A stretch of 64,000 nt of DNA from Croceivirga sp. (GTDB taxonomy: Bacteria > Bacteroidota > Bacteroidia > Flavobacteriales > Flavobacteriaceae): assembly GCA_028284665.1 (NCBI GenBank), contig JANQRG010000037.1, forward strand, positions 101,810 to 165,809, read 5' to 3'. The number at the start of each line of letters is the position of its first letter. Position 1 is the stretch's first letter. A model generated the notes under the pieces. It did no database searches. It saw only the letters and a program-made list of their open reading frames with translations, and had not been told where the DNA came from. The position numbers were made by a program, and so were the translations under genes. Of the stretch, positions 1 to 64,000 are shown piece by piece.

Positions 1-2
1 GT

Positions 3-1013
3 GTAGAGAGTAATATCTCACAACTGTATTTTCAATCGGCGTCCGAACAGGAGAATCTGGAAACATTACATACGTTTAACTCTGAGCTTATAGCGGAAGA
101 GCTACTCAAAGATTTATCCAAAGATAGTCAGGTAGATAACAATTTGTTAAGGGCTTTATTTAGAAAATTAATTCCTGAACATTTTAGAAGCATTATCAAA
201 TCGAGACCAAATGTTCTTTGGATAATGGATGTAGAAACTGCCAGCTACCCTTTGGAAATGTTTATGGATATGGACAATGATCGATTCCCAACTTTTGTAA
301 ATGTGGGCTTAATAAGGAACGTCATTACTAAATATTCCAGAACAGGATTTACTTCCATTAAAGCAAATACTGCGTTAATTATTGGCGATCCGCATACGGA
401 TGGGTTTCTTGAACAGATTCCTGGAGCTAGCGAAGAAGCAAATTTGGTGTTTGATGTTTTGAAAGAGAAAAACTTCACTATTGATATCCATTTGAAAAAC
501 ACCGGTATAGGAATTATCAATAGTCTGTTCAGTAGAGAACACCAAATAATCCATTTAACCGGACATGGTGTTTACAATCCCAATTCATCTAGCAAAGCAG
601 GTATTGTAATTGGAAAAGATCTCTATTTAACGGCATTGGAAATAGCGTCAATGCCTGTGCCTCCTGAACTGGTTTTTGTTAATTGTTGTCATCCAGAAAG
701 TAGTATGTCAGAAATGGAAAAGCCCGAACATAACTATACTAAATTTGCTGCTTTCTTTGGCACAGAATTAATTGAAGCCGGCGTAAAAGCAGTTGTCGTT
801 GCTGGTTGGGCTATAGATAATGGGGCTTCACAAGTATTTATTAAAGAACTGTATAGTCACGTTTTAGATGGATACCACTTTGGTAAGGCAGTAAAAATGG
901 CAAGAAAAAGTTGTTATTACGCATTTCCTGAAGACAATACTTGGGGAGCATTCCAATGTTATGGAGATCCCTGGTTTGAGTTATCAGCAACACAGATTGG
1001 TGGGGGGAACTGA
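3..1013 (+). CDS. CHAT-domain (caspase-like) protein, C-terminal part, truncated at left window edge
   Basis: Frame is open from base 3 (no stop) through the listed TTG at 144; motifs HLTGHG (His) and LVFVNCCHPE (Cys), GWAIDNGASQVFIKELY, WGAFQCYGDPWF typical of CHAT peptidases. Confidence 0.85.
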   Translation, partial: VESNISQLYFQSASEQENLETLHTFNSELIAEELLKDLSKDSQVDNNLLRALFRKLIPEHFRSIIKSRPNVLWIMDVETASYPLEMFMDMDNDRFPTFVNVGLIRNVITKYSRTGFTSIKANTALIIGDPHTDGFLEQIPGASEEANLVFDVLKEKNFTIDIHLKNTGIGIINSLFSREHQIIHLTGHGVYNPNSSSKAGIVIGKDLYLTALEIASMPVPPELVFVNCCHPESSMSEMEKPEHNYTKFAAFFGTELIEAGVKAVVVAGWAIDNGASQVFIKELYSHVLDGYHFGKAVKMARKSCYYAFPEDNTWGAFQCYGDPWFELSATQIGGGN

Positions 1014-1086
1014 ATTGTTGAGAATCCAATTCCACACCGAAATCGTAACCAAACTATTGGTAATACTGAAGAAAAATCATTAGTAT

Positions 1087-2256
1087 ATGGCAAAGAGTTC
1101 TAAGAAAAGGATACCTAAAACCAAAACGGTATTCGGTTATTCGAGCATCAAACTTTTCAGTACATATCCTATTCCATTCACCATCCTGTTTTTGATTGTA
1201 ACCTGCCTCGAGGTAAAAGGACAGGATACCAATACGAAGGCCATAGATCAGATCGCCGAGGAGATGGTGGCAAGGATACGAACAGACATAAACCCTGAAT
1301 TTATATATGACTATGAAGATCCTAAGTTTGTTCCTCCTGAGGGTAAAACATTGCTGATCATGGGGCAAACCGTGGAACGTATTACGGAATATATGGATCA
1401 TTTTGGGCATCGCCCCCTCCCCGGTGGTTGGTCAGCCTACTGGGGGATCCCTGAATTTACCGGTATTGCGGAGAAGCATAAAAATGAAACCGGTGCTTCT
1501 CAAAATCACCAGATGCTGATAGATTCGTTTCCAAATACTATTGTTCAAAGTGCGCTATGGATGGTAGGAAAATGGAATGTCGCGCAAAAAGCAGTCAATG
1601 GAGATTACGACCGTGTCGTGAAGAAATACAGTGCCTGGGCTAAAAAGGTGAACAGACCGATTTACCTGAGGATTGGTTACGAATTTGACGGACCCCACAA
1701 CGAATTGGAACCTCGGGAATATGTTAAGGCCTATCGACATATTGTTGATGTTATACGCGCAAAAGGCGCGGACAACGTCGCTTTTGTTTGGCATTCCTAT
1801 GCGTCTAAACCTTTTAAGGACTATCCGATCTCTGCCTGGTATCCGGGGGATAATTATGTAGATTGGGTAGGGATCTCAGTCTTTGGGCATGCGTATGGGG
1901 GTACGGACTTTGGTAGGTATTGTGATAATGTGCTGCAATTTGCCAAACAACACAAGAAACCGGTAATGATCGCTGAGGCTAACCCCATCAAGGGTATCAA
2001 TGAAAACAATAGCGACGTCTGGGAGCAATGGTTTGTTAACTTCTTCACCTTCGCCTACAATAAAAATATTAAGGCCATCAGTTTTATAAACGAAGATTGG
2101 CCTCGGACAAAAATCACCGGAATTTCAGAATGGAAGGACAGTCGGCTCTACAATAACGAATACGTTTCCCGGGCCTGGTTTAAAGAGACCGATAAAGCAC
2201 GTTATTTAAAGCAATCAACGGAACTCTATGAGCGGTTAGGGTATTCGAAGTACTAG
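1087..2256 (+). CDS. GH26-like / mannanase-like glycoside hydrolase domain protein
   Basis: YLRIGYEFDGP, VAFVWHSYAS, DWVGISVF, MIAEANP motifs characteristic of (beta/alpha)8 GH26-like enzymes; N-terminal hydrophobic segment. Confidence 0.7.
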   Translation: MAKSSKKRIPKTKTVFGYSSIKLFSTYPIPFTILFLIVTCLEVKGQDTNTKAIDQIAEEMVARIRTDINPEFIYDYEDPKFVPPEGKTLLIMGQTVERITEYMDHFGHRPLPGGWSAYWGIPEFTGIAEKHKNETGASQNHQMLIDSFPNTIVQSALWMVGKWNVAQKAVNGDYDRVVKKYSAWAKKVNRPIYLRIGYEFDGPHNELEPREYVKAYRHIVDVIRAKGADNVAFVWHSYASKPFKDYPISAWYPGDNYVDWVGISVFGHAYGGTDFGRYCDNVLQFAKQHKKPVMIAEANPIKGINENNSDVWEQWFVNFFTFAYNKNIKAISFINEDWPRTKITGISEWKDSRLYNNEYVSRAWFKETDKARYLKQSTELYERLGYSKY

Positions 2257-2346
2257 TCAAGAATGACGCCTGCTACCAAGTTTTGACTTAGGCGATAATA
2301 AAATGCAGTTATGAAGGTAACTTTAACCCCTTAAAAACATTGACCA

Positions 2347-3399
2347 ATGACCAAATCCATCCTGCTTGTTTTCGTAGCCTTGTGGTTACAACCCACTGTA
2401 GCCCAAAATCGCTTTCAGGAAGTTTTTAAAAGCGATAATCGACCACTGCGAGAAAACTTAAGGATCACCTTTGAAGATCCTTTGGGTAATTCAGGGCATC
2501 TTCCGATCACCATTCTCAAAGGTAGTACAGAAGGTCCGGTATTTACCATAGTCGCCGGGGTTCATGGTTTTGAGTATCCCCCCATCGTAGCCTCCCAGGA
2601 GTTGTTGCAGGAAATTGAGGATTCAGAACTCAAAGGCACTTTGATTGTCATTCCTATTGCCAATGTGGCTTCCTTCCATACCCGCACACCATTTATTAAT
2701 CCGCAGGACCAAACCAACTTAAACAATGCTTTTCCCGGAGACCTCAAGGGTACTATTACCCAACAATTGGCCCATTTCATTACAGCCAATATTATTCCGG
2801 TTAGCGATGTGTTCCTGGACATTCATGGTGGGGATGCCTGTGAAGACCTCATCCCTTTTATTTGCTACTACAACAATACCAAAAAGCCGGAACAAACGGC
2901 AGTGGCAAAGACCCTTTCGGAAGTCAGCGGTTTTGAATATATAGTTTCCTATCCCTACACCATTACTGATGCCGAACCCGCAAAGTACACTTTTAAGCAG
3001 GCGGTACAGGATGGCAAAATTGCGTTAAGTATTGAAGCCGGAAAATTGGGCAATGTACAGGAAGAAGCCGTACAACTGATAAAAAAAGGAGTGTATAACA
3101 TGCTTGGGGAAATGGACATGTATCACAAGGGCAGTGCTACTAACGTACCGCGTATTTACCTGAACCATCAAACCTATGTTCGCTCTAAGGTGGAAGGTAT
3201 TTTTTACAGTGCGTTCCAAGCGGGTGATGCTGTAACCCAAGGAGATATGGTAGGGTATACCACAGATGAGTTTGGAAAACGACTGGAGGAATACCGCGCC
3301 CCCAATTCGGGAATCATTTTATACAAATTGGCTACCCCACCGATAAACAAAGGCGATACCGTGATGTGCATCAGTACCCGAAAGGAAGAGAAAGACTAA
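2347..3399 (+). CDS. Succinylglutamate desuccinylase/aspartoacylase-family (M14-like) zinc hydrolase, secreted
   Basis: VAGVHGFEYPP (HxxE), FLDIHGGD, signal peptide. Confidence 0.8.
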   Translation: MTKSILLVFVALWLQPTVAQNRFQEVFKSDNRPLRENLRITFEDPLGNSGHLPITILKGSTEGPVFTIVAGVHGFEYPPIVASQELLQEIEDSELKGTLIVIPIANVASFHTRTPFINPQDQTNLNNAFPGDLKGTITQQLAHFITANIIPVSDVFLDIHGGDACEDLIPFICYYNNTKKPEQTAVAKTLSEVSGFEYIVSYPYTITDAEPAKYTFKQAVQDGKIALSIEAGKLGNVQEEAVQLIKKGVYNMLGEMDMYHKGSATNVPRIYLNHQTYVRSKVEGIFYSAFQAGDAVTQGDMVGYTTDEFGKRLEEYRAPNSGIILYKLATPPINKGDTVMCISTRKEEKD

Positions 3400-3651
3400 C
3401 GGGTTTTCCTGGAAAAGGTGCAGCTTGAGATATTAAGCTTCCAAACCGCCCCAATTACACCAGGGTGCGTGTTCACGAGCTTAGGGTAGTATTGCCTGTC
3501 CTACAACCACTTGTTCCGGAGCTTCCTGTTGCTTTTTCCAGGACCATCAATTGCTTCCAAAAGAGTAATCGGGATTTATGTACATTTGAGAATCAAGTAA
3601 CCAACTATCGAAACTCCATCCACAACTCGTGCCCCCTGGTATTATCTAACA

Positions 3652-4872
3652 TTGTTGATCCTGGCCGGTGAGGCGGTATTTATCTTACCTTTTGTCCTTC
3701 CTCGTATTTTTCGTCCTACAGTACTTGACGTTTTTGCGTTGGACAATGTACAATTGGGCCTGTGTTTTTCCATATATGGCATTTTGGCGATACCTTCTTA
3801 CTTGTTTGGTGGCCCCCTGGCGGATAAATACCCGCCCCGAAAATTGATTGCCGTAGCATTATGGCTTACTGCCCTGGGAGGACTCTTCTATGCACAATAT
3901 CCCGACGTCTTTGTGTTACGCATTTTATATGGCTATTGGGGGGTAACCACCATCTTTCTGTTTTGGGCACCCATGATCAAAGCGGCACGGGTATGGGGAG
4001 GGATCAATGCCCAGGGAAAAGCGTATGGGTTTTTAGATGGAGGCAGGGGCCTAACAGGGGCCCTGTTTGGACTTTTAGGGGTTTTGATCTTTTCATTCTT
4101 TTTGACCGAAGCTGCCGATGTCGCTTCACTTTCTGAACGGAAACGAGCGTTCTCCTACATCATTTATACCTCTTCCGGAATCATTTCGATAATCGGCGTA
4201 TTGGTATGGTACTTTATGATCAGCAAAGATGAAGCACAAGGCAATCTGGAGCGGATTACGTTCACCGAAATCCGACAAGTATTGAAATTGCCCTCTGTCT
4301 GGTTGTTGATGGTTATCATCCTGAGTGCCTACGTAGGCTATAAGATTACGGATATCGTTTCACAGTATGCTGAGGAGGTAATGCTTTACGATCAGGTGGA
4401 GGCCGCAAAAACAGGGACACTTCTACAATTTCTGCGACCCACTACAGGGATTTTGGTCGGATTGATCGCCGACAGATATAAGATAACCCGACTCTTGTTT
4501 TTCGGGTTTGTGCTTGCGGTTGTCGGTGGGCTACTCTTTGCCACCGGGATCATCGCGCCGACTACTACCATTTTGTTTTTTCTTTCTGTTGTGGTGATAG
4601 GGGTGGCGGTATATGCATGTCGCGCCTTATATTTTGGTGTGATGCAAGTGGGTAAGATCCCTCTCGCGCTCACAGGTACCGCAGTAGGATTAATATCGCT
4701 TACTGGCTATACCCCGGATATTTTCGCAGGGCCTGCCTATGGCTATTTGCTTGACGCCCATCCCGGGCAGGAGATTGGCCATCAGCATGTTTTTTGGATG
4801 TTCACCGCTTTTTCGTTAATCGGAGGTATAGCGGCTTTTCTCTACGATCGAAAGTATGGAAAAGCAGAATGA
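3652..4872 (+). CDS. MFS transporter
   Basis: 12-TM-like hydrophobic pattern, GGPLADKYPPRK loop; start codon uncertain (no ATG/GTG between the in-frame TAA at 3598 and the conserved first helix). Confidence 0.8.
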   Translation: MLILAGEAVFILPFVLPRIFRPTVLDVFALDNVQLGLCFSIYGILAIPSYLFGGPLADKYPPRKLIAVALWLTALGGLFYAQYPDVFVLRILYGYWGVTTIFLFWAPMIKAARVWGGINAQGKAYGFLDGGRGLTGALFGLLGVLIFSFFLTEAADVASLSERKRAFSYIIYTSSGIISIIGVLVWYFMISKDEAQGNLERITFTEIRQVLKLPSVWLLMVIILSAYVGYKITDIVSQYAEEVMLYDQVEAAKTGTLLQFLRPTTGILVGLIADRYKITRLLFFGFVLAVVGGLLFATGIIAPTTTILFFLSVVVIGVAVYACRALYFGVMQVGKIPLALTGTAVGLISLTGYTPDIFAGPAYGYLLDAHPGQEIGHQHVFWMFTAFSLIGGIAAFLYDRKYGKAE

Positions 4873-4941
4873 ATGGTGTTAAAATAACGCGCTATCCGCA
4901 CACTTTTAATATCTTTCCCGCTTAAATCAAACGAAACACTC

Positions 4942-7900
4942 ATGAGAATTTATGCGCTATTGTTGGCGGTACTGACCACTACTGCCATTACAGCTCAAAT
5001 CCAACCGCAATGGGTACGCTATCCGGCTATTTCACCTGATGGTACTTCCATTGCCTTTACCTACAAAGGCAACCTCTTTCGGGTGCCTACCAGCGGGGGT
5101 GCAGCAACGCAACTCACCTTCCACAAAGCCCACGATTACAAGGCCGTTTGGAGTAAAAATGGAAAGCAAATCGCTTTTGCTTCAGATCGTTATGGCAACT
5201 TTGATGTCTTTGTCATGGATGCCCAGGGAGGAGCCGCTACCCGTTTAACCTATCATAGCAATGATGAGGTACCTTATACCTTTTCAGATGATGACACCGG
5301 GGTACTCCTGGGTGCTGTACGTCAGGATGCTGCGAAACACCGGCAGTATCCTACCCGGGTACAACCCGAACTGTACCAGGTACCTTCCACAGGGGGCAGG
5401 GTAGATCAGGTATTGACGGTTCCGGCACAAGATGTGCAGGTAAACACCGACGGTAGTATGTTGGTGTACCACGATCGCAAAGGCTATGAAAATGAGTTTC
5501 GCAAGCACCATGTCTCTGCCATTGCACGGGATATCTGGAAATACGATGTTAACAACGACAAGCATACGATGTTAACCTCCTTTAAAGGGGAGGACCGGAA
5601 TCCGGTACTGGCTTCCGACGGCAATACCGTCTATTATCTTAGTGAAGCAAGTGGTAGTTTCAACGTACACAAGCTTACCCTGGACAACCCGGGACAAAAC
5701 ACCCAGCTTACCACTTTAACTACCCATCCAGTCCGGCATTTATCCTATGGTAACGGGACGATGGCCTTTAGTTATAATGGTGAGCTTTACACGGTAAAAG
5801 ACGGAGAAACACCCCAAAAGGTAGCTGTGATCATCCGTACTCAAGACGCGGAAAATGCAGATAAATTTGTATCGATCAATTCAGGGATTCGGGAAATGGC
5901 CATTGCACCGAATGGCAAGGAAATCGCTTTTATCGCCAGAGGGGAAGTTTTTGTGACTGCCGTTGAAGGTGGTTTAACGAAACGTTTAACCAATACGCCT
6001 GAACAGGAACGTTTTGTGCGTTTTACCTCCGATGGGAAAGCCGTAGCCTATGCCAGTGAACGGGAAGGAAAATGGCAGATCTATCAAACCGAAAAAGCAC
6101 GTAGTGAAGAGCCCTATTTTTTTGCAGCTACCGTGTTGAATGAAAAATTGATGTTAGGTAAGGAGGTAGATTGTTATTTACCGGAGTTTTCACCCGATGG
6201 CAAATTCATGGCCTTCATTGAAGATCGCCGCACCCTGAAGGTGCTAAACCTAAGCACAAAAGAAGAAAAAACCTTGTTGACCCCAGACGAACTCTACCAT
6301 TTTCAGGACGGGGACAAATATTATAAATGGAGTCCGGATAGCAAATGGTTACTGGTATCCTGGGGGGCTACCTTGAGCAATGGTGAAATCTTATTAGTTG
6401 CTGCTGACGGTACAAAAAAAGAGAACCTGACCCGAAGCGGCTATTACGATTTTTTCCCGAAGTGGGTAGGGGACGGGAATCAAATCTTATGGTTTAGTAA
6501 CCGCGATGGGCTGAAGAGTTATGCGACGAGCGGACGCACCCAGGACGATGTGTACACGCTCTTCCTTACCCAAAAGGGATGGGACAAGTTTCGAATGTCC
6601 AAAGAAGACTACGATCTGCTGCAATTGTTGGAGGAAAAACCCGAAAATGACGAAGACAAGAAAGAGGATGCCGGGAAAAAAACAAAGAAAAAGGGTGATA
6701 CCAAAACAGATGAAAAGGTAAAACCGTTACAATTTGATTGGGAGGATTTGCGGGAACGCAAAGCCCGGTTGACCATTCATTCCTCCAATCTGGCAGATGC
6801 GGTCGTATCCAAAGATGGAGAAAAACTATACTATCTGGCCCGGTTTGAAAAGAACCTGAACTTGTGGGAAACCGAACTTCGGACAAAGAAGACAAAGCTG
6901 CTCATTCCCGTTAATGCAAAGCGTGCCGGTTTGCAATGGGATGCCAAACAGGAACAGCTCTTCCTGCTCAGTGACGGGAAGATACTAAAAGTAGACCTGG
7001 ATGGCGCTAAAACCAAGCCTGTAAAAATGAAATCGGAGATGCAATTGGATACAGATGCCGAGAGACAACATATGTTTGAACATGTTTGGTTGCGGACCAA
7101 TGCCATATTCTATCGTTCCGATTTTCACGGGCAGGATTGGGAGATGCTAAAGAAGGAATACGAAAAGTATGTTCCACATTTGGGTAATTCCTATGAATTT
7201 GCAGAGATGATTTCTGAACTATTAGGGGAACTTAATGTGAGTCATTCCGGGGGACGGTACAATGGTAATATCCCGAATCAGGATGCCACGGCAAGCCTGG
7301 GAATCTTTATGGACTACTCTCATGAGGGTGATGGGATAAAGATTGACGAGATCATTAAGGGAGGCCCTTTGGATAAGGCTGCTTTTACCATTGCACCGGG
7401 AAGTGTTATTGAAAAGGTCAATGGCACCGTCATTGCTGCAACTTCTGACGTGGCCCAATATCTCAATCGTATCGCCGGGCAGTTTGTACTGCTGGACATT
7501 CTAAACCCAACAACCAATAAAAGGCAGCAGATTACGGTAAAACCCATTACCCTTGACGAAGAGAACCGCCTGTTGTACAAACGCTGGGTAAAGCGTAATG
7601 AAAAAGAGGTGGAGGAAAAAAGCGAGGGACTTCTGGGCTATGTGCATATTCCCGGAATGAGCGATGGGCCGTATCGCAATATCTATGAACAGATGTTAGG
7701 CAAGTTTGCAGATAAAAAGGCGGTGATCGTGGACACCCGATTTAACGGCGGGGGTGATCTTGTAGCCGATTTGGCAATGTTCTTTACCGGGGAATCCTTT
7801 ATTTCCTATGAAACGGAAGATCGTAAAGTAGGAGGGGAACCTACTTCGCGTTGGACAAAACCTACCCTGGCTATCTTTAATGAATCCATGTATAGTGACG

Positions 7901-8178
7901 GGCATTGTTTTGCCAGCGGCTATACCGATCTGAATATTGGGACAACCGTAGGGATGCCGGTACCGGGAACTTGTAGTTTTGCGGGCTGGGAGCGCTTACC
8001 CAATGGGGGGACCTGGGGAGTAGTTCCGGTAAGTGCTAAGAACAAAGTAGGAGAATGGATGGAAAACAACCAGACGGAACCCAAGATCTTGGTAAAAAAC
8101 CAGCCTGATGTAATTGATAAAGGGATCGATCAGCAATTGGAACGCGCCATAGCAGAGCTCCTAAAGGAAGTGCAATAA
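4942..8178 (+). CDS. Tricorn-protease-like S41 peptidase with N-terminal PD40/TolB-like beta-propeller and PDZ
   Basis: Repeated PAISPDGTSIAFTYKGNLFRV blades, charged linker EKPENDEDKKEDAGKKTKKKGDTKTDEK, PDZ and S41 core DTRFNGGGDLVADL...NESMYSDGHCFASGY. Confidence 0.9.
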   Translation: MRIYALLLAVLTTTAITAQIQPQWVRYPAISPDGTSIAFTYKGNLFRVPTSGGAATQLTFHKAHDYKAVWSKNGKQIAFASDRYGNFDVFVMDAQGGAATRLTYHSNDEVPYTFSDDDTGVLLGAVRQDAAKHRQYPTRVQPELYQVPSTGGRVDQVLTVPAQDVQVNTDGSMLVYHDRKGYENEFRKHHVSAIARDIWKYDVNNDKHTMLTSFKGEDRNPVLASDGNTVYYLSEASGSFNVHKLTLDNPGQNTQLTTLTTHPVRHLSYGNGTMAFSYNGELYTVKDGETPQKVAVIIRTQDAENADKFVSINSGIREMAIAPNGKEIAFIARGEVFVTAVEGGLTKRLTNTPEQERFVRFTSDGKAVAYASEREGKWQIYQTEKARSEEPYFFAATVLNEKLMLGKEVDCYLPEFSPDGKFMAFIEDRRTLKVLNLSTKEEKTLLTPDELYHFQDGDKYYKWSPDSKWLLVSWGATLSNGEILLVAADGTKKENLTRSGYYDFFPKWVGDGNQILWFSNRDGLKSYATSGRTQDDVYTLFLTQKGWDKFRMSKEDYDLLQLLEEKPENDEDKKEDAGKKTKKKGDTKTDEKVKPLQFDWEDLRERKARLTIHSSNLADAVVSKDGEKLYYLARFEKNLNLWETELRTKKTKLLIPVNAKRAGLQWDAKQEQLFLLSDGKILKVDLDGAKTKPVKMKSEMQLDTDAERQHMFEHVWLRTNAIFYRSDFHGQDWEMLKKEYEKYVPHLGNSYEFAEMISELLGELNVSHSGGRYNGNIPNQDATASLGIFMDYSHEGDGIKIDEIIKGGPLDKAAFTIAPGSVIEKVNGTVIAATSDVAQYLNRIAGQFVLLDILNPTTNKRQQITVKPITLDEENRLLYKRWVKRNEKEVEEKSEGLLGYVHIPGMSDGPYRNIYEQMLGKFADKKAVIVDTRFNGGGDLVADLAMFFTGESFISYETEDRKVGGEPTSRWTKPTLAIFNESMYSDGHCFASGYTDLNIGTTVGMPVPGTCSFAGWERLPNGGTWGVVPVSAKNKVGEWMENNQTEPKILVKNQPDVIDKGIDQQLERAIAELLKEVQ

Positions 8179-8237
8179 CTAGAGATTCTTTTTCGCATAA
8201 ATAATTAGTTGTAAATGCCTAAAATACTTCATGACCT

Positions 8238-10787
8238 ATGCGGTATTTTTTAATTGGATTAGCACTTATGTTGGTCAGCTGTGGTAAAAGAGCTCCGGAC
8301 GAAGTTGTTATTGCCAGCAATTGGGAATTTCGAAAAACCGGGGATACTTCCTGGTTACCCGCTTCAATCCCCGGAACGGTGCATACCGATCTACTAGCGA
8401 ACCAAAAGATCGAAAACCCCTTTTTTCGCCTGAATGAGCTGGACGTTCAATGGGTGGATAAAGAAGACTGGGAGTACCAGACGTCGTTTCAGCTGGAAAA
8501 GAAAGCGCTAAAACGGGATCATTTCGAGCTGATTTTTCAGGGGTTGGATACCTATGCCAAGGTATACCTGAATGACACCTTGCTGCTGGAAACCGATAAT
8601 ATGTTTCGAACCTACAAAGCAGAGGTAACCCAAAAACTAAAAGAGGGTACAAATGACTTGCGGATACTCCTGGAATCACCGATCCGCAGGGGTATTAAAA
8701 AATACGACGCTGTCCCTTATGTTATTCCCGTTTCCGATAATGACCTTGCGGAAATAGGGCAAGTCCCGGAAAACAAAAAAGTAAGCATTTACACCCGAAA
8801 AGCCGGGTATCATTTTGGTTGGGATTGGGGGCCACGTTTGGTAAGCTCAGGGATTTGGCGTCCGGTAATCTTAAAAAGTTGGGATGATTTTAGGATCAAA
8901 GATCTCCATGTCCAGCAAAAAAGGTTGGACACCACCGCTATGCTGAACGCTAATGTGGAGATAAAAGCCCTGGAAGCCACTGAATTGGATATGGAGCTAA
9001 GGGTGGACGGAATGTTGGTCGCAGAGACTCCCCTGTTGGTACAGGCGGGAACCGCCGTCTACGACATTCCCTTTACCATTGTTGAACCCGAACTTTGGTG
9101 GCCGAATGGCTTTGGGGACCAAAAGTTATATGATGTAGGGATTCGGCTGAAGGGAAAAAGAAGTGTGGATACGGCGTCGCGGAGCATAGGACTGCGCACG
9201 GTTGAACTGGTAACCGAAAAAGATAGTATTGGGAGTTCCTTTTACTTCAAGGTCAATGGGCAACCCATCTTTATGAAAGGGGCCAATTATATCCCGAACG
9301 ATGTCTTTCTACCTCGGGTGGATACCACAGCCTATAAAAAGGTGGTAGACGCTGCAGTAGCCGCCAATATGAATATGTTGCGAGTATGGGGCGGAGGGGT
9401 TTACGAGAACGACATTTTTTATGAATTGTGTGACGAAAAGGGGATTCTGGTATGGCAGGATTTTATGTTTGCCTGTGCGATGTTTCCAGGAGATACCGCT
9501 TTTCTGGAGAACGTGAAACAAGAAGCCATCGATAATGTAAAAAGGCTGCGGAACCATCCTTCCATTGCCCTTTGGTGTGGGAACAATGAGATCCTGGTGG
9601 CCTGGAAAAACTGGGGTTGGGAAAACGAGATGATCAAAACTTTTGGCGTATCTGCGGCAGAAGAGGTGTATGCCGCCTATGAAGCCGTTTTTCATGATAT
9701 CCTTCCAGGGGTAGTTGAAGCCTACGATCCTTCCCGTTCGTATTGGGCTTCTTCACCAAGTAGTGCCGAAGGAATACCGGAATCCTTAACCGATGGCGAT
9801 CGCCATTATTGGGGTGTCTGGTGGGGCAAAGAGCCTTTTTCCAACTTTGAAGCCGAAATGCCGCGTTTTATGTCGGAATTCGGATTTCAGTCCTTTCCGG
9901 AGTTATCCACTGTGGAGCAATATGCGCTTCCCGAAGATTATGACATTTATTCCGAAGTGATGAAATCGCATCAGCGATCAAGTATTGGAAATGAGACCAT
10001 TGAGGAGTATATGTTGCGACACTACCAACAACCCAGAGATTTTGCTTCGTATCTCTACATCAGTCATTTGTTGCAGGCGTATGGTATTGGAGAAGGGATA
10101 CACGCGCATAGACGCAATCGCGAACGTTGTATGGGCAGTCTGTACTGGCAAATTAACGATTGCTGGCCGGTGGCTTCCTGGAGCAGTATTGATTATTATG
10201 GCAAATGGAAGGCCTTGCATTATGAAGTGAAACGCGCATTTGCACCGCTGGCCCTTAGTTTTGGGCATACTACCGACGCTACAGAAGTCTTTGCTCTTAA
10301 CGATCATTTGAATCCCGTTTCGGCCAAGCTTACACTGCAACTACTCGATTTTGAAGGCACCCTCTTAGAACAGTGGAACGATACCATTACCATGCCACCG
10401 GGAAGCAGTCAAAAGATACTTATGCTGAGTAAAGAGGAGCTATCGGCATACGACCCTGCTACAACACTGCTTCATGCCAGCTTGCATATTGGCGACAGCC
10501 TGGTTACGGAAAAGGTCCGCTATCGTACAGTTTTTAAGGCACTGGAACTCCCTGAACCCGAATTACAATACGAAGTCCTGGAAAAGGAAAACGTATTTGA
10601 GGTAGTGTTACGAACAAAACACCTGGCAAAAGATGTGTATTTGGCCTCTCGGTCATCGGGTAATTTTTCGGATAACTACTTTGATCTGTTACCCGGGCAA
10701 AGCAAGACCGTAACCATACAAAAGGATAGTACCCTGTTGAATTTCAAGGAAGATTTGCAAGTGGTAAGCTTGAAAGACAGCTATTAG
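8238..10787 (+). CDS. Beta-mannosidase-like GH2 glycoside hydrolase, lipoprotein
   Basis: Lipobox MLVSCGK; GH2 motifs MLRVWGGGVYENDIFYELCDEKGILVWQDFMFAC, LWCGNNE, MSEFGFQSFP. Confidence 0.93.
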   Translation: MRYFLIGLALMLVSCGKRAPDEVVIASNWEFRKTGDTSWLPASIPGTVHTDLLANQKIENPFFRLNELDVQWVDKEDWEYQTSFQLEKKALKRDHFELIFQGLDTYAKVYLNDTLLLETDNMFRTYKAEVTQKLKEGTNDLRILLESPIRRGIKKYDAVPYVIPVSDNDLAEIGQVPENKKVSIYTRKAGYHFGWDWGPRLVSSGIWRPVILKSWDDFRIKDLHVQQKRLDTTAMLNANVEIKALEATELDMELRVDGMLVAETPLLVQAGTAVYDIPFTIVEPELWWPNGFGDQKLYDVGIRLKGKRSVDTASRSIGLRTVELVTEKDSIGSSFYFKVNGQPIFMKGANYIPNDVFLPRVDTTAYKKVVDAAVAANMNMLRVWGGGVYENDIFYELCDEKGILVWQDFMFACAMFPGDTAFLENVKQEAIDNVKRLRNHPSIALWCGNNEILVAWKNWGWENEMIKTFGVSAAEEVYAAYEAVFHDILPGVVEAYDPSRSYWASSPSSAEGIPESLTDGDRHYWGVWWGKEPFSNFEAEMPRFMSEFGFQSFPELSTVEQYALPEDYDIYSEVMKSHQRSSIGNETIEEYMLRHYQQPRDFASYLYISHLLQAYGIGEGIHAHRRNRERCMGSLYWQINDCWPVASWSSIDYYGKWKALHYEVKRAFAPLALSFGHTTDATEVFALNDHLNPVSAKLTLQLLDFEGTLLEQWNDTITMPPGSSQKILMLSKEELSAYDPATTLLHASLHIGDSLVTEKVRYRTVFKALELPEPELQYEVLEKENVFEVVLRTKHLAKDVYLASRSSGNFSDNYFDLLPGQSKTVTIQKDSTLLNFKEDLQVVSLKDSY

Positions 10788-10806
10788 AGATACCCACTTT
10801 ACATCT

Positions 10807-11190
10807 TCAGGTGGAAAACAGCCGCTGTACCTTTTCCTGGCGCAACCAGAGGGCTAGCCAAATAACGATGCCAAATATCACCGGGAAGATGGTATTAAAC
10901 AACGGGTCCTGATGAATGACATGGGAAGCAACAGCTCCGCCCAACCATCCGGTGAGCAAGACAGCGCCAAATCCTGATGTTTTTGGAAAAGCATAAAGCA
11001 GCGTGCTCAGTAGTAACGCTATACCCAGGATAAGTACTGCAGACTCCGGATAGCCTAAACCGGTAGCCCCTGCCACGGCTTGTTCGGTCTGTAAAATGTT
11101 CATCACTGCTCCCATAAGGAACATGGTTACAACAATACCTTGAAGGATGTAGGAAATCCAAAGGCGTGCTTTTGAAATTTCGGTGGTCAT
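10807..11190 (-). CDS. Small 4-TM DoxX-like membrane protein
   Basis: Start reassigned to internal ATG (MTTEISKARLWISYIL...) rather than the 184-aa ORF start that overlaps the upstream gene. Confidence 0.65.
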   Translation of the reverse strand: MTTEISKARLWISYILQGIVVTMFLMGAVMNILQTEQAVAGATGLGYPESAVLILGIALLLSTLLYAFPKTSGFGAVLLTGWLGGAVASHVIHQDPLFNTIFPVIFGIVIWLALWLRQEKVQRLFST

Positions 11191-11210
11191 AATAGTATCT
11201 GATTTATTGG

Positions 11211-11786
11211 TTATCTCGTCATTCTTGATTTTATACCTTGTCCACATAAGGTAATGATTTCTGCGATACGCTTTTGCCGTGTTTCTTCTCGTTTTGCGTG
11301 ATTCAACCAGTAGAGGTAACTCTTCCGTTGTCCCGGGGTGAAATTTTGAAAGTTGTTCCATGCTTTTCGGTTGTTGGCAAAGGCCTTTTGGAGATCCTTG
11401 GGAACAACTCCATTTTCCACATCATCCAAAGCCTTCCAGGAGCCATTTTCTTTGGCAATGGCAATAGCCTTCCAGCCACTTTCATGCATAAGTTCGGCTT
11501 GTTCAAGGGCTTTGATATGTTCCTTGTTTACTTTGCTCCAAACACTTTTCGGTTTACGGGGACAAAAGTATTGACGTCGTTTCCCATTCCCCAGGCTTTT
11601 TACGGTACTGTCTATCCAGCCGTAGCACAGTGCCACACGTACCGCTTCTTCCCAACGCATGCTGGGCATTTCATGGTCCACTTTGTAAAAGATCAGGTAA
11701 ATCCCTGCGGAGTTGTTATGATTTTTATGTAACCACTTTCGCCAGGCAGTATCATTTTTGAAATAGTGTTCCTTCGGTTCTGCCAT
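11211..11786 (-). CDS. YdeI/OmpD-associated family protein
   Basis: W-x-KWL, RWEEAVRVALCYGWIDSTVK, RKSYLYWLNHAKREETRQKRI. Confidence 0.88.
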   Translation of the reverse strand: MAEPKEHYFKNDTAWRKWLHKNHNNSAGIYLIFYKVDHEMPSMRWEEAVRVALCYGWIDSTVKSLGNGKRRQYFCPRKPKSVWSKVNKEHIKALEQAELMHESGWKAIAIAKENGSWKALDDVENGVVPKDLQKAFANNRKAWNNFQNFTPGQRKSYLYWLNHAKREETRQKRIAEIITLCGQGIKSRMTR

Positions 11787-11792
11787 AATCCA

Positions 11793-13322
11793 TTAGAGCT
11801 TTTCGTTTAAGATGGATAGCATCGTCAGGATACCTTCGCGGTAATTCCCAAGACGTAAATTCTCATTGGGACTGTGTTGATTATTATCCCTGTTCACCGT
11901 AGGAACAGTTACTGCAGGGATGTTCAGTGTGGTAACAAAGGGTGATATTGGGATGGACCCCCCACTCATGCGTATCCGAATAGGGTCTTCATCGAAGACA
12001 TTTTTAAGGGCCCGGTTTAGCCATAGGCCTACTTCCGAATCAAAATCGGTGCGGAAAGATTGATAGGAGATCTCATGGGTTAAAGTGGCGATTTTAGAGT
12101 ACTTTAATCGCTCCCCTTTAGTGGGCACCCTATCCACAATATGATAGCCCTGGTCTGCAATATGATCTTTGATGAGTCTGATAAGCCGCTCGGGGTCCGA
12201 TTCCAACACTAACCGCACATCAATTTCAGCCCTGGCCCAGCCGGGGACGATGGTCCGAACTTTTTCATTGATCCAGCCCGATTGCATACCCCTGATATTC
12301 AAGGAGGGATATTGAATGGCCGCCTGGTAGTAGTCGGCAACTTTATCTGCGCCTGCGATCTGTAAACGGTATTTGATTAGTTCATCGTTGTCAGGAACGG
12401 ATTTAAGAATTTTCTCGGTTTCGGGATCAATGGAAATTCCATCATAGAAACCTGGAATGATAACCCTGCCATCATCGTCCTTCATGGATGCCAATACCTT
12501 GGAAAGACGGAAAGCAGGATTTGGTGCATAATTCCCAAAATGCCCACTATGTTGGGGAACAATCGGACCATAGGTGGTCAACTGCACTGTGGCAATACCA
12601 CGAGCCCCAAAGGTTAGCGTGGGTTTGTTGGTAATATGCCTTGGCCCATCAAAAATAATAAGCATGTCCGCTTTTAATAGGTCAGCATTTTCAATAACCG
12701 CTTTAGGAAGTCGGGGGGAACCCAATTCTTCCTCAAAATCCATAATGACCTTGATGTTGTAGTTGGGAGTAATCCCCAACGCTGCCGTTCCATCCAAAGC
12801 TGCCAAAAACATGGCCACAGGGCCTTTAGCATCACTTGCCGATCGTGCAAATACCCGCCAATCGTCCTGATACTCCAGGATGGAACTCCACGGAAGGGAT
12901 TCCCAACCCACAGATTTGCCTGGCTTTTTAAGTGTGGGGGTATAGGGGGTTTCTTGAGACCAACGCGTGGAGTCCACGGGTTGACCATCAACTTGCAAAT
13001 AGATGAGTACGGTTTTTTTGGCCTTTTTGTGTTTTCTTTCCGCTAACAACAGCGGGACGGTGGCTGTAGGAATTCGTGTTGTGGTAAAACGTCGTTCGCT
13101 AAACGCCTTTTCGCACCATAGCACATTTTTCTCAATATCCTCCGGATAATAGGCATCGTTGGGAATGCTGAGTAATTCTTTAAGCAAGGGAAAAGAGGAA
13201 ACTGTATATTCCCGAGCCGTAGCTTCCAACTGTGCTCTGGAGATTTGTTGGGAAATTCCTGAGAAACAAAAGCAAAAAGAGAGCCACCAAAGGGAATAGG
13301 TGAGAAAAGAATTGAATTTCAT
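11793..13322 (-). CDS. M20-family metallopeptidase/dipeptidase, secreted
   Basis: signal peptide; YLQVDGQPVD, DFEEELGSPRL, HSGHFGNYAPNP, RMSGGSIP. Confidence 0.88.
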   Translation of the reverse strand: MKFNSFLTYSLWWLSFCFCFSGISQQISRAQLEATAREYTVSSFPLLKELLSIPNDAYYPEDIEKNVLWCEKAFSERRFTTTRIPTATVPLLLAERKHKKAKKTVLIYLQVDGQPVDSTRWSQETPYTPTLKKPGKSVGWESLPWSSILEYQDDWRVFARSASDAKGPVAMFLAALDGTAALGITPNYNIKVIMDFEEELGSPRLPKAVIENADLLKADMLIIFDGPRHITNKPTLTFGARGIATVQLTTYGPIVPQHSGHFGNYAPNPAFRLSKVLASMKDDDGRVIIPGFYDGISIDPETEKILKSVPDNDELIKYRLQIAGADKVADYYQAAIQYPSLNIRGMQSGWINEKVRTIVPGWARAEIDVRLVLESDPERLIRLIKDHIADQGYHIVDRVPTKGERLKYSKIATLTHEISYQSFRTDFDSEVGLWLNRALKNVFDEDPIRIRMSGGSIPISPFVTTLNIPAVTVPTVNRDNNQHSPNENLRLGNYREGILTMLSILNEKL

Positions 13323-13388
13323 AAGATTGTGGCAATTGTTCTTTTTAAAAGTACCGATACTTTGCCTATTTCACCAATTCCGGTCTGC

Positions 13389-14426
13389 TTAAAATGAATT
13401 GATGACCAATACCCCCTTGTGGGTAAAGTCATTCATTTTAGGGAGTAGGTGAATGGCTTCTTCTAAAGCAACCGTTCGATCAATTAGTTTTTCTGGTTGT
13501 AGACGGCCTTCTTCTATCATGTTCAGCATTTCAGGGTACCTGAAGGCTTGCATGCCATGGCTGCCCACAATTTCCAATTCATGGGCAATGACCTTGTCCA
13601 TCGGAACTTTTGGATGTACATGCGCTCCGGTTACCAGGCCTACCTGTACATGACGCCCCCTTTTTTTAAGGTTGGCGATGGAGTTGAAACAGGTAGTAGC
13701 ACTTCCTAAAGCATCCAAGGACACTGCTACACCTCCCTGAGTATACTCCCTTACCGTATTCACCACATCGGTCTGCGCAGCATTTATCGTGAGGTCAGCC
13801 CCTAACTGTTTCGCCAATGCCAGGTTATCCGGATTAATATCTATTGCGATAACCTGGGCGCCCAGGGCGTTTGCGATCATGACTGCGGAAAGTCCAACAC
13901 CACCGCACCCATGGATGGCAACCGTGGAGCCTTGGGAAACCTTACCTTGGTCCACAATTGCACGAAAGGCAGTTATAAAACGACAACCTAAGGTAGCTGC
14001 AGTTATATCGGCTATGGTTTCGGGCAACTTTACCAGATTAGTATCCGCATAGTCCAGGCGGACGTATGTCGCAAAAGAACCCCAATGGGTAAATCCCGGC
14101 TGGAACTGGTAGTCGCAAACCTGGTGATTACCGGAAGCACATTGTGGGCAAGTCCCACAACCACTGACGAAGGGGACGGTTACCCGGTCTCCGACACTAA
14201 AGCGTTTGACGTTTTTGCCTTTCGCAACAATAACCCCTGCCAATTCATGCCCCGGAACATGGGGGAGTGTAATATCCGGATCATGGCCCATCCAACCATG
14301 CCAATCGCTCCTGCATAAGCCGGTGGCTGTCACCTGGACCACTACGCCATCTGCTTTCGGTTCGGGATCGGGTACGTTTTGAATTGATATCTTCCCCTTA
14401 AAGCTTTCAAAAATGGCCGCTCTCAT
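13389..14426 (-). CDS. Zinc-dependent alcohol dehydrogenase (MDR superfamily)
   Basis: [12 protein letters not shown], structural zinc [15 protein letters not shown], Rossmann [10 protein letters not shown]. Confidence 0.93.
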
Positions 14427-14466
14427 TCCTGCAAGGTAACGGTTTGATTTTAGTTCCGGGAATTTG

Positions 14467-14982
14467 CTATTTTTTCAGGACAAATGTAACTCCTGTGGGT
14501 GTTGGGGTGTGTAAGTGTTGCAGAGGGCCCTTTTTATCTATCAAAACACCTCCTAATTTTTCTACGGCTCGTTGGGAGCGATAGTTGTACTGATCCACAT
14601 TGAACAGGATATAATTGAAATATTGAAAAGCATGTACAATCATTAAACTTTTAAAGGAAGCATTGTATACTCCGCCCCAATAGTTTCTACCCAGAAAGGT
14701 CCATCCGATTTCCACGGCGTCCACCGCATTGGGGTGTAACTTAAACCGGGAACTCCCAATAATGGACCCTGTTGCTTTATCTACAATAGCAAAGGCGCCT
14801 TTAGAAGCCATGGCCTCCTGGAAAAAGATTTTGAATACCGGTAATGTATAGCGATCGGGATTTTGATGTAGTTCCCAAATTTTAGGGTCGTTGGCCACCT
14901 CGTAAAGCTCCTGAAAGTCTTCCTCCTGCAGTGGCCGTACGAGCACCAATTCGTTTTCTAAAGTAGGTTGGAGATTGGTCAT
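14467..14982 (-). CDS. GNAT-family N-acetyltransferase
   Basis: [20 protein letters not shown]... [13 protein letters not shown] acetyl-CoA binding pattern. Confidence 0.88.
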
Positions 14983-15914
14983 CCGTTGTGATCTTTTTCT
15001 TTTTTTGTTTCCGGTTGATGCCTCACATTGAACCCAAAGATATCGTTTCTGGAATAGTGTCCGTTCACATCAAAATCCATTTTGTTAGGAACAATGGCTT
15101 CCAGATCCAAAGTAGCCGTAAGGACTCCGGATCTACCAAATAACGGACCTGCCAGTACCTCTCCGGAGGGGGCAACAATGAGGCTTCCTCCCGGACAGAT
15201 TTCCTCCTTATCCTCCGGCAACAATAGCTGGTACTTTTTGGGGTACATACTCCTTGTGAAATATTGATTGCAGCCCAAAACAAAGCATCTTCCTTCCAGG
15301 GCAATATGCTGTAGGGTTACTGTCCAATTTGGCCGGGAATCCGCTGTTGGGGCCACATAGATTTCAACACCCTTTTGATACATAGCCATCCGGGCCAGTG
15401 GCATATAGTTTTCCCAGCAAATTAGCCCGCCCAACTTTCCAATTTTAGTGTCAAATGTCACAAGAGATGCTCCCGAATCTTCTGCCCATATTACCCGTTC
15501 TGTCCCCGTAGGTTTTATTTTGCGGTGCACCCCAAGTAGGCCATCTGTTGGCGAAATATAGGCCATACTGCAATACAAGCTCCCATTGTTTTCTTGCCTT
15601 TCGGTGAATCCAATTACCAAATAACAGTTATGCTGTTTGGAAAGGGTAATGAGGTGCTTCATTTCTGTTCCCTCCAGTGTTATGCTATTGCGATAATATT
15701 CCTGGTATAATGCTTTTCCCGCGGATGTCCTACTTCCTATAGTGGCTCCAAAATCAAAGCCTCGAGGGTACCCGGGTAAAAAGGATTCCGGAAATACCAG
15801 GAGTTCGCAGCCTGCCCCCGCATAAGCAGTGACCAGCTTCTCCATCTTTTGGAGGGTTTTCTCTTTATCAAAGAAAATGGGATGGTCTTGTATTAGTCCT
15901 ACTTTTACTTTCAT
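14979..15914 (-). CDS. Nitrilase (branch 1-like carbon-nitrogen hydrolase)
   Basis: Catalytic E (LVFPESFLPGYPRG), K (HRKIKPTGTER), C (GGLICWENYMPLARMAMY), YVAPTADSRPNW. Confidence 0.9.
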   Translation of the reverse strand: MKVKVGLIQDHPIFFDKEKTLQKMEKLVTAYAGAGCELLVFPESFLPGYPRGFDFGATIGSRTSAGKALYQEYYRNSITLEGTEMKHLITLSKQHNCYLVIGFTERQENNGSLYCSMAYISPTDGLLGVHRKIKPTGTERVIWAEDSGASLVTFDTKIGKLGGLICWENYMPLARMAMYQKGVEIYVAPTADSRPNWTVTLQHIALEGRCFVLGCNQYFTRSMYPKKYQLLLPEDKEEICPGGSLIVAPSGEVLAGPLFGRSGVLTATLDLEAIVPNKMDFDVNGHYSRNDIFGFNVRHQPETKKEKDHNG

Positions 15915-16717
15915 TTCAGTAGTGCTTCCAGGAGATTGGTAATGGGTTTTAATTCTGTGTCGTTCAGTGCAACAGATTCCAGGACACTTGTTCCAACCAC
16001 CACAAAGTTCTCCTTTAGTACCGCAATACAGCGTTCTGCCGCTGCAATTGGTATTCCGTCAGGTACTTGATAATAGGTTTTATCATATTCCTTGGGATCC
16101 AGGCAATCCACATCGAAATGGAGGTAAAGCTGTTGGATGCCTTTAGCCTGCAAAGTTTGAATAAGGTCAGGGACGTCAACTTTTTCGGAATGATAGATGT
16201 TTCCCAAGCGGATACGTTCTTGCTCTGCGACATCCACATCCCGCAGTCCTACATAGTGGAGCTGCTTGTCCTGAAGTTGGCTGAATAGCAAAGGGTCCAT
16301 TTCAGGGATGCCTTCTCCCAAAAGCGTTCGCAAAGGCATGCCGTGAAAATTATTGCTGGGGGAATCATTCGGGGTGTTGATATCGGCATGGGCATCAAAC
16401 CAGACTACCCCGAGATGGGGATACTTATCATTCAAATAGGATACCGGAACAATTTCCAGTCCACAATCTCCGCCCAGAACGGTTAGTGTTTCCGGTTGCT
16501 TCTCTTCCAAAAAGACCTTGAATCGGGATAGCTGTTGTGTAATTGCATTGTAGTTGTTAATCTTAAAACGTTGTTGCCCATCTCCTCCGGCTGGAAGGTC
16601 GGATAAGAAAAGCTCTTGAAACAGATGCTTTCCAAAATGATCGCGAATGGCAAGTGCACCGTTTTGAATCGATGTTCCATTTCCGGAGCCCTGCCATTGC
16701 GGAAAGAATAGCTTCAT
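15911..16717 (-). CDS. Arginase/agmatinase/formimidoylglutamase family hydrolase
   Basis: LGGDCGLE, VVWFDAHADINTP, YLHFDVDCLDP ureohydrolase metal-site motifs. Confidence 0.9.
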   Translation of the reverse strand: MKLFFPQWQGSGNGTSIQNGALAIRDHFGKHLFQELFLSDLPAGGDGQQRFKINNYNAITQQLSRFKVFLEEKQPETLTVLGGDCGLEIVPVSYLNDKYPHLGVVWFDAHADINTPNDSPSNNFHGMPLRTLLGEGIPEMDPLLFSQLQDKQLHYVGLRDVDVAEQERIRLGNIYHSEKVDVPDLIQTLQAKGIQQLYLHFDVDCLDPKEYDKTYYQVPDGIPIAAAERCIAVLKENFVVVGTSVLESVALNDTELKPITNLLEALLK

Positions 16718-18360
16718 TACAAGGCTTTGGTTTCGATAAAGAAATTACGGTCGATGACCAATTCTTTTCCTTCGACAGACTCGGTCTTCCATTCGGAGTT
16801 TTTCTTTGGGAACAGCCACTTTTCTTTAGCATCCACAAACACGCGAACCGGCATATCGAAATCTTCCCTGACCTTAGTGTAGCGATATTTCAAGCTTTCT
16901 CCATCAAATTGATACTCCAGCAGAGGTACATCTGTGGTCCTCAAATATTGGTCAAAAAAGGCGGAAAGGTCCTTCCCGGTTTCCTTGCTCAAAAAATCTT
17001 CGATTTGTTGCGTTGTCACCGTTTGATGGTAAAAAGTCGCATTCATTTTTCGTAGTGTTTGGCGCCATTTTTCGTCATCTTCAACCAATTGTCTAAGGGT
17101 GTGAAGGATGTTAGCTCCTTTGTAGTACATGTCTCCGGAGCCCCTACGGTTGAGATTATATCGGCCAATAATTGTGTTATCGTTTTGGATCCGTTTTCGG
17201 GTGCCAATAACATAATCTGCTGCGGCTTGCGTACCAAAATGGTAATCGAGATAAAGATTTTCTGAATAGGCGGTGAAGCCCTCATGGATCCACATATCGG
17301 CAATGTCTTTATACGTTATGCTGTTGGCAAACCATTCATGGCCTGCCTCATGGATGATAATGAAATCGAACTTTAACCCCCATCCTGAATCGGATAGGTC
17401 TGTTCCGCGATACCCGTTCTGATACCCGTTACCGTAGGTCACCGAGCTCTGGTGTTCCATTCCCAGGTAAGGGACCTCGACCAATTTAAAACCGTCTTCA
17501 TAAAAAGGGTAGGGGCCGAACCAGTGCTCAAAGGCTTCCAACATCATAGGAGTTTGCTTGAACTGGTGTTTGGCCTTCTCCAGATTGTCTCGAAGTACCC
17601 AATAGTCGAGATCGAGGGTGCCCTTTTCTCCTTGATATTGTTCTCCAAAATGGATATAATCTCCAATATTGACATTTACCCCATAGTTGTTAATGGGGCT
17701 GCTCACAAACCAATGGGTGGTCTTCATCGTTTCGGTTTCCTCAATTCTTTCCAACCGGCCGTTAGAAACGTTCATCAGATGTTTGGGAAAGCTGACACTA
17801 ATACGCATACTATCTACCTCGTCATACATATGGTCTTTATTGGGCCACCAGATACTCGCTCCCAGCCCTTGGCAAGAGGTAGCGATAAAGGGCTTGCCGT
17901 TGGCATCTTCTTTCCAGGAGAACCCACCATCCCAGGGAGCGCGTACTGCTTCTTTAGGGTGCCCGGAATAATGCACTACGATTTCGTTTAGGGCACCTTT
18001 GTTTTGCGGTTGATCTAATAACACCATATAGGCATTACTACCTTCCTTTCGATAGGAAAGTTCCGTATTGTCCTGGGTAATTTTTTCAATTTTTAACGGA
18101 GGTTGCAGATCGATCTGTAGCGTATTCTTTTCTTCGAGCACCTTGTATTGAATGGTATTTTGCCCGGAAATATATTTGTTTTCGGGATCTACAGTGATCT
18201 CCAGGTGATAATAGGTGAGGTCCCACCACTCCCGCTCAGGAGTAATGCTACCCCTTAGAAACTCCTCTTGGGTGAAACTCAAGTCTTGCTGTGCGTAGGC
18301 GCAAAACCCTAAAAAAAGACTACAATAGAATATCACTTGTTTTGTCAAACGTCTTTTCAT
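16717..18360 (-). CDS. M1-family metallopeptidase
   Basis: HEAGHEWFANSITYKDIADMWIHEGFTAYSE (HExxH-x18-E). Confidence 0.95.
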   Translation of the reverse strand: MKRRLTKQVIFYCSLFLGFCAYAQQDLSFTQEEFLRGSITPEREWWDLTYYHLEITVDPENKYISGQNTIQYKVLEEKNTLQIDLQPPLKIEKITQDNTELSYRKEGSNAYMVLLDQPQNKGALNEIVVHYSGHPKEAVRAPWDGGFSWKEDANGKPFIATSCQGLGASIWWPNKDHMYDEVDSMRISVSFPKHLMNVSNGRLERIEETETMKTTHWFVSSPINNYGVNVNIGDYIHFGEQYQGEKGTLDLDYWVLRDNLEKAKHQFKQTPMMLEAFEHWFGPYPFYEDGFKLVEVPYLGMEHQSSVTYGNGYQNGYRGTDLSDSGWGLKFDFIIIHEAGHEWFANSITYKDIADMWIHEGFTAYSENLYLDYHFGTQAAADYVIGTRKRIQNDNTIIGRYNLNRRGSGDMYYKGANILHTLRQLVEDDEKWRQTLRKMNATFYHQTVTTQQIEDFLSKETGKDLSAFFDQYLRTTDVPLLEYQFDGESLKYRYTKVREDFDMPVRVFVDAKEKWLFPKKNSEWKTESVEGKELVIDRNFFIETKAL

Positions 18361-18366
18361 CTTAGC

Positions 18367-18990
18367 TTAATTGCGTTCATGTTTTTTATAGAAATGGTAG
18401 GTATGCCAGGAACAAATGGGCCCCAGTAGCGCATAGAAAAAACCAGGAAGCCCAATCCCAATTCCAATTTCAAAGAGTGCCAGGATCACAGAAATAATAG
18501 CTACGATAACAAAAATGGAAAAATGCCGTGTGTAGAAATACAAATGGATTGCGTTTTTCATGGAGCGGCATTTTTTAAATGCTCGGTAATACATCATAGT
18601 AAAACACAGAAAAATGAGCGAAAAGCCGATGCCGTACATTACAAAAAGATTTGCTAAATCTGTTCTTGTTTTTACGCCTTCCCCCATCAACGATTGCACC
18701 ATAGATTTCAAGGGAAACACGTAGTATAATGCCACAAACAATAAAATGCAATTGAGTACAATGATCCAGTTATCTATGTATTTGGTGCGCCTAAAGAAAT
18801 TATAGTGTACCCACCATAGTGCTACCAATACGAAGAAGCTCACCGAAAAACTGAGGAATCCCGTAGCGGTGGTTTTGTTCAGGGCAAGGTCGCTGTTCAT
18901 ATCAAAATTGACCACCATCAGTGTGGCCGCAAAAGCAAAAACACCATCACTTAATGCCTCGACCCGGCTAATATTGTGCGGCCATTTCAT
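18367..18990 (-). CDS. TMEM175-family membrane protein (DUF1211-like, putative K+ channel)
   Basis: RVEALSDGVFAFAATLMVVNF matches the (F/L)SDGVFA TM1 signature; multiple TM segments. Confidence 0.8.
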   Translation of the reverse strand: MKWPHNISRVEALSDGVFAFAATLMVVNFDMNSDLALNKTTATGFLSFSVSFFVLVALWWVHYNFFRRTKYIDNWIIVLNCILLFVALYYVFPLKSMVQSLMGEGVKTRTDLANLFVMYGIGFSLIFLCFTMMYYRAFKKCRSMKNAIHLYFYTRHFSIFVIVAIISVILALFEIGIGIGLPGFFYALLGPICSWHTYHFYKKHERN

Positions 18991-18999
18991 CTCGGAAAA

Positions 19000-20517
19000 T
19001 TATTGAATAAAGGTGACTCTGGCAATTTTGCCGTTTTCCACTTCGTAGATGGCCACTGCGGAAAAGTTCTGTCCATTTATGGTCAGATACTCTTCATCGA
19101 TGACCTTATTTCCTATGACGATACGTTTTTTGATCTCGCAATTAAGATCGGGAGTGTTTTCAAAGAAACCCTGGTACATTTTTCGCATTTGCTCCTGTCC
19201 TTCCCCAGTTTTAGTTTCAGGATAGTTAAACAACTGTACCTCTTCGCTGTAGGTCGCTAAAAAAGCGTCGATATCCCTGTTGTTGTAAGCGTCCAGTTGT
19301 TCTTGAACGATGGCAACAGGGTCTTCGGCATCTTGCTTTTCAAAAAGAAAGGTCATACTTGCGATCTCTTCATTTCGGATCTGGTAAATAGCCACCTGAT
19401 GATTTTCCACGCCATCGTCAAAGGCCATTTCCTCGTCAATTACCGTATTCCCAAGAACAATTCTTTTTTGAACGATAACACTTGTCGAATCCGTTCGTTG
19501 AAAGTAGTCACCGTAACTTTTGCGCATTTGCTCGCGCCCAACATACAGGGTATCTCCCGGTAATCGTTGTACCACCACATTTTGGGCATAACAGGACACA
19601 AAACCTTCTAGGTCCCTGGCGTTGTACGTGGCTACCTGCTTGTCTACAATTTGCTCAGGAGATGCTTCTGCCACTAGTACTAAGCTTGTTCCTGTGGAAT
19701 TAATTGCCATTCGGGTAATGGTATACATATCCGGGTCTTCAAATTCCGCAACCAATTCCCAGGAGCCGTCTTTCTTAGGATGATATTTTAGTAGTCTGCT
19801 TCCCCGTGCCGTCAACAAGGTGCCGTCCGGGAGCCAACAAAAATCTTGGGCGCCATCAGGTCTGATTATGGGTTCAGTAGCTCCTGAGATGGGATCCATA
19901 GCTTTAAGCATAGGGCCCTCTTCGGAGAAGTCAAGAAAACTGATCTTCTTGGAGTTCGGGATGTCCAGAAGGGAGCGCCCCACCTGTTTTTGGAAGGTAT
20001 AATTAGAATTGTCTTTTAAATGGCTAACGACCAGGTCCATGCGGTCTTCCACTAAAACCGTGTTTATCAGGATGTCTTTGGAATACCAAAGATGGTACCC
20101 CACTTTAGCATCCTGTAAAATAGGGGTGGACTTTCCGGTTGTGGTATCATAGCGATACAGTCGTTGTAAACCTGTGGTGTCCAACCGAATCGCAGAAATA
20201 GCATTACTTCCGGGTATTCGGGTTGGGGAGTATTCGCTCCCACCGGGTGTGTCCGTTAACCATTTGGATTGGCCTGTGGTGATATCATACCTTCTGATAT
20301 CGGTTTGCCCGTTTCTTGTTCCTGAAAAAATCAGGGTAGTATCATCATAAAAATAGGGTTGGTTGTCATACCCCTGATTATTTGAAATGTTGGTTTTGTT
20401 CGTGAGTTTCGGGATACCTTCGGCGATTTCCAAATCAAACAAGTAGATTTCCGTATTGGGTTGCGCATAGACCAAAGATCCTGATAGGATGCTAATGATC
20501 AAGAGATACTGTTTCAT
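19000..20517 (-). CDS. TolB-like beta-propeller protein with two C-terminal tandem NTF2-like/SnoaL domains, secreted
   Basis: Signal peptide from internal ATG (MKQYLLIISILSGSLVYAQ); two repeats EQIVDKQVATYNARDLEGFVSCYA / VQEQLDAYNNRDIDAFLATYSE. Confidence 0.75.
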   Translation of the reverse strand: MKQYLLIISILSGSLVYAQPNTEIYLFDLEIAEGIPKLTNKTNISNNQGYDNQPYFYDDTTLIFSGTRNGQTDIRRYDITTGQSKWLTDTPGGSEYSPTRIPGSNAISAIRLDTTGLQRLYRYDTTTGKSTPILQDAKVGYHLWYSKDILINTVLVEDRMDLVVSHLKDNSNYTFQKQVGRSLLDIPNSKKISFLDFSEEGPMLKAMDPISGATEPIIRPDGAQDFCWLPDGTLLTARGSRLLKYHPKKDGSWELVAEFEDPDMYTITRMAINSTGTSLVLVAEASPEQIVDKQVATYNARDLEGFVSCYAQNVVVQRLPGDTLYVGREQMRKSYGDYFQRTDSTSVIVQKRIVLGNTVIDEEMAFDDGVENHQVAIYQIRNEEIASMTFLFEKQDAEDPVAIVQEQLDAYNNRDIDAFLATYSEEVQLFNYPETKTGEGQEQMRKMYQGFFENTPDLNCEIKKRIVIGNKVIDEEYLTINGQNFSAVAIYEVENGKIARVTFIQ

Positions 20518-20518
20518 A

Positions 20519-22732
20519 TTAGGAAGGATTGACAAAGCTCTTAAGAAGTTCACGAACGCGTTTTACGCCTTCTACGTGGTATTTTGCCTTAGTCTTTTTT
20601 AATCCCACTTTAACGGTAAAGGCAGAATTTGGAAGCTCCTGAAACATAAATTCGTCCGTCCAGTCATCGCCAATGGAGAAGACAAAATCATACTCTTTTT
20701 CACTAAGCATTCGTACTGCAGCCCTTCCTTTGTTGACATTACTGCTTTTTACTTCCATGACTTTGTTGCCATTGAGTACACTAATGTCATCGTTTCCAAT
20801 TAAGCTGGTAAGTACCGTGTTTAATTCTGTGGCCCGCTTTTCGCCAAAATCCGGGTCGGTATTGCGATAATGCCATGCCAGGGAATAATTTTTTTCTTCT
20901 ATAAAGGAACCGGGAGTCCTGTCTACAAAGGATTCCAACACCGGGGTAATCTTATCCATCCAGGCTTTTTTCACCTTTTCCAAAAGTTGAAAGGGTTTTC
21001 CGTTCCGGGAAATCCATACCCCGTGCTCCACGATCATGTTGTATTTTTTATCCAGGAACCATTTGGAAAAGGTCTCTTTGTCCCGTCCGCTGATTAGAAA
21101 TAGGGTTGTTCCTTCCTGATGATGAAGCGTATCTAACAATTCATATAACTCCTTGTCCGGAGCTGCCTTTTGTGGGTCTTTATGGAACCCCACAAGGGTC
21201 CCATCATAATCCAGGAATAACAAACGGTTTTTTGCAACTTTATAGTCTTCCAACATGCCATTTAGGATCCCTGGATTCAATTTTTGAGAGACATAGGGAT
21301 CTGCTCCTTGTTTTTTAGCTTTCAGCGAGTTCATGAACTCATTCGCCCAGACTTCTACATTATATCGGCGCAACCTGTTTTGCAAAAAGATGTTCCGGGC
21401 CATTTGTTGTTCTTTGGGCATCTCAATGGCCATTTTTAAGGTGTCCGCTTGTTGCTCAAAATTGTTAGGGTTTATGAGCAAAGCTTCGTTCATTTCGTAG
21501 GCGGAACCTGCCATTTCGCTTAAGATGAGCACTCCGGTTTTATCCGTTCGGGTAGCAATGTATTCTTTAGCTACCAGGTTCATGCCATCTCGTAGTGGCG
21601 TTAACCAGGCAATGTCACAAGAAGTATAGAGATCTATAAGATTCTCAAAAGGTAGCGATCGGTAGAAATACCAAATCGGTGTCCAGTTCACTGTGGAGAG
21701 TTCTCCGTTTATCCTCCCAACCAGCTCATCGATCTCACGCTTTAACAATTTGTACTGGGGAACGTTGGCGCGGGAAGGGACGGCTAAAATAATCAAGCGT
21801 ACCCGCTCCTTGTAGTCCGGATACTTGTTCAAAAAATACTCAAAGGCGTTAATGCGTTTGGCAATACCTTTGCTATAGTCCAGTCGGTCAATAGAAACAA
21901 TTAATTTGGTTCCCGGAGCTGATGCTTTGTGATCATCAAGCTTTTGCTGCAGATCCGTACGTTCCTTTCCTTTAAGTGCATTGCTGACTTTTGCCGCGCT
22001 ATGGAATTTTTCATAATCAATTCCCATAGGGAAGGAATCTACCTTGATTACGCGATTTTCCAGGTAGACATCATTGAAACTCACATCCAAGCCCAACAAT
22101 CGCCGAACAGAACTTAAAAAATGACGCTCATAATCATAGGTATGAAAGCCGATGAGGTCTGCCCCTAACAGCCCTTCCAGAACCTCTTCCCGCCAGGGCA
22201 AGGTCCTGAAGATCTCATACGAAGGGAAAGGGATATGCAAAAAGAAACCTATAGTAGCTTCCGGGCGTTTTTCTTTTACCATTTGGGGTACCAACATCAA
22301 TTGATAATCATGTACCCAAATAATGTCATCATCATTAGATTGCTCCAAAATGGCGTTTGCAAACTTTTGATTTACGGCTTTGTAGGTCTCCCAAAACTCC
22401 AATTCAAATTCCGTATACTCCAGGAAATAGTGAAATAAGGGCCACACCGTGCGATTACTAAAACCAAAATAAAAGCCTTCCATCTCTGCGGTTGTCAAAG
22501 GCACCCGCAAACATCCATGAACCTGTAACGCCTTGTCAATATCTTGCTCCAGCTCGGGTGGAGTATCCTCCTTGGTCAATCCGGACCATCCAATCCAAAG
22601 ACTCTCTCCCCCGTGATGCACAGACTTCATTCCGGTAGCTAATCCTCCAACACTGGGTTTTGCTGTAAGCCCACCATCACTTATTTGCAATTGTACTGGT
22701 AGCCTATTAGAAATAATTATAGTTTTACTCAT
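20519..22732 (-). CDS. Bifunctional trehalose-6-phosphate synthase/phosphatase (OtsA-OtsB fusion)
   Basis: Ots[33 protein letters not shown]; Ots[23 protein letters not shown]. Confidence 0.95.
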
Positions 22733-22826
22733 CGGTTAGTTTTTAACGGGAATGTAATAAACTGGCAGATTTTTCGATTATTAGAAAGAAAATACGTACA
22801 AAACTACCAAAAGATAAGAACTTAGC

Positions 22827-24626
22827 ATGGATAACCTAAATTACGGAATTATTGGCAACTGTAGAAGTGCGGCGCTTATTTCAGCAACCGGATCGTTGGA
22901 TTGGTGTTGTTTGCCCCAATTTGACGCTTCTTCGGTATTTGCGAAGCTTTTGGACGTTAAAAAGGGAGGGAGTTTTGAGATTATTACGAAATACAATTAC
23001 GAGATCACCCAGAAATACCATCCTAACACCGCTTTATTGATCACGCGTTTCTCGGATGGGGAAAATATCTTTGAACTCCATGACTTTATGCCTCGATATT
23101 ACAAGCCTAATGGGCGGTATAACGCTCCTCCGGAGATCATCAGGTATGTAAAACACATTGCCGGGGCGCCTAAGTTTACCGTTTTGTACGATCCAAGGCT
23201 GGAATATGCCAAAGGGGAGACCACGCATCATGTAAAAGCCAATTTTATCGTAAGTATCACCAGTAGGATACAGTTTGACACCTTGTTTCTTTACACCTCC
23301 TTCAATAAAAACCATATCCTTAGCGGGGAGGAGATCACCCTTAAGGAGGACGGGTATTTTTTGGTGTGCTACAACGAAAAGATATTACGGCCTACCACTG
23401 AAAAGATCGCTTTGGAATTGGAGCGTACCAAGATCTATTGGTTGGATTGGGTTGACCGTACCCCTACCTATAAAAAATTCAACAGGGAGATTATCAGAAG
23501 TGCGATCACTTTAAAAATGCTTACGTACGACAAGTCCGGGGCTGTCCTGGCTGCGGCTACCACGTCCCTGCCGGAAACGATAGGGGAGGTGCGGAATTGG
23601 GACTATCGCTTTTGCTGGATTCGGGATGCTTCCATGGTAATCAAGGTGGTTTCCGAATTGGGACATAAAAATTCAGCCAAGCGATTTCTGCAGTTTATTA
23701 TAGATCTGATGCCGGATAAAGATGAAAAGCTACAGATCATGTACGGCATTAACGGGGAAAAGACCTTAACAGAAAAAACCCTGGATCACCTGGAAGGGTA
23801 TAAAGGGTCAAAACCTGTTCGTATAGGTAATGCAGCATATAAGCAACGACAAAATGACATTTACGGGATCCTGATGGATGTCATTTACGAACAGCTGATC
23901 AAGTTCAGCAACGACATCGAAAATGGGGAAGAGCTTTGGAGCATTACCAAGGGTATTGTCTGGATCGTAGAAAAACACTGGCGAGAGCCGGATAAGGGGA
24001 TTTGGGAATTTCGGGGAGAAGACCGGCATTTCACCTTCTCCAAGGTGCTGTGTTGGGTGGCGTTAGATAGGGCGATAAAGGTGGCGAAGATATTTGGAAA
24101 ACATCGCAAAATAGAAAAGTGGTCCGCCATTGAGCAGGAAATACGTTCCGATATCATGGAAAACGCCTGGAATGAAGACATCAAGGCATTTGCGCAGTCC
24201 TATGGCTCGTATCATCTGGATGCCTCAGTGCTGTTGATGGAGTCCTACGGGTTTATTCATGCCAAAGACCCTAAATTCATTAGCACGGTAAAAGCCATTG
24301 AAAAAGACCTTAGCAACGACGGATTACTGTATCGCTATAAGAATGAAGACGACTTTGGCCTGCCGTCTTCCTCCTTTACGATCTGTACGTTTTGGTTTAT
24401 CAATGCCTTGTTCAAAATTGGGGAAGAAGAAAAAGCGCTCCAACAATTTGAGCGTTTGTTGGGCTACAGCAACCACCTGGGATTGTTTAGCGAGGATATT
24501 GATTTCAAGAGCAAACGATTGTTGGGGAATTTTCCACAGGCCTACTCCCATTTGGCCCTGATAGAATGCGCAATTAACTTTTCCCGAAAACAGAGCGAGG
24601 AGCGAATACTGGAATCTATTAGTTGA
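22827..24626 (+). CDS. Glycoside hydrolase family 15 (glucoamylase/trehalase-like)
   Basis: YGIIGNCRSAALISATGSLDWCCLPQFDASSVFAKLLD; EVRNWDYRFCWIRDASM; GIWEFRGEDRHFTFSKVLCWVALDRA. Confidence 0.92.
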   Translation: MDNLNYGIIGNCRSAALISATGSLDWCCLPQFDASSVFAKLLDVKKGGSFEIITKYNYEITQKYHPNTALLITRFSDGENIFELHDFMPRYYKPNGRYNAPPEIIRYVKHIAGAPKFTVLYDPRLEYAKGETTHHVKANFIVSITSRIQFDTLFLYTSFNKNHILSGEEITLKEDGYFLVCYNEKILRPTTEKIALELERTKIYWLDWVDRTPTYKKFNREIIRSAITLKMLTYDKSGAVLAAATTSLPETIGEVRNWDYRFCWIRDASMVIKVVSELGHKNSAKRFLQFIIDLMPDKDEKLQIMYGINGEKTLTEKTLDHLEGYKGSKPVRIGNAAYKQRQNDIYGILMDVIYEQLIKFSNDIENGEELWSITKGIVWIVEKHWREPDKGIWEFRGEDRHFTFSKVLCWVALDRAIKVAKIFGKHRKIEKWSAIEQEIRSDIMENAWNEDIKAFAQSYGSYHLDASVLLMESYGFIHAKDPKFISTVKAIEKDLSNDGLLYRYKNEDDFGLPSSSFTICTFWFINALFKIGEEEKALQQFERLLGYSNHLGLFSEDIDFKSKRLLGNFPQAYSHLALIECAINFSRKQSEERILESIS

Positions 24627-26046
24627 TAGATTTCGCTACTGTTTTGATTTTCTCCATGAGTTGCGTTAAATGATCTGGCGTGGTAAACGGATTCATCAGG
24701 GAAGTTCGCAAATAAGTAATACCCCTGAGTTTGGTTTGTACAATATAGAATTCCCCATCTTCCAAAAGCTGTTGCCGGATTGCGGCGTTCAACCGGTTTA
24801 ATTCCTTGTTGGATTTTTCAGGGACAATCCATCGAAAACAGAGAATGTTGGATTGTGGATGTGTCGCCAGTTCAAAACAGGGATCATCCACCAGCAGCTT
24901 GGCAAATGACTGAGCCAGATCGTATTGACGGGTGACATATTCGTCAAACAACTGCTCGCCATAATTCTTGAGTAATACATACCAATGCAGGCACATCATG
25001 GTTTTGGTACACTCGAAGGTCATTTTACCACTTTGATACCAGATGTCTTCCTGGTTTTCTTCCAGCAAATAATCGGCCTGCTGGCTAAACGTATTTTGGG
25101 CATGGGCTTTGTTTTTAAAGAGTAAAGCGGTAGTAATTGTGGGCATCAGCAACATTTTATGTCCATCGATCACTACAGAATCGGCATCTTCAATACCCTG
25201 AAGAAGCGCTTTGTACTTTTTAGAATAGATTGCGGCACCCCCATGAGCGCCATCCACATGAAACCAAATCTTCTTTTGGCGGGCAAATTGCCCGATGGCT
25301 TCCAGATTATCGTAGGCCCCGGTGGCGGTTGAGGGAGCAGAACCAATGATAGCAAAGACTTCAATCCCTTCGGAAGTCGCCTTGTTAAAGTAAGCCTCGA
25401 GCAACGAGACATTCATGGAAAAGTCTTGTGTTGAAGGAATTTTTATGATCCCTTTTTCTCCGAGCCCCATGATTTTAGCTGCCCGATCCACACAGTAATG
25501 GGATTCTTCACAAACCATGATCCCCAGGGGTTGAGAATGTCCCTCATTCCAAACATCGTGTTTTACAATTGCCTTTCTTGCGGAGAGTAGTGCGGTTAAG
25601 TTGGCCAAACTACCTCCGGAAGTTAAAAATCCTCCGGAATCCCCGGCATACCCTATTTGCTTGCAGATGCGATCGATTACGACCCGTTCAATAGCAGAAG
25701 GCGCCATTCCCATTTCGTAAATGGCCATTCCGTTATTTAAAAGCGAACTTACCATCCCGGTAAGTGTTGTTATTGGGGCGGTTGCAGCCACCTGATGTCC
25801 AACATATTTTGGATGATGGATATGGGTGGTACGACGTAGGATTTCCGGGAAGAAATCGCTTGCAGTAGCATCTTCCATATACGCTTCCCAAAACCGGAGT
25901 TCCTCTTCTAAAGGGGTCCAATGTATGGGTTTTTGATCGCCTTTCATAGCATTGTTTAAGTGCGCCGCAATAAGATCAATTAGTTTAATTCCCTGACTTC
26001 TAAAACTATCTGGGTCATAAGCGAAAGAAAGTGATGTCTTGTTCAT
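24619..26046 (-). CDS. Group II pyridoxal-dependent decarboxylase-family protein
   Basis: GGFLTSGGSLANLTAL, HVDGAHGGAA, DADSVVIDGHKMLLMP (PLP lysine). Confidence 0.9.
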   Translation of the reverse strand: MNKTSLSFAYDPDSFRSQGIKLIDLIAAHLNNAMKGDQKPIHWTPLEEELRFWEAYMEDATASDFFPEILRRTTHIHHPKYVGHQVAATAPITTLTGMVSSLLNNGMAIYEMGMAPSAIERVVIDRICKQIGYAGDSGGFLTSGGSLANLTALLSARKAIVKHDVWNEGHSQPLGIMVCEESHYCVDRAAKIMGLGEKGIIKIPSTQDFSMNVSLLEAYFNKATSEGIEVFAIIGSAPSTATGAYDNLEAIGQFARQKKIWFHVDGAHGGAAIYSKKYKALLQGIEDADSVVIDGHKMLLMPTITTALLFKNKAHAQNTFSQQADYLLEENQEDIWYQSGKMTFECTKTMMCLHWYVLLKNYGEQLFDEYVTRQYDLAQSFAKLLVDDPCFELATHPQSNILCFRWIVPEKSNKELNRLNAAIRQQLLEDGEFYIVQTKLRGITYLRTSLMNPFTTPDHLTQLMEKIKTVAKSIN

Positions 26047-26134
26047 TGCTTTAGAAAAAGAAATATAGAAAAAGCTTCAAAATTTTATGGAAAATGTAGG
26101 ATTTTAATCTCATTATTGGGTTTTAAACTCAAAA

Positions 26135-27340
26135 ATGAAATTAGCAATCTCTTCACTTTTTATATTGATTTTAACAACTGGTTTAAACGCCCAAGTTCAA
26201 TTTGAAAATGGCTATTATATTGACTTGAGTGGAAGAAAAGTAAAGTGTTTAATTAAGAATTCCAACTGGAGCAATAATCCGGAAAGAATCGCATATAAGT
26301 TATCAAACAATGGGGATGTTAACTATTTTGACAACAAAATGGCCAAGGAATTTGGAATTGGCGATACGGTCAAATTCCTTCTGGTAACAGCGGAGTTCCC
26401 CAATACCTACAAAAACCCTGATAAATCAGATAATGACCCAAATCCCGTAATGACAAAAAGAACAGTTTTTGTAAAACAGATTTTACAGGGCGAGGCTACG
26501 CTGTTTGAGTATAGAGGCAATAATCAAGTCTCTTATTTATATCAAATCAATAATGATGAACCAATTGTTTTGAATTACAAGAAGTACGTTGCCGCGGGAG
26601 ACAATAAGATTCGCGAGAATAATATTTTTAGAAGGCAATTGTTGAAAGACTTAAAATGTGGAAACGAAGTGGATATTCAAACGGTGCAATACACTAGAAA
26701 ATCCCTTATATCCTATTTTAGGAAATATAATGCTTGTATTAATCCACAGGGAATAGATAATTCCAAGGAGATTGCCAGAAGAAAGATCAAAACTTATTTC
26801 AAGATTTTTGGAGGTGCACAATCGTATGGATTTACCTTTGAAAGAAACAATAGGACCGTAGATTTTGGCAATGAAATTGGCCCAAAATTTGGGGTTGAAC
26901 TAGAAGGGATGTTACCCTTCAATACTAATAAATGGAGTATTTTTTTATCCGTAGATTATTCCAGTTATTCCAGCGAGGAAATCGTGTCACCAAGTTCAAG
27001 CGCTGTTAGCTATCGAGCGGAGTTGAATAGGTTGGGTACTGTTTTGGGAGGTAGGCACTATATGTTTTTGAATAATACTAACAGTCTATTTATAGAAGGA
27101 GGAATAGCCATTAACAATGATTTTAATGCTAAGATTGATGAATTCATCCAAAATGAGTTTTTTGATGATAATGAATTCGAAGTGTCCGAATTAAGTACTA
27201 CTGGTACATTTGGCATAGGATACAGCTATAAACAACGGATGGCCATAAGACTTAACTATTATCTCAATCAGGGAATTTTAGAAGTTGATAGATCTGATAA
27301 GTTGTCTGTACTTGCTTTGACATTAGTCTATAGACTATAA
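26135..27340 (+). CDS. Hypothetical exported protein with C-terminal outer-membrane beta-barrel-like region
   Basis: Signal peptide; alternating pattern ending in hydrophobic LSVLALTLVYRL. Confidence 0.6.
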   Translation: MKLAISSLFILILTTGLNAQVQFENGYYIDLSGRKVKCLIKNSNWSNNPERIAYKLSNNGDVNYFDNKMAKEFGIGDTVKFLLVTAEFPNTYKNPDKSDNDPNPVMTKRTVFVKQILQGEATLFEYRGNNQVSYLYQINNDEPIVLNYKKYVAAGDNKIRENNIFRRQLLKDLKCGNEVDIQTVQYTRKSLISYFRKYNACINPQGIDNSKEIARRKIKTYFKIFGGAQSYGFTFERNNRTVDFGNEIGPKFGVELEGMLPFNTNKWSIFLSVDYSSYSSEEIVSPSSSAVSYRAELNRLGTVLGGRHYMFLNNTNSLFIEGGIAINNDFNAKIDEFIQNEFFDDNEFEVSELSTTGTFGIGYSYKQRMAIRLNYYLNQGILEVDRSDKLSVLALTLVYRL

Positions 27341-27370
27341 AAAAACCGCCCCTAATTTAGGGGCGGCTTT
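27340..27370. terminator. Bidirectional intrinsic terminator between convergent genes
   Basis: aaaaaa-ccgcccctaa-t-ttaggggcgg-cttt; 10-bp perfect stem flanked by A and T runs. Confidence 0.85.
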
Positions 27371-27396
27371 GATACTTCCTGTAGAAGTCATTTGAA

Positions 27397-29208
27397 TTAG
27401 TCAAAAGTATAACCGTTATCTGCAGCAACCTTATCGGCAATCTGGGTCCGAAGCGCCACCACATTGGGGTAGTTCGTATATTTCGTAAATCGCTTTAATC
27501 CCATAAGCATCATGCGCTGTTCATCGCCTTCGGCGAATGAGATTATAGCTTCTTTACCTTTATCATTCACAATATTTACAGCCCGGTAAAGGTACAATTT
27601 AGACATCGCTATTTGTGTAGCTTGTGCTTCCTCACCATATCGCTTCGCGTTCTTTTCGGTTCGCAACAAAGCGGATTCGGCCAAATAGATCTGGATCAAA
27701 ATATCCGAAGCAGCCAGGAGCAATTGCTGATGCTTTTCCAGGTCCGGTCCAAATTTTTGTACGGCACTACCGGCTACCATCAAAAATACTTTTTTCAACC
27801 GTTTGATCAAATCTTTTTCTTCAGCAAAGAGTTCAGAAAAATCAGGAGTTTCAAAAGAAGGGATCCCCATAAGCTCTTCGCCAACTGCTGTAGCCGGCCC
27901 CAGAAGGTCTACATGACCCTTCATCGCTTTTTTAACCAACATACCTACTGAAAGCATTCTGTTGATCTCATTGGTCCCTTCATAGATCCTGGAGATACGG
28001 GCGTCCCTCCAGGCCGATTCCATGGGTGTATCGGCGCTAAAGCCCATACCCCCAAAGATCTGAATACCCTCGTCCGAGGTATGTTGCACGTGTTCTGACA
28101 CGGCAACCTTTAGAATGGAACACTCAATCGCGTATTCTTCAACACCTTTTAGTTCTGCTTCCTGATGGGAGTTCCCGTCGGCCTCTCGTAAAGCAATGCG
28201 ATCTTCGATGTTCTTAGCGGCTCGGTAACAAGCTGCCTCATCCACATAGGCGTTGGTAGCCATATCGGCTAACTTCGCTTTGATCGCTCCAAAATTGACA
28301 ATAGGCGTTTTGAACTGTACCCGTTCATTGGCGTATTTTGCAGCTTCATTGATAACTCTACGTTGTGCTTCCAGGCAGGCAGCAGCCAACTTTATGCGTC
28401 CAACGTTTAACGCATTCATAGCGATCTTGAAACCGTTCCCGCGTTCCGAAAGCATGTTTTCAACAGGCACTTTAGTTTCATTGAAGAATACCTGCCGGGT
28501 AGAGGAGGAGTGAATCCCCAATTTCTTCTCTTCATCCCCTAAGGTAATCCCATTTTCGGGGTCGTATTCCACAATAAAGCCGGTAATATTCTTATCGTCT
28601 TCAATACGGGCAAATACAATTAACAAATTACAGAAGCCGGCATTAGAGATCCACATTTTTTGCCCTGAGATGCTGTAATATGTTCCATCCTCTGAAAGGA
28701 CCGCTTTTGTTTTTCCGGAATTCGCATCAGACCCTGCACCAGGCTCGGTTAGGCAATAGGCCCCAAACCATTCCCCGGAGGCTAACTTCGGTACATACTT
28801 TGCTTTTTGTGCTTCCGTACCATACAACGTAATAGGCATGGTACCAATTCCGGTATGGGCACCGAAAGCCGTACTAAACGACCCGGTAGCGCCGGAGATA
28901 TAATCGCACACCAACATGGTGGACACAAAGCCCATTCCCATGCCTCCATAGGCTTCAGGGACAGCGATACTTAACAAACCGAGTTCACCGGCTTCGCGCA
29001 TGCATTCCTCCGTGTAGGCATAATCCTTTTTCTCAAAACGTTCCCAATGTGCCCAAAGTTTACGCTCTACAAATTCCTTGGTGCTTCCACGCATCATTTC
29101 CTGTTCTTCGGTGAGATCTTCCAGGGTAAATACCTCTTCGCAGGGGGTTTCCTTCACCAAAAACTGCCCGCCGCGTAGGATTTCTTTATTTAGGGTTTCT
29201 GTACTCAT
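27397..29208 (-). CDS. Acyl-CoA dehydrogenase
   Basis: YCLTEPGAGSDAN, QMWISNAGFC, GIQIFGGMGFSADTPMESAWRDARISRIYEGTNEI. Confidence 0.95.
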   Translation of the reverse strand: MSTETLNKEILRGGQFLVKETPCEEVFTLEDLTEEQEMMRGSTKEFVERKLWAHWERFEKKDYAYTEECMREAGELGLLSIAVPEAYGGMGMGFVSTMLVCDYISGATGSFSTAFGAHTGIGTMPITLYGTEAQKAKYVPKLASGEWFGAYCLTEPGAGSDANSGKTKAVLSEDGTYYSISGQKMWISNAGFCNLLIVFARIEDDKNITGFIVEYDPENGITLGDEEKKLGIHSSSTRQVFFNETKVPVENMLSERGNGFKIAMNALNVGRIKLAAACLEAQRRVINEAAKYANERVQFKTPIVNFGAIKAKLADMATNAYVDEAACYRAAKNIEDRIALREADGNSHQEAELKGVEEYAIECSILKVAVSEHVQHTSDEGIQIFGGMGFSADTPMESAWRDARISRIYEGTNEINRMLSVGMLVKKAMKGHVDLLGPATAVGEELMGIPSFETPDFSELFAEEKDLIKRLKKVFLMVAGSAVQKFGPDLEKHQQLLLAASDILIQIYLAESALLRTEKNAKRYGEEAQATQIAMSKLYLYRAVNIVNDKGKEAIISFAEGDEQRMMLMGLKRFTKYTNYPNVVALRTQIADKVAADNGYTFD

Positions 29209-29227
29209 AGCGTATGATTTAATAATT

Positions 29228-30418
29228 CTAATTCAAAAATTCAAATATGCCTGCGGCACCTTGTCCGGTGCCTACACACATGGTAACAAGGCCATGTTTG
29301 CCTTGCATATTGCGTTTGCGCATTTCGTCAAAGAGCTGCACTGAAAGTTTTGCACCAGTACAACCCAAAGGATGTCCCAGAGCAATAGCACCCCCATTGA
29401 CGTTAACGATGTCATTGTTTAATCCCAATTCGCGAATAACCGCCAGGGATTGGGAGGCAAAAGCCTCGTTCAATTCGATCAGTTCAATATCCTCTTGCTT
29501 CATGCCTGCTTGCTTCAAGGCCTTTGGTACCGCCTTAACAGGGCCAATACCCATAATCCTGGGTTCTACCCCTGCTGCGGCATAGCTTACCAATCGCGCC
29601 ACAGGTTCCAGATTCAATTCTTTCACCAAATCTTCACTCATGATCATCACAAATGCTGCGCCATCGCTGGTTTGTGATGAATTTCCGGCAGTCACACTAC
29701 CGTTTGCAGCAAAAACCGGTCGTAACCTGGCTAAGGCCTGCAAAGAGGTATCTTTTCTTGGCCCTTCATCTTTGTTGACGGAATATTTTTTCGTTGCTTT
29801 TTTTCCATCGGCGCCAACATAGGTATGTTCCACTTCAATGGGTACAATTTGATCCTGGAACCGGTCTTCGGACTGGGCGTTCAAGGCTTTTTGATGGGAG
29901 TTGTACGCAAATTCATCCTGGTCTTCGCGTGATACCTTGAATTCCTGGGCTACTGCTTCGGCGGTATTCCCCATACCCCAATAATAGTCTTCGTGACCTG
30001 AATTCACCAGATCATAGTTCAATTCCGTTTTAAACCCTGTCATGGGCACGGAACTCATACTTTCCACCCCTCCGGCAATGATACAATCCGCCATCCCGGA
30101 CTGGATTTTGGCTGTTGCAATACCAATGGTCTCTAATCCGGAGGAACAAAAGCGGTTTACGGTGACCCCAGGCACATCCACGATATCCAATCCCATCAAA
30201 GAGATAAGGCGCGCCATGTTTAATCCCTGTGATCCTTCAGGCATGGCATTACCTACAATCACATCATCAATTCGTTTTTTATCGAAATCGGCAAACTGAC
30301 CTACCAAATGTTCAATAGTCTCTGCGGCCATTTCGTCGGCACGTTTAAATCGGAAAGCTCCTTTAGGTGCTTTGCCCACTGCGGTTCTGTATCCTTTTAC
30401 GATATATGATGTTCTCAT
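29228..30418 (-). CDS. Acetyl-CoA C-acyltransferase (thiolase)
   Basis: [50 protein letters not shown]. Confidence 0.96.
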
Positions 30419-30421
30419 TTC

Positions 30422-30958
30422 TTAATTTTTAAATTCTGTTGTCGCCCTAAATTCCTCCTTAAGGTGCACATCTGTTTCGGTATCATAAAACCAGTATTCG
30501 TCTAACACGGATTTGTATCCTATTCGCATTCTAACTTTAGGAAAATTCTTCAAAACAACCCGGGTTTCGTCATTATAGGGAAGTCCAAATAACATAATTT
30601 CCTCCCCGGAGGTAAACACATGATTACCTATGGTGTTGTTTCGTAAAATGTTATAGCCAAAAGTCCTATCCGGGTTTAGCGAATCCATTAGCACTTCTAT
30701 GTTTTCGATAGGGGTGCCTTTGTAATCCAACTGCACTGAGGTCACTATCGCAGGCCCAGTGCCTTTGTTCGTAACTTTAATACCAAAACCTTCATTATTA
30801 TAGTGTTCCGTTAAGCTTAAATAGGGCCAAACCATAGATTTTTGCTGTGATCTCATAATACCGGCCTCATAAATAGAGGTAACCATTGCGATAATACTAA
30901 TAGCTAACGCCAAAACGGTTCCTATGCTCTGAAAGCGATCAGCTCTGGTACTTGCCAT
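30422..30958 (-). CDS. Hypothetical protein with N-terminal TM anchor, inside fad operon
   Basis: ORF on same strand with 3-5 bp gaps to both fad neighbours; one TM near N-terminus. Confidence 0.75.
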   Translation of the reverse strand: MASTRADRFQSIGTVLALAISIIAMVTSIYEAGIMRSQQKSMVWPYLSLTEHYNNEGFGIKVTNKGTGPAIVTSVQLDYKGTPIENIEVLMDSLNPDRTFGYNILRNNTIGNHVFTSGEEIMLFGLPYNDETRVVLKNFPKVRMRIGYKSVLDEYWFYDTETDVHLKEEFRATTEFKN

Positions 30959-30963
30959 ATGAA

Positions 30964-33369
30964 TTAATTACGCAAAGGTTTACCAGTTTTCAACATATGC
31001 TGTATGCGTTCCAGGGTCTTTCGTTCCGTACAAAGCGATAAAAAGGCTTCCCGTTCCAGATCTAGCAGGTACTGTTCACTGACATAACTGGGCTCGGACA
31101 AATCCCCTCCTGCCATTACATAGGCTAACTTGTCGGCTATTTTTTTATCGTGCTCACTGATGTAATGACTGGCTTCCATGGCATCTGTTCCTACCAGGAA
31201 CATCCCCAGCGCTTGTTTTCCCAATACTTTTACATCTTTTCTTTTCGGCGGTTGCGTATACCCTTGTTCTGCCATAAGCTTGGCATACGCCTTAGCCGTA
31301 GCAATCTGTCGATCTTTGTTTACCACCACGATGTCTTTTCCTTTTTGCAGAATACCCAAATCATACGCCTCATAGGCTGAAGTGGACACCTTGGCCATTC
31401 CAATGGTTAAGAAGTATTCCTGCAATACATTGAGTTCCACATCCCCTTTTCGAAAGGAATCCGATGCCCGCATCGCCATTTCCTTGGATCCGCCACCACC
31501 TGGGATGACCCCTACTCCAAATTCAACCAACCCGATATAGGTTTCTGCCGCAGCAACCACCTTATCGGCGTGCATGGTAAGTTCGCATCCCCCTCCTAAG
31601 CACATACCATGAGGGGCGGAGATTGTTGGAATTGAAGAATACCGCATCCGCATCATAGCGTCCTGGAACATTTTTATTGCCATGTTGAGCTCGTCGTATT
31701 CTTGCTCCACAGCCATCATAAAGATCATACCGATGTTCGCCCCAACTGAAAAGTTAGCAGCTTGATTCCCCACCACGAGTCCTTGAAAGTCTTTTTCGGC
31801 CAAATCTATGGCCTTGGTGAGGCCGGTAACCACATCGGCTCCCAGGGTATTCATCTTTGACTGGAACTCTACATTTACTATACCATCGCCAAGATCCTCT
31901 ACGACTACGCCACTGTTATTATATACTTCGTTGGTTTTCCGGATATTGTCCAGAATGATAAAGGCGTCCTGCCCAGGCACCTTAACCATCGCTTTCTTTG
32001 GAATATCGTAATAGTAAGTAGCCCCGTCTTTTACGGTGTAGAATGAGGACATTCCAGCTGCTTTCATTTCGTTTACCCATGCAGCAGGCTGCTGCCCTTC
32101 GGCGGCTATGAATTCCAAACCGGTATCCAACCCAACGGCATCCCATATCTGGAAAGGTCCATGCTCCCATCCAAACCCTGCTTTCATAGCATCATCGATC
32201 TTATACAATTCATCGGTGATCTCCGGAATACGATGGGATACATAGGCAAACAATTGTCCAAAACTCTTGCGATAGAATTCCCCGGCTTTGTCTTTTCCGC
32301 CACATAGGACACTAAATCGGTCAACTACTTTGTCAATGGTTTTAGTAAGTTCCAGGGTAGCGAATTTGGCGCTTTTCTTGGAGCGATATACCATTGTATC
32401 CAGATCCAGGGTCAGGATCTCACTTTTACCTTCTTTGTTTTTCTCTTTTTTATAAAATCCCTGTCCGGATTTGCTGCCCAGCCATTGGTTCTCCATTAGG
32501 GTGGTAATGAAATCCGGCAGTTGAAACAATGAATGGCGTTCATCCTTGGGACAATTCTCGTAAATACCATTAGCTACGTGGACCAGAGTGTCCAGCCCAA
32601 CAACATCAACAGTGCGGAAGGTGGCCGATTTAGGTCGGCCGATTACCGGTCCAGTAAGCTTATCTACTTCCTCCACCGTCATGTCCAATGCTTTTACCGC
32701 GTGGAAAAGGCTCATAATGCTGAAAATCCCAATCCTATTGCCAATAAAAGCAGGAGTGTCTTTGGCTACTACGGACGTTTTTCCCATGAATTTTTCACCA
32801 TAGCCGTTCAAAAAGTCCAGTACTTCAGGACTTGTCTTGGGACCTGGAATAATTTCAAAGAGTTTCAGGTAGCGCGCAGGGTTGAAAAAGTGGGTGCCAC
32901 AAAAGTGTTGCTGAAAGTCGTCACTCCGTCCATCACTCATAAATTGAATCGGAATTCCCGAGGTATTTGAGGTGATCAACGTGCCCGGAGTTCGATGTTT
33001 TTCTAAACTTTCAAACACCTTTTTCTTAATATCCAGGCGTTCCACTACCACTTCAATGATCCAATCCACATTAGCCACCTTGGCGATATCATCTTCTAAA
33101 TTCCCTGTAGTGATGCGATTGGCAAATTTTTGATGGTAAATGGGGGAGGGCTTTGATTTTAAGGCTTTGGCAAGTGCATCATTTACCAATCGGTTCCGAA
33201 CGATTTTATCGTTCAGGGTAAGCCCTTTTGCGGTTTCTTTTTCCGTGAGTTCGCGGGGAACGATGTCCAACAATAATACCTCCACCCCGATATTGGCAAA
33301 GTGGCAGGCAATACCACTACCCATAATTCCTGAACCAATTACGGCAACCTTATTAATATGCCTATTCAT
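30964..33369 (-). CDS. 3-hydroxyacyl-CoA dehydrogenase/enoyl-CoA hydratase (FadB-like, HAD domain first)
   Basis: VAVIGSGIMGSGIACHFANIGVEVLLLD; THFFNPARYLKLFEIIPG; crotonase core SAPHGMCLGGGCELTMHADKVVAAAETYIGLVEFGVGVIPGGGGSKEMA. Confidence 0.95.
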   Translation of the reverse strand: MNRHINKVAVIGSGIMGSGIACHFANIGVEVLLLDIVPRELTEKETAKGLTLNDKIVRNRLVNDALAKALKSKPSPIYHQKFANRITTGNLEDDIAKVANVDWIIEVVVERLDIKKKVFESLEKHRTPGTLITSNTSGIPIQFMSDGRSDDFQQHFCGTHFFNPARYLKLFEIIPGPKTSPEVLDFLNGYGEKFMGKTSVVAKDTPAFIGNRIGIFSIMSLFHAVKALDMTVEEVDKLTGPVIGRPKSATFRTVDVVGLDTLVHVANGIYENCPKDERHSLFQLPDFITTLMENQWLGSKSGQGFYKKEKNKEGKSEILTLDLDTMVYRSKKSAKFATLELTKTIDKVVDRFSVLCGGKDKAGEFYRKSFGQLFAYVSHRIPEITDELYKIDDAMKAGFGWEHGPFQIWDAVGLDTGLEFIAAEGQQPAAWVNEMKAAGMSSFYTVKDGATYYYDIPKKAMVKVPGQDAFIILDNIRKTNEVYNNSGVVVEDLGDGIVNVEFQSKMNTLGADVVTGLTKAIDLAEKDFQGLVVGNQAANFSVGANIGMIFMMAVEQEYDELNMAIKMFQDAMMRMRYSSIPTISAPHGMCLGGGCELTMHADKVVAAAETYIGLVEFGVGVIPGGGGSKEMAMRASDSFRKGDVELNVLQEYFLTIGMAKVSTSAYEAYDLGILQKGKDIVVVNKDRQIATAKAYAKLMAEQGYTQPPKRKDVKVLGKQALGMFLVGTDAMEASHYISEHDKKIADKLAYVMAGGDLSEPSYVSEQYLLDLEREAFLSLCTERKTLERIQHMLKTGKPLRN

Positions 33370-33551
33370 GTTGTGATTTGAGTTTAGTTGATGAACTCAT
33401 TTAAACTTTTTCCAATTGGCTAAAAAACCATTCTTTTTCACCTGCTTTTTGTCTTTTTTTCCTTCCGTAGCTCTGCTATGCAACTCAAAAAAGCCTTCAA
33501 CCGGGCAAAAAATGATCGATTTTCGCTTCAATCAAAAAATTTTAAATGAGT

Positions 33552-34001
33552 TCAATCCGTTGTCGTTTTGCTGTATATTTTTTTGTCCTGTATTAGTTTG
33601 TTGATAATCTCAACCGTTTTAAAAAAGCCTTCCAGATTTTTTTCGTCCAGATGTTGCTTTACCACTTCATTGAAGCGCATTACTACCTCCTTGGAGTCTT
33701 TGCGTTTTTCCAATCCCAGAACGGTAAGATGGATCAGTACGCCTCTGCCATCATTTGGATTAGGCCTACGTTCGATGTACCCCCGTTCTTCAATAGTCTT
33801 AAGAATTCTCGACAAGCTGGTAGCTTCCATCCCCATTCTAGGACCCAAGGCGGTACTAGGCGTCCCTTTCTTCGCATCAATACTGAGCAAGGTGAAACCA
33901 ATAGCCATGGTGAGGCCATAGTTTTTGGCTTCTTCGTTATACAATTTTGTTACCGCTTGCCAGGTAGCTCGTAAAGCCCAGTCGATAGTTACGTCCTTCA
34001 T
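33552..34001 (-). CDS. MarR-family transcriptional regulator
   Basis: MGMEATSLSRILKTIEERGYIERRPNPNDGRGVLIHLT wHTH. Confidence 0.92.
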   Translation of the reverse strand: MKDVTIDWALRATWQAVTKLYNEEAKNYGLTMAIGFTLLSIDAKKGTPSTALGPRMGMEATSLSRILKTIEERGYIERRPNPNDGRGVLIHLTVLGLEKRKDSKEVVMRFNEVVKQHLDEKNLEGFFKTVEIINKLIQDKKIYSKTTTD

Positions 34002-34018
34002 AGCATTACTTTGGTTTC

Positions 34019-34058
34019 CAAATATAACAAAATTTATTATGCATGCATAATAAATTTT
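34019..34058 (-). promoter_or_regulatory. marR/fad operon promoter with 30-bp perfect palindromic operator
   Basis: 34029-34058 aaaatttattatgcatgcataataaatttt is its own reverse complement; adjoining minus-strand TATATTTG (34026-34019) fits Bacteroidota -7 TAnnTTTG. Confidence 0.75.
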
Positions 34059-34360
34059 AAATACGGAAGGATGCGGGAGCTTAGACTTACGGGCACTGTT
34101 TAGTGCTGGTTTTGGCTTTGAGGGTGCTGATTCTAATCGCTAAGAATGGTGGTGAACATAATGGGGAAAACGTTAAAAAGATCAGAAAACAGTTGGGACC
34201 AAAATGAACACCGAGGACGTTTTTTTCTGATCATATCCATACCCAATTCAACTCAGGTGACTCCCAGTGCGATACTACTGGTGATGAGCAATAACCTATG
34301 GCTTTTTTCAATTGTGAGGTGCCCTTTTTCTAACGCCAACGGCACCCTGCTGTGCAGAAA

Positions 34361-36130
34361 TTAGTGCCCGTAGATGTCGTTGTATAAATCGAGATACTTT
34401 TCCTTTACCACTTTGCGACGCAATTTCATGGTTGGGGTTAAATGCCCATCATCTATACTCCAGACATCAGGCGTAAGCCGAAATTGCTTAATCTTTTCCC
34501 ACTTGGCGAATTCCTCATTGGCAAGATCTACTTCTTCCTGGAAATGGGCTATAACCTTGTCATTAACACAAATATCTGAGTTCTCTCCCCAGGTGATGTT
34601 TTGTCCTTCCGCCCAGGAATACAAAAACTCAAAATTCGGTTGTATGAGTGCTGCCGGCATTTTTTCTCCTTCGCCTACGACCATGATCTGTTCTATAAAA
34701 CGGGATTGTTTAAAGCGGTTTTCCAAAAGTTGCGGGGCAACGTATTTGCCCCCCGAGGTCTTGAACATTTCTTTTTTACGGTCTGTGATCTTTAGAATGC
34801 CATTAGCATCAATCTCACCAATATCCCCGGTATGGAAATAGCCATTTTTCAAGACTTCAGCTGTTTTTTCGCTGTCTTTGTAATAGCCTTTCATAACATT
34901 AGGCCCCTTGCACAGGATTTCCCCATCATCTGCAATTTTAACTTCAACGCCATCAATAACACGGCCCACACTGCCAATTTCCCACCCTGCATTAGCCTGT
35001 TCGTTGACTGAAATAACCGGAGAGGTTTCGGTAAGGCCATACCCTTCCATAACTGGCATGCCCGCGGCGCCGAAAACACGAGCCAACCTCGGCTGTAAGG
35101 CTGCACTTCCTGAAACTAACAATTCAACTTCACCCCCCAAGGCCTCTTTCCACTTGCTAAATATTAATTTTCTCGCGACGCCCAATCGTTTTTCATACCA
35201 CCATCCGTTTTTGCCATAAGGCTCAAACTTCAACCCGAGATCGACCGCCCAAAAGAACAGCTTCCTTTTGACACCTTCCAATTCTTCGCCTTTGCCAACG
35301 ATAGCATCGTAAACCTTCTCAAGGAGCCGGGGAACCACGGTCATTACATTGGGATTTACTTCTTTAGCGTTGATCGCTATTTTGTCTAATCCTTCAGCAA
35401 AGTAGATCTGAATGCCACAATACTGGTATAAATACAGTATCATTCGCTCAAAAATGTGACATACCGGTAAGAAACTCAAGGCAGTAGTACCTCCTGTGAG
35501 CGGCACCCTTCGTTCGCTGGCAATAACATTGGAAACAATATTGTCGTGCGTGAGCATAACACCTTTTGGTTTTCCGGTAGTTCCAGAGGTGTAAATAAGC
35601 GTAGCCAAATCGTCAGGTTGTACATTGGCCTTTCTGGTTTCCACTTCGTCCTGATTGGAGCTGTCTTTCCCTTTCTCTAGGACCTCACTCCAATGATTGC
35701 AATTCTCCAATTCATCAAAAGAAAAAACATCTTTCAATTTTTTGGTGTTTCCGCTTATGGCCAATACTTTTTTAAGTACATCACCGCAGGAAACAAAACA
35801 ATATTTTGCCTCTGAGTGATTTAAAACGTATTCGTAGTCTTCCTCAGAAATGGTAGGGTAAATGGGGACATTTTGCGCCCCTATTTGAAGTATCCCGATA
35901 TCCAAAATGTTCCATTCTGTTCGATTGGTCATGGAAATTACGGCGATCTTATCATTGGGTTTAACCCCAATTCGCAGTAGCCCACGGCTAATAGCGTTTG
36001 CCTTATCTATATACTCCTGGGTGGAGGTTTTAACCCACTTTCCATCATATTTGGTGGCAAAAGCGGTTTGGAGGTTATGATTTTTTAACTGGTGGTAGGG
36101 AAAATCAAAGAGTCTGGTTACGGGATGCAT
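34361..36130 (-). CDS. Long-chain acyl-CoA synthetase (AMP-dependent ligase)
   Basis: LIYTSGTTGKPKGVMLTHDN, GYGLTETSPVIS, YFHTGDIGEI, DRKKEMFKTSGGKYVAPQ. Confidence 0.95.
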   Translation of the reverse strand: MHPVTRLFDFPYHQLKNHNLQTAFATKYDGKWVKTSTQEYIDKANAISRGLLRIGVKPNDKIAVISMTNRTEWNILDIGILQIGAQNVPIYPTISEEDYEYVLNHSEAKYCFVSCGDVLKKVLAISGNTKKLKDVFSFDELENCNHWSEVLEKGKDSSNQDEVETRKANVQPDDLATLIYTSGTTGKPKGVMLTHDNIVSNVIASERRVPLTGGTTALSFLPVCHIFERMILYLYQYCGIQIYFAEGLDKIAINAKEVNPNVMTVVPRLLEKVYDAIVGKGEELEGVKRKLFFWAVDLGLKFEPYGKNGWWYEKRLGVARKLIFSKWKEALGGEVELLVSGSAALQPRLARVFGAAGMPVMEGYGLTETSPVISVNEQANAGWEIGSVGRVIDGVEVKIADDGEILCKGPNVMKGYYKDSEKTAEVLKNGYFHTGDIGEIDANGILKITDRKKEMFKTSGGKYVAPQLLENRFKQSRFIEQIMVVGEGEKMPAALIQPNFEFLYSWAEGQNITWGENSDICVNDKVIAHFQEEVDLANEEFAKWEKIKQFRLTPDVWSIDDGHLTPTMKLRRKVVKEKYLDLYNDIYGH

Positions 36131-36283
36131 ATTAAGTTACTGTAAAGGAATTGCAAAATAGGAAATGCAGCCTATATCTTAAAATGGATTTAGCAAAATA
36201 TTAGGGGAATTTTTAATAATCCACCATTATTTTGATGCATAGAAATAGCCAAACGACGTAGAATAACCAAGCTTGAACAACCT

Positions 36284-36309
36284 GCTCCGCAGTAGTTGTA
36301 CTGCTGCGG
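36284..36309. repeat. REP-like hairpin, left copy flanking RAYT
   Basis: gctccgcagtagttgtactgctgcgg; arms ccgcagtag/ctgctgcgg with loop ttgta; exact reverse complement of 36991-37016. Confidence 0.9.
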
Positions 36310-36317
36310 AAACCTCA

Positions 36318-36893
36318 TTATGTTATCGTTTTCATCATTTGTGGCAATACCATAACCTCTGGTAAAATTGATTCCTCTTCCAAATAATTCGATGCTGAAG
36401 AATACAACCAGTGCTCGGGCTTTACCACAAAATTTTCAACCACGGGATTGTTGTGAATATAACGTATCTTATCCCACAAGAACTTTTCAGTGTACAGTTC
36501 AATAGCATGGTTGCCTGTTTTCCAAAATTTGAACGCCGTACTTTTTGAACTGTTATCTGCGGCATTTTTGAATATGGAAACCAAGTTTTCCCTTCTGGAC
36601 TCTGGCTCTTTTATTATTTGGTTCAATACCGTTCTTGCGGAATGTCTCTTGAAATCCCTTATGGTATCGCTCAATTGAAAAGGTTCCTCGCAATTGGCAA
36701 TTAAATGGATATGATTGGTCATAAGACAATAGGCATACACATTTAGTCCCTTATTTTCAATACAATACCTCAATGACGCTATTATGGCCTGTTTATGATT
36801 CTTTCTTGTAAAAACGTCTGCCCAATCTACCACAGTCAAAGTCATATAGTAAGAACCATTTGTCTTTATCGTATGTTTTACGCCTTGTTGCAT
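36318..36893 (-). mobile_element. REP-associated tyrosine transposase (RAYT, Y1_Tnp/IS200-like)
   Basis: AYCLMTNHIHLIA (HUH), YIHNNPVVENFVVKPEHWLYSSASNYL. Confidence 0.9.
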
Positions 36894-36990
36894 ACCTTAA
36901 TTTAATAAAATTATGCCGCAGGGAGAGAACTAAACGGCCATAGCAAGCACTGTGGCCCTCAACATTCTTTATTTACTGCTACTATTTGTG

Positions 36991-37016
36991 CCGCAGCAGT
37001 ACAACTACTGCGGAGC
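36991..37016. repeat. REP-like hairpin, right copy flanking RAYT (inverted)
   Basis: ccgcagcagtacaactactgcggagc; exact 26-bp inverted copy of 36284-36309. Confidence 0.9.
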
Positions 37017-37128
37017 TGGCCAAAAAAGCTTTAGGGTATAAGCCTAAAGTACTCAGCTGTGCTTAGTGTGCTGCCTTATCCTATAAGGTGTTTTGCCCAT
37101 GGTACATTATAAAAGTTTTCCATTTAAA

Positions 37129-37196
37129 ACGGAAGAAATACACTGGCTATTCACGCTAAGTTTTAAAGCGTATAGTTTGATTTAGATTTCTTCCGT
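37129..37196. repeat. 68-nt imperfect inverted repeat/stem-loop
   Basis: Outer arms acggaagaaat / atttcttccgt (11 bp perfect), inner cgct...agcg and ctat...atag pairings. Confidence 0.55.
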
Positions 37197-37279
37197 ACTT
37201 ACTGTTTAGATAATTAAGGGGTCTATTCCGTGATACTATATAGAGAGAATTTTATGGCATTGTCGCCGTGGTATGACAC

Positions 37280-37417
37280 CTAGTTATCCCAAATTTCCAT
37301 AAGCACTTCTTGGACTACATCTTCACAGATGATCGGATCATTGATAAAGCGATTTGCAAATGCATATAACATGGGACTTAAAGAATCGAATGTCCTTTTA
37401 AACTCTTTTAACGTCAT
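37280..37417 (-). pseudogene. Truncated ECF sigma-70 factor fragment (region 2 only)
   Basis: 45-aa frame MTLKEFKRTFDSLSPMLYAFANRFINDPIICEDVVQEVLMEIWDN*, resembling the sigma70_r2 AEDivQevF..W signature; ends right after region 2. Confidence 0.7.
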
Positions 37418-37454
37418 CCCAGATCTTTCGTCTTGCTGAATCTGCGGGATCTGA
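37412..37454. repeat. Intergenic hairpin repeat (gtcatcccagatcttt...ctgcgggatctg)
   Basis: Near-palindromic arms atccc-agat / atctgcgggat; resembles dispersed Bacteroidota intergenic repeats; overlaps the start of the ECF fragment. Confidence 0.5.
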
Positions 37455-37635
37455 TTGGGTTATTTGACTAAATCTAACTAAAAAACCAATGCTGTAGGCG
37501 GTTATGGGACTAAAAAGCAGAAAAGTCCGCGAAAAGTTGAGGGAGGGAACAGGAGAAGGGAGGTAAGGACCATATTTACGTTAATGTTCTCCTTTTTAGA
37601 TAAGTTTTAATCCCTATCAGATAAGTTGTCCCAAT

Positions 37636-37643
37636 TATATTTG
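37636..37643 (+). promoter_or_regulatory. Candidate -7 element upstream of MauE-like gene
   Basis: tatatttg matches TAnnTTTG, 23 bp before the ATG at 37666. Confidence 0.4.
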
Positions 37644-37665
37644 AACTATTAGTCGGTAATACTGT

Positions 37666-38124
37666 ATGCGTATTATGAAAAAAAATAGTAAGAAAATATT
37701 TATAGAGATAATATACGGTTTATATATTTTATTATTTACCTATGCCGCTGTTAGTAAATTACTCGATTATCAGCAGTTTAACGTACAACTTGGTAAGTCC
37801 CCCGTTTTAGCAGCGTACGCAGATATAATCGTATGGGCGGTCCCTTTTGTGGAAATCGTCATTTCCCTGATGCTGCTCTTTACACGTCTTAGGCTAATCG
37901 GGCTTTTTGCTTCCTTTTTCCTTATGGTCATGTTTACGGCCTATATCATGGTCATTTTGAACTTTAGTGATTATGTGCCCTGTTCCTGTGGTGGTATTTT
38001 GGAAGAATTGGGCTGGACAGAGCATCTCATTTTTAACAGTGTATTTATTGCCCTAGCCTTTATAGGGATACTACTACTAAATGAGGAAAAAAATCCAACC
38101 GAACAAAAATATGTAACTGCATAA
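37666..38124 (+). CDS. MauE/DoxX-like redox-associated membrane protein
   Basis: 4 TM segments; YAAVSKLLDYQQFNVQLGKSPVL, VPCSCGGILEELGWTEHLIFN. Confidence 0.8.
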   Translation: MRIMKKNSKKIFIEIIYGLYILLFTYAAVSKLLDYQQFNVQLGKSPVLAAYADIIVWAVPFVEIVISLMLLFTRLRLIGLFASFFLMVMFTAYIMVILNFSDYVPCSCGGILEELGWTEHLIFNSVFIALAFIGILLLNEEKNPTEQKYVTA

Positions 38125-38141
38125 ACTATAATCAGCAACAG

Positions 38142-39251
38142 ATGACAAATAAAAAGATCTATATCATCCTTTTGTTAGGCTCCATGTTCTGTATTGGATT
38201 GGTTACGGTATTATTTGCCCTTTCGGAAAAGACCATACACCATGAGAACCCATTTATACGGCGTGTCCCTCCCCATACGATTGCCAAAACGCATGATCTG
38301 GACCTTGGTTATAACTCCTATTATATCGCCGGGGTGGACAAGGACAGGATATTTTTGGGAAACCATTCGTCTCCCCTGCATGTATTGGTGCTGGACTCCA
38401 CCTTAAAGGACACCTCTCATATCCAATTACATGTGGACCGCAAGGACCTTCCGGTCTATTCCATGCAAGTACGGGTAGCACCACCCTATTTCTATATCAT
38501 GGACGGCAGGTCTCCCTTCGTCTTTAGGGGAAAGACCACGGATTGGAAAGCTTCGCTCCTTATGTACCAAGGGGCCTATTTTTCATCTGCTGAACCTGTG
38601 GATTCCAGCACCATGATCATTCGGACGAGGAGCAGTATCTCCAAGGAAGATGTACTGGGCAGGATCTCCATGGGGGATTCCGTGCAGGTAGACCTGTCCC
38701 ACAAGCTGCTACAAAAGCAGATCGATGGGATATTCTGCGTGGATGGAAAACTGTTGTTGGCAAAAGAACTACAAAAACTGGTGTATGTCTATACCTATAG
38801 GAACCAATTTGTTGTGGCCAATACCCATCTGGAACAGGAATTTATCGGTAAGACCATCGATACCATAAGCAGGGCACGGATCGAGCTGGCTTCGATAGAT
38901 TCAAAAAATGCGACCACTTTGGCCTCCCGGCCCCTGGTAGTGAACAAACAATGCAGTACCTACGGCAATTATCTCTTTGTAAGCTCAAACCTGTTGGGAA
39001 GATATGATCCTTCAGATATGTTGAACCATGCCGCTATCATCGATGTATACGACCTCAAAAAGAATACTTATGAATTTAGTTTTTATCTCTATGACCACCT
39101 TCAAAAGCGGATGACCGGCTTTCAGGTGCAGGGCGATCGATTGATAGCGTTAATGGAAAAGTACATAGTGTCCTATACCCTAAGACCGGATTACTTTGAG
39201 AAGGGGGAAAACCCCGTGGTGGCAACCTATCCCAAGGTAAACTTAAAATAG
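38142..39251 (+). CDS. Hypothetical membrane-anchored protein, possibly beta-propeller
   Basis: Single N-terminal TM then long soluble domain; 17 bp downstream of MauE-like gene. Confidence 0.7.
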   Translation: MTNKKIYIILLLGSMFCIGLVTVLFALSEKTIHHENPFIRRVPPHTIAKTHDLDLGYNSYYIAGVDKDRIFLGNHSSPLHVLVLDSTLKDTSHIQLHVDRKDLPVYSMQVRVAPPYFYIMDGRSPFVFRGKTTDWKASLLMYQGAYFSSAEPVDSSTMIIRTRSSISKEDVLGRISMGDSVQVDLSHKLLQKQIDGIFCVDGKLLLAKELQKLVYVYTYRNQFVVANTHLEQEFIGKTIDTISRARIELASIDSKNATTLASRPLVVNKQCSTYGNYLFVSSNLLGRYDPSDMLNHAAIIDVYDLKKNTYEFSFYLYDHLQKRMTGFQVQGDRLIALMEKYIVSYTLRPDYFEKGENPVVATYPKVNLK

Positions 39252-39328
39252 ACAGGGGTAAACACCCCGGGTAGAAAAAGAAAATTATAATAAAATACTG
39301 GATCAGTGCCAGGGGTAAGACCGAAAAC

Positions 39329-39354
39329 CTGTAAAAAAGAGTAGGTCAATTAAT
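39329..39354 (+). repeat. Leader direct repeat, copy 1 (upstream of 4-Cys peptide gene)
   Basis: ctgtaaaaaagagtaggtcaattaat; 25/26 identical to 39862-39887. Confidence 0.85.
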
Positions 39355-39378
39355 TAACAACATAATAAATAGATTATC

Positions 39379-39633
39379 ATGAAAAAACTAATTCCCGTTT
39401 TTGCAATGGCCCTGGCCGTATTAGCAGCTTTTGCCTTTACTACCAATGGTGATTCCGAAGAGGTCTCTCAATTAGGTGTTTATGACTCTAATTCTAATGG
39501 CATTTGCAATATACCATATGACTGTGGACCAGTGGGACCGGATTTTTGTTTCGTCAAAGGTGTGACGCCAATTACACCGGTGTTTGAGAAAACAGATTGC
39601 GCCGTTCAGCTTAGAACGGTGCTGTATGATTAA
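39379..39633 (+). CDS. Small exported 4-Cys protein (DUF6520-like)
   Basis: MKKLIPVFAMALAVLAAFAFTTNGDSEE signal; GICNIPYDCGPVGPDFCFVKG...KTDCAV; 84 aa. Confidence 0.75.
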   Translation: MKKLIPVFAMALAVLAAFAFTTNGDSEEVSQLGVYDSNSNGICNIPYDCGPVGPDFCFVKGVTPITPVFEKTDCAVQLRTVLYD

Positions 39634-39660
39634 AGTTCAGAAGTAATAATAGTTAGTAGA

Positions 39661-39700
39661 AGGTGCCCCCTGTAAAAGGGGGCATTTTCTGTTGGCACCT
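39661..39700 (+). terminator. Hairpin terminator after 4-Cys peptide gene
   Basis: tgccccc-tgtaaaa... gggggca followed by ttttct; additional outer arms aggtgcc/ggcacct. Confidence 0.75.
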
Positions 39701-39726
39701 ATCCTTATACTATTAAAATAATTGAA

Positions 39727-39850
39727 GGATCCTCCTCTTCAGAGAAGAGGGGCGGTTTCACCGAAGGTGAGATTAGGAAGTTTTGATATCACTTTCAAAA
39801 CCCTCCGTCCTACTTCGTAGGCCACCTCCCTTTGACTAAAGGGAGGAGTC
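39727..39850. repeat. Multi-hairpin intergenic repeat cluster
   Basis: cctcttcagagaagagg, cctacttcgtagg, cctcccttt...aaagggagg nested hairpins. Confidence 0.6.
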
Positions 39851-39861
39851 AGATCAAAAAG

Positions 39862-39887
39862 CTGTAAAAAAGAGTAGGTTAATTAAT
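39862..39887 (+). repeat. Leader direct repeat, copy 2 (no ORF downstream)
   Basis: ctgtaaaaaagagtaggttaattaat; 25/26 match with 39329-39354. Confidence 0.85.
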
Positions 39888-39890
39888 AAT

Positions 39891-40039
39891 TGAATGTCCG
39901 TTTTTTGTCATAACATCGTTTTTTCGTCATGCTGAACTTGTTTCAGCATCTCATAACAGCTGTAAATCAATATTTTATGATGAGACCCTGAAATTAATTT
40001 AGGGTGACGCTTAATTTTATGAATGATTACGGACATTCA
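39891..40039. mobile_element. MITE-like element with 10-bp terminal inverted repeats
   Basis: tgaatgtccg ... cggacattca ends; internal atgctgaa-cttg-ttcagcat and accct...agggt hairpins. Confidence 0.6.
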
Positions 40040-40125
40040 AATGATACAATAACACACTCCCACAACCCCTGTATTTACTTTGATTGCTAATAAAAAACAA
40101 TAGTAATACTATCATTAATGAAAAT

Positions 40126-40173
40126 TTAACTCTCAAAAATGAATAATTAACTCTCAAACATGACAATTGTCAT
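40126..40173 (+). promoter_or_regulatory. pflB upstream regulatory module: tandem 17-bp repeat plus 14-bp palindrome
   Basis: ttaactctcaaaaatga (40126-40142) and ttaactctcaaacatga (40147-40163), then atgacaattgtcat (40160-40173) perfect palindrome. Confidence 0.55.
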
Positions 40174-40249
40174 CTTATTAGATTACGGTGGGTTATAATT
40201 TCGGCCTTCGAAACGAATACGTAAGTAGTAATCTAACAAAGAATATATC

Positions 40250-42475
40250 GTGGTAAAGGATCAAATTAAAGAAGGTGTTTGGACCAAAGAAGTGAACGTT
40301 AGGGACTTTGTCCTAAACAACATCAGACCCTATTATGGTACTGCAGATTTCCTGGTAGGGCCTAGTACCAAAACCAAAAAATTATGGGAGATATGTAAAC
40401 AAGCGATGCAGATAGAGCGCGAGAATAACGGGGTATTAGCCGTTGATACAGAAACAATATCGTCAATAAGCGCTTTTGACGCAGGTTATATTGATAAAGA
40501 AAACGAAGTAATTGTTGGTTTACAAACCGATGAATTGCTAAAGCGCACCATGAAACCCTTCGGTGGGTTCAAAGTAGTGCAAAAGGCATTGCAAGAACAA
40601 GGGCTTGCACCGAATACCAAACTAACAGAACTGTTCTCAAAACACGTTAAAACCCATAACGATGGCGTGTTTAGCGCCTATACCCCTGAGATCAAGAAGT
40701 ATCGTTCCCTGGGGATATTAACCGGTCTACCCGATAATTATGCCAGAGGGCGTCTTATTGGAGATTACCGTCGTGTAGCCCTCTATGGAATATCGTTTTT
40801 AATAGAATCCAAATTAAAGGATTTAGAACAGCTTCAGGGACCCATGACAGACAAGGTGATCCGTCTGCGGGAAGAGGTTTCTGATCAGATACGGGCGTTG
40901 AAGGAAATGATCGCTTTAGGTGTAACCTATGATCTGGATCTAAAACGTCCCGCTCATAATGCCCGGGAGGCGGTGCAATGGACGTATATGGCCTATTTGG
41001 CGGCAGTAAAGGAACAGGACGGAGCGGCGATGTCACTCGGAAATGTATCCTCTTTCCTGGATATTTTTATCGAACGAGACATTGAACAAGGTACACTTAC
41101 CGAGGTGGAAGCACAAGAATTGATTGATCAATTTGTGATGAAGCTTCGCGTAGTGCGTCACTCGCGTATGGCTGCCTATGATGAGATCTTTGCGGGGGAC
41201 CCTACCTGGGTTACGGAAGCGATTGGCGGAATGCTTAATGATGGACGTTCCAAGGTAACCCGAACTTCATTCCGGTTTTTGCATACGCTTTATAACCTGG
41301 GACCTTCTCCGGAACCCAATCTCACCATATTGTGGTCGGAAAGTCTACCGGAGAATTTTAAGGCCTTTTGTGCAAAAGTGGCTATCGCCACCTCTTCCCT
41401 TCAGTTTGAAAATGACGATCTGATGCGAACGCTAAGGGGATCAGATGATTACGGGATTGCTTGTTGTGTTTCTCATCAGGATCTGGGGAAATCCATTCAG
41501 TTCTTTGGGGCTCGTACCAATCTGGTTAAAACCTTGTTGTTGGCCCTTAATGAAGGCCGATGTGAAATTACCGGCAAAAAGGTAATTGACAGCATACCTG
41601 CTTTGGAAGAAGGATATTTGGATTTTGACAGGGTAATGGCCAATTATAAAATTGCTTCTAAAGCAATTGCCCGAGTATATAATGATACCATGAACATCAT
41701 TCATTATATGCACGATAAGTACTATTACGAAAAAGCACAGATGGCATTGATCGACACCAATCCAGGTATCGATATCGCCTATGGTGTAGCAGGATTGTCC
41801 ATATTGGCAGATTCACTTTCTGCCATTAAACACGCCAAAGTGCTACCCATTCGTAATGAAGTAGGGTTAACGGTTGATTTTAGGATTGAAGGAGATTTCC
41901 CCAAATACGGAAATGACGATGATCGTGTGGATAAGCTCGCAGCACAAGCGGTGGCAGATTTTAACCATGAGTTACAGCAATTACCCGCATATAAGGATGC
42001 CCGCCCTACCTTATCTGTATTGACCATTACTTCTAATGTGGTCTATGGTAAAAAAACAGGGGCTACACCGGATGGCAGGGCGATGGGGGTTCCTTTTGCT
42101 CCTGGTGCCAATCCAATGCATGGCCGGGATTCCAATGGGGCGATAGCCTCGCTGAATTCGGTGGCTAAGATCAATTATAAGGATGCGCTGGACGGTATTT
42201 CAAATACCTTTTCCATTGTGCCAAAATCGTTAGGTGCCAATGAAGCAGACCGTATTGAAAATTTGGTAACTATTTTAGACGGTTATTTTTCCAGAAACGC
42301 ACAACATGTGAATGTTAATGTGTTGAATAAGGAAACCCTTATAGATGCGATGGAGCATCCGGAAGAATATCCGCAGTTAACGATTCGGGTTTCGGGTTAT
42401 GCCGTAAATTTTACCAAACTAACCCGGGAGCAACAGCAGGAGGTGATTACGCGCTCCTTTCACGAATCCTTGTAA
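40250..42475 (+). CDS. pflB: Formate C-acetyltransferase (pyruvate formate-lyase), GTG start
   Basis: GIACCVSH (Cys-Cys), glycyl-radical motif [13 protein letters not shown]. Confidence 0.96.
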
Positions 42476-42485
42476 TTATTTTCTA

Positions 42486-43304
42486 ATGGTAAGGGCATCT
42501 GAACAACAACCAAACACTACTATTCAGATGCCCTTTATCACCAAAACAAGCGCTATTACAACTACCCCAACAATATTACGGGTACATTCCGTAGAATCCT
42601 TCGGCACACATGACGGTCCTGGGATTAGAATGGTGATTTTTTTACAGGGATGTAAGTTAAAATGTATCTACTGTCATAATCCGGATACCATTGCCATGGA
42701 TGGAGGAATGGAATGCGATATAGAGCAATTGGTCGCGATGGCTGTAAAAATGAAGCCCTATTTCGGCAAAAAGGGGGGGGTAACGGTCTCTGGCGGAGAG
42801 CCATTGTTACAAGCGAAGGCACTGCTCTCTTTTTTCAAACGATTAAAAGAAGAAGGGATCCATACTAATCTCGATACCAATGGCAGGATACTGAATCACT
42901 TCACAAAAGAATTGCTGGACGACTATACGGACCTTGTGATGCTGGATATCAAGCATATGACTGAAGCTGGCTACCAGGAAATCACCGGTAGGCGAAATAA
43001 GGAGACTACCTTTAGTATTGCAAGATACCGTGAAGCCTCCGGCAAGAAAATGTGGCTTCGTTACGTCCTTATCCCGGGAATCACAGATGACCCAAAGTTG
43101 CTGCACGCGTTGGGAGCGTATTTTAAAGAGTATAAGACCATAGAACGGTTGGAACTCCAACCCTACCACCAACTTGGCGTGCATAAATGGGAAGCCCTCG
43201 GATGGGAATATCCCTTGAAAAATGCCCGGGAAAACACCCAGGAAGAATTGCAAACCGCTGTAACTATCCTTAAAAAATATTTTAAAGAAGTAACCCTTAA
43301 CTGA
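42486..43304 (+). CDS. pflA: Pyruvate formate-lyase activating enzyme (radical SAM)
   Basis: GPGIRMVIFLQGCKLKCIYCHNPDT (CxxxCxxC), VTVSGGEPLLQ. Confidence 0.95.
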   Translation: MVRASEQQPNTTIQMPFITKTSAITTTPTILRVHSVESFGTHDGPGIRMVIFLQGCKLKCIYCHNPDTIAMDGGMECDIEQLVAMAVKMKPYFGKKGGVTVSGGEPLLQAKALLSFFKRLKEEGIHTNLDTNGRILNHFTKELLDDYTDLVMLDIKHMTEAGYQEITGRRNKETTFSIARYREASGKKMWLRYVLIPGITDDPKLLHALGAYFKEYKTIERLELQPYHQLGVHKWEALGWEYPLKNARENTQEELQTAVTILKKYFKEVTLN

Positions 43305-43348
43305 TCTGATTTGGACGAGGCTATGTTGCAGTACAAACGAACAACATT

Positions 43349-44611
43349 ATGAACACACAAAAACTTAAAAACCGCTGGTGGATCGCAGCATCTGCGGTGG
43401 GTATTCATATTTCCATCGGATCCGTTTATGCCTATTCCGTGATCACGAATCCAGTCAAAGACCTATTTGAGGTGGAGGGAAGCGTCATTAAATGGGCGTT
43501 TAAGATCGCGATTTTGTTGTTGGGGTTGTCAGCAGCCTTTTTAGGGAGATGGGTGGAGAAAGTGGGACCAAAAACAAGTGGTACTGCTGCTGGTTTATTT
43601 TATGGTGTTGGTATTTTGGGTTCTGGTTTAGCGGTACAATTAGAGTCACTTACCCTGTTTTACCTGTGTTACGGGGTAATCGGAGGGATTGGATTAGGTC
43701 TGGGGTATATCACCCCGGTTAGCACTTTGGTGAAATGGTTTCCCGATAAACGGGGTCTGGCAACAGGTATGGCTATCATGGGCTTTGGCTTTGCCGCACT
43801 GTTATTTGGCCCGGTAATGCAGGCCTTATTTGATTGGGTAGGTGTGGCTACAGCTTTCTATATTTTGGGAGGAATCTATATGTTTTTGATAATCGCCTCT
43901 GCAAACTATATGGAAAAACCCCCGGAAGGTTATGCGCCGGAAGGCTTTGTGCCCGGTGAAGGGAATACGGTAAAAGCCGATCTCGCCAATATTGATGCGA
44001 ATGCTGCCTTGAGAACTAAACGTTTTTATTACATCTGGATCATGATGTTTATTAATATTTCCTGTGGGATTGCTATCATAGCTGCAGCCAGCCCGATGAT
44101 GCAGGAAAAACTGTCGTATTCCCCTATGGAAGCCGCCGGTATTGTTGGCCTGATAGGTGTGTTCAATGGTTTTGGAAGGATTTTATGGTCCGGCCTTTCC
44201 GATTATTTAGGCCGAGCCTCCACCTATATCATCTTCTTCGCCTTTCAGGTATTGGCCTTCTACTTTTTGCCTAAAATTGCGATCGAGTTAGTATTCCTTA
44301 CCGTGTTATTTGTGGTGATCACGATGTATGGCGGTGGATTTGCCACACTTCCTGCTTTCCTGGGGGATCTGTTCGGGACCAAACAATTAGGCGCTATTCA
44401 CGGGATGGTGTTAACGGCCTGGGCACTTGCCGGCGTGGTAGGTCCTACCATTTACGATATGGTAAAAAAAGCCACCGGTTCCCTGGATACCACCTTAGGC
44501 GTGTTTGCCGGCCTGTTTGTCATTGCGTTGATCGTTTCCCTGTTGATGAAACGAACGGTAAACAAGGCCTACCAAAGGAATGAAAAAGAGCTAAAACTTG
44601 CAGAAACATAA
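43349..44611 (+). CDS. OFA-family MFS transporter (oxalate/formate antiporter-like)
   Basis: NRWWIAASAVGIHISIGSVYAYSVITNP; LVKWFPDKRGLATGMAIMGFGFAALLFGP. Confidence 0.9.
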   Translation: MNTQKLKNRWWIAASAVGIHISIGSVYAYSVITNPVKDLFEVEGSVIKWAFKIAILLLGLSAAFLGRWVEKVGPKTSGTAAGLFYGVGILGSGLAVQLESLTLFYLCYGVIGGIGLGLGYITPVSTLVKWFPDKRGLATGMAIMGFGFAALLFGPVMQALFDWVGVATAFYILGGIYMFLIIASANYMEKPPEGYAPEGFVPGEGNTVKADLANIDANAALRTKRFYYIWIMMFINISCGIAIIAAASPMMQEKLSYSPMEAAGIVGLIGVFNGFGRILWSGLSDYLGRASTYIIFFAFQVLAFYFLPKIAIELVFLTVLFVVITMYGGGFATLPAFLGDLFGTKQLGAIHGMVLTAWALAGVVGPTIYDMVKKATGSLDTTLGVFAGLFVIALIVSLLMKRTVNKAYQRNEKELKLAET

Positions 44612-44631
44612 CCGAAACAAGAGAAATGACC

Positions 44632-45090
44632 CTAGGAAGGAAGATGTAGTTTCATTCCTTCGTGAGAAGCGGTAAAACCCAATTGTTCATAGAATTGCAA
44701 GGCTTCCGGGCGTTTTTTATCGGTAGTTAATTGTACCAGGTGTGCTCCCTTTTCTTTTGCCCGAAGGATTGCCCATTCGAAAAGTTGTTTCCCAAGCCCT
44801 TTTCCGCGATGCTCTTTATGGATCCTGACCGCTTCAATTTGCGCGCGTATCCCTCCACGGTAGGTCAGATACGAAATAAAAGAGAGTTGTAGTGTACCGA
44901 TTATATTGCCATATTGCTCTTCCATAACCACCAATTCCTGGTTGGGGTCGGAATGTATTCGCTCAAAAGCATCCAGATATTCTTTGGGAAGGGGGATCTT
45001 AAAGTTTTCCCTTTGTTTTCCCAATGTATCGTCGGCGAGTAGTTCCACGATACCGGGAATGTCCTCTGTTGTGGCTTTTCGAATCTTCAT
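44632..45090 (-). CDS. GNAT-family N-acetyltransferase
   Basis: EAVRIHKEHRGKGLGKQLFEWAI...ALQFYEQLGF. Confidence 0.93.
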   Translation of the reverse strand: MKIRKATTEDIPGIVELLADDTLGKQRENFKIPLPKEYLDAFERIHSDPNQELVVMEEQYGNIIGTLQLSFISYLTYRGGIRAQIEAVRIHKEHRGKGLGKQLFEWAILRAKEKGAHLVQLTTDKKRPEALQFYEQLGFTASHEGMKLHLPS

Positions 45091-45116
45091 TTTTACAGTG
45101 ATCCCTTAGCTATCCG

Positions 45117-48100
45117 CTATTTTTCTAACCATTCCCGGGCATTAATAAATGCCTGTAACCATGGAGATACCGTATCCTCCCTGTCCTTTGGGTAATGTGC
45201 CCAGTTCCAGGGAAAGATAGAACGCTCAATATGAGGCATAGTCACCAAATGCCGCCCGGTGGTATCACAGAGCATCGCTACGTTGTAATCGCTCCCGTTG
45301 GGATTGGCAGGGTATTCCGCATAACCATATTTCGCTACGATGCTGTATTGCGCTTCAGACAAGGGCAATTGAAACTTCCCTTCTCCGTGGCTTATCCAAA
45401 CCCCCAGGGTAGCGCCTTCCAGATTGGAGAGCATCACCGAAGAATTTTTTTCAATTTTTACCGAGGTAAAATTGCTTTCGTGTTTGTCGGAATCATTATA
45501 GGTCATTTTTCCGTGACGTTCTCCATGCTCCGGGTTGATCAGATCCAGTTCCATAAACAGTTGGCAGCCGTTACAAATGCCTACAGATAGGGTATCTTTC
45601 CGGGCAAAGAAATCGCGGATCACTTTTTGCGCTTTTGCATTGTATTTGATCGCACCGGCCCAACCTTTGGCACTACCCAGTACATCGGAATTGGAAAAAC
45701 CGCCCACAGCTCCCAGAAACTGAATATCTTCGAGGGTTTCCCTACCGGAGATCAAATCGGTCATATGTACATCTTTCACCTCAAAACCGGCCAGATATAG
45801 GGCGTGTGCCATCTCCCGTTCCGAATTACTGCCCTTTTCCCTGAGAATGGCCGCTTTTGGCTTCTCGATACGATTCCGCAGCGCGGAATCACTCGAAGTG
45901 ACGATATCCGGAAAGGTATACGCTAAAGGCTGTTTTTTATAGTTGTCATACCGTACTTTGGCCAGACCCTTAGCGGTTTGTTTGTCATCCAGGAGATAAG
46001 ACGTTTTGTACCAGGTATCCCGAAGTGAATTGATGTTCAGCCCTAACTCCACACCATTGTTTGTTATGGTCAGGGTACCGGCTTCCGATGGGGTTCCAAT
46101 TTTTACTACATTGACACCCTGGGATTGTAACCGTTCTCCCACCCAATAATCGCCTTGAAAAACGATACCGATATTTTCTGAGAACAGTAGTTTGATCGTG
46201 TCATTTTCGCCCAGCCCACTGAGGTCGATTGCTGCGCCCAAACTGTTGTCCGCAAAACAGAGTTCTAACAAAGTGGTGATCAATCCTCCTGAACCAATAT
46301 CGTGCCCGGACTTGATGGTTCCTGCTTTGATCTCTTGCTGCAGGATATTGAACACTTTTTTAAAGTAACCAGGGTCAACTACGTTGGGAGCAGTAGTGCC
46401 TACTGCATTCAAGACCTGGTAAAAACTGGATCCTCCCAGTTGATAGGCATCCTTACTCAGGTTGATGTAATAAATGTCTCCCCCGTCTTTTTGCAATACG
46501 GGTTCTACCACTTTCTGAATATCCGCACAATGTGCTGCAGCTGAGATGATCACGGTTCCCGGAGCCAATACTTGCTGATCTTTGTATTTCTGCTTCATAC
46601 TCAGGGAGTCTTTACCTGTTGGGATATTGATGCCCAAGGCAATCGCAAAATCCGAACAGGCTTCCACAGCGCGGTACAAACGGGCATCTTCACCGGGATT
46701 CTTACAGGGCCACATCCAATTGGCGGAAAGCGATACTGAAGATAAGCCGTCTTCAAGCGGGGCCCAGAGGATATTCGTTAAAGCTTCTGCAATACTGTTG
46801 CGACTTCCCGCTTCCGGGTCAATTAAACCGGAAATAGGGGAGTGGCCGATACTAGTAGCAATGCCTTCTCTGCCCTTAAAATCCAGGGCCATTACCCCGC
46901 AGTTGTTCAGGGGCAATTGTAAGGGGCCGGCACATTGCTGCTTTGCCACCCGTCCGCCTACGCAACGGTCTACTTTATTGGTCAACCAATCCTTACATGC
47001 TACGGCTTCCAGTTGTAGTACGCTGTCCAGATATGCATGGAAATGCTCCAATTGATAGGGCATATCCTGGTACCGGGCAGGTAGTGTAGCATCTTCAAGG
47101 ATCGTTTTAGGGGAACTGCCAAAAAGGGCAGAAAGTTCCAGGTCCATGGGCTTTTCCCCTGTTCGCGAACTTTCGAAAGTAAACCTATGGTCGCCGGTAA
47201 CCTCACCTACCTCAAAGAGGGGGGAACGTTCCCGCTCTGCTATTCTTTGAAGCAGTTCCATGTCTTTTTCGGCCATCACCAGCCCCATACGTTCCTGACT
47301 TTCATTACCAATCAATTCCTTTGCGGAAAGGGTTGGATCCCCAACCGGCAATGCATCCAGGTTAATGTGGCCGCCTGTAGTTTCCACGAGCTCAGAAAGA
47401 CAGTTCAAATGGCCTCCGGCACCATGATCATGGATAGAAACAATGGGATTCTCTTCACCTTCTACGAGGCCCCGAATGGCGTTGGACGCACGTTTTTGCA
47501 TTTCGGGATTGGACCGTTGTACCGCATTTAATTCGATAGCGCTTTCAAACTCCCCGGTGTCGGCGCTGGATACCGCTGCACCGCCCATACCAATGCGATA
47601 GTTATCACCGCCCAGGATCACAATTTTATCACCCTTTTCCGGATTTCCCTTCAAGGCTTGTTCCGCTTTGCCATAACCAATACCTCCGGCAAGCATGATC
47701 ACTTTGTCATAGGCCAACTTCATATGGTCACTTCGAGTAGCCTCAGTGACCGAACTTCGAGTAGCCTCAGTGACCGAACTTCGAGTTGCCTCAGTGACCT
47801 CCTGGTGCTCAAAGGTTAGTACGGATCCCGCGATCAGGGGTTGCCCAAATTTATTCCCAAAGTCGGAGGCACCGTTACTGGCTTTGATCAAAATATCCAT
47901 AGGGGTTTGATATAACCAATCCCGTTCCGGGAAGGCCTTTTCCCAGGAGCGGTTAGCTTCCAATCGGGAGTACGCCGTCATATACACCGCTGTACCCGCC
48001 AAAGGGAGGCTTCCGGTACCTCCGGCGAGGCGATCGCGGATCTCTCCCCCGGAACCTGTGGCGGCACCATTAAAGGGTTCTACCGTGGTGGGAAAATTAT

Positions 48101-48845
48101 GAGTTTCTGCTTTGAGTGAGAGTACCGAATTAAAGTCGGTTTCCCTGTAAAAATCAGGGATGTCTGCACGTGTTGGAGCAAACTGGACTACTTTGGGGCC
48201 TTTCAAAAAGGCGACATTATCCTTGTAGGCCGAAACAATAGTATTGGGATGTTCCGTTGAAGTTTTCTTGATGAGTTTAAACAAGGAGGTGGGCTGTTCC
48301 TTGCCATCAATCACAAAAGTGCCATTAAAAATTTTATGGCGGCAGTGCTCTGAGTTCACCTGGCTAAAACCAAAGACTTCAGAGTCGGTGAGTTTGCGCC
48401 CCATAGTTTTGGAAAGCTGTTCCAAATAGGCAATTTCCTCCTCGCTCAAGGCCAGGCCTTCCTGTTGGTTATAGGCCCCAATGTCTTCAATCTCCCGGAT
48501 AGGTTCAGGAGCAATATGGATCGTAAAGATGTCCTGATCCAGGTTGGGATATTTTTGAAAAAGCATGGGATCATAGTCCGAAAAATCATCCGTCACTGAC
48601 GTAAACTTTTCGATCCTGGCGATTCCTGTGATCCCCATGTTCTGACAGATCTCGGTAGCGTTGGTGCTCCAGGGGGTGATCATACTCGCCCGGGGGCCAA
48701 TAAAAAAGGCGTCCAGAGACGCCGTGTTGAGTCGTGGTTGGTTGCCGAATAACCAACTGAGTTTTTCTTGATCTTGAGGCGTAAGTTGTTCGGTGGTTTG
48801 CAGCGCAAAAATCGTGGTAGACGGTTCTCCGAAAAAGTGGATCAT
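45117..48845 (-). CDS. purL: Phosphoribosylformylglycinamidine synthase
   Basis: NSEHCRHKIFNG, KAETHNFPT, GATGSGGEIRDRLA, C-terminal GATase NGCQLFMEL; long single-chain form. Confidence 0.97.
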   Translation of the reverse strand: MIHFFGEPSTTIFALQTTEQLTPQDQEKLSWLFGNQPRLNTASLDAFFIGPRASMITPWSTNATEICQNMGITGIARIEKFTSVTDDFSDYDPMLFQKYPNLDQDIFTIHIAPEPIREIEDIGAYNQQEGLALSEEEIAYLEQLSKTMGRKLTDSEVFGFSQVNSEHCRHKIFNGTFVIDGKEQPTSLFKLIKKTSTEHPNTIVSAYKDNVAFLKGPKVVQFAPTRADIPDFYRETDFNSVLSLKAETHNFPTTVEPFNGAATGSGGEIRDRLAGGTGSLPLAGTAVYMTAYSRLEANRSWEKAFPERDWLYQTPMDILIKASNGASDFGNKFGQPLIAGSVLTFEHQEVTEATRSSVTEATRSSVTEATRSDHMKLAYDKVIMLAGGIGYGKAEQALKGNPEKGDKIVILGGDNYRIGMGGAAVSSADTGEFESAIELNAVQRSNPEMQKRASNAIRGLVEGEENPIVSIHDHGAGGHLNCLSELVETTGGHINLDALPVGDPTLSAKELIGNESQERMGLVMAEKDMELLQRIAERERSPLFEVGEVTGDHRFTFESSRTGEKPMDLELSALFGSSPKTILEDATLPARYQDMPYQLEHFHAYLDSVLQLEAVACKDWLTNKVDRCVGGRVAKQQCAGPLQLPLNNCGVMALDFKGREGIATSIGHSPISGLIDPEAGSRNSIAEALTNILWAPLEDGLSSVSLSANWMWPCKNPGEDARLYRAVEACSDFAIALGINIPTGKDSLSMKQKYKDQQVLAPGTVIISAAAHCADIQKVVEPVLQKDGGDIYYINLSKDAYQLGGSSFYQVLNAVGTTAPNVVDPGYFKKVFNILQQEIKAGTIKSGHDIGSGGLITTLLELCFADNSLGAAIDLSGLGENDTIKLLFSENIGIVFQGDYWVGERLQSQGVNVVKIGTPSEAGTLTITNNGVELGLNINSLRDTWYKTSYLLDDKQTAKGLAKVRYDNYKKQPLAYTFPDIVTSSDSALRNRIEKPKAAILREKGSNSEREMAHALYLAGFEVKDVHMTDLISGRETLEDIQFLGAVGGFSNSDVLGSAKGWAGAIKYNAKAQKVIRDFFARKDTLSVGICNGCQLFMELDLINPEHGERHGKMTYNDSDKHESNFTSVKIEKNSSVMLSNLEGATLGVWISHGEGKFQLPLSEAQYSIVAKYGYAEYPANPNGSDYNVAMLCDTTGRHLVTMPHIERSIFPWNWAHYPKDREDTVSPWLQAFINAREWLEK
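47730..47799. repeat. In-frame tandem repeat in purL (three 24-bp units, last one partial)
   Basis: acttcgagtagcctcagtgaccga x2 + acttcgagttgcctcagtgacc; encodes VTEATRSS-VTEATRSS-VTEATRS. Confidence 0.97.
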
Positions 48846-49023
48846 TGGCGTAGTTTTTAATTTTTAAAGCTTCGCTTTGAATCCTATTTAGCTATCCCGG
48901 ACGTGATTCGGGAACTGGCCAATTTGGAAAATGCAAATGTATCAAATTGTAAAGGATTTTTGTAATGGGTACATCGGAGTTGTTAACTGGCGGTGTTGAT
49001 ATCTAAGTGCCTACTGCTGGCAA

Positions 49024-49120
49024 GAGATTTCTCAGTCGCTTTGCTCTTTCGAAATGACATTAATAATATGATGGTCGTTTCGAACTAGCCGGCAATGTGC
49101 TGGCGTATGTGAGAAATCTC
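49024..49120. mobile_element. MITE-like intergenic element
   Basis: 11-bp terminal inverted repeats gagatttctca / tgagaaatctc; inner tcgaaatgac / gtcgtttcga. Confidence 0.6.
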
Positions 49121-49128
49121 CAAGAGGC

Positions 49129-49683
49129 TTACTTATCATTATCAGGTATCACCTCAATAGCAGCCAACACCAATTCAAATTCCTGTGCCTTTTTATTACC
49201 AATCAAAAAAGTGAGTTCTTCCAGCGTAGTATGGTCAAAATTGGGGAGGTCCAAACGCCGTCCCCGAAAAACGGGATATAGCTCACTTAATCGAAACTCC
49301 AATGTTTGCCAATCTCCCGTGGTTTCAAATCGGGTAGTGTAGCTATAGTTGCGTTTTCCTACATCCCTCACTCTAAATTGGTAGGGATTACCATCGCCTT
49401 TCAGTCGGATTCGGATGGTATTTTCCGGTTGTACAGCTACCGTTTTTAGGGTGCAACGCAGGGAGGAGAACCCTCCGTTGTTTTCGAGGGAAACTGTACC
49501 CGAGAATTCGCCATAACCGTCTTTATTTATGGAAAATTTCCCAGCGGAACGTCCGCCCATAACGACATCGTCAATGACATACCAGTTTGCTGTGGTGGGT
49601 TTGGCATTAAAATCGATAAGGGTTTGGGCATTCATAGTGGAGATTAATAGGAATGGTAATAGTAACAAATTTAAGCTTTGCAT
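49129..49683 (-). CDS. CIA30-family protein, secreted
   Basis: WYVIDDVVMGGRSAGKFSINKDGYGEFSGTVSLENNGGFSSLR. Confidence 0.88.
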   Translation of the reverse strand: MQSLNLLLLPFLLISTMNAQTLIDFNAKPTTANWYVIDDVVMGGRSAGKFSINKDGYGEFSGTVSLENNGGFSSLRCTLKTVAVQPENTIRIRLKGDGNPYQFRVRDVGKRNYSYTTRFETTGDWQTLEFRLSELYPVFRGRRLDLPNFDHTTLEELTFLIGNKKAQEFELVLAAIEVIPDNDK

Positions 49684-49737
49684 TGTAGGGATACTTAAAT
49701 AATAAATTGTTCATTTTGTTTCTGCTTCTCGTTTTTG

Positions 49738-49893
49738 GATTTCTCGTCGCTTTCACTTCCCGACTTTGTCATTAAAGTGGTTGATCAGTGTGAAAGCTCT
49801 GTCGAAATGACAATTCGTTGTTCGAGGTCATTTCGAACCTTCCTGACGGTAGGTAGGCCGAATCCTGATTGCAATCAGGAGCGTGTGAGAAAT
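49738..49893. mobile_element. Second MITE-like intergenic element of the same style
   Basis: gatttctc ... gagaaatc ends, tcgaaatgac/gtcatttcga inner arms, 18-bp perfect palindrome tcctgattgcaatcagga (49863-49880). Confidence 0.55.
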
Positions 49894-50128
49894 CTAAAAC
49901 AACTTTTTTAAGGCTATGGAGCTAGATAAAACCCTGAATTTCAGGGTTTGTTTTCGTTATTCTTACGAAAAAGATAGTCTTATTTACTGTTTTACAAAGA
50001 CCCTACAATGCTGCCAGGGTAAATCGGATATGTTTTGCTTCAACCGGAATCCAACTGCCTGCATTTCTTTTACCGCCTAAGCGTAATCGAAGGGTAGGCT
50101 ATAGTGGCGCCATTACGTTAAGCCACTG

Positions 50129-51568
50129 CTAGCGGCTGTTTTTATTTTCTTCTATAATTTTTATTAAATCAGTTACAGTGTTTTTGTGACTATTAAGTAT
50201 GTTTTCCTTTCTAAAAACCTTTAACTCAATATCAGGTTTAACCCCGGATACCTGATAAAATTCACCGTCAGCATTAATTAATCTTTGATTGGAATAGGTG
50301 GTATAAAAATCACTAATTGATTTTCCTAACATACCAGATAGCGTTCCTAAAGTATTTGTTCCTGCAAGTTTGACATTCGGTAAGGCACTCATCATCATAG
50401 CGAAGCCTTCCGCTGCGCTTCTGCTAATGTCTGTCATAAGCACATAAACGGGTTTTGTAAACCTTATGAAATCAGCAGGATATATGACTACATCATCCTC
50501 ATCATAAAATTCGCCATTATTGTACACCTGACTTGTATGAGAAAAGACGGGTGTATCTGTAAAATAGCTAGCAATTGTGAGTGCTGTTGCGTCATATCCA
50601 CCAAAGTTAAAACTGACATCAATTATGATGGCTTCTTTATTTTGAAAAGCCTCTATTATTCTTCGCATTTGTGTATTCAGGCTATCTATTTGCTGCTTTC
50701 TTGAAAATTCCTTATCTAAAAACCCAGCAAAAGAATGAATATGGATATAGCCAATGTTTTCCGTTAACTGACCCCATTCTATTTTATCATTTGCTATTTT
50801 TTGTCCGTTTCCTTGCAATAAGCTATCCGATATATTTTTATAGTTAGTTTTAAAAAATGAGTCAAAGTATTCGTTAAGTTCTTTTATTTCTGATTGTTCT
50901 TTGAATGCTTCCTTCACAATTTCTGCTGCGGGTGTTATACGATATTGTAGCGTCTCTCCGGTCTCAGAAATGACCTTTGTATGTTGGTCTTTGGTTAGTG
51001 TGGCAATTTTTCCCATAGTTCTGAAAAGCGCTTCTTTCCCTGATGATACACTGTCCTTGTATCTAGCAAGCAATTCGTTCCAATTCAAATTTCTTCGCTC
51101 GCTAAAGGCAAAATTTTCCTGCATTGTCTCCAAATACAATTTAAAGGACTTTTCAGGACTCAATTCCACTAATTCTGAAAATCTGATTGTATTAGTAGGA
51201 AGTCCATCAACTTTGATAAAGTCTTTTTTTGTCTGTAGTATTTGAGTTTTATCGCCAAAATCAGTTAAGTAAATTCCCAAAGTATCTTCACGAATGGTAA
51301 ATGTGCTTTGTGAATTCAATAGACCTTCCAAATAATCATTTTTTTCTTTATAGTTGAAGCTCTTGGTGTAGCTATAAAGTAAAATACTGTCCTTACGGGC
51401 TTCCAGGAAATATCCATTTCCAATTGATTTCCAAACTCCTTGAATTAAAGGATTGATTGTATTATCACCTTCTAAAAATGTGTTTTGAAGATTATTAGTT
51501 GGGTTAACTTTCTTTTTAGTACAACCTGGAAAAAATAAAATAGCTAATACGTAAAGACTAAATCTCAT
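50129..51568 (-). CDS. S41-family peptidase, lipoprotein
   Basis: Lipobox LFFPGCTKKK; IIDVSFNFGGYDATAL, DISRSAAEGFAM, GMLGKS. Confidence 0.88.
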   Translation of the reverse strand: MRFSLYVLAILFFPGCTKKKVNPTNNLQNTFLEGDNTINPLIQGVWKSIGNGYFLEARKDSILLYSYTKSFNYKEKNDYLEGLLNSQSTFTIREDTLGIYLTDFGDKTQILQTKKDFIKVDGLPTNTIRFSELVELSPEKSFKLYLETMQENFAFSERRNLNWNELLARYKDSVSSGKEALFRTMGKIATLTKDQHTKVISETGETLQYRITPAAEIVKEAFKEQSEIKELNEYFDSFFKTNYKNISDSLLQGNGQKIANDKIEWGQLTENIGYIHIHSFAGFLDKEFSRKQQIDSLNTQMRRIIEAFQNKEAIIIDVSFNFGGYDATALTIASYFTDTPVFSHTSQVYNNGEFYDEDDVVIYPADFIRFTKPVYVLMTDISRSAAEGFAMMMSALPNVKLAGTNTLGTLSGMLGKSISDFYTTYSNQRLINADGEFYQVSGVKPDIELKVFRKENILNSHKNTVTDLIKIIEENKNSR

Positions 51569-51707
51569 AATTAAAAATCCTGACTAACCGTGAATCTAAA
51601 TTGCCGCTAATTCTTTTAGTAGAATACGGATCGCTCTGGGCGATACTATGGGCAATACAAAGAGTCAGGGCACAACAACCTAAGAATAGCTCGGAGTTTA
51701 GCTTCAT
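51558..51707 (-). CDS. Small signal-peptide ORF (49 aa), overlaps start of S41 gene; absent from supplied track
   Basis: MKLNSELFLGCCALTLCIAHSIAQSDPYSTKRISGNLDSRLVRIFNYEI*; ATGAGATTTAG overlap with downstream ATG. Confidence 0.45.
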   Translation of the reverse strand: MKLNSELFLGCCALTLCIAHSIAQSDPYSTKRISGNLDSRLVRIFNYEI

Positions 51708-51821
51708 ATACTACGATAACTTTTGACGAAAGGTTGTGGTATCAAAAATAGGCGATAAAGAGAGAAGACAATTTTAAGAAACCCTTAAAAGTGAGGAGTA
51801 CATCCAAAGGGAATAATTAGG

Positions 51822-54137
51822 TTACAACCTAAAGTTGTACCGCACTTTCAATAAGATCTGGCGGTTTTGAAGCTCCCAGGCTTGGTTGATGTTGTTTAGG
51901 GTATTGTTGTTGAACACCAAAAAGACATCCCCGAGCGGAGAAAAGATCCAATGGATACGTGCATTTAACCCCAAAACACGGCTATCCGTATCGTATTGCA
52001 AGTAGCTATTCAATTGCAGGTTAGAAGTCACATTAAATCGTACGCGGAGACCTGCTAAAGTTTGGTCGAAATCTCCAAAAGGCAAGCGCGCCCGGTTATG
52101 CAACCCATTGAATTCGAAGGCCAATAAGGCACTGGGGTTCCAATTGAGCGTCAATTCAAATTCATCTAAAGTCCCTTCGTAAAAAGTACCAAACCACCAG
52201 GTGGCCTCACCGCTCAACCGTCGTTTACGGGCAAATTCGGCTTCAAGACGATAACGCATAAAGTTGTACTCTCCCACGGGAATGGTAACCCCATCCGATA
52301 TTTCAAAAGGTTCCAAAATATTCTCACCCACCGGCCTTATATTCCCTTCAATACGGTCGCCACTTTCTAATCGCCAGTTGATAGGAGCAGTAAACACGCT
52401 GTACGATTGCCAGGGACCTGAAATAGTATTGATGTAGGTGACAAAAAATTCGTGGAACATCTGTCGGAGCCATGAGATTTTGGGTCTAGGGGCAAAGGTG
52501 CCTCCAAAACGGTAGAAATTAACGCCCTGTCTGGGAACAAAACCCAGGGAGGGGTCAAACTGTTCACCTATACGGGCGTAGGTTATGGCGATATCCCAGC
52601 GGTCGTTGGGATAGTCAATTTTGAAACCGGCTGCCGAACGATCGCCCGACAAATCTTCACGATCAGTAAACAAGGCCCACCCTCCAACTAAAAAGTTTTT
52701 ATCCCCATTGAATCGGGTGGTTTGAAAGGTAAAATCGGCCCCGGACATCCAACTGCCTTCACGGCCCAAGGGGTCGCCTGAAGTTGCGATAAACCCTACC
52801 GAACTTTCTTTGAGTACATTACGACGCACCCGAACCACGCCCATATTTGTGGCATCGAAGCTGCCATCTTCTAAATTGAAATCACCCGTGCGAATGCCCA
52901 ACCCTCCAAAAGCAGTCTTCCCAATACGACCATTCAATTTTGTGCCCCCAACAACAGGGATTTGCACATTATCCCGTAAACCGATCCGTCGACTAAAAAA
53001 TGGAAGTACGGTGCTACGGCCTGTACCAAAGCCAAACTCGAAAATATCGGAACCTTCAAGAAAAAATATTCTTCGCTCAGGAAAAAATAAGGGGAACCGT
53101 GTCAAGTTGGTTTGTCGGGTATCGACTTCGGTTTCGCCAAAATCGGTGTTCACCGTAAAGGTGGCCAGTACGTTTGGGCCAATGCGTTGGTTAGCATCAA
53201 GACTAACATCAGGTTCTAACACCATGGCACCATCCGGCCCTAGTTGGTTCGCATTGGCAATTAATGATGGACGGACATTAACACCAATTCCGTAATTAAA
53301 TTCAGGTAATCCGGTGACCAAGCCGGCCCGACTCGTTTGCGCAAAAAACTGGTCCCGCTTAACATTGGCCCAGCGAATGGTTTCTAAATTGCGTTGTATG
53401 CGTCGTTCTATATTAAAGCCCCATTTCGATAGCCCCTTTTTAAAGGCAATACTCTGGATGGGAATTACAATTTCCGCCGTCCAGCCCTTCTCGGTAATCT
53501 GTGTTTTGGCATCCCAAACAGCATCCCAATCTTCATTCTCACTTTCACCTCGGTTGGATACCAAAGCATCGTAACGCGCCGCCAGGGAATTTATAGCAAG
53601 GATGTAGCCTGATTGCCCGTCTAAAAAGGGGTCTATGACTATTTTTACATGATCTTCTTCTGAAATATCAGCATCCCGAAGTTTGGAGAATCGAATGATC
53701 CCATCAGGATTGCTATCGTTACACGTAATGCCAATCACAACTGTTCGGGCATCTGCAATAACCTGAACTAAGGTAGTCTGTGAGGGGGTTCCCCCTTCTT
53801 CGGGAACAGTGGTCTTGAGATGGGTCAGTATGGGTGCCTGCTGCCAATCATTTTCTGTTAAAGCTCCATCAAATTCAAGGCGTTCGGTGAGCTGCCCGGA
53901 CTGAAACTCAGGCCTTGTTTGCGATTGCACATGCTGTGGGCCACAAACCGATAAACATAAGGAGACCGCAAGCAGGAAGTGGCGAAATAATTTACGCGAT
54001 ATTGAGGAGTAAAGTTGTCGCAATAGAACTCTTGGAAAAACCCAAAGGTAACATTTTGAAAAAACCACATACTTTACGGGTTTAGTCCAGCTTTGTCTGT
54101 AAATAACCAAAGGCCTCTTCAACCTTCTGAAAAACAT
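51822..54137 (-). CDS. DUF5916-type CBM9/outer-membrane barrel protein
   Basis: RLEFDGALTENDWQQAPIL, KWGFNIERRIQRNLETIRWANVKRDQFFAQTSRAG, RFPLFFPERRIFFLEGSDIFEFG; true start uncertain (possible TTG giving MRQLYSSISRKLFRHFLLAVSL). Confidence 0.88.
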   Translation of the reverse strand: MFFRRLKRPLVIYRQSWTKPVKYVVFSKCYLWVFPRVLLRQLYSSISRKLFRHFLLAVSLCLSVCGPQHVQSQTRPEFQSGQLTERLEFDGALTENDWQQAPILTHLKTTVPEEGGTPSQTTLVQVIADARTVVIGITCNDSNPDGIIRFSKLRDADISEEDHVKIVIDPFLDGQSGYILAINSLAARYDALVSNRGESENEDWDAVWDAKTQITEKGWTAEIVIPIQSIAFKKGLSKWGFNIERRIQRNLETIRWANVKRDQFFAQTSRAGLVTGLPEFNYGIGVNVRPSLIANANQLGPDGAMVLEPDVSLDANQRIGPNVLATFTVNTDFGETEVDTRQTNLTRFPLFFPERRIFFLEGSDIFEFGFGTGRSTVLPFFSRRIGLRDNVQIPVVGGTKLNGRIGKTAFGGLGIRTGDFNLEDGSFDATNMGVVRVRRNVLKESSVGFIATSGDPLGREGSWMSGADFTFQTTRFNGDKNFLVGGWALFTDREDLSGDRSAAGFKIDYPNDRWDIAITYARIGEQFDPSLGFVPRQGVNFYRFGGTFAPRPKISWLRQMFHEFFVTYINTISGPWQSYSVFTAPINWRLESGDRIEGNIRPVGENILEPFEISDGVTIPVGEYNFMRYRLEAEFARKRRLSGEATWWFGTFYEGTLDEFELTLNWNPSALLAFEFNGLHNRARLPFGDFDQTLAGLRVRFNVTSNLQLNSYLQYDTDSRVLGLNARIHWIFSPLGDVFLVFNNNTLNNINQAWELQNRQILLKVRYNFRL

Positions 54138-55731
54138 CTTCAGAAGGTACCAGATCAGGGATCATATTGATGGATTGCAATAAGTCCATAGGTTGTTCTT
54201 GCAGCCCCGTAAAGATTACTTCAATATCCTGCGTTCGAAGGTCCAGAATAGCATCTTCCAGGGCATAGAGGCCAGATTGGTCGATATAAGGCACTCGGTC
54301 CATGCGGATGATCAGTGCCTTGATGCCATTGCCCAAATTCTTGATCTCGTCTTTGAAGTAGGAGGTAAACCCAAAGAAGAAAGGCCCGTACAAATGTTTA
54401 ATAATGACCTTGTCTTTATACTTTTCGTAAAAATCCATTTCGTCTTGCCAGGGTTGTGCCCCGTCAAAATCGGATACCGGACCGACATCCAGACCTTTCC
54501 GGGCCAGGTCGCTGGATTTCTTCATAAACAATAAGGAAGCCAGCGCAATGCCAATACCAACGGCATTGATAAGACTTCCAAAGGTGGTTACTAATAGGAC
54601 AATAATCAGCACAATAGCATCCGCCCTGGGTACTACCCTTAGGTGACGTAAGCCTTTAAAATCAATGATTTTAAATCCGATAGGGATCAAAAGTCCGGCT
54701 AAAACTGCAAGGGGAATATGCGCCGCCAGTTTTCCCAGGCCCAGCAAAACAGTCAGTAGAAAAATGCCATGAAGTGCCCCGGACAGCCGCGTTCGCCCCC
54801 CGGCGTTGATGTTGACCACGGTGCCTTTGGTAGCTCCGGCCCCCGGAATTCCCCCAATGATCGCTGCCAATGCATTTCCAATACCCTGACCGATCAATTC
54901 ACGATCACTGTCGTGTTTCGTTTTCGTCATATTATCGGCAATAACAGAGGTGAGTAGGGAGTCTATACTGCCCAATACGGCAAGTACCACCGCATATTCC
55001 ACAATAATACCATAGGCTTCGGGAAGCACCGGAAAAAAAGTATCTATTTGTAAGGAGGGCAATCCGGAAGGGATTTCCCCGATAATCGGTACATCCCATT
55101 GTAAAAAATAACCCGCCAAGGATGCGACAATCAAGGCTACCAAGGCACTGGGGATTGCTTTTGTAATTTTTGGAAAGACATAGTAGATAACGATGGTAAG
55201 TGCGCCTAATGCCAGGGCGTAGCCGTTCGCCTCCGTAAACATCCTGGGCAAGTCTTGTATCACGGCTACTGTAGACTTTGGAGAAGATAGCCCTACCAAT
55301 GGAAACAATTGTAAGATGACAATGATCAATCCCACTCCGCTCATAAATCCGGATACCACGGGATATGGAAAATAGCGAACATAACCCGCAATTTTGAGTA
55401 ATCCGAATACAATTTGAATCAGACCTCCCAACAGGAAGGTCAGTAATAGGATTCCCATTGCACTTTCCAAACTTCCGGTCAACTCAATGGCACCGGCAAC
55501 CAGGGCCGCAGAAACCACGGTCATCGGACCGGTGGGACCGCTCGCCTGTGTTTCAGTGCCTCCAAATAAAGCGGCAAAGATCCCTACCGCAATAGCACCA
55601 TACAATCCGGCGGCAGCACCCATTCCGGATTGTACCCCAAAGGCCAAAGCCAGCGGAAGAGCAACGACACCGGCAACAAGGCCCCCGGTCAAATCTCCTT
55701 TGAAGTTTTTAAAATCGTAGAACCTTTTCAT
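54082..55731 (-). CDS. SulP-family anion transporter with C-terminal STAS domain
   Basis: GGLVAGVVALPLALAFGVQSGMGAAAGLYGA; IIGGIPGAGATKGTVVNINAGGRTRLSG; STAS DQSGLYALEDAI. Confidence 0.95.
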   Translation of the reverse strand: MKRFYDFKNFKGDLTGGLVAGVVALPLALAFGVQSGMGAAAGLYGAIAVGIFAALFGGTETQASGPTGPMTVVSAALVAGAIELTGSLESAMGILLLTFLLGGLIQIVFGLLKIAGYVRYFPYPVVSGFMSGVGLIIVILQLFPLVGLSSPKSTVAVIQDLPRMFTEANGYALALGALTIVIYYVFPKITKAIPSALVALIVASLAGYFLQWDVPIIGEIPSGLPSLQIDTFFPVLPEAYGIIVEYAVVLAVLGSIDSLLTSVIADNMTKTKHDSDRELIGQGIGNALAAIIGGIPGAGATKGTVVNINAGGRTRLSGALHGIFLLTVLLGLGKLAAHIPLAVLAGLLIPIGFKIIDFKGLRHLRVVPRADAIVLIIVLLVTTFGSLINAVGIGIALASLLFMKKSSDLARKGLDVGPVSDFDGAQPWQDEMDFYEKYKDKVIIKHLYGPFFFGFTSYFKDEIKNLGNGIKALIIRMDRVPYIDQSGLYALEDAILDLRTQDIEVIFTGLQEQPMDLLQSINMIPDLVPSEDVFQKVEEAFGYLQTKLD

Positions 55732-55833
55732 AGTCTAAAAAAAGTAATGGTTAGCTCTGGAAAGATAAGGAAATTGACCCTACCCAACCTTTTTTATTTT
55801 GCTACTTTTAAGGCAAATTCAACCGACCTAAGT

Positions 55834-57147
55834 ATGACCTTACTTATTGTGATCGCCGGCATTTTGTTGTTATTCGCTTTGATTGCCGGACTTAAGCTCA
55901 ATTCCTTTCTCTCTTTTATCATTGTCTGTCTTTTTGTGGGTCTCCTCCAGGGGATGGAACCGCTAACCATTATAGCATCGATTCAGAAAGGCATAGGCAG
56001 TACCCTTGGATTTTTGGTACTGATCTTGGGACTGGGCGCCATGCTCGGAAAGCTGGTAGCAGATTCGGGAGCTGCACAACGAATTACCACCAAGCTGGTA
56101 GATACTTTTGGAATTAGGTATGTGCAATGGGCCGTTGTGTTGACAGGTTTTATTGTGGGTATTCCCATGTTTTACTCGGTTGGCTTTGTAATATTGGTGC
56201 CCTTGGTCTTTACGGTAGCAGCAACCACGCGACTGCCGCTCTTGTACGTTGGACTGCCCATGCTGACCTCATTATCCGTCACCCATGGCTATCTGCCGCC
56301 ACATCCGGCACCTACGGCTATTGTAACCATGTTCAATGCTGATTTTGGCAAGACCTTATTGTATGGGTTAATCGTAGCTGTGCCTGCCATTATTGTTGGC
56401 GGCCCCCTTTTTGCGCGTACCTTAAAAAATGTCGAAGCTAAACCTTTGGCCAAATTTTATAATCCGCAGATACTGGAAGACCATGAAATGCCGAAAACAG
56501 CGGTAAGTCTTTTTACTGCCCTGTTTCCGATCCTACTCATTTTTATGGCTATTGCTGCGGAACAGTTTTTACCAGAAGGAGGGGTGCGCACCTTTTTTGT
56601 CTTTTTGGGCAATCCGGTGATGGCGATGTTGCTTGCGGTTTTACTGGCGATCTACACCCTGGGCATTCGGCGGGGAAAGAAAATGAAAGAGGTCATGGTT
56701 ACTGTTGTTGACGGGGTTGTCGGTATTACCATGATTCTCCTGGTCATTGGCGGGGCAGGCGCTTTAAAACAGGTTTTAATTGATAGCGGGGTAAGCGATT
56801 ATATTGCTGGCCTATTGGAGAATTCGAATTTTAGTCCAATTGTTTTGGCCTGGCTTATTGCGACGGCCATACGTGTTTGTGTGGGTTCTGCCACGGTTGC
56901 AGGTCTTACCGCTGCAGGAATTGTTTTGCCGCTGGCTTCCAGTGCCGGAGTAAGCGCTGAACTTTTGGTGTTGGCAATAGGTTCGGGTAGTTTGATGTTG
57001 TCCCATGTTAATGATTCCGGATTTTGGTTGTTCAAGGAATATTTTAATCTTTCGGTGAAACAAACGTTGCGAACCTGGACGGTTATGGAGACGCTGGTAG
57101 GCATCATGGGGCTTTTGGGTACATTAGTTTTAAGTCAATTTATATAA
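55834..57147 (+). CDS. GntP-family permease (gluconate/D-serine type)
   Basis: Start set to internal ATG MTLLIVIAGILLLFALIAGLKLNSFLSF; SVTHGYLPPHPAPTAIVTMFNADFGKTLLYGLIVAVPAII. Confidence 0.93.
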   Translation: MTLLIVIAGILLLFALIAGLKLNSFLSFIIVCLFVGLLQGMEPLTIIASIQKGIGSTLGFLVLILGLGAMLGKLVADSGAAQRITTKLVDTFGIRYVQWAVVLTGFIVGIPMFYSVGFVILVPLVFTVAATTRLPLLYVGLPMLTSLSVTHGYLPPHPAPTAIVTMFNADFGKTLLYGLIVAVPAIIVGGPLFARTLKNVEAKPLAKFYNPQILEDHEMPKTAVSLFTALFPILLIFMAIAAEQFLPEGGVRTFFVFLGNPVMAMLLAVLLAIYTLGIRRGKKMKEVMVTVVDGVVGITMILLVIGGAGALKQVLIDSGVSDYIAGLLENSNFSPIVLAWLIATAIRVCVGSATVAGLTAAGIVLPLASSAGVSAELLVLAIGSGSLMLSHVNDSGFWLFKEYFNLSVKQTLRTWTVMETLVGIMGLLGTLVLSQFI

Positions 57148-57154
57148 TTACCGG

Positions 57155-57622
57155 ATGGAAATTTCAATAGAACAAAGAATTAAAGAACTGGGTCTCGAAC
57201 TTCCTCCTGCGCCACCCCCCGCCGGGGTGTATCGCCCTACTTTGGTCGTGGATAATCTTTTATACGTCTCAGGTCAAGGTCCCGTCACTCTCGATGGAAG
57301 TTTGATGACCGGTAGAGTAGGGGATAGTGCGGATAAAGAAGGCGGTAAGCGCGCTGCACAGCAGGTCGGTCTTACCATGTTGTCCACCATTAAAGCACAT
57401 TTTGGGGATTTGGACCGCATTAAAAGAGTGGTTAAGGTCTTGGGTATGGTCAACTGTACTCCGGATTTTGGAGAACAGCCTTATGTTATCAACGGATTTA
57501 GCGAGTTGATGGCCGACGTCTTCGGGCGGGAAAACGGTATTGGGGTACGAAGTGCTGTGGGGATGATGCTACCCGGTAATATTTTAGTCGAAATAGAAGC
57601 GCAATTCGAATTACATCGCTAA
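57155..57622 (+). CDS. RidA-family deaminase
   Basis: LYVSGQGPVTLDG, VKVLGMVNC, GIGVRSAVGMMLPGNILVEIEAQFE. Confidence 0.92.
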   Translation: MEISIEQRIKELGLELPPAPPPAGVYRPTLVVDNLLYVSGQGPVTLDGSLMTGRVGDSADKEGGKRAAQQVGLTMLSTIKAHFGDLDRIKRVVKVLGMVNCTPDFGEQPYVINGFSELMADVFGRENGIGVRSAVGMMLPGNILVEIEAQFELHR

Positions 57623-58734
57623 TGGAGACTCCGGCGTGGTATGAGGTAGCGGGCGTTGAGAATATCAACACGCCTTGTTTATTGGTTTTTCCTGAGCGAA
57701 TTGAGCATAACATTCTGGAAATGCTTCGAATTGCAGGGGGTCCGGAGCGACTGCGACCGCATGTCAAAACCTACAAAATGGCCGAGGTGATTCAGATGCA
57801 ACGAAAACATGGCATCGAAAGCTTCAAATGCGCAACGATAGCCGAGGCCGAAGTACTGGCCGATACAGGAGCCAAGGACATTCTTTTGGCCATGCAGCCT
57901 GTGGGACCCAATATCTCAAGATTGTTCGATCTGGCAGCCCAGTATCCTGATTTGCACTTTTCGTGCCTTGTTGATAATCCAAAGTCGGTAGAAGAAATCG
58001 CGGCAGCAGCCCAAAAAAGAAATTTGAGTTTGGGTGTTTTTATTGATATCAACAATGGGATGGATCGGACTGGAATTGTACCAGGTCCAGAGATTATAGA
58101 ACTGTTTGGGGTTATTGCCAATACGCCCATGCTTCAGGCCAGAGGATTTCACGTCTACGACGGCCACCTACGCATTCATGATTTCGAGGAACGCAAAAGG
58201 GCCTGCGAAGCGGCATTACAACCTGTTTTTGAGCTAAAGACGCAACTTGAAAGTCTCGGGCACAAAATAGAATCGGTGATTGTGGGGGGGTCTCCGACCT
58301 TTCCTGCACACGCCCACCATGATGCTATTGTACTTTCTCCGGGCACGGTAATGTTATGGGATGCAGGATACGGCACCAAATTCCCGGATATGAATTTTCA
58401 GTACGCAGCAGTTTTGGTTACCCGGTTGATAAGTAAACCCCAAAAGGACCGGTTTTGCCTTGATTTGGGTCACAAGGCGTTGGCTTCGGAGATGAACTTT
58501 CCTCGGGTTGAATTTTTGAATACGCAAGACTTTGAACAAATAGGGCAGAGCGAAGAACACTTTGTGGTGTCTGTGAAGCATCCGGAAAACTATGAAATTG
58601 GCGATATGTTTTATGCGGTTCCCATGCATGTTTGTCCGACTGTGGCTAAATATCCTGAAGTGAAAGTTGTTGAGCACAGTAAAATAACCAACCGATGGAA
58701 GGTAGCGGCCCGCGATCATAAAATCACCTTTTAA
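57622..58734 (+). CDS. D-threonine aldolase / D-serine dehydratase-like PLP enzyme
   Basis: RPHVKTYKMAEVIQMQ, FIDINNGMDRTGI, IVGGSPTFPAHA, HVCPTVAKYPE. Confidence 0.92.
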   Translation: METPAWYEVAGVENINTPCLLVFPERIEHNILEMLRIAGGPERLRPHVKTYKMAEVIQMQRKHGIESFKCATIAEAEVLADTGAKDILLAMQPVGPNISRLFDLAAQYPDLHFSCLVDNPKSVEEIAAAAQKRNLSLGVFIDINNGMDRTGIVPGPEIIELFGVIANTPMLQARGFHVYDGHLRIHDFEERKRACEAALQPVFELKTQLESLGHKIESVIVGGSPTFPAHAHHDAIVLSPGTVMLWDAGYGTKFPDMNFQYAAVLVTRLISKPQKDRFCLDLGHKALASEMNFPRVEFLNTQDFEQIGQSEEHFVVSVKHPENYEIGDMFYAVPMHVCPTVAKYPEVKVVEHSKITNRWKVAARDHKITF

Positions 58735-59807
58735 TGGACAATCCTTTCATTTTTGATGCCCATCTGGACCTTTCCATGAATGCTATGGAATGGAATCGGG
58801 ATTTGCGTTTGCCGGTTCATGAGATTCGGCAGATGGAAAAGGGGATGAGGGATAAACCCGACCGTAGTAATAATACGGTATCGCTGCCCGCGATGCGCGA
58901 GGGAAATATTGGTCTTTGTGTGGCCACCCAAATTGCCCGCTACGTTAAAAGGGGAAGCAACTTGCCGGGATGGCATTCCCCCGAACAAGCATGGGCACAG
59001 ACCCAGGCCCAATTGGAATGGTATAAAATGATGGAGGCTTGTGGCGAAATGGTGCAAATCACCAATTTGAAAGGCTTACGAAAGCATTTGGATAGTTGGA
59101 AAAAAGACGCCCAAACCACTCCAATAGGGTATATTTTAAGTCTTGAAGGCGCCGATTCTATCATTAATATGGGCTATTTGGAACGGGCATATGCGTCTGG
59201 TCTTCGCGCCATAGGTCCTGCACATTACGGCCCGGGCACCTATGCTTATGGTACTGATTCTGATGGTCCGTTGGGGAAAAGGGGGAAAGAGCTAATCAAA
59301 AAGATTGAAGCACTCGGGTTGATTTTGGATGTTACCCATTTAAGTGATACCTGTTTTTGGGAAGCCTTGGATAGTTACTCCGGTCCGCTCTGGGCTAGTC
59401 ATAACAATTGTCGCGCTCTGGTCGATCATAACCGTCAGTTTTCTGATGAACAAATCAAGGAAATCATTAGCCGTGAGGGTGTTATTGGTGTGGCCCTGGA
59501 TGCCTGGATGATGGTGCCCAACTGGCAACGAGGTGTCTCTACACCTGAGGGCATGGGGGTCAGTTTGGAGCAAGCGCTTGATAACATCGATCATATTTGT
59601 CAATTAGCAGGTAACTGTGAACATGTCGGCATAGGCACCGATTTGGATGGTGCTTTTGGTAAAGAACAATCCCCTATGGATTTGGATACCATTGCTGATT
59701 TACAAAAGCTGCCGCAAATGCTTACCAAAAGAGGATACAGTGACCAGGACATCACCCGAATACTTAGTGAAAACTTCCTGTCCTTTTTGGAACGTGTGTG
59801 GTCTTGA
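58734..59807 (+). CDS. M19-family membrane dipeptidase-like
   Basis: FDAHLDLSMN, LGLILDVTHLSDTCFWEAL, WASHNNCRAL, HVGIGTDLDGAFG. Confidence 0.93.
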   Translation: MDNPFIFDAHLDLSMNAMEWNRDLRLPVHEIRQMEKGMRDKPDRSNNTVSLPAMREGNIGLCVATQIARYVKRGSNLPGWHSPEQAWAQTQAQLEWYKMMEACGEMVQITNLKGLRKHLDSWKKDAQTTPIGYILSLEGADSIINMGYLERAYASGLRAIGPAHYGPGTYAYGTDSDGPLGKRGKELIKKIEALGLILDVTHLSDTCFWEALDSYSGPLWASHNNCRALVDHNRQFSDEQIKEIISREGVIGVALDAWMMVPNWQRGVSTPEGMGVSLEQALDNIDHICQLAGNCEHVGIGTDLDGAFGKEQSPMDLDTIADLQKLPQMLTKRGYSDQDITRILSENFLSFLERVWS

Positions 59808-60045
59808 TTGTACCCATTACGTTGCAGTTCACTTCTCACAAAGACAAGCGGCACTTAATGCTCAGTCTTAAGTAATCCAAAATAGCGTTGCAAAGATTTC
59901 TGAAGCCATGGCGCCATGTAAACCTCTTGCGGAACCCGTACCGTAGGCACACCAAACCGCAATCCTGTTATTGTATTGAAAACCATTGGCAGTATACTAA
60001 AAATCAGTTTTTTAAGTTTTGTATACCAACCCCAAACATTGAATT

Positions 60046-60822
60046 ATGACTTTTAAAACCAAACTCTTTACGTGTTTATTGCTTATTGGCGTGCTTGCCG
60101 GTTCTATTGCACAAGAAGAAGAAAGCACCCGATGTGCTGATTACTACAAAGGAACGTATACCCTTAAAAAAGGAAAGACAAAAGAAGGTTACATTTTTAT
60201 AAACGATTGTAAGCCGCATCTTTTTCAGCAAAGTTTACGAGTTATCGATGAAAAAGCGTACACCCGATATAAAAAGGGCAAAAAAATAAAAAAGAAAGCC
60301 ATTGAGAAGTTCAAGGTTAAAGAAATAAAAGCTTTTGCCCTTGAGAATGGACGCACATTTCGTCAGGTAAAATATGTGAACCTTGCCTCAACCACCAAAG
60401 TAGGAATGCTACCGAAACGGTTTTTGCTAGAGGTGGCTGCTGATGGCGATATCGTTGTCTATAAGAAATATTATCGTACGGATAACGGTGTGATTCACGG
60501 AGAAGTTATGGACTCGAAACTTGCCGGTGGACCTGCCCATACCGAGTTTATGAAGAACAATTTTCAAATCTTGATCCAAAAGGATAAATCAAAGAATCCG
60601 AAGAATATCAGGTCGGTTAACATCAAAAACTATTTTGGTGATAATACAGAGATCATCGAGAAATATCAAAACGGCGATTACGAATTCAGAATCCAATTAC
60701 AGCGAGAAGCTGCCTTCGGGTATAACTGTGATATGCTCTTTTTAAATGCGTTAGTTGAAATGGCGAATGACTACAATAAAGGAATTAACACGGAGTTGTC
60801 AAGTAACAGTTTTGATAATTAA
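60046..60822 (+). CDS. Hypothetical secreted protein
   Basis: Signal peptide LLLIGVLAGSIAQEEE; basic repeats. Confidence 0.65.
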   Translation: MTFKTKLFTCLLLIGVLAGSIAQEEESTRCADYYKGTYTLKKGKTKEGYIFINDCKPHLFQQSLRVIDEKAYTRYKKGKKIKKKAIEKFKVKEIKAFALENGRTFRQVKYVNLASTTKVGMLPKRFLLEVAADGDIVVYKKYYRTDNGVIHGEVMDSKLAGGPAHTEFMKNNFQILIQKDKSKNPKNIRSVNIKNYFGDNTEIIEKYQNGDYEFRIQLQREAAFGYNCDMLFLNALVEMANDYNKGINTELSSNSFDN

Positions 60823-60843
60823 ATAACGTTGTGACGTAGCAAA

Positions 60844-60879
60844 AAGGGGATTTGGATCTAACTCCAAATCCTTTTTTTT
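60844..60879 (+). terminator. Intrinsic terminator
   Basis: ggatttgga-tctaac-tccaaatcc-tttttttt. Confidence 0.85.
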
Positions 60880-60898
60880 GTTTTTTACACAATTACTG

Positions 60899-62110
60899 CT
60901 AGAGACGCTGAAGCAGGGCCATATAAAAGCCATCATAGCCACTTTCTGAGGCATATAGCGTTTCTTCTTTTTCAAAGGTGAACGACTTCCCGGCTTCAGA
61001 AGCCAGAAATGCCTGGACTTGCTGTTGGTTTTCCTCTGGTAGGATGGAGCAGGTGGCGTAGACCAATTTCCCCCCGGGTTTTACCATTTTGCTATAGTCA
61101 CGTAGGATATTTTGTTGTGTTTTCTTAACGTTTTGAATAAATTCCGGGGTCAGCTTCCACTTGCTGTCCGGGTTGCGCCTTAGCACCCCTAAACCTGAGC
61201 AGGGGGCATCCAATAAGACCCTGTCCGCCTTCTGATGTAGTTTTTTTATGGTTTTGGTAGAGTCAATCAAACGGGTCTCCAGATTGTGGGCGCCGTTTCT
61301 TCTTGCACGTATTTTGAGTTTCTTCAGCTTACTCTCGTAAATGTCCATGGCAATAAGCTGTCCCTTGTTTTCCATTAGGGCGGCAAGATGAAGGGTTTTG
61401 CCACCCGCACCGGCACAGGCATCCACCACACGATGTCCTGGAGCCACTTCCAGAAAAGGGGCTACTTTCTGGGAGGAGGCGTCCTGTACTTCAAACCAAC
61501 CGTCTTTGAACGCTTGTGTAGAAAAAACATTTTTACGTTCTACCAGTTCTAACCCATCGGGATGGTCAGGAAGGGTAGTAGTAGGGATTCCCGCCTTGTC
61601 CAATACCCGTTGCACCGTGTTTTTTGTTGTTTTTAAGGTATTGGTACGAAGAATTACAGATGCAGGACGATTTAATGCGGCAACTTCCTTGGTCCACAAG
61701 GCTTCTCCTAGCGCTTTTTCGCCCATTGTATCCAACCAATCCGGAAGCGACTCTCGATATTTGCGAATTTTGGAGAGTTGGTCAAAACGGCCTTTAATCC
61801 TTCTGGAAGGTGTACCCTGCAATTGTTTCCAGTCGGGCAAGGGAATACCCCGTAGTACACACCAAACCCCAAACATTCGAAAAAGAGCTTCCCGGGGATA
61901 CGGGATATCCACCTCAACAATTTTTGCATACAACCGCTGCCAGCGTACGATTTCATACGTAGTCTCTGCAATAAAATTCCGATCTCGAACCCCCCAACGC
62001 TTATCGTATTTTAAAACCTTTTCAACCACCTTATCGGCATAATGTTGCTCATTGAAAATGAGATGCAACGCATCAATAACGGCAAAAACCAGGTTTCTGT
62101 GAAGACGCAT
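60899..62110 (-). CDS. RsmB/NOP-family RNA (cytosine-5) methyltransferase
   Basis: VDACAGAGGKTLHLAALM, VLLDAPCSGLGVLRRNPDSKW, LVYATCSILPEEN. Confidence 0.95.
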   Translation of the reverse strand: MRLHRNLVFAVIDALHLIFNEQHYADKVVEKVLKYDKRWGVRDRNFIAETTYEIVRWQRLYAKIVEVDIPYPREALFRMFGVWCVLRGIPLPDWKQLQGTPSRRIKGRFDQLSKIRKYRESLPDWLDTMGEKALGEALWTKEVAALNRPASVILRTNTLKTTKNTVQRVLDKAGIPTTTLPDHPDGLELVERKNVFSTQAFKDGWFEVQDASSQKVAPFLEVAPGHRVVDACAGAGGKTLHLAALMENKGQLIAMDIYESKLKKLKIRARRNGAHNLETRLIDSTKTIKKLHQKADRVLLDAPCSGLGVLRRNPDSKWKLTPEFIQNVKKTQQNILRDYSKMVKPGGKLVYATCSILPEENQQQVQAFLASEAGKSFTFEKEETLYASESGYDGFYMALLQRL

Positions 62111-62187
62111 ACTCGAATTTAAGGAGGCAAAGGTAATGGTAAACTTGAAGAGATTCTAATCGCTACTTTTGAGGAAATCTTACATTC

Positions 62188-63222
62188 ATGCATAAACTAC
62201 TGTTTGCTTTTGGGATAGTTATACTCCTGGTTTCCTGTACACCCAACGAAACATCGCATAATTTTTCTTCTGTTCAAATTGAAACCGTATTCAAGGACTC
62301 GGTAAGTATACGTGCCATAACGCTTTTGGATAACAACACCTTGGCCTTTGCCGGTAGTCAAGGCATCTACGGTAGTGTAGATTTGAGAAAGCATACGGTA
62401 CGGACCAATATACAAACCTATGACACTTTACTTCCGGAGTTCAGAGCCGTAGCACAAACCAAAACCGATTTTTTTATGCTCTCTGTTGCAAATCCGGCAC
62501 TACTTTATAAAACCGGGACAGCAGGGAAAATGGAATTGGTATACACAGAAGAAGGAGAAGGCGTGTTTTACGATGCCATGAAATTCTGGAATGATAGCGA
62601 AGGCATCGCGATTGGCGATAGCAGGAACGGATGCCTTTCCATACTAATTACAAGGGATGGCGGGACTACCTGGAATAAAGTTAAGTGCTCATATCTACCT
62701 CAGGGCGTTGATGGGGAAGGGGCTTTCGCGGCCAGTAATACCAATATTGAAATGATGGGTGATTCGACCTGGATGGCCACTACCGAAAGCCGAATTTATT
62801 TTTCTCCGAATAAAGGTAAAACCTGGAAAATTCAAACTGTACCCATACGCCATAAAAAACCAACCGAGGGCATTTATTCAGTCGATTTTTACAATGCGCT
62901 TTTGGGCGTTGCTATTGGAGGGGATTATACCGATCCTAATGATCCAAGAAGTAATAAAGCGTTGACCACTGACGGCGGTGCAACCTGGAAACTGATTGCC
63001 GATGATAATCCGCCCGGGTACAAAAGTTGCGTGCAATTTGTTCCGAATTCTGGGGGAGAGGATATAGTTGCCTTAGGTTTTTCGGGAATTGCTTATTCGA
63101 ACAATAGGGGAACATCTTGGACATCTTTGAGCGGTGAAGACTTTTACACCATTCGATTTTTAAATGATTCCATAGCGTATGCGGCTGGAAGAAATAGGAT
63201 TTCAAAACTCACTTTTCGGTAA
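62188..63222 (+). CDS. Lipoprotein with Ycf48-like/BNR propeller repeats
   Basis: Lipobox VSCTPN; ITRDGGTTWNKV, FSPNKGKTWKIQ, LTTDGGATWKLI, YSNNRGTSWTSL. Confidence 0.85.
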   Translation: MHKLLFAFGIVILLVSCTPNETSHNFSSVQIETVFKDSVSIRAITLLDNNTLAFAGSQGIYGSVDLRKHTVRTNIQTYDTLLPEFRAVAQTKTDFFMLSVANPALLYKTGTAGKMELVYTEEGEGVFYDAMKFWNDSEGIAIGDSRNGCLSILITRDGGTTWNKVKCSYLPQGVDGEGAFAASNTNIEMMGDSTWMATTESRIYFSPNKGKTWKIQTVPIRHKKPTEGIYSVDFYNALLGVAIGGDYTDPNDPRSNKALTTDGGATWKLIADDNPPGYKSCVQFVPNSGGEDIVALGFSGIAYSNNRGTSWTSLSGEDFYTIRFLNDSIAYAAGRNRISKLTFR

Positions 63223-64000
63223 CTATGCCAATGGCTTTTGTTGCAGTTGAAGGGTAAAGCTATCAGCATCCAATACCGCTTCAACGCCAATAGGAAAAGT
63301 AAAGTTTTCGGTAATGTGCCCAAAACTCATCCCGTAAACGGCAGGAATGCCCATGGGTCCAATTCGGTCCATAACCACTTCTTTTAAGGAAAAAGAGTCA
63401 GAACCTTCTTCTTTGTCACAGTCTTTACACACTCCAAATAGTACGCCAGCCGCTCTTTTAAAACTGGAAGTGGATAATAATTGGGTCAGCATGCGATCGA
63501 TACGATACGGGGCTTCACCAATATCTTCAATACAGACAAGGCAATTGCTGTAATCAATATCGTAATCCGTGCCGTTCATGGCCGATAATAAGGAAAGATT
63601 CCCTCCAACCAATTTACCGGAGGCCTTTCCGGAGGTTATTACATATCTGTCATATACGGGATCCGTCAAGGTCTCTTCATCAAAGTCATAATTTTTTATG
63701 GTGAGTTTTTCCGCAGGGTGCATCACCATGGTTTCTACACTCCCATAGGCATAAGAACCCAATTCAGGCCCCATGGCTCCATGAAAACCGATCAATCCAA
63801 TTTTCTTGTAAAAGGCATTTAGTAAGGCTGTAATGTCACTATATCCTAGAAGGACTTTTGGATTATGTTTGATGACGTCAAAATTGAGCATGTCCAGGAT
63901 ACGTGTGCAACCATAACCTCCGCGAATGCAAAAAATACCCTTAACTTTTGTATTGGTAAACATGTGCATAAGATCTTTGACACGTTCATCATCAGTATTG
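63223..64000 (-). CDS. LD-carboxypeptidase (S66), truncated at right window edge
   Basis: GIFCIRGGYGCTRIL, VLLGYSDITALL, GFHGAMGPE, CIEDIGEAPYRIDRML; frame open past 63969 (NTDDERVKDLMHMFT). Confidence 0.9.
   Translation of the reverse strand, partial: NTDDERVKDLMHMFTNTKVKGIFCIRGGYGCTRILDMLNFDVIKHNPKVLLGYSDITALLNAFYKKIGLIGFHGAMGPELGSYAYGSVETMVMHPAEKLTIKNYDFDEETLTDPVYDRYVITSGKASGKLVGGNLSLLSAMNGTDYDIDYSNCLVCIEDIGEAPYRIDRMLTQLLSTSSFKRAAGVLFGVCKDCDKEEGSDSFSLKEVVMDRIGPMGIPAVYGMSFGHITENFTFPIGVEAVLDADSFTLQLQQKPLA

Follow-up and report, generated by a model that had tools for sequence, protein, structure and literature searches.

The mau cluster, which carries MauE and MauD, also codes for a propeller protein, the large subunit. 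In methylamine dehydrogenase, MauE has been linked to the formation of disulfides (as cited in PMC7794033). The same paper has mauE outside methylamine metabolism, next to small peptides predicted to be precursors, in decRiPPter candidate clusters of Streptomyces. Bufferin (DUF2282) clusters place a small Cys peptide with a Sec signal beside a membrane protein of the DoxX superfamily (PMC12452194). Here, we describe a module in which DUF6520 peptides, an unnamed propeller family, MauE proteins of non-methylotrophs and an orphan DUF805b RNA are joined at one SusCD locus. Literature searches, which left most subscription journals outside, returned no paper with DUF6520 or NVEALA and none joining DUF805 to an RNA motif, and within that scope the module as a whole seems not to have been described.

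The window is a stretch of 64,000 nucleotides from Croceivirga sp. (GenBank assembly GCA_028284665.1, contig JANQRG010000037.1, positions 101,810 to 165,809), and the features of the unit within it are as follows.

37666..38124, + strand: MauE-family four-helix membrane protein with a CxC pair (PCSCGG), 152 aa, VPCSCGG (PF07291)
38142..39251, + strand: 369-aa predicted inner-membrane-anchored beta-propeller, here called the ectodomain (N-terminal hydrophobic helix; alignment; model of a fused homologue)
39310..39347, + strand: DUF805b-like pseudoknot RNA, leader of the peptide mRNA, P1 CAGG/CCTG and P2 GACC/GGTC (RF02914; covariation)
39379..39633, + strand: 84-aa DUF6520 peptide with a signal-like N-terminus and four Cys (PF20130)
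39657..39691, + strand: terminator-like hairpin at the end of the unit, 15 bp, -25.6 kcal/mol, z -4.3 (also in a pattern scan)
39841..39883, + strand: orphan duplicate of the leader RNA, without a peptide (covariance model, 27.1 bits, E 0.036; 44-nt direct repeat, 86%)

A preliminary description of this DNA, made from its letters, had proposed a cassette of three genes on one strand, with 17 bp between the first two and a hairpin terminator at the end, and all of this was confirmed. The first gene, read there as MauE-like, far exceeds the PF07291 cut-off of 27 (115.8 bits, E 2e-33) and stays below that of the DoxX profile PF07681 (15.8 bits, cut-off 23.6); its second Met (37675) may be the start, since relatives open with 'MK'. 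The 369-aa ectodomain has zero family matches in Pfam or NCBIfam. The claimed DUF6520-like peptide passes PF20130 (32.4 bits, cut-off 25.4) and has, as described, exactly four Cys, each beyond the signal-like N-terminus. That first reading had neither the SusC–SusD–peptidase partner nor the RNA element, and it overlooked that the genome has a second copy and that the one in the window is reduced. The window copy is flanked by an acyl-CoA ligase gene on one side and pfl on the other. A gene for a REP-associated tyrosine transposase (36318–36893; NF047646, over cut-off) lies inside 29-nt inverted repeats that are 97% complementary (window 36281–37019), and just behind the orphan RNA copy the window holds a MITE-like, imperfect 27-nt inverted repeat (TTGAATGTCCG...CGGACATTCAA, 78%) with 97 nt spacing (39890–40040).

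A scan seeded with the ectodomain, over one genome per GTDB species, yielded 21 loci, mostly from Flavobacteriaceae and one from a Cytophagales MAG. In all 21, MauE is fused to the ectodomain or encoded just upstream of it and at least one DUF6520-type peptide is present, with up to five in tandem per locus. To offset this choice of seed, each part was also searched for on its own in a sample of 297 Bacteroidota genomes. The ectodomain was found at 29 places in 22 genomes, with MauE fused or adjacent at 28 and a contig end at the odd one. DUF6520 exceeded its cut-off at 25 places in 18 genomes, and 20 of these have an ectodomain within 2 kb, where chance would give 0.04 in the same genomes. 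Three of the remaining five (two in G274, one in G194) adjoin a MauE of the same type with the propeller absent, and the other two matches, in G296 and G252, appear to be false or limited to the N-terminus. Six MauE–peptide loci were found to lack the propeller. The homologues are nearly always neighbours, a check that the preliminary description had itself proposed, and the unit is conserved far beyond chance. No plasmid-borne relatives of the ectodomain were found. In distant members of the phylum (L110:5763–7842, minus strand; L109:1–1852) a different small Cys peptide, with 4 or 6 Cys, is followed by a propeller and a MauE gene, which suggests that peptide, propeller and MauE are associated more widely.

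The conservation of the peptide cysteines, also raised as a check, is complete: all four are present in 55/55 distinct four-Cys peptides, and the C2–C3 spacing is always 7 or 8. Mean identity is 20% over the remaining mature positions, compared with 42% in the signal region; signal peptides are of low complexity, and part of this gap is to be expected for that reason. Every member of the family carries a Sec-type signal sequence and is predicted to be exported, and many peptides share a similar tail of the type L-[YFW]-[RK]-P/Q. The predicted peptide structure (pLDDT 58) is too weak for interpretation. Peptide relatives with two Cys occur in other families, likewise beside MauE; several have a spacing that fits C1–C2 and C2–C3 equally well, and the deduction of a disulfide pairing from them was dropped for that reason.

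The P-C-x-C motif of MauE is invariant across 21 aligned homologues. In Flavobacterium-type genomes and a related family, MauE and the ectodomain form a single polypeptide of about 495–530 aa and, because they are one polypeptide in many genomes, the MauE-family protein and the membrane-anchored propeller can be taken to act as one unit. The model of the fusion from F. johnsoniae CI04 (mean pLDDT 91) consists of the MauE helix bundle, a fifth long helix that corresponds to the anchor of the separate ectodomain protein, and approximately 24 strands. Its PDB matches are propellers, with a Bacteroides DUF4221 protein as the best, followed by NHL and WD40 domains; searches by sequence returned no PDB relatives for MauE or the ectodomain. 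Read from this model of a fused homologue, the window ectodomain is predicted to be a beta-propeller. The distant homologue in L109 passes the profile of the six-bladed DUF5128 propeller (PF17170; 28.1, cut-off 22.9) and is alone in doing so, the window protein having no match. The propeller has no conserved Cys in the ectodomain alignment and is therefore not itself a thiol oxidase.

SusCD pairs import large ligands across the outer membrane. Clustering of the neighbours of all fetched loci placed SusD in 46 loci, SusC in 43, an S9 prolyl-oligopeptidase in 33, an AraC-type regulator in 17 and a DUF4953/DUF5117 met-zincin in 8. SusD lies downstream and convergent in 41/41, with a median identity in S9-type loci of 52%, compared with 44% for the ectodomain and 35% for the peptidase; with this constant orientation and an identity above that of both, SusD appears to be a dedicated partner. 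In two-Cys loci the third place is held by a TlpA-type thioredoxin instead of the peptidase. The complete loci can be described, at the level of sequence, as a dedicated SusC–SusD pair with a peptidase, or with a TlpA thioredoxin, facing the peptide unit. The locus maps contain no exporter gene and no type 9 secretion C-terminal domain. Mobilisation genes adjoin ten loci. Matches to PADLOC and bacteriocin families were absent, and a role in anti-phage defence was rejected on the zero PADLOC matches. An AraC/HAMP-type regulator, a DUF7793 protein and an aminotransferase–GNAT fusion recur jointly beside complete loci (L012:13323–18720; homologous flanks in 12 loci).

Comparison of the stretches upstream of the peptides revealed a strongly conserved leader, CAGG-n-AAGAYCGAAAACCTG-n-AAAAGAGTAGRTC, approximately 30 nt ahead of the start codon and compatible with an H-type pseudoknot. 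P2 occurs as GATC/GATC, GACC/GGTC, GACT/AGTC and GCC/GGC; each of its four pairs has changes in both partners, and 97.4% of cells are paired, compared with only 12–39% for the whole structure in slid controls. Rfam gave zero matches in the window at the gathering threshold, and DUF805b (RF02914) surfaced in a relaxed search alone, with 22.8 bits (E 6e-5) for the window leader, below the gathering cut-off of 35.6, which five orthologous leaders exceed (L126, L133, L063, L105 and L132). The leaders have the features of the DUF805b clan, namely a pseudoknot with conserved GAAAA and AAAAGAGTA and a covarying P2. In the window's genome the covariance model recovered the two cassettes described below and the orphan copy, with no further credible match. 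Its matches to its own training loci are by construction, and it also exposed a new MauE–peptide–TlpA–SusCD locus, in G091, that was absent from its building set. Within the phylum sample, the leader RNA also stands ahead of other exported proteins and one lysin-like gene: in L185, L186, L188, L191 and L192 a DUF805b-type RNA precedes tandem 152-aa Cys-rich exported proteins, exported proteins of 215–248 aa and the lysin-like gene. The conserved letters and the pseudoknot layout are shared with DUF805b RNA (RF02914, clan CL00115), which differs in having GCC/GGC as P2, whereas the leaders have four pairs, GACC/GGTC or GATC/GATC, and are tied to DUF6520 peptides. As a class, the leader RNA is accordingly not new, and its tie to DUF6520 peptides is the addition. 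A short palindrome of the ACYGGCCRGT type lies ahead of the RNA element in most flavobacterial loci (for example, window 39296–39308) and is possibly an operator.

A second cassette in the same genome, on contig C28, was found by whole-genome search and has the order peptide, MauE, ectodomain, peptide, peptide. Its ectodomain is 50% identical to that of the window, and these two places hold the only credible ectodomain homologues in the genome. The locus map has no SusCD, peptidase, TlpA-type thioredoxin or regulator near the window copy, which is therefore a paralogue, in reduced form, of the complete locus on C28. It retains one peptide and the presumed maturation genes, and would depend on the C28 locus for SusCD and the peptidase; the orphan RNA copy is likely the trace of a lost tandem peptide gene. 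The missing neighbours, the orphan RNA without a peptide, and the repeats and transposase gene around the copy would also suit a decaying relic, with the C28 copy alone functional, but the three window ORFs are intact and keep the invariant residues of the family, as are the window RNA and terminator, and we consider decay quite unlikely. Between SusCD and the S9 peptidase, the same genome also encodes a 162-aa protein (L012:5859–6344, and also in L027) with a CxxxxC-like motif and no Pfam match, which by eye resembles a thiol-exchange domain.

We favour a reading, to which we assign an even chance, in which the peptide, once exported by Sec, is oxidised by the MauE–propeller protein and, thus matured, acts together with SusCD and the peptidase. 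Sec would carry the peptide into the periplasm, where the CxC pair of MauE would accept electrons from the peptide thiols for transfer to the respiratory chain, and two disulfides would form in the peptide. The matured, fast-diverging peptide would work at the outer membrane alongside the SusCD–peptidase set, and the leader RNA would separate expression of the peptide from that of MauE–propeller. Redox maturation is favoured by the gene adjacency, the fusions, the invariant MauE CxC, the four invariant peptide Cys, the convergent SusD, the pairing of TlpA with two-Cys peptides and the RNA covariation. Against it, the propeller lacks any conserved Cys and six MauE–peptide loci do not have it, and for these reasons its role, which would be to hold or present the peptide, is a guess. 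The preliminary description had suggested an oxidation/display relay; its redox part gains from the MauE CxC, the MauE–propeller fusion and the TlpA-type thioredoxins of two-Cys loci, whereas nothing specific was found for display. A further point against the favoured reading is that a conserved SusD together with a variable peptide speaks against tight recognition between the two.

The peptide could instead be a periplasmic or outer-membrane subunit of a SusCD–peptidase complex, with MauE–propeller as its folding factor only and with no release. This is rather unlikely in our view: the dedicated, conserved and always convergent SusCD, the shared peptide tail and locus maps free of exporters and type 9 domains agree with it, but strong divergence of the mature sequence save for the Cys and up to five tandem copies would be unusual in a fixed subunit, and SusCD is missing next to the window copy. 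Rapid divergence, tandem copies and fixed Cys would fit a bioactive peptide (antagonist, signal or metal carrier) that exits the cell once oxidised and is recaptured or destroyed by SusCD and the peptidase. The separate RNA leader, the mobilisation genes by ten loci and the parallel with bufferin clusters, where Cys peptides exported by Sec go with DoxX-type proteins (PMC12452194), point the same way; the loci nevertheless contain no immunity gene covarying with the peptide, no outer-membrane exit route and no PADLOC or bacteriocin family matches, and we find this explanation likewise doubtful. A full release-and-recapture loop, in which Sec-exported mini-proteins with two disulfides, oxidised by MauE–propeller and controlled by DUF805b, would be released as variable peptides and then recognised, imported and cleaved by a cognate SusCD–peptidase set, again as signal, antagonist or metal carrier, is unlikely. 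Finally, MauE might send electrons outward, the peptide being a thiol carrier to the TlpA or peptidase branch, where cargo rich in disulfides and imported by SusCD would be handled. The TlpA-type thioredoxin in the peptidase's place would fit, but known MauE is associated with disulfide formation and not reduction (as cited in PMC7794033), and a carrier would not need such rapid divergence, which leaves this reading very unlikely.

If the redox model that we favour is true, the module would provide a defined substrate for MauE proteins of non-methylotrophs. Flavobacterium johnsoniae is a genetically tractable carrier of the fused form and, since the parts are joined in one SusCD locus, they can be tested jointly there. 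Among known systems, the mau cluster likewise has a MauE-family membrane protein that would act on a small Cys-containing periplasmic protein. Here, however, the locus maps show no other mau genes, the propeller is membrane-anchored and fused to MauE, and the peptide is unrelated to MauA; MauA (PF02975) has nothing over cut-off in the genome (best E 0.44), and maturation of methylamine dehydrogenase was rejected on its absence. Bufferin clusters share the small Sec-signal peptide with conserved Cys and the DoxX-superfamily membrane protein alongside, but here the membrane protein is MauE and not DoxX, SusCD and a peptidase are present and the peptide families are others. The MNIO enzyme (PF05114) has zero matches in the genome at E 10, and a bufferin cluster was rejected on this ground. 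Each of the two systems has a defining feature that was looked for here and found absent, which sets the module apart from both. The decRiPPter clusters also have MauE adjoining small peptides outside methylamine metabolism, in another phylum and with other peptides, whereas here no peptide-modifying enzyme is seen and the propeller fusion and SusCD are present. In one Bacteroides-type genome (G238; L144 and L146) an NVEALA peptide is followed by a propeller-like lipoprotein of approximately 350 aa in at least five tandem pairs. Such NVEALA/DUF5128-like pairs resemble the module in the small exported Cys peptide, the propeller directly after it and the tandem arrangement; they differ in their lipoprotein-like propeller, in having no MauE in those stretches and in a peptide from another family, and profile comparison of the ectodomain with these propellers gives weak, local similarity. 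The parts of the module are named families of other or unassigned function, and its relatives in kind are the bufferin and mau clusters.
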